From positions 145,256-209,255 of the forward strand of contig RBZT01000588.1 of the NCBI GenBank assembly GCA_003693705.1: a DNA stretch of 64,000 bases, in the 5' to 3' direction. Both the position numbers and the translations under genes were made by a program. The notes beneath the pieces are model-generated. The model made no database searches, was not told the DNA's origin, and was given only the letters and a program-made list of their open reading frames with translations. Of the stretch, positions 1 to 64,000 are shown in pieces. Source of the stretch: Polymyxa betae (Eukaryota > Endomyxa > Phytomyxea > Plasmodiophorida > Plasmodiophoridae). The stretch's first letter is position 1. The number at the start of each line of letters is the position of its first letter.

Positions 1-665
1 CGACCAACGCAATCTGCATTGCAAAAATTTTTCTTGGTGATAGGTTCCCGATATGCTTCGTTTAGAAGCAATAGTTTATAGCAGTGGTAACAGGCTGCCC
101 TTTTCGTTGTAACAGTTTCTGCTTCAACCTTAAGTAATTGGAAAGATCTCGTCGCTCCTTCGTCTGGAACGGATTTTTTTTGGCGGCCCCTGAGCCATTG
201 CACTCGGGCTTCTTGGAACAAGCGTCTGCTTTTAGCCTCATCAAAGAATTCGCCATCTCCCGCGTTAGCAATCTCTTTATGATCTTCATTCTGAGTAGTA
301 ATTGGGCTCAAGGTAACCTTGCAACTTCTTTTAGGCGAAACTAACGCCTTTGGATGAGCATTGCTGACCAATCGATGAGACTCAGAAAGCATCGGTGTTT
401 TGTTTTTCAAAACTAATGGAGCTTTCTTGTCTGCTTTTTGAAGAATATTTTCTGCTAATTTGCGAATTGATATCGGACGGGAATTTTCCCAAAACAAGCC
501 TTGATTCTTCGCTCGTTTCTGATTGAACTTCAAGCGGGCTTGTTCTTGCATTTTTTGAATCAGAAGTAAGCGTCGTTCCATGTTGAGAGTCTCCTGACGC
601 AGCGAATCTGATAAATTCGCTGTAGCCGGCATTGGGCGCTGACGTTGTGTGGCGGCTTTTGACAT
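1..665 (-). CDS. partial gene, unknown; zinc-binding Cys motif
   Basis: An uninterrupted minus-strand frame runs from ATG at 665 off the window edge, giving about 221 codons with no stop. The N-terminus is basic and partly helical (MERRLLLIQKMQEQARLKF). A segment LFQEARVQWLRGRQ precedes a Cys pair ACYHCYK and a second pair FCNADC about 20 residues later, a spacing compatible with a small zinc-binding module. The FQEA..W motif recalls one in zinc-finger B-box (ZBBX) proteins, but the motif order differs, so I assign no family. No intron is needed inside the visible part. The 3' end is missing. Confidence 0.6.
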   Translation of the reverse strand, partial: MSKAATQRQRPMPATANLSDSLRQETLNMERRLLLIQKMQEQARLKFNQKRAKNQGLFWENSRPISIRKLAENILQKADKKAPLVLKNKTPMLSESHRLVSNAHPKALVSPKRSCKVTLSPITTQNEDHKEIANAGDGEFFDEAKSRRLFQEARVQWLRGRQKKSVPDEGATRSFQLLKVEAETVTTKRAACYHCYKLLLLNEAYREPITKKNFCNADCVG

Positions 666-887
666 AGGCGCAGCTTAAGCGTTCATGACGTACATTCGAA
701 TCGTCTGTGATGAGATGTAAATGTGATCTGGATGGGAATCAAACAGGAACAGCAACGACTTATATCTCATGAAGCAGAATTATAACAAAAGCAGAGCGAC
801 ATCAGATTGTATAATAAAATAATAAGCTAAGAACAATGCAAACAACTAAGAGCTTTATGAACGAACTTCATCTCTATCACAAAACAA

Positions 888-1155
888 TCAGTAAATGCCC
901 TGATGCAAAATCTGACCGTACTTAATGGAACGAAGCAAAGTAATGATACCCGATGGCGGGACGCCTCTTTCTAATAGCATCAAGATAGGCACTAGCGCAT
1001 CGTCTTTGATGTCGACGTCAACAGCTTGGCATAGCTGTTTGAAAAGCGACACTGCCGTCAGCAGAGTCAGTTTAACCACGAAATTGGCAATGTCAGTCGA
1101 TACCTTGGGCTGGCGTTAGCTGCGACGACACCTCTTCTCCTAACTTCGATGACAT
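888..1155 (-). CDS. MZT2: MOZART2-like gamma-tubulin ring complex small protein
   Basis: Two exons (1155-1104 and 1051-888) around a 52-nt GT..AG intron give a 71-residue protein. The core, from VSLFKQLCQAV through LVPILMLLERGVPP to GIITLLRSI, follows the MOZART2 pattern: a helical stretch, an acidic linker of the G.D.D type, then a helix ending in LKS/LRS. MZT2 proteins bind N-terminal regions of gamma-tubulin complex proteins and help recruit or activate the ring complex at microtubule-organising centres. Unlike animal MZT2 there is no long C-terminal tail. The ATG at 1155 is chosen because splicing it gives an uninterrupted match, whereas the longer open frame has no ATG. MZT1 is the main alternative, but the helix pattern fits MZT2 better. 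Confidence 0.6.
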
Positions 1156-1264
1156 CACCCTGAGAGTTGGAGCCACTGACGCCAAAACAACCTTAAATTG
1201 TAAATTGTGCGAATTTATTGAAAATGGCCTATTAATGGCTTTGATAGGAGTGCCTTGAAAGACT

Positions 1265-1795
1265 TTAGTATATCATTTCGTCTGTTTTGTGAACATTTCG
1301 TTCCAGCTTTCTCGACTGTTGCCAGGCAGCCTTGCAGTAATGCTCTGCATAGTCGACCTCTGTGAGCGAACCATTCAATGGTTCATGAGCTGGGTAGGCC
1401 ACCGGGTTGGTAATTAACTCGACCAGCATCATCCTCTGAGCCTCTCGTGGATCGACTTCAGTGATGGCGGCGCGGCCATCATCCTTAGCAGAAGTACTTC
1501 GGCTTTGCAAACCGCTCTCAAAAGGATCACTGCGATGGGGCTTGTAATGAGTCGAGGAGTCGAAATGGTCGACTTCCGTTATCTTCCCGTTCAGATTCCA
1601 ATCGAAACTGTTCGCTTTGGATTCTGAAACAGGCTCGAATTGCGGAATTTCGCTGATGCCAAAAGTAGGCTCGCCACCGCCTTTTCGATGCTCGCTGCTG
1701 AAGACTTTAGCCGTTTTTGGGACGCCCCTTTTCACAGGCAGGTCAGGTTCATAGCCATCAAACGGATGGTCGGTTGGTGGTTGGGTGAATTCCAT
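1265..1795 (-). CDS. orphan protein, 176 aa
   Basis: A single intronless ATG frame, unusual among its intron-rich neighbours. The protein is hydrophilic and proline/acid-rich with three copies of an ITEVD or LTEVD element (KITEVDHF, AITEVDPRE, SLTEVDYAE) spaced through the C-terminal two thirds. It ends in a basic helical segment (AWQQSRKLERNVHK). There is no signal peptide or membrane segment. The repeated TEVD element could be a short binding motif. I do not recognise the family. It lies between MZT2-like and ARL13B, so a cytoskeletal or ciliary role is possible but unsupported. Confidence 0.5.
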   Translation of the reverse strand: MEFTQPPTDHPFDGYEPDLPVKRGVPKTAKVFSSEHRKGGGEPTFGISEIPQFEPVSESKANSFDWNLNGKITEVDHFDSSTHYKPHRSDPFESGLQSRSTSAKDDGRAAITEVDPREAQRMMLVELITNPVAYPAHEPLNGSLTEVDYAEHYCKAAWQQSRKLERNVHKTDEMIY

Positions 1796-1904
1796 TCTTT
1801 GTACTAGTGAGTGGCGGAAGGCGCGTGTACCACTGTTGCATCATGCAAGTCCAGAGTAATGACGAAATTATTTTACTTCATACGATAAGCTTATTAGAAG
1901 TTGG

Positions 1905-2884
1905 CTAAGTCGAAGAATCGGTTTGTAGCTGTCCTGGTAAGAGGGGATCTTTTACTGTGGAGCTAGTTGCTGGTTCATGAATATCACTACACTTCTGAAG
2001 GTCCTCCGATATCTGAAGGTTTTCTCGTTCGGCTTTGATGGCTGCAACACGAGCGATTTGTTGATTCTGTCTGGTCTGTGAGTATGTAAAATATATCCTA
2101 GCATTATTCAATGCACCTTCTTTTCGGTTTCTTGTTTAGTCCATTCGACAATATCTGTTTGTGTTCGGCTTTGCAGCTGATCGTGGCGCTCCGATATGGC
2201 TTTCTCAAGCCATTGAAGTCCTTCGATAATGTTTACATCTGGTGTTGTCCTATTTTCAACATAGGCACTATAATACACAGTTGGAGATTCTCCCTAACCA
2301 AATTAAGCGAAACCTACATGCATCCTTGTACGTGATATGGTGTCTGAACGAAGGCTCCCATATCAAGGCTTTTACTGATTTCATCAGCTGTCAAATGGTC
2401 AGCTAGATCCTGTTTGTTTGCCAATCTACAACATATTATTATAACAAAAGGCAACTTTGAAAAAGGGCGAACATCAGTATTGGTTTCCCAGCAACTTTAG
2501 GATTTCTAACAGCTTCATGCAGAGCGACTTTTGATTCGTCCAGACGCTGCAAATCGGAGGAATCGATGACAAATATAACGCCATGAAGCTGGCCTGATCT
2601 TGATAAGGCGAAAATGACATATTTTCAGTTCTGCGAACCTCGTGATAGTAATTGCTCCAGTATTTCCGAATTGACGAACTGCCCCCAAGATCGAAGATCG
2701 TCATGCGCATTCGACCGAACGTCGTCGTAAAGCTGCTGAAGCCGAGCGTGGGCGTCACCAGTGCTTGATAATCGCCCGTTATCTGATTAACCACGCTCGA
2801 CTTCCCTGCATTATCTAACCCAACAACTGCAACTTTAATCTTGGTTCGCCGTCGTATAGGGCAGGAGCTATTACAGATACCCAT
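1905..2884 (-). CDS. ARL13B: ARL13B-like ciliary small GTPase
   Basis: Five spliced exons. The N-terminus MGICNSSC has Gly2 and Cys residues suited to lipidation. The P-loop is VVGLDNAGKSS, switch II carries DLGGSSSIRKYW (ARL13 family, not the DxxGQ of most ARFs), then SNYYHE joins HGVIFVIDSSD and LANKQD (NKxD). The first intron (2589-2638, 50 nt) splits the NYYHE/HGV junction exactly where the match requires it. The GTPase domain is followed by a coiled C-terminal helix (RQNQQIARVAAIKAEREN), and the protein is shorter than animal ARL13B, with little of the proline-rich tail. ARL13B acts in the ciliary membrane as exchange factor for ARL3 and in intraflagellar transport, so its presence implies a cilium-bearing stage. 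Confidence 0.85.
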
Positions 2885-3977
2885 GGCCTAAAATGGCTCT
2901 GTACGATAATCCTGAGACTGCACGATTGGTGTGATGTGCAATTCTTCAAACGGCGAAAAGCAGACGAGATTAGGGTATAAACCATTTGGATTTATTTAGA
3001 AACAGGGGAAGGTGTTCTTGATAATCCTCAGACAGCGTTTGCAGGACGCAAGGTCTCAATCTTGAGGGTGTGCACGAACTGGGTTCACACCAGTTATTGA
3101 AATAACCGGATCAGATCATGGAATCACACCCCTAAGTTCACAGCTGTTCATCATCAGATCCAGAACACCGAATGTCTAGCCGTTAAAACCGGCCCAAGCG
3201 ACTCCTAACGGCTAGGCATATGAATGCGACGCCATTCAATGGAAGACAGCTCGTCTATGTCGACCAGCGCCACCATAATCCAAATGGCATCCAATGTCCA
3301 ACATGCAGACTGACCTGAAAACTGCGGTCACAAGCAAATTCGAACTACCGTAGCGGAGATTGCCTGAATGTTGCCAAGTCGATTATATTAGCGCGGGCTC
3401 TCATATACTGAATGCCTAAAATTGTACAGAAATTGCAAATCATCACATCTGGATACCATCTGATTACATTCTGCTTTCAGATTGAGATGAGCTCTTTAAC
3501 CTGCCAGAATCTTGCATCCGTAAGGCGGTCACGTTTCACAGGCTCGTTTTTGTATCAAATCAGCCAGTATCTAGTAACATCGAATCCGCATACATAATAC
3601 ATCTATCCGGATTCTCTTGCAATCATAGTCACATTGAGAACTGTTTTTCAAGTTGACAATCCATAGTGTATTTCCTGGACTCAGTATATCTGTTCTGAAA
3701 TGAAAGGCGTGGCGTCGTACTCATTGAGTGAGCGTTCAGATTGGAATGCTATGAGACAGAATTGCCTATATTATCATGTGTTCATCCGCAAATCGACAGT
3801 TTCATAAACGATGTCTGTTTTATTCTGGCCTTCAACACATTTTGTCTCATGATCTTCGTAATGAAACACGATTCAGGGATATGCGGTGTCTGTTTGTATT
3901 GCGAATGCGACCCCCTGCTATTCCTGTAGGGCTTTCATGTGTTAAATTACAACCAAGGCTGTCTGTGATCGCCTCTT
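2885..3977. other. long intergenic region between divergent genes
   Basis: About 1.1 kb separates the starts of the ARL13B-like gene (minus) and the HAUS5-like gene (plus). Open frames here are short and show no domain or splice-consistent extension. I see no tRNA-like structure. The only clear structure is a 10-bp inverted repeat, listed separately. The region is probably a shared bidirectional promoter plus unassigned sequence. Confidence 0.5.
3176..3215. repeat. 10-bp perfect inverted repeat, 20-nt loop
   Basis: CTAGCCGTTA at 3176-3185 is matched by its exact reverse complement TAACGGCTAG at 3206-3215. It lies in the intergenic region between divergent genes. It could be a protein-binding dyad or an RNA hairpin; no gene reads through it. 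Confidence 0.6.
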
Positions 3978-5624
3978 ATGCCGCCAACCCAGGACGACTT
4001 CTACCGATCATTTCTCAATTGGTCGGCGCCCATCGGCTGCCCACAGCCAGATCCTGAGCTTTTCCGGAATCTAGCCAGAGGCAATGGCGCCCATTTCTTA
4101 CGGCTTCTTGTAGAGTATGTTCGGCCGCTCGAAACTGTATCTCATGTGCACAACACATTGAGACTTCATTCTGCTAATGCTCCTGACGAGCCAGTACTCG
4201 AACAGGTTGCCTGTTTACTCTATATTGCCAGCCTGATTGTCTGATGTTAGTTTAGAATGCTACCGATAAGAAGGATAGCGAAAAGCTGGCATTTCTTAGA
4301 AGGTCACATACGGCAACCATCAAGGAAATTGATTATCTAAACCAGAAGCAATCGCAGTTAGAGCGGTCTATCAGAAGACTCTCTACTTCAGCCGTCTTAT
4401 TAGAGCGTGCTTGCCTTAAAAACAGTCGCGACCAAGTTCAGCCGATTGAAAATCTCACAGAATGCTTTACGTCTATCTCTAAGAGAAAATATGGCTTTTC
4501 TGAAAAGAAAACTATTATTTCAATGGGCGACTCCGGTCGTCTGGAGACATCCGATCCGATTCGCTCCACTTTACAAAGATTGTATGAAACCTTTTCCAAC
4601 GATCATACGAAAACTGTCACAATTCCTTTGCCATTTCCACCGAGTGCTAATCTCGTTGAAATCGCTATCAAAATTTCACGAGACCATCTAGCGCTTTTGC
4701 AGCAAAACATCTCGCTTCCAGAAACTGCCGAGCCTGCCAAATCAAATACCCCAGTATCATTGTGTCAGCTTATGCAAGACTCTCGAGATGCTCACATTGA
4801 CCGTTTCTTCGATGCTTTGGAGAAAATGAATTTAGCGCGAGACGCAAAAAATCGCTGTGAAGGTGCATCGGCTCCAGAATTGTTACGTCGTCAGATTCGG
4901 CTTCGCGCGCGTCTGGATTGCTTAAACAAGCACATTAATCGCTGCGAGGAAAATCTTTCCAGAGCTCAAGCGGACTACAAACATCTTCATGATTCTCTCG
5001 ATGCCATCTCAAAGCTCGATGCCGCACGAGAAAGGCTTCATCAACAACTCGTCACAATAATCAGGGCTAATCGTGAGTTGCGCTCGAAGCTAACACAGAA
5101 ACAGACACAATGTCGATCGAATGAAACCTTGATCAAATCAGCAATTAAAACCGTCACTGATCGTCGTGCTCGTTTAAAGAACTGCTTCGAAATCGAAACA
5201 AAGTCCATCCTGCAATTGTCGGAATCTGATCAGTCATTGATTTCTGATCTGGATGACGTCTTGTGGCAAAATACTGCTGGCAATCTAGGCTTGAACGCCT
5301 GTCAGTCCTGTCATCCTCTTTCGATTCTCTTCAGTGTTCGATCATGGTTCGAAAAGTTCTCCGCGCTGCAGATCTCGAATACGGTTGGATCACTGCTACT
5401 AGCAGCTGCAAAAAATGTTCAATCTGGTGACGTCGAAGGTTGGTTACTTTTTTTATCTACTAAGGACAAGTAATTTCAATGCCGGTATAGGTTTGAAAAT
5501 TCGGTGTAGAGACCTGCATGCCAGTTCTGAAAGAACAATGGTCGATTTTAACTCTACTCTGAAATTGCTAGAGAATCTAGACAAAGAATCGGATCATTAT
5601 CGGGAATTGTTAAGGAATTGGTAA
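3978..5624 (+). CDS. HAUS5: HAUS5-like augmin subunit (coiled coil)
   Basis: Three exons (3978-4205, 4256-5438, 5491-5624) with introns of 50 and 52 nt. The N-terminal about 60 residues carry FLNWSAPIGCP, a LF..LARGNGAHFLRLLVEYV stretch and ETVSHVHNTLRL. This matches the HAUS5 N-terminus, where a helix of the WA.EE.G.P type precedes a G.GA..W..+++HV segment and a TV..IR.NL element. The rest is heptad-rich coiled coil (for example LDCLNKHINRCEENLSRAQADY). The protein is about 510 residues and ends YRELLRNW. Augmin branches microtubules from existing ones by recruiting gamma-tubulin complexes. The resemblance is confined to the N-terminus, so another HAUS-like or kinetochore coiled coil remains possible. 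Confidence 0.5.
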
Positions 5625-5831
5625 AACCGAATTGCTTTCGTCATCACGAAAGGATCTGAGAAGTTTTCCAGGTGGGAGCAGCCAGCTCAGCACACAGTCC
5701 CAGATGAGCAGCGATTAGGCTTAAACATCAGTAGCTGGATACATCGGAGAAGGAAGCTGGTGGCTGAACTTCAACGAGACGTTGGAAGGAGAACAGCTTT
5801 GGTGTAAATAAAGCCAGATAGATGTATTTAT

Positions 5832-6213
5832 CTAGAACCCCATCTTGTCTAACAAATCAACACATTCCTGCCTCCAATTGCCCATTATTCTTATCTCGTG
5901 TTCGTCGCCGGATTTAGCTCCTTTCGCTACATATAATTCGCCGAACTCTTGTCTGAGAACTGCTTCAAAGGTCGCAAGATCGCCTTCAACCCCTCGAATA
6001 ACAGTTGCAACAGAGCCTAGCTTGACATCACGCCTACTTCTGTCTTCTAAATACACAGGAAGTGTGCCTAGAACAGTCCTTGAAATCTAGCCCATGCCAT
6101 CAAAAAGTGAACATGCAAATGTATGGGTTTCAGGCTGCACGTACATGGAAGGGCAACTTGCGCTTGATTTGACTGGATGTGTGTATTAATCGGATGCCCA
6201 ACCAGCGATGCAT
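5832..6213 (-). CDS. MRPL49: mitochondrial large ribosomal subunit protein mL49
   Basis: Two exons (6213-6145 and 6086-5832) around a 58-nt intron (6144-6087). The spliced protein, about 107 residues, begins MHRWLGIRLIHTSSQIKRK, a basic amphipathic presequence. The core LPFHISRTVLGTLPVY, the segment VATVIRGVEGDLATFEAVL, the HEIRIMGNWRQE stretch and the end LLDKMGF match mL49 (yeast Img2 family) residue by residue around the same spacing. It is a structural component of the mitoribosome and was one of the peptidyl-tRNA-hydrolase-like (ICT1-fold) accessory proteins. The match across the splice junction supports the chosen intron. It is convergent with the HAUS5-like gene, 207 bp away. Confidence 0.85.
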
Positions 6214-6441
6214 CTAGTAGATGGTACAATATGGCTTAACAACACGAGCTCTCAGAAATTCCAACAAAATCCGAGATGTCGACAGAATTCCCGCACACTT
6301 CCGGTATTGATGAGCAATTGCCAATTGTAGACGCTCATGCTCATGGCTCCGAAAAATGGATCTAAGAGCAAATCTGTTCCTATTAACTGAAATGGAATTA
6401 AGCCAACCTAAGTTGGATTTACGATTTATTAAAAAAATATA

Positions 6442-7718
6442 TTATTTCTTTCGCGATCCACCCTGACTTGAGGCTAGAATTTGCACCATTCGAATAAATA
6501 TATTCAGAATATTGAAATAAACTGTATACGACTTTTGTATAAAGTCAGGATCCGGATCTTGGTTATATTTGGCCTCTTCAATCATTAGCTGGGTATCATA
6601 CAAAACCAAGCCACCTAAACGGACCACGTTCAGTAACCACAGAATTCATTTTCGGGAGAAACCAACCGAAGACAGCAAGGCCACCGTAAAGAGAAATCGA
6701 CTGAGCAATGTTGAAGGCTGCTCTGAACAGCAAATTAAATTGAATCTGAATGCAGTTGAAAAACAGGGTTTACCCTGTTACCGGTAAGAAAACGCCTGCG
6801 ACTGATGACAGAGCGACAACAGTTAGACCAGCGAACAACGGACCTCCCTACAGATAATTCGGAATAAATGACGATTAGTAATGGGAAACACATTCTCACC
6901 AAATAAAGGAATTTAGCCTCCTCAGCGTTGATAGCAATAAGCGAAAGAGAGCCAATGATACCGGCTGTGTATAACCCGGCACGGTAGAGAATAGGTCGAG
7001 GAACGAATAACAATGGCGAAAGAGACAATGCGCCAACTGTGGCCATCGAAGCTCCCCATGCTATGTGCTTAAGTATAGGATGCTCCTTATGTGAAAGCGA
7101 GCTTGCTAAGAATGTCGTTCCTAAGACAGCTGCTAACGACCCGCCCAGAAACATGATCGGATTCGCATGTAGAATACGAACAGCAATCTAAAAACTGTAA
7201 GACGAGCGCTGCTATCGATTAGTCGTACATACGCCTGATCGGAAGGCACCGACAGCAGAGGCAGCTGTGATAGCGAGCCCGCCAGCAACATAGGTGTAGG
7301 TTCCTTTCAAGTAATTGTGAACTGAGGGGGTGATAACCGCCTTGGTGCCTGCAGAAACTGATTCATCGTGTTGGTTAAGTGCATGGTTTAATATCAGATA
7401 TGTTGACAGCATTAAACCGCCAGCGCCCACTATGTACGAATAAGCTACGTAAATACACAATACTACACAAGATAAATTACGAAGGGTGAACGTAGAATTT
7501 GCTGGTGATGGTTGAAGAGCCTGAGGCGGATAGCCAAACGCTCTCCGAGTAACGGGGAGTTTCAAGGATTGCTGCCTTAGACCTAAAGTGCCCCTGTAGC
7601 AACTTCAAAATCTGCCCACAGCCAACAATGAAGTAGCGGACAGAGACGAGACCAGCCGAGGCATTCCGATTGAACGCTTGATCGGCATTCGGGAGACCAT
7701 AGCTAATCTAAACTGCAT
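6442..7718 (-). CDS. GHITM: TMBIM5/GHITM-like inner mitochondrial membrane protein
   Basis: At least five introns (for example 47 nt before IAVRILHANP and 53 nt before GGLVLYDTQ). The start MQFRLAMVSRMPIKRS is a plausible mitochondrial presequence. Transmembrane segments follow in order: GAGGLMLSTYLILN, YVAGGLAITAASAVGAF, MFLGGSLAAVLGTTF, IAWGASMATVGALSL, YTAGIIGSLSLIA, LTVVALSSVAGVFLP and SLYGGLAVFG joined to GLVLYDTQ. The C-terminus FNILNIFIRMVQILA..GGSRKK matches GHITM, which ends NIFMRV..ML..GGNRKK. The family (BAX-inhibitor-1 fold) maintains cristae and moves Ca2+/H+ across the inner membrane. The first intron boundary is uncertain. Confidence 0.85.
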
Positions 7719-8229
7719 GATGCTTCGCAAGATGGTAAGAAGCTCCAACCCTATATTATTGAAATGGCGACAGAAATTCAATGATCACAGAAAGCAATGA
7801 TTTTAGGGGCGCGGCCTCTCAGTTAGAAATCTCGAATCGGAATGTTCTCTCGTTGACAAACTCTTCAGACTGAATCAATGATACTTGCAGCTTTCTCTGA
7901 AGTTTCCAGTAATAACTGTACCGAAACACAGCGGATCCCCAAAAGTATGACTCAAGAGCTTCCAGAAACATCGTTTAGGTTGAATCGGACAACCGAAGAC
8001 TGCTCCGCTCATTCGATTTCGATTTTCAAATCTACACACTTATTAGGAGTAGCATTGTGACTCAGAAGCTGTAATGCATCCGATGAGGTATTCAGTCCTT
8101 CAGTATGGTGATTAATTTCATTCATGTACCGGTACGACGAAGAGAATGTTACGCAGGCTTTAAGTTGCGCTTGTCCCCTCTTCTGGGTTCTCGTTGAATT
8201 CCAGTATCCTTCATTGTGAGCCATTCATA
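7719..8229. other. intergenic region, divergent promoters
   Basis: About 510 bp lies between the starts of GHITM (minus) and the UCH gene (plus). Short frames on both strands exist, but none splices into a recognisable protein. One minus-strand ATG frame starts only 6 bp from the UCH start codon and is judged spurious. No obvious TATA box or RNA gene. Confidence 0.4.
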
Positions 8230-9156
8230 ATGGGTACCGAGACTGCTCCAGAGCAGGGTACTTGGCTACCATTAGAATGCAATCCGGAACTGATTTCTGA
8301 CTATCTATGCAAGCTTGGTATTCAGACGACAGTCGGCCTTTTTGTTTTTTTCGTCTCATACTGATTGCAGGTGTGAAGGAGGACGAGATCCAATGTGCAG
8401 ACATTTATGGGATAGATCCTGATTTACTGCAAATGGTCCCTAGCGGCGTCGTCGCCGTTCTGACTCTGTTTCCTATATCGGATGCTTCCGAAAAGCATCG
8501 TCGTAAAGAGCAAACTGATATTGAGAACAATAAGCTCTGCCAGAATGTTGCATTTACTGTCATTTGCGTTTTCGAATTCATGACCAATGAGCCTTAGGTT
8601 CCTGAAAGAGTCTGGTTCACGGAACAGAAAGTCCCAAATGCTTGTGGAACAATCGGGTTGCTGCATGCCGTTTTTAACAATCTTCAACATTTCAGGTGCC
8701 AGATGCGTGCCTGTTTTTCATATCATTGCGTGTTAATCGTATTCAAGTTTTCGCCCAGAATCGTTTCTAGATAAATTCTACAACGAAACTCGGAATAAGT
8801 CCCCGAGTCAGAAGGCTGAAACTTTATCCGGTAATCGAATGGCTGAACTCATACATCAAGAATTTGCTGGTTCGTACATGGATCGTGATGCACGATTGTT
8901 AACTTACCCGATAACAGCTCAAGGGCAATCCGAAGTGCCAGAAAACGTAGAAAACGTCAATCTGCATTTCAATGCATTAGTGTGCGTCGACGGTCGATTA
9001 ATTGAACTCGACGGTCGTAAGAAGCAACCTATCGACCATGGGTCGACTACTATCCAGAGTTTTCTGCAAGATGCTGCTCAGGTTATCAAGAAATTCATGG
9101 AACGGGATCCAGAAAATATCCAATTTTCCATGGTCGCGCTGGTAGCTAACAGTTAG
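8230..9156 (+). CDS. UCHL3: ubiquitin C-terminal hydrolase (UCHL1/UCHL3 type)
   Basis: Four exons with short introns. The protein starts MGTETAPEQGTWLPLECNP, like the WLPLE.NPE start of UCHL3, and then has ADIYGIDPDLLQMVP. The catalytic Cys is in PNACGTIGLLHA, the His in NLHFNALV and the Asp in IELDGRK, so the triad is intact. The crossover segment before the His (about residues 140-180, including SFLDKFYNETRNKSP) is present. This family cleaves small adducts and precursor tails from ubiquitin or NEDD8 in the cytosol. The third intron is assigned so that FNNLQHF joins SFRPES in frame. Length, about 225 residues, is normal. Confidence 0.9.
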
Positions 9157-9258
9157 CTCTGAGCTCTTTATTGGTGTCACATTGTTTTAGATTATGTATT
9201 ATAGCAGCAATAAACAGGTAAAGACAACGTCTGGTTTACAGATGCAATAATCAGAGAA

Positions 9259-9511
9259 ATGTGTTCAACTCAGACCCTAGCAAGGGACAACGCGCTCGCC
9301 TGGGTGAAAAAAAATCCTTACCAATCTAATCCGCCTTGGTTCTGGTATGAATTTTACACTATATTAGTAAACGAAAGCATACGAAAAATTCAAAAGATCG
9401 CCGAAATGTTGAAGGCAACCTCTGTCAATGCCGTCGATCGTTGCGATTGTCTGTCTGTTATCTGGTCACGGGTTAAAGTCTGTGACAGCGCGAACCACAT
9501 TGAATCAGTAA
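9259..9511 (+). CDS. possible small single-pass membrane protein
   Basis: The ATG at 9259 opens a frame reading DNALAWVKKNPYQSNPPWFW. Splicing a GT..AG segment after FW to the AG before GCAACCTCT gives a 61-residue product with one hydrophobic stretch (SMPSIVAIVCLLSG). Unspliced, the frame continues to 9543 and overlaps the next gene. The KKNP....PPWFW..hydrophobic layout resembles small respiratory-chain or ER subunits, but I cannot place it. The exon structure is conjectural. Confidence 0.25.
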
Positions 9512-9524
9512 TCACAGATTCATC

Positions 9525-9977
9525 ATGGAAGGCCAGGCTTTGAGTCATCGTCGCCAGCTTCAGATCCAACTGAAACAGGCCGGTCTTCGCGCTACTGGAA
9601 AGGTTCTATAGGATTCTGGATTCGACGTTAGTGATTATAATACAAATCTACAGACGTCCGAGCTTGAAGCGCGCCTAGCTGAATATAACTTGACGAAATC
9701 TACTAAGTCAAGTAGGAGAGGCGAGAAGTTGCTGAAAGTATCTTTTTCTCCACATCATAATATTAAGATAATTGAAAATTGCCTGGACAAGTCGGATGGT
9801 ACTGTTTTAATCCGCATGCCGTTTCGGTGTTGTTTAGGAATTCTTTCAGAAGAGGGAGAATCAAGCGATTTTGATGACACAGAACACATTAATGAGGACC
9901 AGAACGAACAAAACGAATGGAGCGGATGGGTTCGAGCAACTTTCGAGAGTATGATACCCCAGATGAGGTGGTTCTGA
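9525..9977 (+). CDS. SAP-motif protein, small, acidic tail
   Basis: Two exons (9525-9602 and 9654-9977) around a 51-nt intron. The spliced N-terminus reads HRRQLQIQLKQAGLRATGK followed by TSELEARLAEYNL. This is the two-helix SAP pattern (LK.EL...GL...GK...L..RL) used for DNA/RNA binding. A basic linker KSTKSSRRGEK follows, then an acidic tail (EEGESSDFDDTEHINEDQNE). A further 39-nt in-frame GT..AG segment inside exon 2 may be a second intron. It is likely nuclear; the specific role is unknown. Confidence 0.45.
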
Positions 9978-10016
9978 TATTCTTTAATGCGATTGTACAT
10001 GTTCAGCTTTCTGTCA

Positions 10017-10442
10017 CTATATATTTCGATAAAAGTACAAAGGTGGTTGACTAACTAAACGTTGTCGTGATTTTACAGAAAATCTTGTCCTAACAGCCCT
10101 CATGGTTTCTGTGACAGCTTTTCGTTCAGCAATCTCAGACGGACTCGGTCCTTTCTGCCGTTGAACCGATACCAATTGCCTGTTGGTACTCATCTGGGTG
10201 ACGATATGGTGTAGATCTAAAAGTGTTGGAATCTTTGATTGGCGCCTTTTGTGCTGTACCAAGAAACTGGGATTGGGAGTCTTGTTCCCTGGGGCCTGCT
10301 CCTCCTTGCCGGGCTTAGTTTTGCATCTGATATGAGTGGTTTGAGCTTCGTATCTATGAATGGTGTATGGAATATTTATGCTGGTATCTGAAAATGACTT
10401 CGTGTCATGTGATGCTTTCTGTTCCTTTGAGACCGCGACCAT
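10017..10442 (-). CDS. orphan basic protein, 141 aa
   Basis: Single ATG frame. The protein is basic and hydrophilic with a possibly helical centre, LLDLHHIVTQMSTNRQLV, and a C-terminal basic stretch MRAVRTRFSVKSRQRLV. There is no signal peptide, membrane span or recognised motif. The first third may contain an unrecognised in-frame intron. Function unknown. Confidence 0.35.
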   Translation of the reverse strand: MVAVSKEQKASHDTKSFSDTSINIPYTIHRYEAQTTHIRCKTKPGKEEQAPGNKTPNPSFLVQHKRRQSKIPTLLDLHHIVTQMSTNRQLVSVQRQKGPSPSEIAERKAVTETMRAVRTRFSVKSRQRLVSQPPLYFYRNI

Positions 10443-10498
10443 TGTAAGACTGCTGAAAGAATAAGGATACGATCAATTGGATATCTCGAGATATTACA

Positions 10499-10774
10499 TC
10501 ATTTCCTGGGGTTCAAGACGTCTTTGAGATATTCTAACACAATGAGAAATAAATTCATATCATATTCGATATAAAGGATGAATGAAATAATCGCGAGCAT
10601 GATCACGATAATAATGAGGTCAAACTGGGTCCTCGTTCCTATCAGCGGTTCGCTATATTCGTCTGGAATCTGGGTCAAGGCGGCTTCAAATTGCTTCTTG
10701 CGCTGCTCCAGATAGGGTCGAAGTCGTGAGCGAACCCATTGTCCACCAACGGAGTCGCTCCTGGTTGAAGTCAT
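10499..10774 (-). CDS. small single-pass membrane protein, about 91 aa
   Basis: The ATG at 10774 is used because the upstream TTG is not a normal eukaryotic start. The protein begins with a basic soluble part (RSRLRPYLEQRKKQFEAAL), has one strong hydrophobic segment (FDLIIIVIMLAIISFILYI) and a short tail ending LNPRK. The layout suggests a small integral membrane protein, inside-basic, of ER or mitochondrial membrane. No family recognised. Confidence 0.45.
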   Translation of the reverse strand: MTSTRSDSVGGQWVRSRLRPYLEQRKKQFEAALTQIPDEYSEPLIGTRTQFDLIIIVIMLAIISFILYIEYDMNLFLIVLEYLKDVLNPRK

Positions 10775-10949
10775 CAAATAAATACGTACAGAACCGCAGT
10801 GAGCCTCTCACTGTGTTGTGAAAGAGCTGTCACAGATTTTCGAAATCCGGACTCTGAATGTTTGCATTAAGTGTGATACAGCATTATGAGTTTATGATAT
10901 TATTGTTGGTTAAACAGTTTAGGAGTTTCACAGACGTTGACAGATGTTA

Positions 10950-12724
10950 TCATAGTTCATCACGAAATTGTTCGGGCTGGGATAGTTCTGATAATTCCGA
11001 ATTTAACTTATCAGCTTCTGCTTGGGAACAGGCCGCAGGAGTCTCAAACTGCATTTCGTAAACGCAGGTGCTGGGTTCGTGAACTGAAACGATCTGGTTC
11101 CGCAATCCACAACTCAACTTTACCTAAAAACATTCAACATCAACTTTTGGTTGAATGTCTTACGTACCTGTACAGATCTTTCAGGACCGTTCCAGCATCT
11201 CTGCCCGTGATCAAAAAGCCATTCGGAATAACCATTACTCCATGTTTGAAATGAACTGAAACGCAACGTGAATTACCATGCAATGCGAATTCATAAGAAT
11301 ACCCAAGAGATGTGGTCTGGCTCTCAATCTGTGATGCCTCCTTGAACGGGCACAGTTCATAGGTATACTTTTCATGAGTTGTGGTGAAGCATTCTGATTG
11401 CAGTGCACGATATGCATCGTTGGGGCCATAATCAATGGATAACATTCTACTAAGGTCATCAACTTCTTTCTCCAGCGAAGTAAGCTGGTTTTCGGCGTCG
11501 TTAAAGGCACGGCGAGCCTCTTTCGCAGCTGGAAAAATCATTTAGAGTTTAAATAAGAATCGCTTGTAAAAATGGTCAAATTAGCAGATAATGTGAAAGG
11601 TTGGTAAAAACGCCGAAAGCTGTGCATGAAATACACATGCCTTCAGCAGGGGGTTTTTGAGTTCCCTTAAAGAAGTCAACAAGAAAAGGAGGTAACTTGG
11701 CGAGCATATTATCAAGAAAAGGAGGCAACTTGGCGAGAATATCACCAAGCATACCTTTAGCTGTCAAGCTTTCAGGTTCGGTAGATTCGGTTTCTACTGT
11801 TTGCGAAGATTCGTCTTCTTGAGCGTCTTCAGATCCTTCCTCTTCAGCTTCTGCCGCAACATCAGCACTGGTTTCACCACGCTGATTCTGAGGGGCATAT
11901 TGTTCCGGATATGGAAAGGATGATTCTGAATTCTGATTTCCTTCAGGCGAATTACCAGAGTAAGCATATTGCTCGGGATAAGGAAATGATGACGAGTGAG
12001 ATTGCGAATTGGTCTCTGTTTCTTTTTCCTTGGAATCACTTTGGATTTCTTTTTCAGAATCTTTGGTATTTTCGGCTTCAGAGTGACCTTTCTGTGGCTC
12101 TTGATTGTCTTTCTCGGCTTTGGCAATTGCATCAGCATTGTCTTTCTCGGCTTTGGCAGCTGCATCAGCTATTTCAACTTGACGTCGAAGATTCTCAAGT
12201 TCAGATTTCCTGGCCTCAATGCCCGATTGTAATTCCGCTAATTGTCTTGCTTGTTTGTCCTTCATAGCTGCACCAGAAATCAACAACTTCTGCTTCTCTT
12301 TCAATCCTGTTTTTATGGTCGAAGACAGGTTCTCAAGATGCTCCTTAATGGTTTTCCCTTCCTGTTCACATGTGGAAGGACAGCTTCTTAGTACGAGGTA
12401 TTCGTCGCTGCCATCGCAGCAATCGCATATACCATCATTCACTCTCCAGGATTCGATTCGAGCAGCCTTTGATCCAATGTTCTTGCAAAAAAATGTCCCA
12501 TTAGAGCAGGCTGAAGTGCCAGGTTCATCTTCCCCTTTGTCAGGGCAATCGCAATACTCATCATTCACTTTGGAAATCGGAATTGAGCCTTTCCCTTGAC
12601 ACGAAATGGTCGATCTCGAATATAGATCGTAAAATACTGGGTCTACACCGAAGCGGGCATCGAGAGAAGCGGACGTTAGGGACGCGACAACTAACAATAC
12701 GACCGAGACGATCGGATACGACAT
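10950..12724 (-). CDS. PRKCSH: glucosidase II beta subunit (PRKCSH)
   Basis: A signal peptide (IVSVVLLVVASLTSASLD) is followed by two LDL-receptor-like Cys/Asp modules, VNDEYCDCPDKGEDEPGT and VNDGICDCCDGSDE. Then come a coiled region, a long acidic Ser/Glu insert, a second coiled coil after an approximately 104-nt intron, and a mannose-6-phosphate-receptor homology domain split by two short introns (FFxx-type ELCPFKEASQ, GQRCWNGPERSV, LSCGLRNQIV, PSTCVYEMQFETPAAC). The C-terminus FRDEL is an ER-retrieval tetrapeptide variant. The subunit holds the catalytic alpha subunit in the ER and binds mannose of N-glycans during glucose trimming. The acidic insert contains internal duplications (AKAEKDNADAIAKAEKDN, two SSFPYPEQYA, two AKLPPFL). 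Confidence 0.92.
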
Positions 12725-13371
12725 GATATCAGTTACTTAGATATACGACTATAGACGATATGAGTAATACAACCACCAAACCTCACCAGAGCACCTTGTC
12801 TGAAACGTAACCGAGAGTTCACGCACTCTCTGTCTGTATTTCGATCGTTTTCTGAGATTCAGAAAGCACAGATTTCGATATGTTTCAGCGATCAAATCCC
12901 ATGGTTAATGCTTGGATGGAATCAAACAACGCATGAATCTAGTCGGTTACACCAGTAACTGTATTCTGGGCTTCGGATGGTGCCGGTAATTGTGTATAGC
13001 TTTACGTGCACATCCGGAGCGTTATGACTGTTGAACGTCAATCGACGACCTATAGCAGATCCAAAATTGATACCCAAAAGCATGGACAAGGAAGCTTTTT
13101 AGTTACCAGCATCTTGTATTTCTATGTAAACTGCCAAATCTTGCACGTTTCTTGCTACCAGAAGTATAAACCCAACGTTATTCCTTCGAAAGCACTTCAT
13201 ACGTTGGTGTAAATGAGACTGTCCAGACGATTAGCAATGTGTTGTGAGGAATTTCCGATCATGAATCTAACTGCCGGTGCCATCCAGTTCGGGTCGCATC
13301 ATTTGTCTATATCACCGACCTCCCTTTCATCATCCTGAACTCCTTTCAGTCTCTTTCGCTCTCGTTTTACC
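12725..13371. other. intergenic region, divergent promoters
   Basis: About 650 bp separates the glucosidase II beta start (minus) from the LYR gene start (plus). Frames inside are short and without motifs. I see no RNA gene or repeat. Confidence 0.4.
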
Positions 13372-13665
13372 ATGAATACCAGCCGGCCTCACATTTTATC
13401 GCTGTACAAACGCATTATCAGACTAGGCAGCAAGTTTCCAAGTATCAAGCGCGACTCGATACTGGCCAGCATCAAAGAAGGTTCCAATGTTAACCGAATC
13501 GCGTCATGTCCTTATTTGTTTACAGAATTTAAGAGTAATCGTAATGAAAAAGACCCCAAGAAAATTTCCCAGCAGGTAGCTGTTGCAGAAGATGGCATAC
13601 AGAAACTGAAGATGTATGTTGATACAGCAGCTGGAGCTGGTAATTTCCAGATCGACTTGAAATAA
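13372..13665 (+). CDS. LYR-motif mitochondrial protein
   Basis: Two exons with a 45-nt in-frame intron after ASIKE. The spliced protein, about 82 residues, has the LYR tripeptide variant LYK in HILSLYKRIIRLGSKFPS, then EEFKSNRNEKDPKKI and a C-terminal helix AEDGIQKLKMY. LYR proteins (LYRM/Complex1_LYR) bind acyl-ACP in the mitochondrial matrix and act as assembly or Fe-S delivery factors. The RLG..FPS spacing is closest to LYRM1-like members, but the subfamily is not certain. Retaining the intron would give a 97-residue product because its length is a multiple of three. It lies 74 bp upstream of IFT56. Confidence 0.65.
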   Translation: MNTSRPHILSLYKRIIRLGSKFPSIKRDSILASIKEGSNVNRIASCPYLFTEFKSNRNEKDPKKISQQVAVAEDGIQKLKMYVDTAAGAGNFQIDLK

Positions 13666-13739
13666 ATTAATAATTCGCTGTGAAGAGCACCAAATGATTA
13701 GGTCATGATGATCATCGTATCGTCTCAGAATAGTGAATC

Positions 13740-15738
13740 ATGCTGCTAAGCCGAGCCAAGCCGACGTCTCCAAATTCAGGGCGGCCCGGAACTGGCCCTA
13801 GCGGCGCCAAGCCCAAAGATAAACGCCCGACTCTCGAGTCGTTCCTCTCTGCTCGCGATTTTTCCGGGGCAGCTGCGTTGGCTGAATTCTTGGTCCAATC
13901 AGGTGATTCTGAACCGACTTGCGGCACGTTAGCCGAGAAGCAAGCCTGGCTGGCCTATATTTACTTTCATCTGCATGATTTCATCAAAGTGTAACCGTTT
14001 CTGAGTTTGTAGGAGAATTCTGATTGAAAAATAGAGCCAATCGTATTATAAAACGCTCCTGAAAGACTCTTCATCCAATGCCATGTTCAAACTGTATGCT
14101 AGCGCCTGCCAGTTTTACTTAGGAAACTTTGACAAAGCTGTTGAACTCGCGTTATCGGGGCCTGAGTCCAGTCTACAATACCGACTGCTATTTCATTGTG
14201 CTCATAAGCTTTCTGATGAAAAAATGTTAGTCGAAAATCATGCCAAGCTGACAGGTAAGCACTACCGATAGGCTCTTCCTGTCCTCTAATCTCCTGCAGC
14301 TAACATAGAAGACCAGCTTGCTTTGGCAGCGATCCATTTTCTTAGAGGCCATTACCAAGAAGCTATCGAAATCTACAAACGCCAGTTGCTTGAGCACCGC
14401 GAATATTTAGCAATTCATATTTACATTGCTATTTGTTATTACAAGCTCGACTATTATGATGTAAGATAGAATGCTCAAGCCTCTGTTTGTATACTCAGTA
14501 ACTGTCTAGGTTGCTTTAGAAATTCTCGGCCCTTACATGACTGCAAACCCTGACTCCTCAATAGCTTTGAACCTGAAAGCATGTTCACACTTCCGCTTAT
14601 GCGATGGAAAAGCAGCGATTCAGCAATTACAACCGTATTTTGAAAAAGCCCAGACATCAGCAACAATTCAGAACACGTTCAGCGCCCATACGTTAATCAA
14701 TCACAATTTAGTTGTTTTCCGTGCTGGCGAAAATGCTCTGAAAGTGCTACCTCCCATGGTCGATATAGTCCCTGAAGCTCGGCTGAACCTGTGTGTTTAT
14801 TATTTGAAAGTCGGAGATACACATGAAGCCTACAAATTAATGAAGGATTTTGAACCGACAACCCCTCAAGAGTAAGACGGCTCTTGGGTTCCATATAGCT
14901 GCCCTGCTGAAATTCGTGCAATTAGATACATTTTGAAAGGTGTTGCTCAGGCTGCTTTTGGTCAGGCAGCTCAGTCGACTGAAGATCTTCAGCTAGCGCA
15001 GCAATACTTCCAGCTGATTGGTGAATCGGATTCCGAACGGGACACGATCCCTGGTCGGCAAGCAATGGCGTCCTGTTATTTCTTATTACAACAGTGGGAC
15101 GACGTCATTGTTTACTTATCGAGCATTAGCGAGTATTTCAAGACTGATGATAGGTTTGTGTTTGTGTGCCGATTCGGTGATTAATCTCATTTTATGAAGG
15201 TTCAATTGGAATTATGGGTTAGCTTTGGCTAAGGCTGGTCGATGGATGGAAGCGGCCCAATCGTTTGCAAACATTCAGAATCCGGTAGATCAATCGACAT
15301 TTGCTTGTGTCTAAATTGTTCAAGTATCCACAGGCTCGACGAAAGCAATACGATTTCATCGCTTGGTCTGCCCGCATCTATATCAATACAGGACTGTCTA
15401 CCCAGGCCTGGGAGCTCTACCTCGAAATGGAAACAACGACGAATTCCTTCAATCTGCTTTTATTGATTGCCAATGAATGCTACCGCACTCAAGCCTATTA
15501 TTACGCTGCCAAAGCATTCGACGTGCTTTGGAAATTGGATCCCATTGCTGAATACTGGGAAGGCAAGCGCGGCGCTTGTTGCGGCGTTCTGCAGCAGATG
15601 ATTCAAGGCAAAGAGAAGCGCTCGCATCTGGCCGAGATCATCAACCTTTTGAAAAGCAACAATGCTACACCTCAGGCCCAATTTATTGCCCGAGTCATGA
15701 ATAAGTTCTGGCTCGAAACCAGCGAATACGATATCTAG
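13740..15738 (+). CDS. TTC26: intraflagellar transport protein IFT56 (TTC26)
   Basis: Seven exons with short introns. It opens [11 protein letters not shown] like vertebrate TTC26, which starts MMLSRAKP. Diagnostic segments follow collinearly: [33 protein letters not shown]-type TPR helices [52 protein letters not shown] joined to [39 protein letters not shown] and [25 protein letters not shown]56 is a tetratricopeptide subunit of the IFT-B core that moves motility-related cargo into the axoneme. Length, about 560 residues, is normal. This is one of the clearest calls in the window and shows that the organism builds a motile flagellum. An AATAAA lies just past the stop. Confidence 0.95.
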
Positions 15739-15815
15739 ATAATAAACTTGGAAAATTGTGCACATGCAGCAAATTCATATCTTAACTCCATGGCGCGATA
15801 CTAGCCGGTTTATTG

Positions 15816-16738
15816 ATGGTCTACTCTCCTGCAGCAAATCAGAGAGTCCAGACACTTCCATTTATGCATGATGGAGGGAATCCCTATCTAAAAAGTCGCG
15901 GTCCATATCGCACTTCGTCTGATGGGATGCAAAAAGGGAGACCGGATCGAGGTCGGGGGCGCGGCGGAGGTCAGGGTCAGCGGGCCAAAGGCGTGACACT
16001 TCGCGAGCATCGTGCCCGTAAACAGCACCATCGACCAGCCCAGTTGTTCCCCGATCTAGATGAAGATCAAGACGACATTCGACAGCGCTTCGCTCGTCGC
16101 CAGCTGAAACCAGGCCCAACAAGGTCGCTTTCAATTGAGGAAGAGGGCGGAGCCGGTACTGCCGTTGACAGAATCGCACTGAGAGAACAGACCCGACGAC
16201 TTCTAACAGAAACTCGTTTGTGCTAATTGGTATTTTCGGATTAGCGATCTGAATATTCGTTATAGCCGAAGAATGGGATGGCCTTATTCAGCAGGCATTC
16301 GATCATATCGCTGCCGACCAGGCGTTGTTGGCTGAATCGCTGCAGTCGTTATTCGCCCTCGATCTCAACGAGCTTGCTGATTCATTGGGTTCCCTTCCCA
16401 ATCATGTTTATTTGAAACTTCCCGGTGACTATGATGACACTGAAAATAATGTTGACGTTGCAGCTCTTGATGATGATTCTTCTCAATCCCGCGTTGTCAT
16501 TGAGACGGAAGCTACGGCCAGTGCTTCCGCTACTGAAGTCGTGCCTACAAGTGAACCATCCCAGGCGGCAGCTGTTCCCCTTGTTAGTGCTCCCTTGCCT
16601 GCGACGCACGATTCAGATCAGGAACTGGATGATTTGCTGGAATTAGCAAACCGAGATGTTGCTGATAGATCTCTGCAATCCCAAGCTATTGCCGGCGATT
16701 CCGATTCCGAAATTGATCGTCTTCTGGATGATTTATAA
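15816..16738 (+). CDS. orphan RGG/acidic protein
   Basis: Two exons with a 50-nt intron before EEWDGLIQQAFDHI. The N-terminal about 70 residues contain an RG-rich patch (RPDRGRGRGGGQGQRAKG) typical of RNA-binding disordered regions. The middle holds helices (RIALREQTRRLLTET, ALLAESLQSLFALDL). The C-terminal third is Ser/Asp/Glu-rich with two near-identical elements, DSDQELDDLLELA and [13 protein letters not shown], the latter ending the protein. The paired acidic-Leu motifs may be short linear interaction motifs. No family recognised. It starts 78 bp after the IFT56 stop on the same strand. Confidence 0.5.
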
Positions 16739-17060
16739 AGCGTACGTGACTGGCGGAAAGTTTCTTGGAATCTGTGTCATAAAAATGTAAAATTTGCAGG
16801 GAACGCTTTGTCTGGCGATGGTATGTCACTTAGGAAGTTTTCGCTCCTACATGTAAGCAATGCTGCGAATTGCAATGTTTGAGGTCGAACATCAGTAAAA
16901 CCGAAGAGATTCATCGTGAATGCAACCTGAACCAATTCTTGTTGATTCGTCTAAGAAATATAACCGAATAAAGCGTCGAAGGTTTGAGTCACTATTTTAG
17001 ATGTTACAACTTCCGGTTTCCTCGTGAACCTCAAATCCAAATAATCAGTGAAGTATCTAG

Positions 17061-20000
17061 ATGCCTCCTGGCTTTAGCAATGGAGCGGGTGCTTCATCCT
17101 CTCGGCCCCGCCGACGTCGTCGATTGCGAAATTACAACGATTCTTCACAAACTCAGCAGGCTCGATTCGGTAAGATACGCAAAATGCACATTCGTTTGCT
17201 CATTCGTCGCAGAGCAAACTTCTGATCAGCAACGCTTAAAAACAGGTCCATCTGCGTGGGAAAACGAACCGACGCAATCCAATCCTCCGAAAGAGCAAGA
17301 ATCTGCTCAACGGCAACCTGAAGCTTGGCAGAGCACAGCAAGAGATGATCCCAAAGATTCGAAACGTTCACTGGAAAAGAAACCTGCCCAAGAACCCCAG
17401 GTTGGACAGTCAAACGAAGCAGCGCCACAAGACCGTCAGATGAAGCGCTGGTGGCACTGGCCAGTGGACGACGGCAATGACATTGATATTGGTGACGATG
17501 AACCGGACCGGGAGAATGGCCGTCAAGCAGAGCCAATTCAACCTGAATCGGAGAGATCAGGAAAGGACGTGCCCAATTCAATGCCGGACAATCGTACGGG
17601 CGACAACATGGCGCCGGAGAACAATAGCAGCGACAGGGAACCGGCGATAGCCAACGGCACAGCCAAGCCGGCTCCAGCAGGCGATAATGATTGCAATGTA
17701 GTTGAGTCGGCGGAAGCATCGCCAGGCGCTCAAGATCATTCTAACGCCGGCGACAATCAGGGTAAGATCTACGAATGGCTTTTTTGCTGGCTGATACGTC
17801 GCAGATCAAACTCCCGATCAGCAAAGCATTTTCAGAAACGACCCTACACAGCTCAATCCTTCGAAAGAGCAAAAATCTGCCGAACGGCCATCCCGTGCCT
17901 GGCGGAGACCAGCATCAAACAATAAGCCTGTAGGCCCCGATCGTTCGCAGAGACAGACGCCTGTACAGGAATCACAGGTTGGGCAGTCAGTGCCTTCAAA
18001 TGAAATAGCGCCAGAGGAGCGTCCAAAGAAGCGATGGTGGCAGTGGTCTGACGATGACGACAATCCAGTTGATTTTGACGGCAACGATTTGGATTCCAAT
18101 CGGGACAGCTACCGACGAGACGATTCTAATGAACGTGGACCAGCAAAGGATGCCTCGGATAATTCAGATCGGCGATCCGTTCCTTTGAATCTATCAGGCA
18201 AAGACATTTCGGATGTAACGCCGGTGATTGACAAAATGACGCCGAAGAGTAACAACAGCAACGGCAAGGAATCGCCGACGACGACGATGAATGGTACTGT
18301 TGAACCGACTATAGCTGCAAGCGTCGAACGGCGAGCATCTCCACAGGGCATCGGAAATGATTCTGACGCCGTCGACAATCAAGGTCCAATGCAGATCTTT
18401 TGAATACTGTTCTGATTGTTAAAGTTTAATTACAGATCGGGCTGACCAAAAGTCATCTCCAGCAAGAGATGAACCTGCAAGCTTCACTCCTTCACAAGAT
18501 CAGGCTCCTGTACAGAAACCCCAAACTGGGCAGTCTGCAGTGTCAAACGAGGAAAAGCCACAAGACCGTCAGAATAAGGGCTGGTGGAATTGGTCGGCGG
18601 ATGACGACAACGACGCAGGTTCCAATCCGGACAACGACCGCCGTTCTAAGCCAGTTGAAGCTGAGCCAAAGACTAGCGCCCCAAATCCTCCGAATCTGCG
18701 AGCCGTGCCTGTGAATCCATCAGAAGACACCCCAGATGCAACGCCGGTGGATCTTTCTGAACACGATATGACCCCGGAAAATGTCAACAACGGCAAGAAA
18801 CCGACAACGGTCAATGGTACTACAAAGCCAGCTCTAGCAGGCGATGATGACCCAAATGTAATGGAGTCGACGGATCGCACGCAACGGGCACCGCAAAACG
18901 CTCAAGATCTTTCGAACGCCGGGGAAGGTCCGATTCAGTCCTTCAGAAACTTTATTTCTAACACTGAGGTTGATTATCAGATCAGGCGAAACCAGACTCA
19001 CCAGGTGGATTCAATCTATGGAATTTGTTCGGGGTGATTGCCGATGACGAAGACGATCAAGACGAACAACAGCCTCAAGCCGAGCGGAATCTGGGGTCTG
19101 ATGTCGCTGACGATGCCGGCAGCATTCCATCCCAGACAGGACCCGATCCTTCTCCTGTTGATGACGCTCCCCAGTCTAACGACAGCAACAACGCGATTGC
19201 CGATGACGAAGACGAGCAAGACAAACAACAGCCTCAAGCCGAGCGGAATCTGGGGTCTGATGTCGCTGACGATGCCGGCAGCATTCCATCCCAGACAGGA
19301 CCCCATCCTTCTCCTGTTGATAACGCTCCCCAGTCTAAAGACAGCAACAACGCGAGCCCTACCTGGGACCAAGACAATGATGATAATGATGATTCTGTAA
19401 ACGGTGGCCGCGCCCCTCCTGAAAGCCTTCCTTTCGCTCCAATAGCGCCCAGTTCGACTATCGACTCCGGTCGACGTCAGCAGCAGCCCAGATCTCGTCG
19501 TGACCGCCAGAGGCCTAAGAAGAAATGGAGCCAGCATCAGTGGATACCATTTGATTCGGAAGATGAACGAGCAGCGGATGCTGATGCCCCGGAATCGCCC
19601 CCAACCTCGAATGCACCACAAGCCAGCGACTCACCTATTGACCAATCTGATCAAGACAAGGCTTCTCCGAATCCAGATCGCAATCGGTCTCAAACTGGCA
19701 CCGCAATTCAGGATAATGGTAACTGCAAATGTCGTATCAATTATGGATGCAAATATCTCACCCAAAATTAGATGTAAGGGCGGCTTCTGATCACAATAAT
19801 CAACGACGAGATTTTGAGCAATCACGAGATCCAGCGAATGTAGACCCATCTAGCAATGCATCCCCGAGACAACCGATCATGGCGCCTTCCAATGACACGA
19901 CATCAATCGCACCCAGTGATCCATTCTCGAGAGATTCGATAGCGTCGACATCCGACTCCAGGCCATCGCCAGTCATCCGAGAACCTGAACGTCAGATCCC

Positions 20001-21046
20001 GGCTGACCGAGCACCACCGACACCAAACTCGGCCATGACCAATGATGTCGTTCTTCCCGATGCCAATCGGAGCTCAAACAGCTCTCGTTCTGGATCACTG
20101 TCTGCTAAACGTCGCTCGGTCTTGCCAGATACTGCCAGCCCGACTGATCCAAAGAGTGACCTTTCAGAACGTGCATCGAATCGAAGCTCGATAGCTTCTG
20201 CGCTGAACTCACCAGATCAGAGTGACGAATCTTCTCGTCTACCGCCAGGACCGGTTCAGGTCGGCATCTTATCCAACCGTTGGTCATCCATTAATTTTGT
20301 ACAGGTTCAGGATCGGCAACCAGAACGAAACTCGTCGTCTTCGTCGACTTCAAACGCCGGACCTGATCGAATCGCGTCTTCAACCAGTGCTGTAAGCGTT
20401 CGCGTATGTTTCGCTTCAATATCAAGTCACAGCATAATTAATCAAATTCTTGCTCAGTCGAATTCGTTGACAGTTGTGACTCCTAATGATCGCCTACAAT
20501 CGGTTCATTCTTCCAGTCTGCGAAAGGCTCGTAGGATGTTGTACATGATCGCCCATTCTTATTCTTTTATGTTAGGTTCCTGAACCGATACATCAAGCTG
20601 ATCGTGAAACACAACAAGCTCCAAATGCCAGCGCTCATGTTGTATGTACTGATAATAGTAATAACCCATGGACTCTAGCTAAAACATTCCAGGATGAAGA
20701 TATCAGAACAGTTGAATCAGCCATGCCAAAGTTAAACTCTCCAAAAAACAAGACGGAAACGAGTGTGAAGACCGGGTATCTCGTCAAAGGAGTGAATTCA
20801 AAAGAAACACAGCGAATGCACCGCAACGCTCATCCAAGCATTCAGAAGCTAAAGGAAATGAAAGCAGGGTCACGAGCCTGTCTTGCTGGAGGGCTTCATG
20901 AACTAGAACCATGCCATACGTCTGGCAGGGCACTAGCCTTCGCCATTGCGACGTTTCCGTTGAAGTGGATAATCAAGAACCCATTCAGGAGGTGCATGAA
21001 ATGCACTACCATTATCAAGGAGGAGGAAAACTCTAACAATTTCTGA
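17061..21046 (+). CDS. large disordered protein built from duplicated exons, WW-acidic motif
   Basis: The start MPPGFSNGAGASSSRPRRRRR is chosen because it splices in phase through the whole gene. Exons 17213-17761, 17805-18383, 18436-18927 and 18981-19718 are each bounded by phase-1 introns (43, 43, 52, 53, 53 nt). Each carries a basic-aromatic-acidic motif: MKRWWHWPVDDGND, KKRWWQWSDDDDNP, NKGWWNWSADDDND and a decayed KKKWSQHQWIPFDSEDE. The rest is Ser/Pro/Asp/Gln-rich and predicted disordered. Later exons are Ser/Arg-rich (SRSGSLSAKRRS). The last exon ends basic with a CMKC pair (residues FRRCMKCTT). No signal peptide or membrane span. Splice sites between 20400 and 20580 are uncertain. I do not recognise the family. 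Confidence 0.55.
19037..19354 (+). repeat. 159-bp tandem duplication inside the WW-acidic gene
   Basis: Two nearly identical 159-bp units begin at 19037 and 19196. Each encodes 53 residues starting IADDEDDQDEQQPQAERN or its variant. Only a few substitutions separate the copies, so the duplication is recent relative to the surrounding exon duplications. The length is a multiple of three, so the frame is kept. Confidence 0.85.
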
Positions 21047-21651
21047 TCAAATACAAACCACAACGCCTAATAATGTCAGGAAACTTTGCTCAATGCTCTT
21101 TTAAACAGCGTCATTTTGTAAACACAACAGAGCTTACAAAAATTTTACAGAACCAAACAAATCAAGATTATCATAACTCCTTGAAATCTGTTGAAAAGCG
21201 ATGCCTTGGGACATCCATGAAAATTTTCAAGGTCTCATAACGAATTCAGTAGTGATCAAACTGATTCCCAAAGCCAATCTAGGGCCGCCTCGTACCATCA
21301 GCCCGAATAACAATGCATAATGTGGGAGAGATAGAACTGATTATATCATGGCAGAGCGCCTTGCATTTTGTGGTCGCCAGAACCTGGTAGCTAAATATCA
21401 CCTTGATAGTGAGAAAGGGATTGTGGAGCATGTGATTGGCAGCCAGGCGGCCGAAATAAGGCAGGGAGCCTGCTAAGCCGTCTCGCCAGGCTGTCAGGAG
21501 ACTTCCATCACCGAACGTCCATCACCGACCCCCCTAGACTGACAGCCTTCATTCTGATACTATTTGGTTGTAATAATCCGTTCGGGCACGCATTGCCGTT
21601 CAGGCCTCTCTAGCGTTCACAACAACCGATAGAGGCGCGTCGCTCCCTTCA
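21047..21651. other. intergenic region between tandem genes
   Basis: About 600 bp between two plus-strand genes. No frame with a motif is seen. Two short direct repeats (CATCACCGA-like, near 21503 and 21518) occur upstream of the PUB gene. The region should contain the terminator of the WW-acidic gene and the promoter of the PUB gene. Confidence 0.4.
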
Positions 21652-22482
21652 ATGGACCAGACCACCCCCATGCAGCTTGATGATACCACAGCAGTCGACG
21701 TCTCGGCCACCGCCCGACCCACACCTGTCGATGGTGAGCGAAGCAGCTCTGACATGGTATCAGGGTCGTTAACTATCGATGCAGACCTCACCGATAGGAT
21801 ACAGCGGACTTTGACGCTATTGCAGAATTCAGAACGAATGAACTCGGTCCAGAAACAAATTCTTGTCAAGGTCTAGACTGCCTTGGGCTTGTTCCTAACC
21901 CGTTTGCTTACATAATGTGCAGTTGATTGAAACTGGTGATCCAGCGGTGCTGTCTTCGATAAATATCCGTTTTACTGACGACGAAATTGTGGCTGCCCTG
22001 GAGAAGATGGCACAGGCTCAATGTGCCGCTGACTACCTGGATTCAAACGTTGACATGGTGTTGTGTTATGAGGTCAAATGGACAGAGTTTCATTTGCTTC
22101 GTAGGCACTTCGCCGTATGTATCAGGCTGTCGATAATAAAAAGAAGCAAGCCGCTGCGAAGTCATCGCTCAGGCACATTCGCAAGATTATTGAAAAGGTG
22201 CATAAGACGCCGTCAGATATTAAGTCGCGGTCAGGAGCATCGTCTACTGAGTTTTCTGGGCTGACTTTTTTCAGGCGAGTTCTTGTGAGAAATTTCACAT
22301 TTAAAAAATTCGTATCCGATGTTCAGGGTGCTTTGGACCTCATGTCAGAAATCGGCTTTGCTGCAGTGAACGATGAATGCCTTGAGATGAGCGCTGATGT
22401 TGATCTTGAGTTTCTTGCTAGAACAATGGTTAAACTGGAGCAGTCCGCTTTGGTAATTGATGTTTCTCATTTTGATTGTTAA
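21652..22482 (+). CDS. PUB-domain protein (p97/VCP cofactor-like)
   Basis: Four exons with short introns. The N-terminus is short and disordered (MDQTTPMQLDDTT). A helical segment follows (LTDRIQRTLTLLQ, LIETGDPAVLSSINI), then a PUB/PUG fold: KSSLRHIRKIIEKVHKTP, the SRRVLVRNFTFKKFV segment created by splicing, GALDLMSEIGF, then ECLEMSADVDLEFL and MVKLEQ. This order (helices, F..KV, GA..LL...GF, L..D..L) is diagnostic of PUB domains, which bind the C-terminal tail of the AAA ATPase p97. No UBX, transglutaminase or zinc domain is present, so it is not full-length NGLY1 or UBXN6. It ends 18 bp before the A20/AN1 gene on the same strand. Confidence 0.65.
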
Positions 22483-22500
22483 TCTGAACAAGAACAGGAC

Positions 22501-23144
22501 ATGGATGCCGCTATATCCGATTCGACAACGGATTCTGGGCCTAGAAAACCTTGTTTTGGAAACTGTGGGTTTTTCGGCAATCCAGATACAGAAGGCTTCT
22601 GCTCGCTTTGCTACAGGTAGCTCTTTGAAGTAAAGTGTCTGAGCTAAAACTGGTTCAGGCAGAAGCTGGCTGGCAAAGACCCTATTGTTGAAAAATCCGA
22701 ATGTAGTACAGATGGATGTACTAATTTTGGCAATCCTGCCAAGGAGCGATACTGCAATAAATGTTGGCAAGAGCGCGAAGATAGGAAAAATGGTCAGTTG
22801 ACTCCACAAAAATCGCTATCAGTTATTGATAACTAGCAGCTGGATGGTCGAACCGTTCATGGTGGCCTGCTTTGCAAAGAGCAAAATTAAAGCTCTACGC
22901 CGTGTGGCTGTTTCGGCAAGGTAGTTCGAGCAGGCCAATTCAAAGCGATCTGAGGAAATGCTGGGTCTGTACAAGGAAGATCCCGCTGACGGCAATCGCC
23001 TGCCAATGTGGATATGTGTTCTGTTCAAAGCATCGATCAACTCTTGATCACGATTGCACCTACAATTTCCGTCGTGCACACAAGGTCCACTTGCATCAGT
23101 TAAATCCACAGATTCAGGGAAAGAAATTTGACAGACTCGACTGA
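22501..23144 (+). CDS. A20/AN1 zinc-finger protein (ZFAND5/6 type)
   Basis: Three exons. The first A20 finger is PCFGNCGFFGNP..EGFCSLCYR. A second A20-like finger is SECSTDGCTNFGNPAKERYC followed by NKCW. The C-terminal AN1 finger is KCWVCTRKIPLTAIAC, CGYVFCSKHR, then DCTYNFRRAH, with all metal ligands present. Having two A20 fingers before one AN1 is less common than one plus one. These proteins bind ubiquitin chains through A20 and are proteasome- and stress-linked. The joint after RKN at the second intron is set by the AN1 frame. The close spacing to the PUB gene is suggestive only of shared ubiquitin/p97 themes. Confidence 0.85.
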
Positions 23145-23473
23145 GCCATCAATAAATTTTACTTCGTTAAGTGGTATTTGCCATAATTACTTTTGGCGGT
23201 CGCGGCTTAATCTGGGGATGTGACCATGAATTGCTTACTCGGCATTTCTCATCCCATGTCAGCTGAGCTAAAGCTTTTTCTCTATTATTCCATATCAGAA
23301 TGGTCCAATTTTAAAGTGGCATTTTCAATACGATTTTTCAAGGTCATCTTTATTTCGTTTTGGTTCTTCTGTAGAACCGGTGTGTGATCGTTGAAGGTTT
23401 ACGGAGACTCGGCAAGCTCGTAAAGGTGGAAGCAGGAGTTTTCTCCCCTGTAAACCTTTAAGCAGATCAGAAC

Positions 23474-26075
23474 CTAGGTAAACATCACAGCATATCTCTG
23501 ACCCTTTGGCCATATTTCGTAAAGCACTACCGTACTTGGATTCCTAACTCGCTGCAGTTTGTATGAGCCTGGCAACCGAACAACCGAAAAGTCATCGTCC
23601 TCTTTCATTTTCGTGTTCACTGCCTAAAATAGCTCAAAATATTGCCTCAGCAACGAGATTCTAAAGTACTTTCACGACGGCGTCGCTACAAATGATCTGC
23701 CCACCGTGAGCAGCGCTGCTTATACGAGATGTTAAATGTACATCAGTTCCAGAGTAATCGATCCTATTCGTGATAGAGTTTCTTCTTTTTCGAGGAGTTC
23801 CTGTATGAATACCCATCCTTACTCGGAGACCTATATCAGGCCGATTTGGTAATATTCGAACGCTCAAATAACCATATGTACCAGCGAACAATTTGCTTGT
23901 CGTTACGACAGCTTCTGCAGAGCCGATGCCCACGCCGTATTCATTGTGTGCGTCATAGCAATTCGCGAGGGACGAAGGCCACTCTGCTTTTAATAAATCG
24001 TATTGAGCAGATACGCACCACCTGATTGCATCCAAAGCTGAAAACACGTTGAGTTTAATGACTGTAAAAAGCGGCTCCCAACCTTCAATAAATGCCACGA
24101 CGAACGCATCTCCTTCGGTTTTCACCTCATATCCATTACATCGACCCAATGCAGATCTAAGAATGTGGTCCTAGAAAAAGTTCAGTGGTTACGGTAATGT
24201 TAGCTTAAAAACGCCTGACATGCATTTCAAGGGCCACATTCATGGCTCCTGGTTCACGCTCCCACAGCATTGTGGAGCCTTGAACGTCGCTGACTACCAA
24301 TGTGATCTTTGACAATTCAGCACTCCGTTCAACACGTATTCAGTTAGAGTACCTGGGTTACTTGTGAGTTCTCGAATGACTGGTCAGGTATTGATTTAGG
24401 GGCAATGGATACTTCTATGGACCCGTTCTCTTCCTATAAACAATATCGAACTTGATCAACAAATTCGAAGGCAAACGGACCTCGATGGCGGCGTTGATTG
24501 CCCATATCCAATCTTCTCTTGTTTTTTCTGAATCCGAGGCTAGATGATACGATTTGCATCCATCTCTGATAGTAAAGCGGAATGGGAATCCATTTTGGGA
24601 CAATGCCCCTATTCCACTTCCATTTACTGTAACAGCACATCAATGTAAGTAATAAATCGTCGGTGGCTGTTTGTCAGTTCTTCAACTACCTGCGATAGTT
24701 GCACAGGCCACGTCCAGCACAGCCTCTGCATGGAACGACCTTAATCCGATTTCCTGTTCCACATCCATATCAAAATATGCACCTAAACATCGTCTTCAGT
24801 AGACAATCAGATAAAGTTGCAATTAGAACATGTTTGCGATTGTAAGACGAAGTAATATCGGCGCCAGATTTTCTCCCCATGATCCTGAAATCCTAATCAG
24901 CAGAACTGTCCATGTAAATTAAATGGAGTGGAGTACTTGCTTAAAAAGCCATCCATCTTTACTGCCGTTGTCAGGCATGTTGCCTAGGTCTTGCAGAGCG
25001 TCTTTCCAATTTGCAAGCTCATCCTTGTCACTGGACCCCAAACGGATGACTTTCTTTAACTTATCGTTGAATACAGAGAAGCAAAATTTCGGGGGTTCCT
25101 CTCTTCCTGGATTAAGTTAAAAGCATGAATACTAAATGCCGTTGAAACCCCAACCTTTCAAACTAAATGTGTGACCACTGCTATCAGACAGCGTCAGCGC
25201 TGAGGTATCGCTCTCGATCTCGTTGCCAAGCTCGACATCAGAAGCATCAAAAGCACCTTTATGTTTTGCTTTAAGAAAGAGGAGCGACCTTGGTTTGAGC
25301 AATGTAAAATATTGTTGCCAAGTAGAATCATTTTCATAAGTCAACCATCCACTTTTCGTAACCGAGTCAACCTCCGAAGTCTTTGAATGAAATAGAGTTT
25401 TCAGATTATGTTTAATCCAATTCGCAGTAGTTGATTTTGGATGGAAGACTTTTTCAGGATGGGTCGATGATCTCTGTGGCAAAGATTGAATAGTTTAGAG
25501 CAGCGTCACATGTTAACCAACCCGTTTAATTAGCTCAGGTGCTGAGTTCTTCCACTCTGTCTTAGTTAACACGTACGAGGTCAGGCTGCTGTCCTCGCTT
25601 ATACACACTTCAAACTTTCTGTTTGTCAACCGCTCGTAATAGGTTCCAGTTACTTCTACCACTCCTAGACGATTATCTACAATATAATGATAATCATAGC
25701 CATCTGTAAACATTTTGGTTTGCTTGCTTAGCCGCTGCGCAAAAGCGAATTGTTACCTTGTATCTGGAATACGATCTCGTTTGAATTCCGCGCGATTACC
25801 ATTCCGCGAAGATGCTCGATAGGGATTCGGCGTCGAAAGCTAGCATATGAATCTTTTTTAAGATTATACAATGCTTTATCAGTAATAAGCAGGACTCGAG
25901 ACTGTCTCCGTTTCATTGGATTGATCTTAAAAGCCATGGCCGCGAACTTCACTGTCTCGACAGCCTGCTCACCATTCTCCAAACATAGCTGATCCAGCAA
26001 CGCCAGTAGGTTGGGGTTCATACCTAGCTGGAGATGGTCATACACCGGTAGATTATTACCTACCGGGCTCGTCAT
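23474..26075 (-). CDS. TH1-like / PH / PH / class III nucleotidyl cyclase
   Basis: About ten short introns. The N-terminus has QSRVLLITDKALYNLKK, then RRIPIEHLRGMVIARNSNEI and YHYIVDNR, which resembles the myosin-I TH1 lipid-binding domain. PH domain 1 begins KSGWLTYENDSTWQQYFTLL and ends LANWKDALQDLG. PH domain 2 begins KDGWLFKQDHGEKIWRRYYF and ends TREDWIWAINAA. The catalytic domain starts ITLVVSDVQGSTMLWE (first metal Asp), has YEVKTEGDAFVVAF (second metal Asp), then RVRMGIHTGTP and IDYSGTDVHLTSRIS, the fungal/protist adenylyl cyclase style. It should make cAMP at a phosphoinositide-bearing membrane. It lacks the Ras-associating, leucine-rich and PP2C modules of yeast-type cyclases. The stop at 23474 may be within a further intron. 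Confidence 0.7.
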
Positions 26076-26271
26076 GCAGACAAAAGTGAAGAGAGGAACG
26101 ATGAGCACTAAACCGAAAGGCCTCTACAGTTCTGGAATCTGTATCGTATAGACGGGGAGAATGTCGTCACATTTAACATTGTCCAACTACAGTATGCGGA
26201 CAAGCCGGTGATACGATTACTTCTAGAATATCCAGCAGCAAACGATACGTATTTATTTATTATGTGCAGGA

Positions 26272-28033
26272 TCAGGATTTGATAAATGGTTTATTGCCGG
26301 GAAATGATCGAGCCATTAACTTTGGAGACTTGGGGGCTGATTTCGCTTTTTTCTTGGACCCGGACCCAAGACTTCCGCTTGCTCCTTCTAATGCGGCTTC
26401 TGCGCTAGAATCTAATCCTTTACCAGATAAAGCGTTTTCTCCCAGTTCCGTTACGGTTTCATCAACGTCACCGTATGCAGGCACGTACGGGATTCCTTTT
26501 ATTCCTTGCCGGGTTAGAGCTGACTCATCTTGGTCCTACACCATGAGTTGTGAAAAGCTGTTGTCATTTTAGGCGTTTTAATTACTTTGGTGGCTTCGTC
26601 TACACTTTGTTTGAGTGTTAGTATCGACGTTTCAAATGCCCCCAGAACTTGGTTAAATTTCTCTGCTGTCCAGGTAGTTCCTGATTCGAGCCATGATTCA
26701 TCAAAGTCACTTCCCTGCAGCAATATTCCATCAGTCATCCAGCTCACTGGAAACCCGTACGGATGCACTCACAATGACTTTAGCGACTACATGCAATAAA
26801 CCGGAAATACCCTCCTGCAGTAGGGCCATACGTTGAGTCGCCTTGTCTGCTTGGATTTTGGTTTTATCGGCCCGAGCGCATGTCTCTCTAAACTTCTCCT
26901 GCAATTGGTCGACATCTCGCCATCGACTATTGGTAAAGTTGCTCTTCTCCTCCTCGAGGCGCTGCAGAAGATCATTCTGTAAACAATTTGAGACAACAGG
27001 ACATGTCAGGCATTATTTTCAATTGACCTTCTTTTGTTGTGTTGCTTCTAATAATTTGGTTTTTTCTTGAATCTCCTTCTCAAGATCAAGCTTAATTTCC
27101 TCTTTGAGATAAAACTTATTGATGATATCATCTGGCTTCTCAAATCCAGTGGCCGCTGCAATCCTCTGGAGAGTCTCTTTCTGTTCCGTTATCTGAGCGT
27201 TTAGCCCATCCAGAACTTTATGCAAATCATTTGCTTGGTTCTCTTTAGCACGGATTTTTCCCAACATCCTTTCGATTTTTGAATTGAATTTGTCGATAGT
27301 CTGTAGTGAAAAATATCAACATTTAGAGAAGGCAGTCAAGACAACCCAACCTTGTTTTCGCGATCAGCTTTTTGGAGCTGACGTTTTTTACGCTGGGCCT
27401 TTAATACTGTGAGCACATTTTGGAAACTTTGAAGTTGATCAACGGCAAATTGATGAAAGGAAATAATTTCGCTCTGGAATTGCTCGAACTCATGAGCCGC
27501 CTGCTCCTGCTCGATTTGGGCCTGATTTTTTAAGGTATTCATTTTCCGATACAGAGCATTGATTTCCGCTCTGTTAAGGATTGGTAAATTATAGGAAATG
27601 TAGCATTTTCATCGAACCTTTGCTTCCGTAAGGCCTCCATCTGGAAGAAACGATCGAGCTCCTCTTCTTTGAGATGAGCAATATTCAACTCGTAGTTCTT
27701 ACGGTTCTCTTCCGTTTCATTGATCTTGATCGTAACGGTGTCCAGTTGCATCTCGAGACCTTTTAATCTTTCTTCATACTGAGCTTGAGCGGTTTCCATC
27801 GCTCTTGTGGACGTCGTTATATACTGCAACTTCAAGTCAGCTGTTGCCTCTTGATCAGTGATTTATAGATCAACCTGAACTTCTCGTTGAAGGCGATGGA
27901 GCAAGGACTGCTTCTCAACGACTTTCGAACGTTGAGCATCATATTCTTTTCTTAATGCACAAACAATTGCAAAAGTATTTCTGATATGGGCATCGGAGTC
28001 AGATTCGTGTCTCTCGGTTAAAGCCGATGTCAT
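26272..28033 (-). CDS. coiled-coil protein, outer-dynein-arm docking-like
   Basis: Six or more exons. The start MTSALTERHESDSDAHIRN leads into continuous coiled coil (ETAQAQYEERLKGLEMQLD, EEELDRFFQMEALRKQR, HEFEQFQSEIISFHQFAVD). The element IAAATGFEKPDDIINKFYLK, followed by heptads, resembles the TGxxxxxDxxxKFxxxE signature of CCDC151/ODAD3 and CCDC114/ODAD1-type proteins, which anchor outer dynein arms to doublets. The C-terminus is Ser/Gly/Lys-rich (SGSLGSGSKKKAKSAPKSP). Boundaries of two introns (near 26530 and 26790) are unresolved. The family call is moderate; other axonemal coiled coils such as CCDC183 are possible. Confidence 0.5.
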
Positions 28034-28404
28034 TCTTGTTACCTAACACCACTTTTACAAACCGAAAACACACACACTGTTACAACCCACCATCTGTGCA
28101 GATTCGCGAAGAAACAGAGTCCGAGCAGACGGAAGAGCTGGAACAAGTGGAGAATCAGCCGCTTGTGGACTGGAATTTGCTGAAGGTCCTAGACGAAATG
28201 GATCAGCAATCAAACGTGATGATAATGCGATTTCATACTATCTGTATGGGGAATTAGGGGTAATGAAGCCCCATCTGCAATTTGCCTGGCTTCATTTCGT
28301 GAAGACAGCAATGCTACCAATTGCTTGCTAAAGACAAAATCAACAATGGCTAGCCGTTAATCGCAAACTCAACGAGGCAGGGCAGAAAACAGGGTGAATT
28401 ATTC
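28034..28404. other. gap between two minus-strand genes
   Basis: A plus-strand frame (28027-28257) contains an acidic stretch ESEQTEELEQVEN, but its ATG overlaps the start codon of the minus-strand coiled-coil gene and no convincing continuation splices on. I therefore leave it as probable promoter/terminator sequence. Confidence 0.35.
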
Positions 28405-30538
28405 CTAAAAGAAAAACAGCATAATGAACGACCTCAAAATTTTGCTGCGTTTCTGCCTAGATCTCTGCTGTTGCTCAGAAACTGTTATTATGTGCTTGCC
28501 AGGAGCACTGTTTGCCCCTTGCAAACTGCTGTCGAGCTCAGGTGGACCTTCTTGCGCAGGCCTTAAGGCTGGAGATTCCCGGATGCGTCTTAGGTTGTGC
28601 ACAGATTCAACCTGTTCTGATATCTCTGCTGTCATGCTTTGCCTGGTTTGAATACTCTCAAGCTGAGCCCTTGTATCTCTGACTTCTTCTTCTTTTGTTT
28701 GTTCTCGTGTCTGCTCATCTTGTAAGCATTGTCAAGACTGTGCAAAGGGGCATACCTTCTGCCTCGATTTCGTCCATTGCAGCATCTCTTCTTTTATCTT
28801 ACCCAATTCTTTCTTTCCCAGCCCATAATTCGTTTTCTTCAGATACCGTAACTTTAAAATTTGTTCCTGTTTCTGTCCAAGAAACCATTCGTGGACATCG
28901 TGGCCAAGCGAAGTCCATTTCACGCTTGTCAACGCAACACTGTGATGCTCTCCACATTGGATCATTCCAACGACTGACCCCAGAATGTGCTCGACAACGC
29001 GAGGAAAGAGAAGGTTGTCGTCGGTGTCTTGCCCTATTGACGACAAAAACACCATAAATAACTTCAATCTAGGCGTTCATAAAAGTTAAATCCAGACCTA
29101 GTTGACCGTTGTCATTGTTTCCCCAAGAATAGATAGCGCCGAAGTTAGTTAATGCAAGAGAATGGTATCGACCAGCTGCAACCTAAACGATGTAAGCACA
29201 ATAGGCGAATTTGTCAATAATAGGCAGCGTTACCTGAACAATATCCTTCGAAGCAATAATCAATCGGGGCACAGAGAGGTTCCCGCGAACACCATGCCCT
29301 AATTGGCCGTACTCTCCAGCCCCAACAGTATATACCTAAAATCATTAGTGAAATTGTCACCACTGAATATCAGTGCAACGCTACCTCGCCTCTGGCGCTG
29401 AGAGCGACAATGTGGCTTTGCCCACAAGACACTTGAGATATTCGTGTGGAAAAGCTAAACTTCCTTGGAAGGTACATGAAATTATGATCTATGTTTTGAT
29501 AGAAATATTCTCCAAAGCCACAGACATAAAGCTCGCCCGATTCCGTGATCATGCAAGTAAATATGGCACCACAGCGTACTGAAACGATTCTTGCTGTAGA
29601 CAGCGTTTGAATTATTATCGGCCGTAACTGATCAGATTGATCGCCGTGCCCCAGCTGGCCATGCTCGCCGCATCCAAACGAATACACCTTCCCGTTGCCT
29701 GAAGGCACATTCATTTTGAATCTTAAGCTGACGGCTCCTGGTTACGAGAAAGGGCAACAGAATGTTTGTCTCCACATGCAATTTGGACGAATTCAACGCT
29801 TCGTTCTGTATCGATTAACTTCGGGATCTTCACCATTTGACGATCACCATGCCCAGTTTGACCGTATCTGGAAAATCCCCACGACCATAGTTTTCCTTTA
29901 TCAGTGAGCACAATCTACAGATAGGTTGAGCCCAATGTCGAAACTGTAGCTATTTTCGTACTGTATGTGATTGGCCGCATGCCACAGCCATGACGAAAGC
30001 TGTCAGCGCCCTTACAGCCCTCGGCGTCGGTTGATTGACGAACCCTTCATGTACCTGGCCCAGCTGGCCCATACGCCCATCTCCCCAGGTGAACACTTGT
30101 CCTTCATCTGCGACACATTTAAATGTCCAATGGCCCGCCCGCCACCTTCCTTACCAGAGACAGCAGCTGTATGTAAGCCGCCGCAAGCCACTTGTCTTAT
30201 AGCAACATTCTCAGGAAACGCTACATACTGGGGGACCGACGCGTATTTCTTCTGCCCTCGCATGAACTTCCTGCCAAGCTGCCCATGGTAGCCAGCTCCC
30301 CACGTATAGACATAGGTGCCCCCTGATGAGTCTATATCTCATTCATTATCATATGGTTTTTTTGTTCAAAGGGTGTCAACATACCGATTGTCTTGCGCGA
30401 TCCCGGGTCCACATGATCAGCGATTTTCCGAAGACTATCGAAGATCAGCTGCCTGCGCTTGAGTTCTGGCGCCGGACCAAAGTCGACGGATTCTTTCTGG
30501 GTTGGTTCGTCTTTAACGCGTTCGAACGCGTTCGCCAT
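28405..30538 (-). CDS. RCC1-repeat (beta-propeller) protein with C-terminal coiled coil
   Basis: About ten exons. After a helical N-terminus (KRRQLIFDSLRKIADHV) come RCC1 blades: YTWGAGYHGQLG, FTWGDGRMGQLGQ, WSWGFSRYGQTGHGD, FGCGEHGQLGHGD, VGAGEYGQLGHG and SWGNNDNGQLG. These alternate with CGGLHTAAVS, CGQSHT, CGDKHSVALS, CGQSHIVALS and CGEHHSVALT. At least six repeats give a seven-bladed propeller. The C-terminus is a Glu/Gln-rich coiled coil (EILKLRYLKKTNYG, TREQTKEEEVRDTRAQLE) ending in a hydrophobic FIMLFFF. Candidates are RPGR-like or a cytoskeletal RCC1 protein; no GEF, HECT or kinase domain is visible. The fit to a ciliary RPGR-type role is only inference. Confidence 0.75.
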
Positions 30539-30670
30539 AATTGGCTGCTCCTGGCTTTAACCCAGCGGAGCCCGATTTCAAGAATCAAGATGGATCGTTC
30601 TGGTGGTACACATTTGATTAGTGTGAAAAATCGGTAGTTGTTCATAGCAAACTGATTGCCGAGATTTATT

Positions 30671-31316
30671 ATGGATTCTGCAAAAGAGTTATCGGCTGCA
30701 ACCACTGCAGTGAATGCCTTTGCCATCGACGAAGTATTTGGAATTATTGACAGTTCAGCAAGCGGAAGAATCGACGCTGACAGTAACGATCATGCACATT
30801 GTAGCAAAACCCCATAGTGCGCTGACTAGGCTTAGATCTGCTACCAATCTTAAACCGAGCGGGCCTGAATTTAACCCGGAAATCAGTCCAAGACATGATG
30901 AATGCGAGCTTTGGAACTGGTACGTTGACTCCGGTTGCTTTCAAGAGGATCCTGGAGCAATCTACTGTCATACCGGTAGCTTTAATTCTTTTCGCTTTTT
31001 GTATCAAGTTAATTACTGGGTAGGCAGACCAAGACAAAGAAGCGGCCGATCTACTATGGGCATTACAACAGGTTTTGACACTATGACAACGATAACTTAA
31101 TTCTACTGAACTTACTGTTCTAAGATCAGTATACCTGGTTCAGAGCTTGTGAAGATTAAGACCATACAGCAGTATCTTCAAGCATTTGGTCTGGATCTTC
31201 CTAAGGCACAATTTGATCGGATATTTGCCGGACTTCACATCGAAAACGATGGGACCGTGGAGTATCGGGAGCTGATCGATCATCTTCTCAGTAATCGAAC
31301 ATACCTTAAGAAATAG
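30671..31316 (+). CDS. small EF-hand-like (calmodulin/centrin superfamily) protein
   Basis: Four exons. The first pair includes VFGIIDSSASGRIDADSLDL, an EF-hand-like loop (D.S.SG.ID...) across a 47-nt intron, then LNRAGLNLTRKSVQDMM. The second half contains QQYLQAFGLDLPKAQFDRIF and the loop HIENDGTVEYRELIDHLL (ENDGT.EY.E). Several loops lack the usual acidic ligands at positions 1 or 12, so calcium binding may be weak. About 150 residues. The gene is divergent from the RCC1 gene with 132 bp between starts, hence probably a shared promoter. Confidence 0.6.
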
Positions 31317-31513
31317 CAACCAAATTCTGCAAATACGACTTGCATGTCCGCTTACTGAAATCCGCGAAAATTAAATAAGCTGATCCAGCTCGGCAACAAA
31401 TCGATCGCGAACGATGCTTTAACACTTTTACTCAACCTAGTTTATTTAGATAAAAAATATTCTTCTTAAACATTGAATAAATAAGTTGCTTATTACGGTT
31501 CTGTAAATAAATA

Positions 31514-32892
31514 CTATACAGCGAACAGCACTGTAGGATTCGAACAAGAGCTGTTTAGCGGTAGTTCCAGCTTCTTCTTGGAGGCCCAGTCCGGAACAGT
31601 TTTCGCTGCAGTTGAAGGCGTGACGATACTCAGATTATAAAGTAATATTCCGATCATAGCGATACAAACGCCGACGACATTTGTTAGCTGAATCGGATTC
31701 CCGAAAAGAATTACAGCAGAGCAGATCAAGATGAGTCTTCGAAAAACATCGGCAATTGAATATCCTGCAGAAAGCCTTACAATCAACGGATCAACAGGAT
31801 AACGAATAGCTAACCTAACGAGCCCAGCGCTCCGATAGCAGCGTAGCTGAATCGAAGTTCAGCGAAATAATTCAATCCGCCAAGCGTGAGCAGAACAAAC
31901 GGGCTTTGCCCGGAAGTGGCTAGCACATCAGTTGCATTAACATCGCTTTGAAATCGGACCACAGCGCTAGACAACAAGCAAATGGCCCCCAATAACATAG
32001 CCGAAAGACCAGCAGTGAAAACCTGAAGCTGCATCGGAGACACGGTTTCTTGCATAAGAATGCTCTTGGCGCGTATATTGAAAAACGTCTGATTCCAAGC
32101 GGAAAATATACCCAGCATGAAACCGATAGGGTGAAAACCCAGCTCTTGAGAGATCACATTTAGCAGCGGATTTCCGCACAAAGAAAACATCTTCCTACCT
32201 GAGGCTGAAGCCAGGCCAACGCCTCCAACAACAGCAATAAGCGAAAACTGGGTTAGGAATGAGAACCTCTTTTTATGAAGCAACCAGCATACTAAAGATG
32301 TCCACAGAGGTACTATGGCACGATTCAGAATATTCCCGATTCTACCTGATATGGCCTACTGGTAGATTTGATCGTATTCAGGAAAGAAACAGGGATATAA
32401 AGCATGGCTGAATTATACGATATACTCATGAATGTCATGGCAATCGATAACGGCACGATGGACCGAAAATGCATTCCTGCTTTGGGTTTGGCAAGAGAGC
32501 CAGAGGATTTCGCCGGCGCCGAGCGAGTTGAAAATAAGACAATCGCCTAGAAAACACTTGAAAATCGATCCTCAGCAGTAATGACAGCAGGACGCACGCC
32601 TGCAATGCTAACAAATAATTGCTGGAATAGAGACAAACTGACTGCACTCCCCAAATACTTTAATTGAACCTATCCACATTTTCAGTTCAGATCCAATGCA
32701 GAAGAACCACAGTTCGCTGACATAACTCAATTTGGAAGAAATAATGCTGGATGTATACCAGAGGGCAATTAGCAAGGCATTCGCCGACTACATTGGAAGG
32801 CCACTTATCACCCTAAAAGCCAGCGGAGCAGTGGTGTCTACCTTTTTGGGCGATTGCTCTGCGGATTCGACATCGTCCGCTTTGGGCTTCAT
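31514..32892 (-). CDS. drug/metabolite-superfamily sugar-phosphate transporter (SLC35E/TPT type)
   Basis: Six or so exons. The start MKPKADDVESAEQSPKK joins ANALLIALWYTSSIISSK across a 54-nt intron. Membrane segments SLFQQLFVSIAG, SIVPLSIAMTFMSISYNSAM, LWTSLVCWLL, FSLIAVVGGVGLAS, LLTLGGLNYFAEL and VGVCIAMIGILLYN follow the ten-helix TPT pattern. The motif IPVSFLNTIKST (family SF.NTIK) and PVVGGV..AS-like VVGGVGLAS are diagnostic. C-terminal DVFRRLILICSAVILFGNP corresponds to the family's helix 9. It is likely a Golgi/ER antiporter; the substrate cannot be read from sequence. Confidence 0.75.
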
Positions 32893-33111
32893 CTAGGAAT
32901 AGACCAAGCAGCGCTGGGCTAATCGCTATAGCTGCCCATATCAGCAACAACCATAGAATCCTGTGACAATACGGCCATTCTGAATCCGAATCGGGGCAAT
33001 CCGTAACAGCAAACAAGGTCGAATCATCTTTCTAGCGGGCGATTTCGTTGATTGTATTCAACAAACTAGGCGATTCCATTTGAATATGGAGTTTTAGCGT
33101 AGGGGTGCGAG

Positions 33112-34675
33112 ATGGCTTCTTGCATTTGCGAATTCACTTTGCCCGGAACTGCCTGGCTGCAATCTAAAGGAAAAACGGCCGATTCAGAAATGGGAACGGC
33201 TGCTTTGGGTTATATTGATGATTTCATTTTTTTTTGAAGTGTATGCAAGGCCTAGCCTCAGCTAAACGTTGTGCTGGGTGGTCTAGGCGTCGGAACATCG
33301 ATTTTACAAAAAAAAAATTTTGATGGCGGTTATTACATGGCACGAAATAATTTGCACTTGGTTCTTCGTAGTCAATTCTTAAGAATACATTATAAGATGA
33401 AGCGATGTCTTTCATCAGCAATTGGATTCCAGACCTGGTCAAGGAATCGCAGCGATTACCGAGCTGGACTCATAGATCATGATCTGAATGCTATGACAGC
33501 CATTTGTCGAGATCAAGCAATGTGTGCTGGGACACAGAATCCTGTTCCTCTCACCAATGAGGCTAAACAAACTGTAACAAATTCGGGCCCACGATGGACA
33601 AGAAGCGAATTGAATTTTTAAAGACTGGTGTGCACTTGACAGCAAACAGGAGCGACGTTTGCATGTCGTGTTTGCCTCTAGCAAATGCTCATTTCTGGAT
33701 TGACTACAGGAAGCCAACTACAGAAGCTATGCTGTTTGTTGGCACGGCTGGAGATCTGGTGAAGGAGGATACCCAGAGATTCTACCCAGAACAACTAAAT
33801 GACCTGTTCCAAGGATTGTAAGGAATGGGAAATGGCATTTTGTTAACTCGCTGGGCGAAAGGATATACGATATAGATCTGTACGTCGAGGCCTGCACAGT
33901 TACCGAAGGGGCTGAAGCACAACGTGGTTTTACATTCGTGAACGAAGCCATACGACGATCGGTCATCAGTCAGGAAAGATCCGCTTTGGACGAAAGACCA
34001 GCTGCTGTATCTAAGGCTGAGTCTATTTATTGTATTTTGAAGCCTGTGATTGTATAATGTCAAGGTGTGCTGATCAGCAAGATGCTCATACACCACATCA
34101 TTTTGCAAAGCATCATAATAATAATACCTTTTACCTTTGCTACTCACAAGGCGAGGAATTTCCCGACTATTTGCCCCGAAACGTCCTGTTGGCAGATCGA
34201 AATGATGACAAATTGTCAGTTTTCGTATGAAAAACTGTTATCGAAATGAAATTGCTGCCGATGAGATCGTGAATATGACAACTAACGTTTTCTTCGACTG
34301 AATTCATATGTGGTGGATAACAGGGCAATCGTTCGTACCCTGCACGCTAAAATCTCGTTGCTGTCAACATACAGAAAAGGTGATTATAAATCATTTGGAT
34401 ATGAAGGAGGTGAATGTATCGGCTCCAAGTGGAACAGCGATTCTGGCCTTGGTATTCAGGTTACTAGAGCATTACCTGCACCAATGCATGAACAAGCACG
34501 AAATCTGAGAGAACGAGAGAGATTTCTTCTAAATTTGCCTCTCTTGAAGACTTTTTTTTTGAAATTAATGATGTTCAGATATGCTTCACTCAGGATTAAC
34601 TTACTCTATCGTCAATCGTTATTCAGACAATCGTCAATCATTAAAATGATTTCCGTTGATGCGAAGTGGAATTGA
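33112..34675 (+). CDS. orphan multi-exon gene
   Basis: Spliced by eye. [19 protein letters not shown] joins [12 protein letters not shown], then [16 protein letters not shown], a segment with [43 protein letters not shown] and [18 protein letters not shown], and finally [15 protein letters not shown] and [20 protein letters not shown]. These exons are in phase with short introns and read like folded protein (aromatic, Cys-containing). I do not recognise the family, and the last exon and stop are uncertain. Ciliary transition-zone proteins were considered because of the neighbours but no diagnostic motif was found. Confidence 0.4.
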
Positions 34676-34851
34676 TATCTGTTCTCCATGTAAAGATGAT
34701 ATATTTTCATTTTCTGCTAGCGGGCCCGAATGACAATCTTCAAGAGAAATTCGTTATCGGAAGAGCATTTTCTCAGCCGCGCTTTGGCAATAGGGCTGTT
34801 AGGTCTGACCAGGTTCCTGTAATTGCCAGGAAACAGCGCAATTCATTTTCA

Positions 34852-37346
34852 ATGATGTCGCATAGGATTCAGCGTCTGCCTCCAGAAGTTGTCAATCGAA
34901 TCGCGGCAGGGGAGGTCATCCAGCGGCCGTCGTCGGCGCTTAAAGAACGTCTGTAGGAGATGAGGGATTTTGTTTGAAGAATCTCCTGACCATCCGAGTA
35001 TAGTCATTGAGAACAGCATCGATGCTGGAGCCACTCGAATCAATATCGCTCTTGGCCAGTCTGGGTTGAAGCTTCTATCGATTACAGATAACGGTTCAGG
35101 AATCGCTGTGGTCTGATTGGCTTGCCTTTTTGTTTTCATGGTTGACTTAAGCATTTGAATAGGACGACTTTCCGATTCTTTGCGAGCGGTTCACAACGAG
35201 TAAGCTGCGAGAATATAAAGATTTGGAATCGATCGAGACGTTTGGATTTCGTGGCGAAGCGCTCGCTTCCATTAGCCACGTCGCTCATATATCTGTGATG
35301 TCGAAAACAGCCGATGCGAAAACCGCTTTCAAAGCGACATTTCTGGACGGAAGAATCTGTGATCAGCCTCAGCCCTGTGCTGGCCTTCAAGGCACCCAGA
35401 TCGTTATCGAAGATCTGTTTTATAATATCGTACGTGTTTACGAGAAGATTAACTTATTGACACATGCTCACGCTCTGCAGCCAATGCGTCTCAATGCGTT
35501 GAAGAACCTGAATGATGAATACAATCGTTGCTTGACAACATTATCGCACTTTGCCGTTCATTTCTACAAAGTTGCATTTTCCGTAAAAAAGCAAGGCAAG
35601 ACGAAATGCGATTTGAACACAACAGGAAAGGCTTCCCAGCAGGATGTTATTCGTTTGCTCTTCGGACAGGTAGCAGGTTTTAGGTCCTGCGTTCTTTTTG
35701 TTGTAATTTATGCTTTTATAGGCGATAGCCAAAGAATTGCTTCCAGTATCTGGTTCAGAACCGGGGTCACAAGCAAATCTGAAACTCAGTGGTCTGGTGA
35801 CAAACGTGAATTTTAATGTGAAGACTTTCACGTTAATTCTTTTTGTCAATCAACGTCTCGTCGAATGCACAGCAATTCGAAAAACAGTCGAATCTGTATA
35901 TGCACCGTTTTTACCGAAAGGTTCCCATCCCTTCGTATATCTAGATCTGCGAATTCCTGTAATGAGAAAGTTCAATTCTCAATCGTATTTATCAATGACT
36001 TACACTAACAGCCACATACTGTTGATGTCAATGTACATCCCACAAAGCGAGAGGTCGGTCTGTTGTACGAAGCCGAGATTGTCGAGCTGTTGCAGAAATG
36101 GCTCCAAAGCTCGTTGTCTGCCAGTAACAAAAGCAGAACTTATGTCGTGCAATCTGTTGTCCAAGCTCCAATAGAAGTTTCTGCTGTCGCTCAAATTGCT
36201 AAAAAAGGCATATTTGTTATGCCCTGCCTTTTCTCTTAGCGTTCTGAAACATCGTATAGTTACTAATCCAAGCCAGGCAGTACGAACAGATTTTCGTGCA
36301 CCTGCTGGCCGACTTGCTGCGTATTTGTCCCATCCAAAGATGATGACCCTATCTGGCCCTAAACAGACAGAAGTTGAGGAGGTGGGAGATGGAACCACCT
36401 GCGATTTGGCAAGTGTTCGTGAGCTGCTGGATGATGTAAGATTAGAGCGTCTTTCTTATTGGTCTGTGTCAGCTTCGTACAGATCAGAATAAGCTGTAGT
36501 GAGACACTCTCCCATGTCTTCAAGACCTATGTATTCGTTGGTTGTATCGACGATCATTTTGCGCTTATTCAAAGTGGCACCAAACTGTTCGTTGTTAATG
36601 TCCCTGTAGTCAGGTATGGATTATGGTTATGTTTGTGGCCGCTGTCAACGATTTGGTAATTGTAGCAACTGCTTCTTCTATGAGCGCTGTTTGCGAAGTT
36701 TTTCGAGGCTGCCCAAGTTTCGGTTGCAATCTCAGCCCAGGATTTCAATTTGCAACTTGTGCCGAATTGCTCTGGATGACCCCAATTCTGGCTGGACTCC
36801 TGAAGATGGCGATAAAGAAGAAATCGCCACTCACATCACGAATGTCTTCATCAGTCAGCGTCAGATGCTGAATGAGTATTTCTCCATTGCCGTCTCTGAG
36901 AATGGTGATCTACTTGCATTACCTCAGGTTTGCTCATCGAAGTAACTATTTACGCTTATCATTATTACTTGCTAGATTCTTCGTCAGTATGTCCCACCGC
37001 TTGCCCTTCTTCCGATGTTTGTTTTACGTTGTGGTTCTGAGGTATCTTCTTTCTGTTTTAAGCAACATTCGGGATTGAGACAGTAAGTCAGGTCGACTGG
37101 AGGACAGAAAAGGAATGTTTTCGAGATTTGTCTCAAGAGTTAGCTCGGCTGTATCAGGTTCATCCGGGAATGTATATCGATTCTGTAGCTCAGGCCAACA
37201 AGCCATCTCTACAATGGATTACAGAGCATGTTCTGATGTCAGCGTTCCAGAATGGATTCGTTCCACCAAAACATCTAATTGACAGCGGAGCCATTCTGCA
37301 AATTGCTTCGTGTGAAAGCTTATATAAAGTATTTGAGCGGTGTTGA
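34852..37346 (+). CDS. MLH1: DNA mismatch repair protein MLH1
   Basis: About ten exons. The GHKL ATPase is intact: [27 protein letters not shown] (catalytic E/N and D), [37 protein letters not shown], then [11 protein letters not shown]. Further blocks are [16 protein letters not shown] and [14 protein letters not shown]. The linker is short. The C-terminal domain reads [61 protein letters not shown] and ends SLYKVFERC, the conserved FERC end required for MutL-alpha function. It works with PMS1/PMS2 partners in mismatch repair and meiotic crossing over. Overall about 640 residues, shorter than human because of the reduced linker. Confidence 0.95.
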
Positions 37347-37488
37347 AACTCAGCTAGAACAAATAGAATATGGAAAACAATTTAATCAATGTTGTAAGTT
37401 TACTCCTCACCCGTAATGAAAAGCGTTCGATTTGATCCACCGTACTGAATAAGATTTAATGCTAAGTTGCACTGAAGGTTATTCCTGA

Positions 37489-39067
37489 ATGGGAGCCTGT
37501 TCATCGACAGCAATTTCGGATGCTGGCGGTGCTAGAAAAATCTTGGTGGAACAAAACCGCCAACATCAGGCAGCTAAAAATTCCAAAGAAATCGATGTTC
37601 AGGTGGAAAAGGCATATTTACAGGAATCTAGTATCAATAAGCTGCTGCTGCTCGGAGCAGGTTGGGCCCGATTTGAATGAAATTTCTTCATCGATATCAT
37701 TGTTTTCAGGGGAATCTGGAAAGTCGACACTCTACCGACAAATGAAACGCATTTATGGAGCAGGATTCTCGAAGCAAGAGATCGAATTCTTTAAACAGGC
37801 GATTCTGTCGAATACAATTCGGTTTATGGCTACTCTACTAGATGCAGCCGATCAATTTCAGAATCAGATTGACGTTCCTCTAAATGTATTCTATTGTGAT
37901 TGCGGTTTCCCCAACAGACATATGACGTGTTTTCAGAGCAGCAGTGTCCCCCGGAAAGAGGAATTTCGACGGCTTCTAATTGGCGAAGCAATTTATAACA
38001 ATCACGTAATTCTGCATGAACTGATTTTTCAGAAAGGAATTCCATTCCCAATGAACAGATGGCATTTTTGATTTCGGAACTTTGGAACGACGAATCGTTG
38101 AAAATCACCTTCGATTTACGTTCGCGATACCAGGTTGGTCGAAAAATGCCAACAATTAGGCCCTAACTCCAGCATGTTCTAGCTTCCAGATTGCGCTCGC
38201 TATTTCTTTGATAAGGCCAAGGCTATAGCTCAGCCTTCATACACACCATCAGATACGGTAATACTCCACTTCCTAAGTATTTTTTTCTGATACTTAGTTA
38301 ACGATTTCAGGATATATTACTGTCAAGGATACGAACGACAGGTATTGTTGAGACCCGGTTTAAGATCAACGGCACAGTATTTGATATATTTGATGTTGGA
38401 GGGCAACGAAATGAGAGAAAGAAATGGGTCTGTCAAGCATCGTATATTCGTAATTGGTTGCTAACACTCCAATTCCCCATAGATTCATTGCTTTGAGAAT
38501 GTGACGGCGGTTATATTTGTCATTGCAGTTTCAGAATATGATCAAGTATGCGAAATTTGTGCTGCTTGCTGTTTATGTGCTAATTGCTTGCAGGTCTTAT
38601 TTGAAGATTACAACAAAAATCGGATGAAAGAGGCACTTGAACTTTTCGAGGAAACCGTCAATTCAAAATGGTTCGCGAAAATCGACATCATTGTGTTTCT
38701 AAACAAGATCGATATGCTGGCTCGTAAGATAGTAAAAACGTCTATTGATCAGTATTTCCCTGATTATAAAGGAGGTATGAAGTTCCGATCATGGCTATGC
38801 CATTACATTTCTGAAATGCTTTATCAAGGTCGGGATCTCAATGCGGCTTCACAGTTTTTCACAGAACAGGTTCTGTCTAGAAATCACATGCCTTTGCGAG
38901 CAATATACTGTCATTGTACGACGGCTACTGACGAGGCCAACGTAATACGTGTTTTCAGTGCCGTGAGGGATATCATCCTGAGAAAGGTAAAACAAACTCT
39001 GACCATTATGTACAAGTCGCTGATTGGAGCATTTTTCCAGAATATTTCCAGGGTCGGACTACTGTAG
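37489..39067 (+). CDS. heterotrimeric G-protein alpha subunit
   Basis: About ten exons. N-terminus MGACSS has Gly2 (myristoylation) and Cys4 (palmitoylation). G1 is [18 protein letters not shown], restored exactly by a 49-nt intron between GA and GES. The helical domain is followed by [12 protein letters not shown] (Arg and Thr of switch I), [16 protein letters not shown] (switch II Gln), FLNKIDML (NKxD) and [14 protein letters not shown] (TCAT variant). The C-terminus spliced from the final exon is [12 protein letters not shown]. It transduces receptor signals, plausibly to the cyclase in this window. The residue at -4 is Val, not the Cys of pertussis-sensitive Gi types. Confidence 0.93.
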
Positions 39068-39234
39068 TTCCGAGAGCAACTTCTGCATGCGTCTCCTTAG
39101 TTGCTGCACCGTAATCAATCTAGCAAGAGAATAAATACACTATACATTTTAGCAGCAGGTTGATGATCGGGCGGGACGCTAGCTCCCTGCCTTGATCCTA
39201 GCAGCGTCTGGCTTGCAGTGAAAACTACACCATA

Positions 39235-39252
39235 CTGCTGCTGCTGCTGCTG
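39235..39252. repeat. CTG trinucleotide microsatellite
   Basis: Six uninterrupted CTG units between the G-alpha gene and the SERBP1-like gene. No exon crosses it in any convincing frame. Confidence 0.8.
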
Positions 39253-39439
39253 CTTGCTTCTGTCTGGTCAAGTCTGAATGCCATGAGGAGGAGCGGCCCG
39301 TCACTTGGCTGGCAGCTCTTCCCGTCACAGAGTCATGGGAGTACCAAGGAATTGAGTGCGAAAGTGAGATCACTGTCCTTTCCCCTATTTTTATCGTTCA
39401 AAGAACCGGGGCATCATCGTTTGTATAAGAACGGTAAAG

Positions 39440-39693
39440 ATGCCCAACACTGATAAACACGGCGGTATAGACCGACATTCCGGGACTGGCCTGCGAGGGG
39501 AGCCCAAGAAAGGCGGCGCTGGTGGCAAGGTATCTGTCGTCATCATCAACCCGAATCCAGCGCGGTCTGAGTGTTTCGTTAGGGTACCTGGGGTGCGCTT
39601 GATGATTTCACCGAGGCGCCGGCTGCAATCGACAAGGGTGATCCGAACTACGACCCACACGAGCAGGCAGCCAAGAATAAGAACAAGCACTAA
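39440..39693 (+). CDS. short HABP4/SERBP1-family ribosome-associated protein
   Basis: Two exons (39440-39529, 39583-39693) around a 53-nt intron give 66 residues. The N-terminal HGGIDRHSGTGLRGEPKKGG is the conserved DRHSGTG..E.KKGGAG core of the SERBP1/HABP4/Stm1-Stf2 group. The C-terminal half, GTWGALDDFTEAPAAI followed by DPNYDPHEQAAKNKNKH, resembles the short fungal members. Longer relatives lock idle ribosomes; a comparable role here is inference. The unspliced 87-codon frame destroys the WGALDDF segment, so splicing is well supported. Confidence 0.75.
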
Positions 39694-39763
39694 GTTAAAC
39701 TGACTGTGAGCATTAAGCAAATACAACATGTAATTTGGTGATTAGAGCATATATTGGCTATTG

Positions 39764-41293
39764 TTAAACCGGATCTTCTTCGTCGCTCAGTGATCCGCTC
39801 GTTCTTCTGATATCCGGAGGCTCAATCTGAAGTGGAGTCGCGTCATCTCGACATTCGAGATCGGGTGGATCGAGTTGGGGCCCATACAGCTCAACTAATG
39901 CTTGCTTCGTCCACTCTTCAATGGCCATCATCGCATGAGACAGATTTCCGGCTGTATCTGATGTAGAATCTTCAATAGCTAGCAGTCTGCATAACTGCTC
40001 TCTGGTTGCATCCAACAGTGAAGAAATTTGTTCACGCTCTTCTTCCAGCATGTCTAATTCTCGTGTTTGCTCCTCGATGCTGTGCGATAAACCCATTGCC
40101 ACAGTTGACGATGCTTTCGTGTTCCATGGATTTCGCCCGTCGTCATATCTTGTCAAGGCCATCATTTCGTCTGACATCTTTTTTCTCTGTAATGATAGTT
40201 CTCGTACCTCTTCGAACTGTAGGATATTCTGTTCTTCATGCATTGCAAACCATTCGCACAGAGCATCGATATCGCCGTCCATGCCGATATCTTCGATGAT
40301 GAGCTTCCAGTCCTGTTCGCGCTTCTTTAGCCATGCTATTGCTGACTCAATCTTGATGGAATCGATAGCATTACTCCAGGTACAGTGCGCCCAGATTTTG
40401 CATATTCGGTCGATTTCAGAAGCTTGCACTACTTCGGTAACTACTTTGGCCAGGTCTTTCTTCTTTGGACGTCGCCACTTCGGCTGATCACCGGATCGGA
40501 ATTGCCGAAGACGTTCGTCAATAGCACTCTTTTCGGCAACTATAGCCATTATATGGCTCCACTCCTGGTGACATAGTATTTCCAACTTCTCGCTGCTTGT
40601 TACCAGATTCGTCAATGTGCATTGCGACTCCGCTTCTTCACTTTCAATCCGGTTAATATTAGAGAACAATGAGGAGATTTTGTTACGTAGTTCAACCTGA
40701 GCGGAGCCTTTGGCATGAAACCGATGGCGTAATATTTGGTTACTCTGAGATAAATCCAACAGGTCGACTTTCAACTGCTTCACTGCGCTTTGAATTGTAC
40801 TAAGTTTCTTGTTAGCGATTGACAATTGCGATTCAAGCGAGCACGTTCTTTGGAATTTATGCTGCTCGTTAGATCTAAACTTGCCATAATGGTGATCAGA
40901 TTGCATCAGCTCTGCGATTTCCTGGTCCAAATCTATTATTTGTGATTGCAGTTGCTGCAGAGTCCGATTCATCCGCTTGGTGTCGAACTTGACGTGGTCT
41001 TCCAGCTCCAAAAGCGAAGCAGCCCATTCACTTGAATAACTTCCTCGGATTGATTTGTTAACATTATCGACGTTTCTGATAATGTCCTTCTCCATTCCCT
41101 CAATATACTCATTTTTTTCGTGAATTTTCGAGCGTAAACCATTCTCCCGGGCTAAGCCTTTTGCAGTTGCGCTTCTATGAGCCTGGACCTTATGCAACGT
41201 TCTTGAGAGGGCATGCAAATCAATCGTTGCATTTTGGATGATATCTTTCGATGAATAGAACGGAGCCGCCCCAGGGAGAAGACTTGGCAGCAT
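39764..41293 (-). CDS. long coiled-coil protein, ODA docking complex (CCDC114/63)-like
   Basis: A 510-residue intronless stretch beginning at the first ATG (MLPSLLPGAAPFYSSKD) before continuous heptads. The frame is open for a further 112 codons upstream, but that part looks non-coding and overlaps the LSM12 promoter. Coiled coil includes LEDHVKFDTKRMNRTLQQLQ and FHAKGSAQVELRNKISSLF. The block DIDALCEWFAMHEEQNILQF followed by heptads parallels the DLD.LV..F...E..NFALF signature of CCDC114/CCDC63. The tail is acidic and ends RTSGSLSDEEDPV. It is probably an axonemal docking or related coiled coil; an upstream exon may be missing. Confidence 0.5.
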   Translation of the reverse strand: MLPSLLPGAAPFYSSKDIIQNATIDLHALSRTLHKVQAHRSATAKGLARENGLRSKIHEKNEYIEGMEKDIIRNVDNVNKSIRGSYSSEWAASLLELEDHVKFDTKRMNRTLQQLQSQIIDLDQEIAELMQSDHHYGKFRSNEQHKFQRTCSLESQLSIANKKLSTIQSAVKQLKVDLLDLSQSNQILRHRFHAKGSAQVELRNKISSLFSNINRIESEEAESQCTLTNLVTSSEKLEILCHQEWSHIMAIVAEKSAIDERLRQFRSGDQPKWRRPKKKDLAKVVTEVVQASEIDRICKIWAHCTWSNAIDSIKIESAIAWLKKREQDWKLIIEDIGMDGDIDALCEWFAMHEEQNILQFEEVRELSLQRKKMSDEMMALTRYDDGRNPWNTKASSTVAMGLSHSIEEQTRELDMLEEEREQISSLLDATREQLCRLLAIEDSTSDTAGNLSHAMMAIEEWTKQALVELYGPQLDPPDLECRDDATPLQIEPPDIRRTSGSLSDEEDPV

Positions 41294-41686
41294 GCCATGA
41301 ACGACGAGGTAAATATCTACCGCGAACAACTTGGTCGGTCGGTACCATAACGGAGATGCGATCTTTTTACAAATTGCTGTTTGGCAAGGAGGAAAATTTA
41401 ATTGTGAGAACTGAGGTGAATGATGGACCCATGGTCTGTAAATGGCCTGCTTCGTTGGAAGATTTGATATACAGCAGGGGTCATGGTGCCAGATGGTGGC
41501 CGCCTCGTTTATTATCGTTACAGCCTTGCATGTATGTAATGGTGCCATCATGCCATCCGTGTCATGGCCAGAACGAATCATATTGCGTGTTGCGTCGTTT
41601 GAATCGGCGCCGGCTTCCCTGAGTTGCAATCTCTCGCCTCGTATCGCCGCCGCACGCCGCCGGCCGCTCGCGGTCGTATCTGCATC

Positions 41687-42507
41687 ATGGCGACAGGCTA
41701 TAATCGGCCTCCGACGTCACCCCAGTTTCCACCGCTGCCATCGTCGCGATCGCAATCGGCAACGACTGTCGGTGGTGTAATTGGCCCTACGACCTCCTAC
41801 AGGCGTGCTGTCACTGCTGTTCCTGATAATCCCAATTTTTCACTCCTAGAGAATCTTCCAGGAAAGTTCGTGACATTGACTCGTTCAGAGCCCTTTTCTT
41901 GTGAAGTCTCCGGTCGCGTTCTTTTCGGAGATACTTCATATGGTGAATTAGAAAATGAATTCGTTGCCCGTTTATTAACCCGCGTCCTAAGGAGTGATTG
42001 GCATTGTTGACCAGTCGAATGATCAGCTGTGCATCTTTCAAACGCAGTCGCTTGACGATTTGAAAATCTTGGATCAACCCCGCCAGCCTTGGTCGCGTGA
42101 AGAGAATACTGGTATATCTGTTATTTTTGAAGGCATATCAGTTCATTGGCTTGACAGCATTGGGTTTAACTTCGGATCCGGAAGTTCAAAAGTATCGCGA
42201 GAATAGAAATCTTGAAATCCGTCGCGAAATTGCTGCAAAAATCGGCCCAGAAGGCACCAGCCCCACTGTGCAGAATTTATTTGATTCCTTGTCGAAAACC
42301 TTATCCTGCGCTTGGAAAGGCAACGACATTTTGATCCATGATGTTCGTATCCATCCTCCTTATCGTCCCGAAAATTGCATTGGCTCTAACCGAGTTTCAC
42401 TGAGCCGTATCCAGAAAATTGTAATGTTTCCATGTGAATTGTCCCATTATGTATTTAGCCAGATTTAGGTTGCTGCTGAATGGAAGAAAATTGACGAATC
42501 TCCATAA
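41687..42507 (+). CDS. LSM12: LSM12-like protein
   Basis: Four exons with short introns. The LSm half contains PGKFVTLTRSEPFSCEVSGR and, after a 50-nt intron, VIGIVDQSNDQLCIFQ. The anticodon-binding-domain (AD) half contains LFDSLSKTLSCAWKGNDILI, then HDVRIHPPYRPENCIG and SLSRIQKIV. The VRI.PPY..ENC motif and L..+RKIV end are the LSM12 AD signature. An N-terminal disordered Ser/Pro extension (PTSPQFPPLPSSRSQS) precedes it. LSM12 proteins associate with ataxin-2-type RNP complexes and in animals bind NAADP. It is divergently oriented with the coiled-coil gene at 39764-41293. Confidence 0.85.
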
Positions 42508-42708
42508 ATTCCATTTCCGGGGAGCGTAGTTACCGGTGTGGGCAGTAAGCATGAACATCAAGTCTTATCTTTATGGACATTTTTAATTGGTTTTCATTAC
42601 TGCTGGATAAACTTTCAATGTTTGTGCTATCTACATTGTAACTCATGCTTATCAATGCTTAGAGATTTTGGTATATTTCACAAGCAGTTGAAGATCTCTT
42701 CGTCACTA

Positions 42709-44355
42709 TTACGCTTCAGATGTTTTTGTAAAATTGTTTTTTTGAAAGATGTGGGTTAGAAGTATCTCATACACTTCGGTCGCTTCGATAGTTCCTTGGT
42801 CTTTCTGGCCGGTGGCGAAACCCGAAGCAATGATTATTGGCTCGGTTCCTTTGTCATCACGCCCATGCGACCCACATATAGTCTTGGCAGCATCCTCTGT
42901 AAAAGGTGTGGCATTCACCAATACTCGAAGACGGCAGATTTGAGACAGAATCGCCTTTAAAAAGAGATTCACATAGCCAAACCATTCTCCTAAAAATTTA
43001 GGATATGAAACCAGAAGCTCACACGGATCGTATCCCTAACATTTAGTAAGGTTCCGATTCTTCGTAATGCACATGAACCGACCGGCTTCTCGTGAATTGC
43101 CACCGTAGGTGCATAGTCGGGAGCGTCTGAATCCTTCAACCAGTAATAGTATGTAAACCAGGCAGATTTTTGGGCAATGCAGATAACTTCTCCACATCTG
43201 TCTTCGTGAAACATTTGCCGAACCCATTCAGGTGCATCATCATGATCGAACACAGACTCTATATCAGGTGTGTCTTTCAAGACCTTTTTGACTGCAAAAA
43301 CGTCGCGCTTATTGGCGACATGTATCAATGCGATTTGGTGATCAGCTAGAGCAAACGCTCGTGATGCGCCACAATCAAGAGTATACCCATTTCGTTCTCT
43401 TCGCAGAGCCAGGAATCCGGCTTCGTTCAGAATTTTGTTGATGTGTATCGGAGTGCCAACTGTGCAGATGCCATATTCTGACAACATGATGACTTCTGCC
43501 TTCCTCTCCTCATAAAACAAGACTAAATCTTTCACGAGTTCGTCAATAAGACGCAATTCGGAAGCGACTACGTCTCCACTTTCAGGACCATGCTTTTGCA
43601 GGACGTAATCCAGATGCGGAAGATAGATGAAGCTAAAATCGGGATTATAATCGAGCTCGATTTTGCGAGATGCATCGGCAATCCATCTGGAGCTTTTGAT
43701 GTTGCTCATGGGACCCCAGAAATTATGCAAGGGGAATGTCCCGAGCTCGTTTTGGAGCTGATCGCGAAGATGGCTCGGCTTCGTATAGATATCAGCAAAT
43801 TTACGACCATCCTTCATATACTGCAGGCATAGTAAGAATACGAAATATCACTACAAAACGCTAAAGAACCTGAGGCCTCGGTGCGATCATAATGTCGATT
43901 GCATCTACAACCACAAGTCATTCTTCTGTATTCATCTGCCCAAAACATTGCAGATTACCGTCGTACATGTTATGCCAAGCACAATTTGCAAACGTGATTG
44001 CGCTTGGGTGACGCTCCTTGATGATATCATAAATTCTTTTCGACTGGACCAGCGCTCTGGATTGGTGCCAGTTCCTAACTTCTTTCATTGCTTTGTCGTA
44101 GAATCCATTTGCTGTGATCCCGTGCTCGCTTGGCGTTTTCCCGGTCAAAAACTATTTATCTATTGAAACTTGTATGCGGAATGACCATTGAAGACCACCT
44201 ACGGTTGCTTGAGAGACACACGTTAACGCTGGAAATGCCCCTGTGATGTTTCGATGCCCTTTCTGCCAACGTTCATAAACAAAAGGTGTGTTCTGCTCGC
44301 TGATCAAAGAGTCACTTAGGCCGATGACGTCCAGTACCACCACTTTAGTCGTCAT
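42709..44355 (-). CDS. alkaline-phosphatase-fold nucleotide pyrophosphatase/phosphodiesterase
   Basis: Five exons. The start MTTKVVVLDVIGLSDSL gives the first metal Asp. SQAT joined to FLTGKTPSEHGITANGFY is the nucleophile region. Then WHNMYDDAIDIMIAPRPQYM spans two introns. Second metal sites lie in FIYLPHLDYVLQKHG and EVIMLSEYGI (D/H and SEYG). C-terminal KPGYDPCELL and ICGSHGRD complete the fold. There is no signal peptide, so it is probably cytosolic. The closest relatives I can recall are bacterial, plant and fungal phosphodiesterase/pyrophosphatase proteins rather than animal ENPPs. Its substrate is unknown; nucleotide-sugars or nucleotides are family precedents. Confidence 0.75.
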
Positions 44356-44896
44356 GATGCTACGCAGACGAGAACCAGATATCGCTTTAATAAAAGGAGT
44401 GATTATCACTTAGCTCGCACAATACCTTAAGTGGTATCATGAAACTGATTGATTGGCAACCTTTCCACTTTATCTACTTTGGAATTGGGATGATCCGCTA
44501 CAAGTTTCACACAAGAGAACGCTTATGGAATCATATATAATGAAAATCGGGCAAACATCATGTAGAGCTTTCTCAGCTGAAGCAAGTCATTTTTAGTCGA
44601 ATTCCAACAATTTGATTTCATTTGTTCATAATTTCTATCAAAAGGATGTTTTTTGAATTTGATCTGATGACTGAACTCTGTAATGAAGGTTTGGGCGATC
44701 TCGTCTGGAGCTTACATGCATTCCTCGACGAATGACGTCTAGAAATTTAGTTAATTTCCAAGATAATCGTAGCCTATTATAATAGCATCGTTTGACTTAT
44801 TTCGTACCTTTCGTTGGCCATCTTTCTATCACGACGACGGTTATCAGGGACAGTTTTGTATGTGCGAAATCCACGGTCTCATACCATCTTTGCGAA

Positions 44897-45190
44897 ATGT
44901 TATCCACCTCTGTTGATCACGCTATTCGGGAGACAAATGCTTTAATGACTCTCAGGAACACTGTTTTGACGACGCGAGACCAGGCTCGGGTTGTGGCCCA
45001 ACAGGTATATGTGACTCGGCATTGAAAGCTACTTTTTCAATTGGCAGTACAGATGCAGGAGCTAGACCTGGCTCTGCGAAATGTTCAGATCCTAATCTCG
45101 ACCGTCTCGATGCCTTTGCAATCGACATTATATCAGCAATTTTGGCCTCAGGTTGATGAGCGGCAGTCGACAAATTCGCCTGGTTTCTAA
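44897..45190 (+). CDS. small coiled-coil protein, 81 aa
   Basis: Two exons (44897-45004 and 45053-45190) with a 48-nt intron. The spliced protein is almost wholly helical: HAIRETNALMTLRNTVL, DQARVVAQQMQELDLALRNV, then LQSTLYQQFWPQVDE. The size and continuous amphipathic helix suggest a subunit of a helical-bundle complex such as BORC/BLOC or a kinetochore assembly, but no subunit-specific motif is seen. Confidence 0.45.
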
Positions 45191-45939
45191 TAAACTAGTA
45201 CATATTTATTGTTGTTTCTTCTTCTCTATCGCTTTCCGTTCCTCTCGAAGTTGCTGGTGAAGTTCCTGAATAGTAAATCATCAAGGGGCTTAAAATGAAA
45301 CAGCTCTAAAAAGATTACCCATCTTTGCCGACCTTCGGAGTCAATATGACGCCGATATAAGACGATGCTGCAAAGAGCGATAGCGGGCCTATTCAGGTTC
45401 TATTCAGTATTGATACCATGCGGTATCGTTTAGACAAACCAGGTATAGCAGGTGATCTTCAGACATCTCAACGCTTCTGGTGACCACGCCATCTTCCTCC
45501 GATCGCAGATGCGGATCACAAGTGCACTCGACTTCAGCCTGCAAGGTGACGATCGGATGCTTGTTTCGACGAGCCTTTTACATACATAAACTCCTTGTTA
45601 ACACTCACCGCCTTTTTACACATATTCGTTCTAACACCTTACCACCGTCTGAAGCAAGCCGAGGCTGACTGTTTTACTTTGGATCTGCCAGATCGGCATC
45701 AAACTCAACAACTCTCCGCTTACTAAGAGATTTATTTTTTGAAAAAATGAGTTAATCAGTACATGAATAATAAGAAGAAGATACAGATTCGTGGCGGATG
45801 TTATGATTACAATCGCTAGAACACTTTCTTATACCACAGCAACAATAGAGGAAGTAATGTTACTGAGTGGCTTCGTGGGCTTCATGATTGCGCGCAAGCG
45901 ACGTTTGGGTTCGAGTTCGGGCCGGAGGCATTTCGTATA
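45191..45939. other. unresolved region with possible small genes
   Basis: On the minus strand a terminal exon reading ELHQQLREERKAIEKKKQQ plus a short upstream exon (MSEDHLLYL) may form a very small gene near 45215-45503. On the plus strand a stretch near 45640-45720 reads HRLKQAEADCFTLDLPD and could be a last exon. I could not assemble either into a full gene. Confidence 0.3.
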
Positions 45940-47269
45940 ATGTCGCGTGATGAGACCGATCTGCAGGAGTCGTCGTCATCAGATCGGGCCATTTTCTTGC
46001 AAATCGATAATATAGTATCGAACCCGGTTTTGTCTGCAGGCCCCGAACAGCATGAGACCAAAGACGTGTAAGCTCGCTTTTCCTTGTATCTCATTGTATT
46101 CATTGTAGTCAGGCCGCTTTCAAAGCTCGAGCAGTTTTTCGTCGATCTACATAATGTGTTTCTGGAAGAGAGCACCGCAAAAGAGAAATCCTCGCCAGAA
46201 GGCGATCTTAGTTTAAATGTGCCACAAAATCCGATAGTTCAAGCAGACCAGTTCATACAGTATGTATTGATAGCAGTCTGGCGTATTGTTAATAACAGTT
46301 TTGTTTAGCATGGCTAAATACCAAATGGATAATTTAGTCCAGCTTATTGATACGGTTGTAAACCGGACTGGATTAACATTTAGTCGAGTAGCGCCGACGT
46401 CTCGGCAGGCTCCATCTCAAGATGCATTATTAATGACAGCCAGAACCAAACGTACACATCTCCGATTAGCTTCCGAGATGCTAAGTAGGGGCGCCGCATC
46501 CATTCGATCCAGCTGCGAGATCTCGCGAACATCGGTTGACGACCTCAACAGAATTGGAAGATTTTTCCATGTCGTTCAAAATTCTAATGGTGGCATGGCT
46601 GTGAACCTCTCGCTGCAGCCGACCAAACCCTCTTTAGTCGCACTGATTCAAGGCGACGATGGGCGCTTCACAGCCCAGGGCGGTACCACATCCAATCTGA
46701 TCGCCGACCTTAAAACGAAATTTCACGCTGGGCTTTATCGTCTCGTATATGACAGCATATCAACTAATAAGTCGTTCAAGATGCATCGCCTGGCTGATCG
46801 GATAGTGTGGAAAGACACTGATTTTACGGTCGAAATCAGTCCTGATTTAACAGTGTCGGGAACAGAATTCTCTCTGGCAGTTTCTGTTCGGCTCATAACA
46901 GACCTTCTGGTGGATTTACGAAAGCGAAACTTCGGGGAGCATTCGCAGCCAAGTAGTTCGCATTTTCTGCAAGTGATGCAGTTTATCGAGCACGAACATG
47001 TCTGCAGCAGACTCTCGTCTCTGTTTTCCAGATTGGTGGCATCACATCGCCATGTGCTGAATATCAGAGAATTGTATTCGGATTCACTTCTTCATTCTGG
47101 GTGGTGTATCAGTCTGAGGAATTCGTTCCTTGCTGAGGTCATTGTGGAAAACGCTGAGGTTATTGTTCGATGCTTGTCAAGCTCACCTTGCTCGGCATAC
47201 CAGGCTCGATGTTGTAATATATTTCTCGTAGAGCTGGTAATAGTAAATGCCGTTCAACAACGGTTGTAA
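45940..47269 (+). CDS. MED17: Mediator head subunit MED17-like
   Basis: Three exons joined across introns near 46028 and 46262. After an N-terminal acidic region (MSRDETDLQESSSSD) the segment TARTKRTHLRLASEMLSRGA, then DDLNRIGRFFHVVQNSNGG, follows the MED17 layout. There a K..L..AA.IL.KGAERL helix precedes the FN.ELL.LR..W.L block. Downstream VNLSLQPTKPSLVALIQGDD, FTVEISPDLTVSGTEF and a helical C-terminus fit the domain order loosely. MED17 scaffolds the Mediator head and contacts Pol II. MED10 lies about 3 kb away. The resemblance is weak, so this call is tentative. Confidence 0.4.
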
Positions 47270-48176
47270 AACCAACTGCTATTTATTCAGTAAAACTCAG
47301 CGAATTTTAATCTATAATAACATCGCTTACCAATATTGATATGCGTATCGTACCGATTTATCTTTTTATTAACAATAGTAAATAAAAGTTTTTTCTTTTT
47401 ACTCTCGATTTCATGACTGTTTGGATTGCTTCTTGTCAATCTTGTGTGCATTTGAATTGGGTTTTATAAAAAAGCCGCAAAGCAACCGAATTCAACACTA
47501 CAGAGTCTGGATATCTTTACCAGAACATTCTGTTAGAACTGCATTCTCACACAATTTGCCTATCTGGTCTGGTTTGGTGACAAATTTTCGGTGGTGGCCA
47601 TTGAAGCCAAGCAACCCTACTGGAGCCAAGCCAAACAAGCTGGAATCAAATGCATAAATGGCGTCTCATAACGAGCTCAATTCTCATTCACGAGATAGTC
47701 AACTTTGAAATAGGATAAAAAACGTTGATGCCTTCCACATCAGAACGCCAGCCAAGACTTGAGAGGCAAAACGCAAGAGCCTATGAACAGATTGCTGCCA
47801 TAGTGGCGAAGGCTTCAACGAAGAACAGAGATCATGGTTATTAAGGAACCGGTTCGTAACGCCTACACTCCCCTGACCCTAATTAAACCCGCCTACACAC
47901 CCTGACCCTAATTAAACCCGCCTACACACCCCTGACCCGAATTAAACCAAATGACAAAAGGTCAAACGGCTACTCTCTAGGGGCCCTTCGTCCATGTAGT
48001 CAGGTCAACTCCGTGTGTGTGACAGACAGTGGGCGCGGCCTCCCATCCATTACCACTCTTGTTCATCTCTGTGTACTCCTGAACACATTCATCCCGATCA
48101 TATCGGCGAACATCAACTAATCACAGCCATTCGGCGTTCGAAATCGGCGACCCGATCTACCTCGGTGTATTAACCC
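47270..48176. other. intergenic region with tandem repeat and a tiny ORF
   Basis: About 900 bp between two plus-strand genes. A 38-codon ATG frame at 47728-47844 (MPSTSERQPRLERQNARAYE at its start) is basic and helical, and could be a micropeptide or a first exon whose donor is lost in the following repeats. An exon-like frame near 47533-47667 (FAYLVWFGDKFSVVAIEAK) is preceded by an AG but has no partner exon and may be chance. Confidence 0.35.
47861..47949. repeat. three-copy approximately 30-bp tandem repeat
   Basis: Units begin at 47861, 47891 and 47920 (30, 29 and 30 bp). Each is GCCTACAC(A/T)CCCTGACCC followed by (T/G)AATTAAACC, differing by single substitutions and one indel. The units contain CCCTAA-like cores but are not perfect telomere repeats. 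They lie in the intergenic region upstream of the ABCB10-like gene. Confidence 0.85.
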
Positions 48177-50092
48177 ATGTCAACAGCGGTTCCGATCGAC
48201 TTGGGCGAGCCGCTTCTGGCTCAGAGTCGAAAAAAGAAACAGCCGCTAACGCTGAGGAGGCTGTTGAAACAATCGTATCCCGAGCGATGGCTCTTGTTTC
48301 TTGCTAGTATTGCGCTGTTCGTGTCAACTATCACGTCCTTAGCTGTACCAATATTTATTGGGCGTGTGGTTGACGAGTTAGTCAAGATGTCACGTGGTGA
48401 AGTGTCGAGGTCTGAAGCCAGATTTACCATTAATGAGACCATTCTTGAACTGGTCCTGGTTGTTTCTGCTGGCGGTGTATTCGCATTAATGAGAGGATAT
48501 CTATTCACGCTTTCTGGGGAGCGGATTGTCGCTCGGATTCGGAAGCAGCTCTTCCAGAGCTGTATACGGCAAGACATAGCCATGTTCGACAAGACGAGAA
48601 CTGTATGACTCAAACGGATTTATTTTCGCTGAATTTTATTTAAATAATCGTTCAGGGTGAGCTTGTCAGCCGATTAGCCTCGGACACAAGCGTCTTGAAT
48701 AATGCCATCACGAGCAATCTCAGTAAAGCGCTTCAGATGTTTGCCACCGTCAGCTTAGGATTAGGTACGTAAATATAGGCGTACCTGTTTACTGGCTCTT
48801 ATCCAGTCTTAGTATATCTGTTCAAACTTTCAGTCCAGCTGTCATTGCTGATGATGTCTGTTATTCCCGCTGTCACCATAGTTGGCAGAATATACGGTCG
48901 CTATGTCCGATCGCTATCGAGGCAAACTCAGGATGCTCTGGCGCGTGCGTCGGAAGTTGCTGATGAGTCGTTTTCCAACATTCGAACTGTCAGGGCTTTT
49001 TCGAACGAGCAGTATCAGGCCGCTATTTATAACAAGCGAATCGACGAGACGTATGAACTCGGTGCTCGGGTCGCTTTATTATTTGGTTATTTCGTGGGGT
49101 TTATGGCAACTGTAGCTCCTCTATCAACAGTTTTCATATTATGGTCTGGAGCTATGCTCGTATTGAACCAGACGTCGCTAACAGTTGGTCTGCTGACAAG
49201 CTTCTTGCTTTTAACAGTAACCGTTGGGAAATCTGTTGCCGGCATATCCGGGCTGATATCAAACGTTTATAAAGCGATGGGTGCTAATGCTAAAGTTTTC
49301 GAACTGATTGATCGCCAGGAGCGAATATCTCTTAGCGGTGGAGTTGAACCAGAGAATTTTGTCGGCAATATTCGTCTACAAAATGTGGTTTTTACTTATC
49401 CGCAGCGTCCCGACACGGCTGTTTTAAATGGTCTTAATATTGAATTCCAGTCGGGCAAAATGACAGCTCTTATTGGCCCTAGCGGCGGCGGCAAATCGAC
49501 TATATTTGCTTTGGTCGAACGGTTTTATGATCCATCATCTGGACGTGTCACTTTGGATGGGCAAGACATTCGCGGTATCAACCTGTCCTGGTTACATAGA
49601 AAGATTGGTCTGGTATCTCAAGAACCCGTTTTGTTTGCGTGTTCCATTCGAGATAATATTGCTTTTGGAATAGAAAACGCTTCCATGGAAGACATTATAA
49701 AAGCAGCAACAGCAGCTAATGCTCATGATTTCATCATGAGTTTCGATAAAGGTTATGATACATTTGTTGGAGAACGTGGTCTTCATCTGTCTGGCGGCCA
49801 GAAACAGAGAATTGCTATTGCAAGGGCTGTTTTATTAGACCCCAAGATTCTCTTGCTGGATGAGGCTACTTCAAGTCTAGATGCAGAAAGCGAATATGTC
49901 GTGCAAGATGCTCTAGATAAGCTAATGAAAGGGCGTACTGTCGTCGTCATCGCACATCGGTTATCAACGGTTCGAGATGCTAATCTTGTAGCTGTCATTG
50001 ATCAAGGTCGTGTTATTGAGCAAGGAACACATGCTTCATTATTAGAACATAATGGCATATACGCTCATCTGGTTCGAAGGCAGCTCCAGTGA
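48177..50092 (+). CDS. ABCB10: ABCB10/ABCB8-type ABC half-transporter
   Basis: Three exons. The membrane domain has LLFLASIALFVSTITSLAVP, an approximately 30-residue loop, VLVVSAGGVFALMRGY and GELVSRLASDTSVL after a 53-nt intron. The intracellular loop EVADESFSNIRTVRAFSNEQ is typical of B-family exporters. The nucleotide-binding domain has Walker A IGPSGGGKSTIF, Q-loop LVSQEPVLF, signature HLSGGQKQRIAIA, Walker B KILLLDEATSSLD and H-loop VVVIAHRLSTV; all catalytic residues are intact. It forms a homodimer, in mitochondria for ABCB10 and ABCB8, though the N-terminus here (MSTAVPIDLGEPLLAQSRKK) is not a clear presequence, so a vacuolar location is possible. Confidence 0.9.
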
Positions 50093-50277
50093 TCAAATTC
50101 AGTATTCCCGCGCGGCGTGCTCACAGCCTTCCGGTCTGCATCCATCTCAATGCAGTATTCTGATGCTGTTTGCCAAAGTTCGATATATTTACAGAAGAAT
50201 TTGTATATATTCATATAAAGAAACGATTTAGTGAACTTTTATTGTCGCAGTTGATTGACGCATATAGTCAGCAATTC

Positions 50278-51025
50278 ATGTCGACGCCAAGACGTTCTTC
50301 GAGGCGTCAACAGAATTCATCACCTCGCCTTTCAAACGACTCATTAGTCGCATCGGTCTCTTTGAACATTGACGGGGCCGATGCTAATCCTGTCGAAGCT
50401 GCCCAAGAATTAGATCCAGGGAGGCGGCAGCCTGAGGTATCTAACTCCCGGTCTATACCCCAATCGGACATCGTAATCTTGGCAGTCAAATTCAAACGGA
50501 TGCTTGCAACTTAACTTGTGTTAACAGATTAACAATCAGTGTGCAGCCGACGGTTATCGTGCTTTTCTGGAAAACCAGGGGTCTGTTGGCAGTAACGATC
50601 TGCAAAATCTGGAGAGGCAATTGGAAAGCGCTATCGACACATTGTGGCAGAGCGCCGTGATTGTGGAAAATTTCACAGACCAGTCTCAAGAGAAAATTTT
50701 TCATGCAAATATTCGCAAGTACATGGGCTATCTTAGTAATATTTCCAAGATCGCATCGAAAATCGACATCGAAATCCCAGGCCGTGTTCTAACGTCGGTT
50801 TTTCGTTGCTAATTATGTTGTCCGTCATTCGTCTAATTGGAACTCAGAAAGATCGATAGCGGTGGTAACCCAGACTTGGTCACAAAAGAACTGGCAGAGA
50901 TTTGCAGCGCCAAGAACGACGAAACTCGGGGCAGGATCTTTTCTACGCGAATATTTCGAGACATTTTTCAAGCGGAAGTTGACGCCTGGAATGAGAAAGC
51001 TCCTCTCGACGATGATGTCATATAA
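50278..51025 (+). CDS. MED10: Mediator middle subunit MED10
   Basis: Three exons. After a Ser/Arg-rich N-terminal extension (STPRRSSRRQQNSSPRLS) the core is NLERQLESAIDTLWQSAVIV, then FTDQSQEKIFHANIRKYMGY and ISKIASKIDIEIPGRVL. Splicing at an intron that removes the stop-containing segment joins this to KIDSGGNPDLVTKELAEICS and GRIFSTRIFRDIFQAEV. The D..IP..V...ID.G.NP...TKE pattern is diagnostic of MED10. It links Mediator's middle module. The stop codon is 5 bp from the stop of the converging neighbour gene. Confidence 0.85.
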
Positions 51026-51030
51026 AGTGA

Positions 51031-51615
51031 TTATTTACCGATGGCATTGTTTACCTTTTTGTTTCCCATAGGAATTCGTACAGGGACGTGCGGGAAGTCG
51101 ATCTGGGCCATCCAATGCGGCGTCCAGCGAAGGTCAATGGGATATAATCGGCTCGTTTTCCATCTTAGATTCACACGTTGCTCTCTTTGAATCGATTTCA
51201 ATGATGCTCCATGTCTCATCATTGCCTCGGTGGTCTGCCGATCATGCAATCGCATTTGTTTTTCATGATTCAACTGTTGTCGGAAATACTCTTTCTCGTT
51301 ATTCCTCATTGCGACAACTTGTTCAGGTGTTGGGTAATTTTTGAACGACGCTTTTCCTTTGTATCTGTCTTCAGGACGATTCAATATCGGGCTTGCTAAT
51401 CCAGACTCAGCTTTGACCAGTTGTTGGTTCAGATCCACTTGTAGCAACTTCTGTCGGAGTGTTGACCTCGACCTTATAACCGCACATGGGATATCGGAGC
51501 GGTAGGTTAGCGGCTGTTTCGAATTTGTCTCTTCAAATGAAAATAATTCTTTGTCTAATTCGTAAATCGCAGTTTGTAGTGGATCTGGGGCATTGCTTTC
51601 TTGGCTAATTTGCAT
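51031..51615 (-). CDS. orphan basic protein, about 194 aa
   Basis: The ATG at 51615 (MQISQESNAPDPLQ) is used because the longer frame begins with GTG. Hydrophilic, with a Gln/Lys/Arg-rich central helix (NEKEYFRQQLNHEKQMRLHD) and an aromatic, proline-containing end (PIDLRWTPHWMAQIDFPHVP). No signal or membrane segment. The layout (coil plus short aromatic/Pro motifs) is seen in microtubule inner proteins, but that is only an impression. It converges with MED10, with only 5 bp between stops. Confidence 0.5.
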   Translation of the reverse strand: MQISQESNAPDPLQTAIYELDKELFSFEETNSKQPLTYRSDIPCAVIRSRSTLRQKLLQVDLNQQLVKAESGLASPILNRPEDRYKGKASFKNYPTPEQVVAMRNNEKEYFRQQLNHEKQMRLHDRQTTEAMMRHGASLKSIQREQRVNLRWKTSRLYPIDLRWTPHWMAQIDFPHVPVRIPMGNKKVNNAIGK

Positions 51616-51764
51616 CTCTTCTGCATTCCTGGCTAGTGAACGGCCGCGTGCCACAGTCGTGCATTTTTTACACTATAAAAGATTTAAAGCGAAACCAAAA
51701 AAAGCGTGCAAGTTTGTTGTGAAATCCTCTTGTGTACGCCGAGACGAAAATATCTTATACGAAC

Positions 51765-52617
51765 ATGGCTGCAATCGATGATCAGCGACAAGAACCCGGC
51801 GCCAAGCGGATCGCGCCGGGATTGTATCAGCTCGCTGAACTCTTAAATCCCACAAAACAAGCGAATCTGTTTCGATCGCTGCGATCGGCTTCGACTCAGA
51901 TGCGATACAATCCCAGCTCCGTCCTTCCAGCAACAGAATCTTTACCGATTGCTGGCAGCAAACAATCGTCGGTTTGGAAGACACCCAGAGTCGTTGATCC
52001 CGATGAACTTCTACCTCCTTGTCGAATTTTAAAACGGCACCAGATTGAGCAATTGGTGCTGTTGAACACATGGAAGAATGACGACCTGTCGATTCCGTTC
52101 GAATGGGTCAATATCTGCGATAAAGCTGCCGACCTAGTCCACGACATTCTGTCGCCTTTCTTTCCCGCCTTAATTCATTCGAGTAAGGGGCAGCACGGCT
52201 TCAGTCTGGCACTGCTAATGGCGCACAGACATGTATTTCACCAACGACCAGACTAGGTTTCGATCGGATGCCAAACTGCCCGGCTGGCGAGTTTGGGTAT
52301 CATTGGGCTGTAAAGCGAACGTTGCTGTTCATGCAGGTGCGAAGACGCTAAACTTGGAGATGTTCTCGGGCGACGCATTGGTGATGAATACGTCACCACG
52401 ATATAATTTCGATATAGCTGTGATGGCCATACAACTGGGCACCTGTCCACCATCATTAACCAATATAGATGTGCGACTTCAGAATGGCAGATGCAATCTG
52501 ATCCTGGCAGAGGATGCCAGACACGATACGGTTCGCGATAAAGAGCGACTTCTGCGGAGAACATTCGAGATCCACAGGAAGAAACTGTGGAAAAAACAAG
52601 CTCCGTTTGTCCAATAA
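51765..52617 (+). CDS. AlkB-fold 2-oxoglutarate oxygenase-like protein, active site atypical
   Basis: Two exons joined by a 46-nt GTAAGG..CAG intron. The N-terminal half has IAPGLYQLAELLNPTKQANL, the usual lead-in of AlkB proteins, and PFEWVNICDKAADLVHDIL. The core reads NMYFTNDQTRFRSDAKLPGW, then RVWVSLGCKANVAV, EMFSGDALVMN and a C-terminal arm. In active AlkB enzymes a HxD sits where RSD occurs here, the distal His follows the SGD segment where RYNFDIAV occurs here, and RxNLTFR is LQNGRCNLILAED. The fold is recognisable, but the iron ligands seem not conserved. It may be non-catalytic or a misread exon. Confidence 0.5.
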
Positions 52618-52652
52618 GCATGCTTTGGCCGCGAAAAGCTGCAAAATGTTTA

Positions 52653-54223
52653 TCATGATATGACCCATCTTCGTCCACCATCCTCAAACACGGCACGAAT
52701 GAATCCCTTTTGATGAAGCGTGTCGATCATTAAAGTAATCATACCTTCAGATTGGTCTAAGGTTTTCACCAATGATTGCAATGACTGTTGGAAAGTCAGC
52801 TCTAGTGAAGATGAAGAGGACAGTCATGTTTACCAGCGGTTGTGTAGTGCTCTTGAAACAATTGAAAACTTCCATGATTTGCTTCTGTGCATAACCAGAT
52901 CGATAAATACTTGGAAGCTTACTGAAGTCCAAAAGTGATGACCGGTCAGCTTCCAATAAGGTTTTAAAGCGAATCTCATCGTCTTCAGACTGCAGGGAAA
53001 ACGAGTCAGTTGTATCTTGGTTTATCAGCGCGCCTATATCAGCTAGTTTCCGAGTGGATGGTTTCGGTACAGAAAATGAGATGGACTGATCCAAATCGGA
53101 TCCATCAAACTCAGCTGGTTGAACGATAAGCAAAAAACAACAGAATGGGAAACGACTATCGCATACGTAAGCGGTCGGAAGGAAGCCGTCTTGGGGAATC
53201 AGATTTAACGGATGAGATAAAAGACAGATCCAGGCTGGACTTAGTCACGGCATCTTGTCGAGCCTGATTAGGATCGATATTGAATTGTGGAGAGTTCAGA
53301 GTTTGGCGGAATGGAGGTGATGAGAAATCGGGAGTTTGCAGGCATTGACTGATTACAGTATTAGGCTTGGCAACTATTCCTGAGATTTGCTTACTCAAGA
53401 CGAGAATTAACGATTTGCCGATTACACGTGGTAGATGACATATCGGGTGTTTTAGAACTGGACCTGAACCATAGTTGAGCTCATCGAGGATTGCTCAGTG
53501 GATAAAGATTACTCAATCCTTGGTGTGGCTTCAGATGCAGCTGCTTTCTTTGACGTTAATAATGGCGATTTCAAGTCAGGCGTAAGCCTAGATAACATCT
53601 AAATGACGGCACCGGCTGCCCAAAACGATGGAAGTACCCAAGCGATAATGGAACGCCAGATTTAGGCTTTGAGCTAATTAACGGTGAAGTCAATTGAGGC
53701 GTCAGATGCGTTGGTCTATCAATAACTTAGATAGCGTTGAAAAGGCAGAAAACCCCAACCTATCCGATTTGTTGATTTGGAATCCTGATTCCAAAGGCAA
53801 TATCTCAGGAGAAACAAATTGAGGACGATGATTCCTGGCATAAATCAGTATTTCTTGTCAGTTACAAAGTAACGCTCAACTCTTTTGAACGTTCTTCAAA
53901 ATCAGCCTCATTGGGCGTCTCCTGAACTACAGGCACAGCGCTCGAGGCATTCTCTGATCGACACTAAGCCGAAATTGAAATCGACGAGGTTAGGATGATA
54001 AACCTGTTGAGGATCCCAGAGGTTCAGCAGGCCGATAACCAGCGAAGAATTGAGTCCACGTTTGCAGATGTTGGCTTGCAGAACGTATCGCCTGCGTATA
54101 CTGCTGTGTAGCACGATGGATTCCAGTAACCACGGATACGATCGAAGCCAGATGGACATCGATGCGCTGCAGATCGGAAGTGATGGCAATCTCTATTTCT
54201 TCCACCGACTCATACTGATTCAT
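52653..54223 (-). CDS. ASK1: Ask1-like DASH/Dam1 complex subunit
   Basis: Multi-exon; several junctions are unresolved. The start MNQYESVEEIEIAITSDLQR, followed by IDVHLASIVSVVTGIHRATQ, QYTQAIRSA and LQTWTQFFAGY, matches the Ask1 N-terminus (an E.LE.EIT..LQ.ID.N pattern, a Y helix and a W..FF element). A long middle part carries many SP/TP sites (LQTPDFSSPPF, LTPQLTSPLIS, LTPDLKSPLLTSKK), as expected of a CDK target. The end has LDFSKLPSIYRS and the final MITLMIDTLHQKGFIRAVFE. DASH rings couple kinetochores to microtubules and are best known from fungi. It converges with the AlkB-like gene, 35 bp apart. Confidence 0.6.
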
Positions 54224-54587
54224 TTGGGACAAGCGATGGGGTGACGGGGTCCCCCAGCACAACTCCTCAACAAGCCAATTGAATATTCCGCCACTCTACT
54301 GTATACCCAACTTTCGTTTATTAATTCTTGGCGTTGATTTGTGATGGCGTACTGAATACTCGAGAAGTCAGGCTGTCAGAATGGGCTTGCGATCATTCGA
54401 ACTGGCTACCGATAAAATCTGAATCATGCCCATGACCCTTCAAAGGCATCGAGGTAATTTACCAACATATTCATATCCTTTGGTTTAATGCACGATGCTC
54501 ATAGGCAATGTATTCAGACTATCTGGAAGGGTTTTGAGCACCTGCTTGTGGCCCTGATGCCCGTCACACGTGATTTAGCCAGGGGAG

Positions 54588-55504
54588 ATGGCGGATCTTC
54601 AGATACAGGATATCGATTTCGAGACAGTTCGAACATGCAACGATGTCAAACGGTTGAAGGTCATGATCCAGTTGCTGAAGGATGAACCTTATTACCCCGA
54701 GCTGTTGGCATCTGCCATGGATCGCTTAAAGGAACTGTCTCCGGATTCGGCTCTGGAGATGTCTCCAGCTTCGTTTCTTGAGATCCCGAATGCCTCGGAT
54801 CTCGTCTCCTTTCGCGATTGGATCTCAAAACAAAATCGAATTGATGAGGAGTATACTGTCTGCACCATTTGTTTCGGTCAGTTTACTGCTTTTTAGGATA
54901 TGCACAAAAAAATCTGCTCCAATTGGTAGTACCGCCCCTGGAGAAGTTCCAGCCACAATTCAAGCTAATGAGCACAGGGCACAATATCTGAAAACAATCG
55001 GAAAAGAATATTTTAAATCGCAGGACTACAGTACTGCTGCCAAATATTACACAAAGGCTATTGAAACAGCCCCACCTAATTCTGAGACCCAATCAGTTTG
55101 CTATTTCAATCGTGCTAATTGTAACTTCCAGCTGAAACTATGGAAACAATGTGAAAAGGACGCCACATGTGCTCTCGAAATCAATGCAGAGTACATCAAA
55201 GGTAATATTGGAATCTCTCTGAGTCAGAAGCATTCACTGCTGCTCAATAGCTCTGTTTGTGCGTGCTAAAGCAAGAGACCTGCTACATAAATTTCAATTA
55301 GCTATCGACGATCTTAAATTAGCTTTGAAGCTTGATCCTGAAAATGATAAGATATCTTCGTATCTCCAAACAATGATTTCAAAAGTTCAGGTCGTAACTG
55401 AACAGAACTTGGATGCATCAAGTTCGTTCACAAGACTAAAAATTGTTGAAGTTGAAGAAGATGATGATGAGGGTAGTATTGTTATCAATTCAAGAGAAAT
55501 TTGA
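54588..55504 (+). CDS. SPAG1: short SPAG1-like TPR protein (dynein assembly factor)
   Basis: Three exons (introns about 46 and 48 nt). The N-terminus LQIQDIDFETVRTCNDVKRL, then LLKDEPYYPELLASAMDRL, corresponds to SPAG1's HLDF.YIEKC.DVK.L and YYPEL.E. segments. One TPR block follows: EYFKSQDYSTAAKYYTKAIE, VCYFNRANCNFQLKLWKQCE, KDATCALEINAEYIKALF and AIDDLKLALKLDPEND. The acidic end IVEVEEDDDEGS resembles the linker after SPAG1's first TPR domain. At about 270 residues it is roughly a third of animal SPAG1 and lacks the other TPR and RPAP3-C domains. The family helps R2TP/HSP90 preassemble axonemal dyneins. Confidence 0.7.
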
Positions 55505-55630
55505 AATTTTCAGAGATACCACTTCCAAAGGTTCACGTTCATTCGACACTGGCGTAGTCTGTCAACTTTAATTCTGCAACCTGTTTTGCACTTGAGTATT
55601 ACCAATTATAAGCCAGCACCGCTAAAACAC

Positions 55631-56702
55631 TCACAATCTCAAATCCTTTTGCCTTTGCTGGATCATTTCCGTTAGTACCTGCATTTGGTTAGCTGTGACA
55701 GTTTCTTGTCTTTGTAACCTTGAGGAAGCAGTCAACCATGTTATCTGATAGAATTATATGAATAATAACCATTGTGTCCCCGTTTTCATGAATTCAGAAT
55801 TCTTCATATCGCCAAGTCGATTCTCTTTGAGAAGCGTGCTGATAATGTCTTTCTCTTGGTCTATCCAGCTTGTAAATTCCAGTGTAATACCTGATTTGAC
55901 AATAGAGATGAATCTGTTATGATATGAACGTATTTACTCTGTAGATCTTTATTGCCTGCAGTAGCAATCCTTTTGGTCTCATTCAGTTCGCAAGTTAATT
56001 TTGCAATCTGTGAACTAGCAGCGTTCTTCGAAGCAGCAACCCCAGCGATCTTCCGTTCGATATTGAGCAATTCTGCTTCAAGTTCCTTCACCTGCTGAAA
56101 TGTTATCACGTTAGCCTCCATTGACTTGGACTACTTCTTGTGATGTAGCGGCTTTTTTCAAAGAAGTAGCTATCAGGGTTTCAAGCGCATTCTCATGCTG
56201 ACTGATTTTCTGTAAACTGGATTCTTCTAAATACCAGCAATGGTTTAGCATAGTGCGGGTTTACCAGAGCTCGACCTGCTCGCATTGCGCTCCCTTAGCC
56301 TTCTGCTTCGCTAAAGTGTTCTCTTTGAGCAAGAATTTTTTTTTTGCCTCCTAAACCGCCTCAAGACGCTAACATGTTGCCAGTCTCATTATACATCTAC
56401 GTTCATCGGATTGGAAATGTCACATAATATATGCCTCTTGGCCTCTTGCTGATACAGCCCGGAAAGATCGGATTTAACCTGATCAAGCTTCTTCTGCAGT
56501 AAACATGTTTCAGCGGGACGCCATTCAATTTCTACATTACGACTTGGTTGGAAATCAAGCACTGCCTGGCCACCTCCCGTCTTTGCTGGAGATCAGTACG
56601 TAGGCTATCCTGCAAATGCTGAGCGGCATTGATCTGCTGCAGCTCCTTCAGCATGCGTGCCATAAGGTCAGCACTTCGACTGCCCTCATCAATAATCGTC
56701 AT
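55631..56702 (-). CDS. coiled-coil protein, unknown
   Basis: Start MTIIDEGSRSADLMARMLKE, then coil segments spliced across short introns: LQDSLRTDLQQRREVARQC, KKLDQVKSDLSGLYQQEAKR, SLQKISQHENALETLIATSL and KELEAELLNIERKIAGVAAS. A final exon reads LQRQETVTANQMQVLTEMIQ. Two exon junctions near 56300-56420 are unresolved. Probably about 270 residues of parallel coiled coil; kinetochore, spindle and axonemal families all fit. It lies between SPAG1-like and the secreted repeat protein. Confidence 0.4.
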
Positions 56703-56864
56703 GGTGATATCCAAACGGAATTGCTGAATGAAAGAGCAGCCCCATCCCAACCCCAAAAGAACACTACAACATTTACCGTGATTTGAAGTTTGACAATGCA
56801 AATACATTAATGTTTATTACAAAAACGAAAAGTGGTCTTCGTTTGCTCCATGTACTGAGTATCC

Positions 56865-58421
56865 TCAATTGAGATCAAACAAGTCGTCGTCGTCGTCATC
56901 ATAGTCCAGAAATCGAGAGTCGAAAGAAGTGAACCCGAAGGAATCTACAGACCCGCCTGACAGGCCCCGTTGCCCATAACCAGAACCGACCTCGCTTACA
57001 GAGGTTTTAGACAACCCAGTTCCAATACCATATGAACCAACTCCAAGATTGCCCATAGAGGTTGCAGACAGCCCAGTTCCGACACCAGATAAACCTATTC
57101 CGGCATTGCTCTTAGAGGTTCCAGATAAACCAGTACCGACTCCAGATAAACCGCCAACATTGTTCATTGAGGTTGCAGATAAGCCAGTTGCGCCACCAGA
57201 GAGACCGGCTCCAACATTGGTTATAGAGTCTCTGGATAACCCAGTTCCGATGTTGCTCATAGAATTAACTCCTCCATAGCCTCCAGAAAATCCACCCCCG
57301 AGGCCAAACGTGTTCGAGCCCAGTTGCTGTCCTCCAGTTCCATAAAAGTTCGACGACGATCCCGAAAAGACACCACCAATCCTGTATGGTTGCGACTTCA
57401 CCGAGTAGATACCTCCTTGTCCCAATGAACTACTGCTGCTTACACCAAATCCAGTTCCACCATAACCTCCGACTCCGAAAATTTTGGAGCTGGGGCCCTT
57501 TGCTCCAAGGATGTTTCCACCACGTAAATACGAATTTGACGAGAATGTGATGCCGCTAGTGGGATGGTGTCCGTATAATTTCAGAGAGCCAGCGCCGCCT
57601 GGATAACCACCGCCGTATTTTCCTGCCGCTATGTGAATATGGCTTTTCGTGAATGAGCTGGGACCAGAGCGCTTCGAGGAGGCTTGATTCCCAAACGACG
57701 AGAATGCCTTGCGTCCAGACTTTCCGTTCTTATGAGCGCTAGTTTTCACACGGGCAGAGTTGGATTGGTTTTTCGATGCAGCATTGGCTGCTCCTTGGTC
57801 ATGTAGGTTGAGCTTATTCTGTGCTGTACGTGATCGAGCCTTCAGACCCTTGTTTCTAGCAGCAGCCTTTCGGGCTTCGGAGTCCTTGGACGATGACTTC
57901 GCGGAGGCAGTGTTGTCTTCAAAGCTGTTTGTAACATCGCTGGCTTTCTTGGAGTAAATATTGATGTTCTTGGCCCGGCTGTACCTTTTAGCATGCTTTT
58001 TCGAAGCCTGAGCGTTTCGTTCCTTCTTTTTGGCAGAAGCCGAACCTGCTGCCTTGTTATACAGATTCTTACTAGCGTCATTGCTATCTAATGCCTTGCT
58101 CAGTTTCTTGTTGTGATTCTTATTCGCGGATGCCGCCTTCAAATGTTTCTTCGCAGCTGCGTCCTTGTTCGCTCCTTGTGAATACTGATCATACCCCAAG
58201 TTATCAACATTGTTCTTTTTTAAGGAATAGCCATTGTTTGAGCTGCCTTTGTAAGCCTTGATATCCATGGCATCGTTATTGTCATTGAAGTTTCCATCAC
58301 CATAACCTTCATGGTGGCCATGATGGTGGCGATGGCCTCCATCAACATGGCCCGCCAACGCCACCATCGCCAGAAGCGTCATGGCAAAACAAAGAGTCAT
58401 CAGAGACATTGTAATTTTCAT
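56865..58421 (-). CDS. secreted Lys/Ser to Gly-rich repeat protein (paralogue A), 518 aa
   Basis: Intronless. A signal peptide (residues 1-23, MSLMTLCFAMTLLAMVALAG core) is followed by a His-rich patch (GHRHHHGHHEGYG), then a Lys/Ser/Ala/Asn-rich region to about residue 250. This contains the shared block RYSRAKNINIYSKKASDVTN at 146-165. The C-terminal half is Gly/Ser/Tyr-rich with five to six degenerate repeats of GVGTGLSATSMGN-type units. The end is acidic, DYDDDDDDLFDLN. Composition resembles extracellular structural proteins (silk-, cuticle- or adhesive-like) rather than enzymes. The plus-strand gene at 61098 shares the central block and layout. I know of no named family. Confidence 0.7.
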   Translation of the reverse strand: MKITMSLMTLCFAMTLLAMVALAGHVDGGHRHHHGHHEGYGDGNFNDNNDAMDIKAYKGSSNNGYSLKKNNVDNLGYDQYSQGANKDAAAKKHLKAASANKNHNKKLSKALDSNDASKNLYNKAAGSASAKKKERNAQASKKHAKRYSRAKNINIYSKKASDVTNSFEDNTASAKSSSKDSEARKAAARNKGLKARSRTAQNKLNLHDQGAANAASKNQSNSARVKTSAHKNGKSGRKAFSSFGNQASSKRSGPSSFTKSHIHIAAGKYGGGYPGGAGSLKLYGHHPTSGITFSSNSYLRGGNILGAKGPSSKIFGVGGYGGTGFGVSSSSSLGQGGIYSVKSQPYRIGGVFSGSSSNFYGTGGQQLGSNTFGLGGGFSGGYGGVNSMSNIGTGLSRDSITNVGAGLSGGATGLSATSMNNVGGLSGVGTGLSGTSKSNAGIGLSGVGTGLSATSMGNLGVGSYGIGTGLSKTSVSEVGSGYGQRGLSGGSVDSFGFTSFDSRFLDYDDDDDDLFDLN

Positions 58422-58733
58422 TCAGGCTGAATACAGTAAGTGTGAATTGTCGATTTTTTGGTGGGATAGCTCCGGTTCGTTGCCCGCTCGCCTCCGGTTC
58501 CGAGCACGAACCTTCCTCTCATGCCGAAGTTGCCACATGTTTTGCAAGCATTTCCCCTGAGCCTACATCAAGCCAGCTGACCGACCAAATCGCCAATCTG
58601 GAACTAGTGGCTCTTAGGGAAGCGACTGCCGGTACCCATCTAACCTTAGTTTTACGTTTTTAATGTGCTAACTGTAACGTAAGAGTATTGCTCTCCTGTC
58701 AAATGGAAAATCTCACTCTATGCTCTATGCTTT

Positions 58734-59945
58734 CTATTTACTAAGTTTGTCGAGATTAGCCATCTCTTGGGAGCATTTCAATGAAAGGGCCTCGAACCTC
58801 CTCACATGAGCAGAGAACGGCCTGGTTGGACAGCTACTGGTCGCCACATCGGCATCGCTCCCCCATGGGCTCTTGAGCTCCGGTCTTGGTGTATACATCT
58901 TTGATCTAAACGGTGGCGCTTCAAGTATGTTTGGAGTGTATGCTGGAGGATTAATATTCACTTCCGACCGACCCGGAACCAGCTTCATGCTAGCGAGCTG
59001 AGGATCTTCGGGAATTGCTCGGATCTGAAGCGGTATCGGCTGCGGTTCCATTATTCTCGGTACTAAAGAGCCATTCTGAACCATGTGCGATCTGGCAGTT
59101 CGTTGAAGAGGAACCTGTTTGAGCTCGGATAGCTCTAGATTGCGCTTGTGCCAATCGGTGAGCTTGTCGTGGTCGGGATGGTCCCAGACTGTCAAGTTCG
59201 GAGTGGATCGATGCAGCGGCCGACAACGAGTCGATAATTTAGTGGGAGATGCCGGCCTGGCAATGGCCATTAAAGTCGCTAATCGAGCCGCCTCTGAATA
59301 ACATTCTTTTGAAGGCTCGTCTCGATCAAGAAATGGCTCTTGAAACTCGACGACAAGTTCGCGAAAACCGTTCTCGCTACCACGCTCACAATTGATTAGT
59401 AATCGTTGGCGACGAGCGTTGACATCAACACCAAAACTTGTCAGCGAATTGGCGACCTCAGCAGCGGTACGCAAACCAAGATGGAGATCTTTGAACAAAT
59501 TTCGTAACAGGCCTCGTGAAACTTGGGTTGTGTTTGCCCGTAGTTTGCTGTTTTCAGAATCCCATTTATCTCCAAAGATCATATATTGACGAGTATGATC
59601 GAATGAAGTCGATGCAGGCAATGCCACAGGGTTCGATGATATTAAGTCGAAATTATATCTGTCACCATCTGGAATCGTCAACGCATGGAGAAGCCTAGCC
59701 AACGACAAAGGCGGCTTCCTCGCCGTTGTGTAGTATGCATTTGTCAGATGGATCCCTTGGGCTTTCAATGCAGCGCTTAGCTTGGCTGTAGTTATCTCGC
59801 CCAAGTCGTATTTGGAGAAGAGGTCGACGATGATTGCCCGCTTTGAATGGACATTGAGCTTCAATTCGAGCCCGGATTGATGGCAGAACTGGCCAGAAAT
59901 CCCATCGTGACCTACATCAGCCGGTTCGGTAACAGCCATTTGCAT
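58734..59945 (-). CDS. orphan protein, 403 aa
   Basis: A single intronless frame from ATG CAA ATG at 59945. The N-terminal 170 residues look folded: KRAIIVDLFSKYDLGEITTA, LLRNLFKDLHLGLRTAAEV and SFGVDVNARRQRLLINCERG, two related helix-turn repeats in which a LF..L..G.IT.AE..  pattern occurs twice. This hints at an internally duplicated helical domain, vaguely EF-hand-like or flagellar-associated. The C-terminal half is disordered, proline-rich (PLQIRAIPEDPQL, YTPNILEAPPFRSKMYTPRP). Family unknown. It sits between the two secreted paralogues. Confidence 0.55.
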   Translation of the reverse strand: MQMAVTEPADVGHDGISGQFCHQSGLELKLNVHSKRAIIVDLFSKYDLGEITTAKLSAALKAQGIHLTNAYYTTARKPPLSLARLLHALTIPDGDRYNFDLISSNPVALPASTSFDHTRQYMIFGDKWDSENSKLRANTTQVSRGLLRNLFKDLHLGLRTAAEVANSLTSFGVDVNARRQRLLINCERGSENGFRELVVEFQEPFLDRDEPSKECYSEAARLATLMAIARPASPTKLSTRCRPLHRSTPNLTVWDHPDHDKLTDWHKRNLELSELKQVPLQRTARSHMVQNGSLVPRIMEPQPIPLQIRAIPEDPQLASMKLVPGRSEVNINPPAYTPNILEAPPFRSKMYTPRPELKSPWGSDADVATSSCPTRPFSAHVRRFEALSLKCSQEMANLDKLSK

Positions 59946-60102
59946 TCTTGTCAGACGTACATTTGATCGATCTGGTCAAGGTACAGAAGAAACAAGCATT
60001 GTATGGAGACAAAAATTATAACTAAGAACCTTTCAAAAATTAAAATTCAGATTAAGACAGCATACAAAAGACTGGTTATTCTTGGACGGTCAGTAAAGAG
60101 GT

Positions 60103-60727
60103 TTACGACCGATCAACGTCCATTTTATCTTCAGATGTTGTAGGAACATTATCCACGATATCGTCTTTGCGGTTAGACAGACATGTCAATGAATGAAATA
60201 ACAACGACATATCCTTCCTTGTTGAATCCATACGGCGCTGTAGCTGATCATGTTTTTCATTCAGCAATTGGATTTCTGCTTCAAGCGTTGATATGTTATC
60301 CGCCGATTCCCCACGGCTTGGCAGCTGATTGTAAGCTTGGGCCAGAAGTCGATATTGATCGTAACGCCCTTTGGTATCATATGCCTCTTTCAACTCTTCT
60401 CTTAGCACTTGGATCTCCTTGGTTACGGAATCGATCAGGGCCGTATATTTATCATGTTTTTCAGCATACGTTGCGCGCTCTCGCTTGGCGGTTTCAATGA
60501 TTGTATGTGTCTGTGAAATATCGAAAATTAACGTATCCAATTCCGCCAAGAACTCGTCGTTTTTCTCGATGATATCCGGCGACAATAATCTCCTAGCGAG
60601 GGACAGCACCAGATGATCGCGAGCGACGAACCTTTCGGCCGTAATCTGATCTGCGAACGCATCAGGAACCCCGACAACAACACAGCAAGCTTCGACAACG
60701 ACCTGATTCAGACAGTGAAGTCGCCAT
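60103..60727 (-). CDS. THOC7: THO complex subunit 7-like
   Basis: Two exons with a 51-nt intron near the start: MATSLSES joins DQITAERFVARDHLVLSLAR. The body is coiled coil (RERATYAEKHDKYTALIDSV) with YDQYRLLAQAYNQLPSRGES, equivalent to THOC7's YD.LA..I...P.R element, then NISTLEAEIQLLNEKHDQLQ, then MSLLFHSLTCL and an acidic/Asp end (TSEDKMDVDRS). THO couples transcription to mRNA export. The longer unspliced frame starts with GTG and is rejected. Confidence 0.65.
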
Positions 60728-61011
60728 TGGAGACCTTCTAATACAAAATGAGCGTATATGCGCACTTAAACATCTGCTCTTTCAAATTCGATTCGTGTTA
60801 TTATCCTTTTAAAATTAAGATAAACGTCTCAAACGTCTTTATTGCTTGGCTTTACATTGCTAGGTAATTGGGTAGGCTTGCCGAAATAGTGGTAGGTCGG
60901 TGGGCCGGTCAGCTGGCGGCGACGGATGCCGGCGGTGAACTTCGGACCGGGTGGTCGGGCAGGAGATTATGGCATTCGGAACGTATATCGGCCCGAATCG
61001 GAACCGATCGT

Positions 61012-61017
61012 TATAAA
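61012..61017 (+). promoter_or_regulatory. candidate TATA box
   Basis: TATAAA about 80 bp upstream of the ATG of the secreted Ala-rich gene. Most genes in the window lack a clear TATA box, so it may mark strong or regulated expression. A match this short can also be chance. Confidence 0.35.
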
Positions 61018-61097
61018 GCCGACGTTTTACGTAGGTCTGCTGCTCATTCCGATATTTGCTTGTCGACAGCAACAAAGAACCTGAACCATTGTCCAAG

Positions 61098-62066
61098 ATG
61101 CGTCTTTCCACAGTGACTTTGTTGCTCGTCGGGGTGGTCCTGGCGTTGAGCGCCATTCCAGCTGAAGCTGGTATTGGACTTGGACATGGTGTCAACAGCA
61201 TCCATGGGCATTCCGGCTCCGGATCCAGCAAGGCTGCCAATGAAAAAGCCGCCCTTGCTAATGCTGCCACCAAGAAGAACGCCGCTGCTTTGAACAGCAA
61301 CTTCGCCCAGTCTACAGCCGCCGCAGCCAAAAACGCTGCTGCCAAGAAGGCATCAAAGGCAGCTGCCGCATCCCAGGCCGTCAAGAAGCACATCAACAAG
61401 AACGCCGCCGCAGCCGCCGCGAAAAAGAGTGCCGCCAGCAAGGCTGCCGCTTCCAAGCTGGCCCAGCTGAAGAAGAAGGCAGCTGCCGCTTCTCGAGTTC
61501 GCACGGCCAAGTACAACCGCGCCAAGAACCTCAACATTTACTCGAAGAAGGCTACTGATGTCGTGAACAGCTTCGTCAACGAGGCCGCCACCGCGAAATC
61601 GGCTGCCGCTGCTGCCGCCAGGAAATCAGCTGCCGCCAAGGCCGCCGCCGTCAACTCCGCCAGGACCAAACGGGCCAACAACCTGAACGCCGCCAAGGCC
61701 GCTCGCAGCCAAGCAGCTTTCAAGTCGGCAGCTAACTCAGCTCATGTCAACTCGGCAGCCAAGAAGGCGGCCAAGAAGGCTCACAAGAACGCGTTCAACA
61801 CCAACTTCGCAGCAGCTAAGAAGGCTGCCAACAAGCGCGCTGCGTTCGCCAAGTTCCACAAGCACGGATTCGGAAAGACAGGATATGGTGCTCATTCTGG
61901 TGGCTGGGGAGGTCTAGGCAGCATGGGCTATGGCATCTGGAGCGGCGGTTACCCATCATCGGTAGGAGTATATGGACTTGGCCAAGGAATTGGTCATCTG
62001 GGATTCGGTGCTGGTAGCGTGGGCAGTTTGGGAGGAGTCGGCCTTGGATTCTCTTCCATGTATTAA
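61098..62066 (+). CDS. secreted Ala/Lys to Gly-rich protein (paralogue B), 322 aa
   Basis: Intronless and more GC-rich than its surroundings. Residues 1-24 are a signal peptide (TLLLVGVVLALSAIPAEAG). Residues 45-255 are very Ala/Lys-rich with Asn and Ser, predicted helical (KNAAAKKASKAAAASQAVKK). The block KYNRAKNLNIYSKKATDVVN at 138-157 is shared with paralogue A. Residues 256-322 are Gly/Tyr/Ser-rich (GGWGGLGSMGYGIWSGGYPS). The two-part plan, a charged helical segment then a glycine-rich tail, suggests a self-assembling extracellular coat, adhesive or cyst protein. A TATA-like box lies about 80 bp upstream. No known family assigned. Confidence 0.7.
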   Translation: MRLSTVTLLLVGVVLALSAIPAEAGIGLGHGVNSIHGHSGSGSSKAANEKAALANAATKKNAAALNSNFAQSTAAAAKNAAAKKASKAAAASQAVKKHINKNAAAAAAKKSAASKAAASKLAQLKKKAAAASRVRTAKYNRAKNLNIYSKKATDVVNSFVNEAATAKSAAAAAARKSAAAKAAAVNSARTKRANNLNAAKAARSQAAFKSAANSAHVNSAAKKAAKKAHKNAFNTNFAAAKKAANKRAAFAKFHKHGFGKTGYGAHSGGWGGLGSMGYGIWSGGYPSSVGVYGLGQGIGHLGFGAGSVGSLGGVGLGFSSMY

Positions 62067-62148
62067 ATCGTCCAAACGTTAATACAGTAAAACTGGAATG
62101 TTGCGATTTGGTGATTCTCAACGTAGTCAGCTGGGCCGATGATCTAGA

Positions 62149-62914
62149 TGCGGATTCGTCACTCTCAGCATGTAGAGTTGGCTAGATCTCCATTTCAACA
62201 GGTATGCCCTAGATTAAGCAGTTAGCAGCGACAAGAATCATGTAAAGTCGAAAATGAAAGGAAGAAGCCGGGGCACCTCTTTGTTTAAAAGAGTCATTTT
62301 TGGATGGTGTTTTATGTTTTTTCTTTATAGGATTTTGGAGCCCCCGCACGGCAGTTCTATTCGCAGATCTAACATTAAATAGGAACCGAATAGCGAAAAA
62401 ACGCCACACTTTCCGTGCGCTCGTTTTGTTCTCGATCGCAGCAAAACAGAACCAGATCTGTTCTCTGTTGATCGAACCAATTCAATTTTCTCGCATACAT
62501 ATTACATACATGATAGATTTGAGAGTCATATCTTTGACACAAACTGCGGAAGGCTTTCGTGGAAATGTGAAATCATGATTCTAATTATTCAGACACATTT
62601 ACCGTATTTCAAATGCTATTTTGGAATAGAGTTCGACAAATAGAATTGCGTTGTGTGGATGCTCTGAGCCACATTTGCATCACCGACAAAGGCACAAATG
62701 TTTCGAGGCCCAATGGAAAATCGATAAAACCGTCATAAAAGATAATTCTTCATCGGGTGAGATACCAGCTGAGAAGAGCAAGTTTCGAAAGTCCCATGAT
62801 GCCCTGAACACACCAAGAAGCAAGACGAGTCACAAAGGCGTACGAAGCTCCGAATCTTACCTAGTACGAGCTGCTGTTCTCACAGCCCAACTTAAGAGGG
62901 AAATGTATCGATGA
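62149..62914 (+). CDS. possible multi-exon gene, poorly resolved
   Basis: A short exon beginning ATG CGG (MRIRHSQHVELARSPFQQ) ends at a GT donor. An AG-preceded segment reads DFGAPARQFYSQ, and a downstream frame (62651-62914) holds a Cys/His-rich stretch CGCSEPHLHHRQRHKC and a basic C-terminus (HKGVRSSESYLVRAAVLTAQ). I cannot connect these in one frame with certainty. Treat as a weak hypothesis. Confidence 0.2.
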
Positions 62915-63118
62915 CATCGATACTATAGCAATTGAGACGGGGCAACGCACATCGATGTCTTAGAGCAAGCTCGAGGGTGGCATTCGGTCGTCACCTTACT
63001 CGGCAAAGAAACATCCAGGACCGAACACATGCAGGTTGGGATGTTGATCTGCCAGAAAATTCTGGTGACTACAGCGTCTCAAATCTTCACAAAAACATCG
63101 ATCTCACAACGTAGCTAT

Positions 63119-63146
63119 GCATTAGGGTTTGGTCAAACCCTAATGC
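63119..63146. repeat. 13-bp perfect inverted repeat with TTAGGG/CCCTAA cores
   Basis: GCATTAGGGTTTG (63119-63131) and its exact complement CAAACCCTAATGC (63134-63146) are separated by only two bases. The arms carry head-to-head telomere-like hexamers. It is almost a palindrome, so it may extrude as a cruciform or bind a dimeric protein. Confidence 0.8.
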
Positions 63147-63208
63147 CATCATGACTATTGACTATGTCTCAGTGTTCGCTCCTACCGATAGCCAGTGTGT
63201 AAACCCTG

Positions 63209-63235
63209 CATTTACCTGTTTTTCGTTCAGGTAAA
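63209..63235. repeat. 9-bp perfect inverted repeat, 9-nt loop
   Basis: ATTTACCTG (63209-63217) pairs exactly with CAGGTAAAT (63227-63235) around a T-rich loop. It lies 63 bp downstream of the 13-bp inverted repeat. The sequence could form an RNA hairpin; note that its arms also resemble splice-donor sequence (CAG|GTAAAT). Confidence 0.7.
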
Positions 63236-64000
63236 TAGTAGCTCACAAACATCAGCTGCGACACTGAAATTGGAGTCATGTGATTGCCTTGAAGAATTCG
63301 AGGTTTTTAAAGACAAATGAAGACTGAAGACTATTGCGGACACAGCAATTTGAATGGAGCCGAGATGGAAGACAGACGGGCTACTTCATTTCGTACAGAT
63401 CTCAAGCAGTGATTTGGGTTTCTTTATTACTTTGTGTAGTTATGTTAGATGAACATGTCATCTGTCAAAATCTTCCTCAATGGATTATAATAAACGCACC
63501 AACCCAGTTCAAACCTCTCCCAGTTTCAGGGCATCACTCTCAGCTCCGGGTTTTCCCATCAATTGTCGGATCCTAAAATAAGAGTGTTCTGTGATTTTTA
63601 TGTCCCTTGTTAGAAATTGGTTCCCAATGTGAGAGAGGGAGAGATAATAGTGGTGAAATTCTGCCCAATTTCATTGATCAGATTCGATCTAAATTTGGAA
63701 TCGAAGATGCGGATGCAACGACTGAATGACCCAGATTCCGGCCGGAACTAATCTTGCTACTCATCTATTGATCCTGAGTGACTAATCCTGCTTCTCATCC
63801 ATTGATTCTGAGATTAAATCCAACCCCATATATAGAGACATTAGAGGATTTGATATATTAGAATCATTAGCGCATCGATCATATATAAGATGGATATTAG
63901 TACGCAATTACATATATACACAAGAGCAGATTTCAGATTTGTATCCCTTTTGGGTGACTGCGAGTCTGCGGCCTTCTTAATGACCGTAAAGGGAGTCTCC

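Follow-up and report, generated by a model that had tools for sequence, protein, structure and literature searches.

A candidate family of secreted rod-and-tail proteins with a predicted bend inside a conserved block

Two neighbouring genes in the window, which is the whole analysed stretch of 64,000 nucleotides, encode low-complexity proteins with a specific block of residues in common. They raise the question of what such proteins are and why this block, in particular, has been kept. Both open reading frames are intact, each running from ATG to stop in a single frame, and the coordinates previously assigned to them are correct. As had been described, the genes have opposite orientations and lie about 2.7 kb apart: G1 (earlier A) is on the minus strand and G2 (earlier B) on the plus strand, head to head, with 2,676 bases between their start codons. 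Two other frames on the minus strand, one a 403-aa ORF and the other matching THOC7, lie in this interval. The features of both genes are as follows.

56865..58421, minus strand: G1, intact 518-aa ORF; Ser/Lys/Ala-rich rod and long Gly/Ser-rich tail; predicted secreted
58353..58421, minus strand: G1 signal peptide, residues 1-23 (cleavage between ALA and GH), judged solely from a hydrophobic core and the -3,-1 rule
57648..58250, minus strand: G1 rod, residues 58-258, from the ungapped reading against G2 50-250 (MAFFT gapless only for G2 66-230)
57921..57983, minus strand: G1 conserved block, residues 147-167, by sequence comparison
57945-57962, minus strand: G1 predicted helix break, residues 154-159, inside the block (AlphaFold2)
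56868..57626, minus strand: G1 Gly/Ser-rich tail, residues 266-518, with an acidic end, by composition
57000-57248, minus strand: G1 tail repeat of 57 bp (19 residues), within the Gly/Ser-rich tail
61098..62066, plus strand: G2, intact 322-aa ORF; rod rich in Ala/Lys with a net charge of +44, then a short Gly tail; predicted secreted
61098..61169, plus strand: G2 signal peptide, residues 1-24 (cleavage between AEA and GI), judged solely from a hydrophobic core and the -3,-1 rule
61224..61862, plus strand: G2 rod, residues 43-255, AlphaFold2 helices 43-144 and 151-255
61512..61574, plus strand: G2 conserved block, residues 139-159, by sequence comparison
61530-61547, plus strand: G2 predicted helix break, residues 145-150, inside the block (AlphaFold2)
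61884..62063, plus strand: Gly-rich tail of G2, residues 263-322, with 38% Gly and free of charged residues, by composition; pLDDT 32-39

Family membership and homology

The two-part secreted design proposed in the earlier note, with a signal-like start, an Ala/Lys or Ser/Lys half and a Gly-rich tail, is present in both ORFs. The hunt for further paralogues that it suggested yielded one, G3 (302 aa, single frame, contig C263). Protein searches of the own genome (24.43 Mb in 541 contigs; window GC 45%) with G2, G1, a 48-residue block piece and G3 as queries, in which the best candidates were scored, gave no convincing fourth member; beyond the three members, the G3 query returned two chance-level matches (E 1.5 and 5.29). 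A brief DNA motif representing the start of the block also led to two loci that proved false: judged by eye, L002 appears to be a chitin synthase and L003 a CHD-type remodeller.

Read directly, the family architecture comprises a signal-like start, a region of about 200 residues rich in Ala/Lys (Ser/Lys/Ala in G1) and a variable Gly-rich tail. All three starts have a hydrophobic core and a small-x-small cleavage site, as judged by a simple rule (hydrophobic core, -3,-1) rather than a trained predictor, and are the one pointer to an extracellular location. Rod Ala content is 35% in G2, 38% in G3 and 15% in G1, and tails span 60, 253 and 57 residues in G2, G1 and G3, respectively; the G3 tail is rich in Tyr (10 of 57 residues) as well as Gly. 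One N-glycosylation sequon occurs in G1 and none in G2 or G3.

Sequence comparison indicates that the G1-G2 similarity is above chance, because own-genome protein matches between them reach E 4.9e-23 and 9.1e-23 and because their best ungapped score of 276 far exceeds that of 150 shuffles that preserve composition within every 20 residues (mean 79.5, sd 10.5, maximum 112). Low-complexity drift is thus insufficient to account for the block, as had been argued. The block is real, and counted from its Tyr/Phe it covers G1 147-167 and G2 139-159, one residue off the earlier numbering. Similarity is not restricted to these ~22 residues, as had been thought: 165 residues around the block align without gaps in all three proteins. 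MAFFT alignments are gapless over G2 28-271 against G3 (244 residues) and G2 66-230 against G1 (165 residues), and the centre of the latter stretch, 148, is the mid-point of the predicted bend. Outside 66-230, G1 differs in length from the others by one step of 6 residues and one of 1 residue. Over 201 ungapped columns, identity is 47% (G2-G3), 34% (G2-G1) and 25% (G1-G3) against composition expectations of 20, 13 and 12%, and with the block excluded the true register is the best among 31 offsets in five of six arm comparisons. Identity at the rod ends is weak in the three-member comparison.

Within the block, 12 of 14 synonymous codons are the same in G2 and G3 (6.2 expected, p 0.0003), so gene conversion or constraint at the DNA level may contribute to its conservation. 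In the tested windows outside the block, synonymous matches are no higher than expected, which argues that the duplications are old. The kept codons would suit weakly constrained low-complexity genes whose similarity stems from duplication and gene conversion of the block. We regard this origin as highly improbable, because rod frame, central length and register have been kept despite old duplications, and all three proteins retain a signal-like start and a tail.

Database searches place the family next to no known one. Pfam gave no match at E 1 for G1 and G2, and for the G3 tail a sub-threshold match to PF16208 (keratin head; E 0.011, 16.3 bits, cut-off 28.2). PDB sequence searches gave best E-values of 0.12 (G1), 0.79 (G2) and 0.15 (G3), all taken as chance, and a large protein database of uncertain eukaryote coverage gave no match to the family. 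The block itself was found in no known family in these three resources, and its description as new stands to that extent. Foldseek with the G2 model returned 0 PDB matches at E <=10; a single match in the viral library (E 7.8) was dismissed as meaningless. Literature searches showed no protein of this design among the papers listed.

The block and the predicted bend

The structural models predict two long alpha helices of similar length with a short break within the conserved block. AlphaFold2 places helices at residues 43-144 (102 residues) and 151-255 (105) of G2 with a break at 145-150, and at 75-153 (79) and 160-246 (87) of G1 with a break at 154-159; the breaks coincide in the alignment to within one residue. 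Both models draw on one pair of sequences and do not count as independent. Confidence is low, with pTM of 0.25 and 0.21 in the two models and a mean pLDDT of 48 for G1. Averaged over the three members, helix propensity is lowest in windows centred on 153-161, which lie within the block or at its edge. For G1 taken singly, the minimum is the window at 245, outside the block; the block ranks among the 12 worst windows of G1.

The block was suggested to be a functional motif for assembly or processing. Its preservation beyond drift holds, and processing does not fare well, because dibasic sites (2, 2 and 3 in G1, G2 and G3) hardly exceed composition expectations of 1.9, 1.3 and 1.8. Most likely the block is a bend in a helical rod, as the models suggest, and the rod is probably folded in half. 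A hairpin, with one helix packed back along the other, would account for the kept rod length and register and for the bend being best conserved. Given their low pTM, the models are compatible with a hairpin as well as with a bent rod.

A signal of folding comes from Ala positions in G1, which are mirrored about 147.5 (10 pairs against 3.1 expected, p 0.00004); none of 92 circular shifts is as good, and the excess of 6.7 is above that at each of 32 other centres, where it peaks at 4.1. The signal emerged from exploratory tests and is significant in one of three proteins (p 0.10 in G2, 0.34 in G3). In permutation tests of mirror symmetry at the hinge, Ala reached significance in G1 (0/400) and as the mean (0.013), as did Lys/Arg in G3 (0.028) and the two smoothed profiles. 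Neither Ala in G2 or G3, nor Lys/Arg in G1, G2 or the mean, nor small residues in any of four profiles did so; unsmoothed conservation gave 0.072.

The rods could instead be single, non-pairing alpha helices, bent or straight spacers of ~30 nm, with the block serving for binding or docking rather than as a turn. The period of the Ala/polar pattern, about 4.67, is nearer to AAAAK-type single helices than to a heptad, pTM is low in both models, and mirrored arms share no more fully identical residues than chance predicts (p 0.49 in G2, 0.37 in G1, 0.48 in G3). We consider such spacers unlikely given the Ala mirror symmetry of G1 and the low helix propensity of the block. A heptad period (3.4-3.8 peak) is not significant in whole rods (p 0.51 in G1, 0.49 in G2, 0.058 in G3); a signal appears only in right arms, with p 0.002 for G3 and p 0.026 for G1.

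A possible structural role and its alternatives

The best explanation, at a probability of roughly 0.48, is that G1-G3 are secreted structural proteins with helical hairpin rods and unfolded Gly/Tyr tails, silk-like by convergence. The earlier idea of a coat, adhesive or cyst-wall function agrees with this, in that a structural role appears the most plausible class; the stress-protective role that accompanied it is a separate rival. Helices folding back would give hairpins of very roughly 12-15 nm, and the rods may associate, perhaps between members owing to their charge differences. The unfolded Gly/Tyr tails could then stick or become cross-linked, and tyrosinase domain matches occur on six contigs of the own genome. 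The product would be an extracellular coat, cyst-wall or adhesive material. Doubtful, in our estimate, is the more specific scenario of an independent silk, separate from insect silk and fish antifreeze, in which three co-assembling fixed-length hairpin-rod proteins with variable Gly/Tyr tails form a tyrosinase-hardened zoospore or cyst coat.

The silk paralogues of aculeates (honeybee, hornet) have, between unstructured flanks, a central helical region that is rich in Ala and ~210 residues long (PMC12284834). The predicted helical region of G2 is similarly Ala-rich and 213 residues long (43-255), G3 is alike by composition, and G1 fits less well with 15% Ala and shorter predicted helices. In bee silk, four chains with 24 heptads form an antiparallel tetramer, whereas G1-G3 have no clear heptad and the predicted mid-rod break suggests a hairpin. 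They also differ in being very Lys-rich, in their C-terminal Gly-rich tail and in a host that is not an insect. A sequence relation was not found through searches of the PDB (none better than E 0.12), Pfam and the large protein database of uncertain eukaryote coverage.

Rod net charges of +44 (G2), +29 (G1) and +20 (G3) would suit secreted polycations whose targets are polyanions (acidic polysaccharides, DNA or polyphosphate) or else microbial membranes, the Gly tail acting as an anchor, and the chance-level PDB match of G3 is to histone H2B.4 (E 0.15). This seems distinctly unlikely because the rods carry 25 (G3) and 18 (G1) acidic residues, which a pure polycation would not need, and because Pfam is blank for G1/G2 and gives G3 only the sub-threshold keratin head. 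The globular winged-helix domain that marks linker histone H1 was likewise not found in Pfam searches, which were empty at E 1 for G1/G2 and gave the keratin head alone for G3. Likeness of the G3 Gly/Tyr tail to type II keratin heads is compositional only, and the keratin rod is absent. Skp has helical hairpin arms; PDB matches of the Skp/HLP-1 periplasmic chaperone to G2 are at chance level (E 0.79 and 0.9), and G1 and G3 have none.

LEA group 3 proteins are defined by LEA 11-mer repeats (Pfam LEA families), and Thr occurs in the 11-residue repeat of type I antifreeze proteins (AFPs). Thr makes up 3-4% of the G2 and G3 rods. LEA repeats were not found by Pfam LEA match or lag-11 signal, and Ala autocorrelation at lag 11 is -0.03, that is, without an 11-residue period. 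LEA-like or ice-binding stress proteins, secreted to shield the cell surface, have a precedent in Maxi, the hyperactive type I AFP of flounders, which has a signal peptide and a 195-residue Ala-rich helix folded in half in an antiparallel homodimer; shorter type I isoforms have 11-aa repeats (PMC9122973). G1-G3 resemble Maxi in their signal-like start. A break near the rod middle is predicted in G1 and G2, and a fold-back there would be supported by Ala mirror symmetry in G1 only. G1-G3 differ from Maxi in having no 11-residue repeat, in being Lys-rich and in carrying a Gly tail, and a sequence relation was not found. A stress role is improbable because Pfam gave no LEA or antifreeze match, the period of 11 is absent, the surface is Lys-rich and the Gly tail would be left unexplained.

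By sequence and model, G1-G3 appear to be a small family, so far without match, with a miniature-silk architecture of Ala/Lys-rich helical rod and Gly-rich tail. To our knowledge, extracellular structural proteins of early-diverging fungi are little known. Should the hairpin model hold, these proteins would be helix-based materials that are short and compact and carry their own bend, and would offer a natural test of how low-complexity sequence can preserve an exact length and register. They might, moreover, be markers of the attachment or encystment step in the zoosporic life cycle.

Gene structure, codon use and upstream words

Both coding frames are uninterrupted, as the earlier note had it, although this is not special here: nine stop-to-stop frames of at least 300 aa occur in the window, seven of which are neither G1 nor G2 (some are parts of larger genes). 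Three of 14 actin matches span nearly the whole profile in one frame. The genome appears intron-dense, as judged from split domains (e.g., ABC transporter) rather than formal intron annotation. Retrocopy origin finds no support, since all three members are single-frame and no intron-bearing parent was found in the own genome among the best candidates scored with G2, G1, the 48-residue block piece and G3 as queries, which is not proof. As a gauge of the selection for fast expression raised earlier, a codon-use scale where positive is actin-like puts G2 at +0.15, G3 at 0.00 and G1 at -0.13, compared to -0.18 to -0.34 for eight ordinary frames; the reference is weak, consisting of two actins and a locus (L018) that presumably encodes mitochondrial EF-Tu by eye and includes an intron by eye. 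The regions upstream of G1 and G2 share two words in the same order, which was counted toward the structural-family reading:

60906..60917, plus strand: CGGTCAGCTGGC, beginning 192 nt ahead of the G2 start; promoter word common to G1/G2
60998..61006, plus strand: TCGGAACCG upstream of G2; promoter word common to G1/G2
58572..58583, minus strand: CGGTCAGCTGGC, beginning 162 nt ahead of the G1 start; promoter word common to G1/G2
58495..58503, minus strand: TCGGAACCG upstream of G1; promoter word, in an order that matches that at G2

Family members and the search for relatives

The earlier note described two genes in opposite orientation whose products share a conserved block, and both observations hold. 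G1 and G2 (A and B in the earlier note) are intact and arranged head to head, their starts 2,676 bases apart, and the block occurs at residues 147–167 of G1 and 139–159 of G2. The intervening interval holds a THOC7 match and a 403-aa minus-strand ORF. A third gene, G3, lies on another contig (C263) of the same genome.

Features of the G1/G2 locus and of G3
56865–58421, minus: G1, 518 aa, ATG-to-stop frame intact
58495–58583 (window): CGGTCAGCTGGC and TCGGAACCG upstream of G1
58734–59945, minus: 403-aa single-frame ORF separating G1 and G2, no match in Pfam
60906–61006 (window): CGGTCAGCTGGC and TCGGAACCG upstream of G2
61098–62066, plus: G2, 322 aa, ATG-to-stop frame intact
C263, 654–1562: G3, 302 aa, single open frame, start 653 bases from the contig end

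Searches of the own genome (24.43 Mb, 541 contigs) with G2, G1, G3 and a 48-residue piece around the block all returned these same three genes; G2 and G1 retrieve each other at E 4.9e-23 and 9.1e-23, and two extra matches to G3 are at chance level. Best ungapped scores exceed the maxima of 150 shuffles per pair, with composition preserved per 20 residues (G2-G1, 276 vs 112; G2-G3, 460 vs 184; G1-G3, 226 vs 115). G3 starts with a hydrophobic stretch and ends in a Gly-rich tail (42% Gly, 18% Tyr). Tails are 60 (G2), 253 (G1) and 57 (G3) residues long, and a 57-bp tandem repeat lies in the G1 tail.

Pfam and NCBIfam searches gave no family above its cut-off, and a PDB sequence search gave chance-level matches only (best E 0.12 for G1, 0.79 for G2, 0.15 for G3). 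Among 5.8 billion proteins, no match at E 0.01 was found in the best 8000 candidates for G2 or the best 7992 for G1, lists possibly crowded by Ala-rich words, and none at E 10 in 3179 candidates for G2 region 128–172. The absence of relatives is a result of these searches only, in a large protein database that may hold few eukaryotes. Literature searches for this protein design also gave no match among the papers listed. G1, G2 and G3 form a real, small and apparently undescribed family.

Rod geometry and the predicted bend

The Ala/Lys-rich rods (Ser/Lys/Ala in G1) align gaplessly over 28–271 between G2 and G3 and over 66–230 between G2 and G1 (G2 numbering here and below, unless stated). This leaves a 165-residue gapless run common to all three, centred on 148, outside which G1 shows a 6-residue length difference on the left side and a 1-residue difference on the right. 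Across 50–250, read ungapped, identity is 47% for G2-G3 (20% expected from composition), 34% for G2-G1 (13%) and 25% for G1-G3 (12%), and is weak towards the rod ends. With the block excluded, the true register is better than 30 other offsets in five of six arm comparisons; in the sixth, the G1-G3 right arm, it scores 0.17 vs a maximum of 0.19. Central rod length is kept while residues change, which points to a constraint on geometry in a low-complexity region.

AlphaFold2 models, built from an alignment of G1 and G2 only, place helices at 43–144 and 151–255 in G2 (break 145–150) and at 75–153 and 160–246 in G1 (own numbering; break 154–159), with the two breaks equivalent to within one residue. 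The predicted helices are credible (mean pLDDT 64 for G2 and 48 for G1; 32–39 in the G2 tail), and their mutual placement is left unfixed by the low pTM (0.25 and 0.21, respectively). Helix propensity of the mean rod of all three proteins is weakest at centres 153–161, within or bordering the block and some residues past the predicted break. The weakest single-protein windows are at 157 (G2), 158 (G3) and 245 (G1), and the G1 block is among the worst 12 windows of that protein. The block is probably the rod's bending point because the AlphaFold2 breaks and low helix propensity fall in or beside it.

In a folded-back rod, positions equidistant from the bend should match. About 147.5, the middle of the G2 AlphaFold2 loop, G1 has 10 mirrored Ala-Ala pairs vs 3.1 expected (p 0.00004, a value to be discounted in exploratory tests that covered 15 profiles and 15 arm sets after a first look). 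None of 92 circular shifts was equally good, and the excess of 6.7 compares with a maximum of 4.1 across 32 other centres. G2 has 19 pairs vs 15.5 expected (p 0.10) and G3 has 16 vs 14.5 (p 0.34), in a test that has low power at their high Ala content. Of 78 centres scanned, those in the hinge region (146–150.5) rank top in 8 of 15 profiles, including Ala in G1 (permutation p 0.000) and conservation (p 0.072). These tests lend the hairpin moderate support. Full residue identity of mirrored arms is at chance level in all three proteins, and in the outer rod the alignment program separates G1 from G2 and G3 by two differences in length. Both results slightly lower the probability of the hairpin reading and slightly raise that of weakly constrained low-complexity genes made similar by duplication and gene conversion of the block, an explanation that we consider very improbable.

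Rod periodicity has no dominant heptad signal. The strongest period in the mean profile of the three related proteins is 4.68 (p 0.006), and Ala autocorrelation has positive values at lags 5, 9 and 14 and negative values at lags 2 and 7. In this respect the rods are closer to alanine-lysine single helices than to a classical coiled coil.

Possible role and comparable designs

The best explanation, to which we give slightly less than an even chance, is that G1, G2 and G3 are secreted structural proteins with helical hairpin rods and Gly-rich tails. The block is most likely the bend, and the bend probably belongs to a hairpin. The nearest known designs, compared by description, are aculeate silks and the antifreeze protein Maxi. 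Silk paralogues have an Ala-rich helical centre of ~210 residues and unstructured ends (PMC12284834), and Maxi, which has a signal peptide, is a 195-residue helix folding in half (PMC9122973). Neither surfaced as a relative in the Pfam, PDB or large-database searches. For the role of the family, we infer a silk-like extracellular material as the best candidate. The genome probably encodes an enzyme for tyrosine oxidation, judging by tyrosinase matches on 6 contigs. The zoospore and cyst context proposed in the earlier note is plausible; IFT57 matches on one contig, together with a frame that looks like a chitin synthase, would fit a flagellated fungus.

Codon history, upstream words and other window features

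Outside the block, codon sharing at identical residues is not above chance (lowest p 0.051 in the tested windows). Synonymous sites there look saturated, so that the duplications would look old. Within the block (window 61512–61574 in G2), 12 of 14 codons agree between G2 and G3 vs 6.2 expected (p 0.0003), and the other pairs share 10 of 17 (G2-G1, p 0.095) and 8 of 16 (G1-G3, p 0.14). The excess in the G2-G3 pair suggests that a short conversion event, or a constraint acting on the DNA itself, may have added to protein selection.

Upstream of both G1 and G2, the 12-mer CGGTCAGCTGGC is followed by the 9-mer TCGGAACCG in identical order and orientation, at spacings of 68 and 80 bases, respectively. 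The 9-mer has one further window occurrence (48187), and the genome contains the 12-mer at 6 sites (reversed control, 1). TCGGAAC is absent within 200 bases of the other four 12-mer sites, and none of the ORFs of at least 60 aa starting within 600 bases of them looks signal-peptide-like by eye. G3 lacks the 12-mer and has ATCGGAAC 36 bases ahead of its start. Common regulation of G1 and G2, or a leftover of their duplication, is the likely source of these words.

Elsewhere in the window, an acidic Trp motif (RWWHWPVDDG, RWWQWSDDDD, GWWNWSADDD) is repeated across successive frames at 16972–19037, beside a two-copy 159-bp tandem repeat (96% matches) at 19036–19355. A 650-aa single-frame ORF (39764–41716, minus) is coiled-coil rich by eye and has no Pfam match. 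At 47860–47948, a 29-bp unit containing CCCTGACCCTAATTAAACC is present three times; it is contig-internal and somewhat telomere-like.
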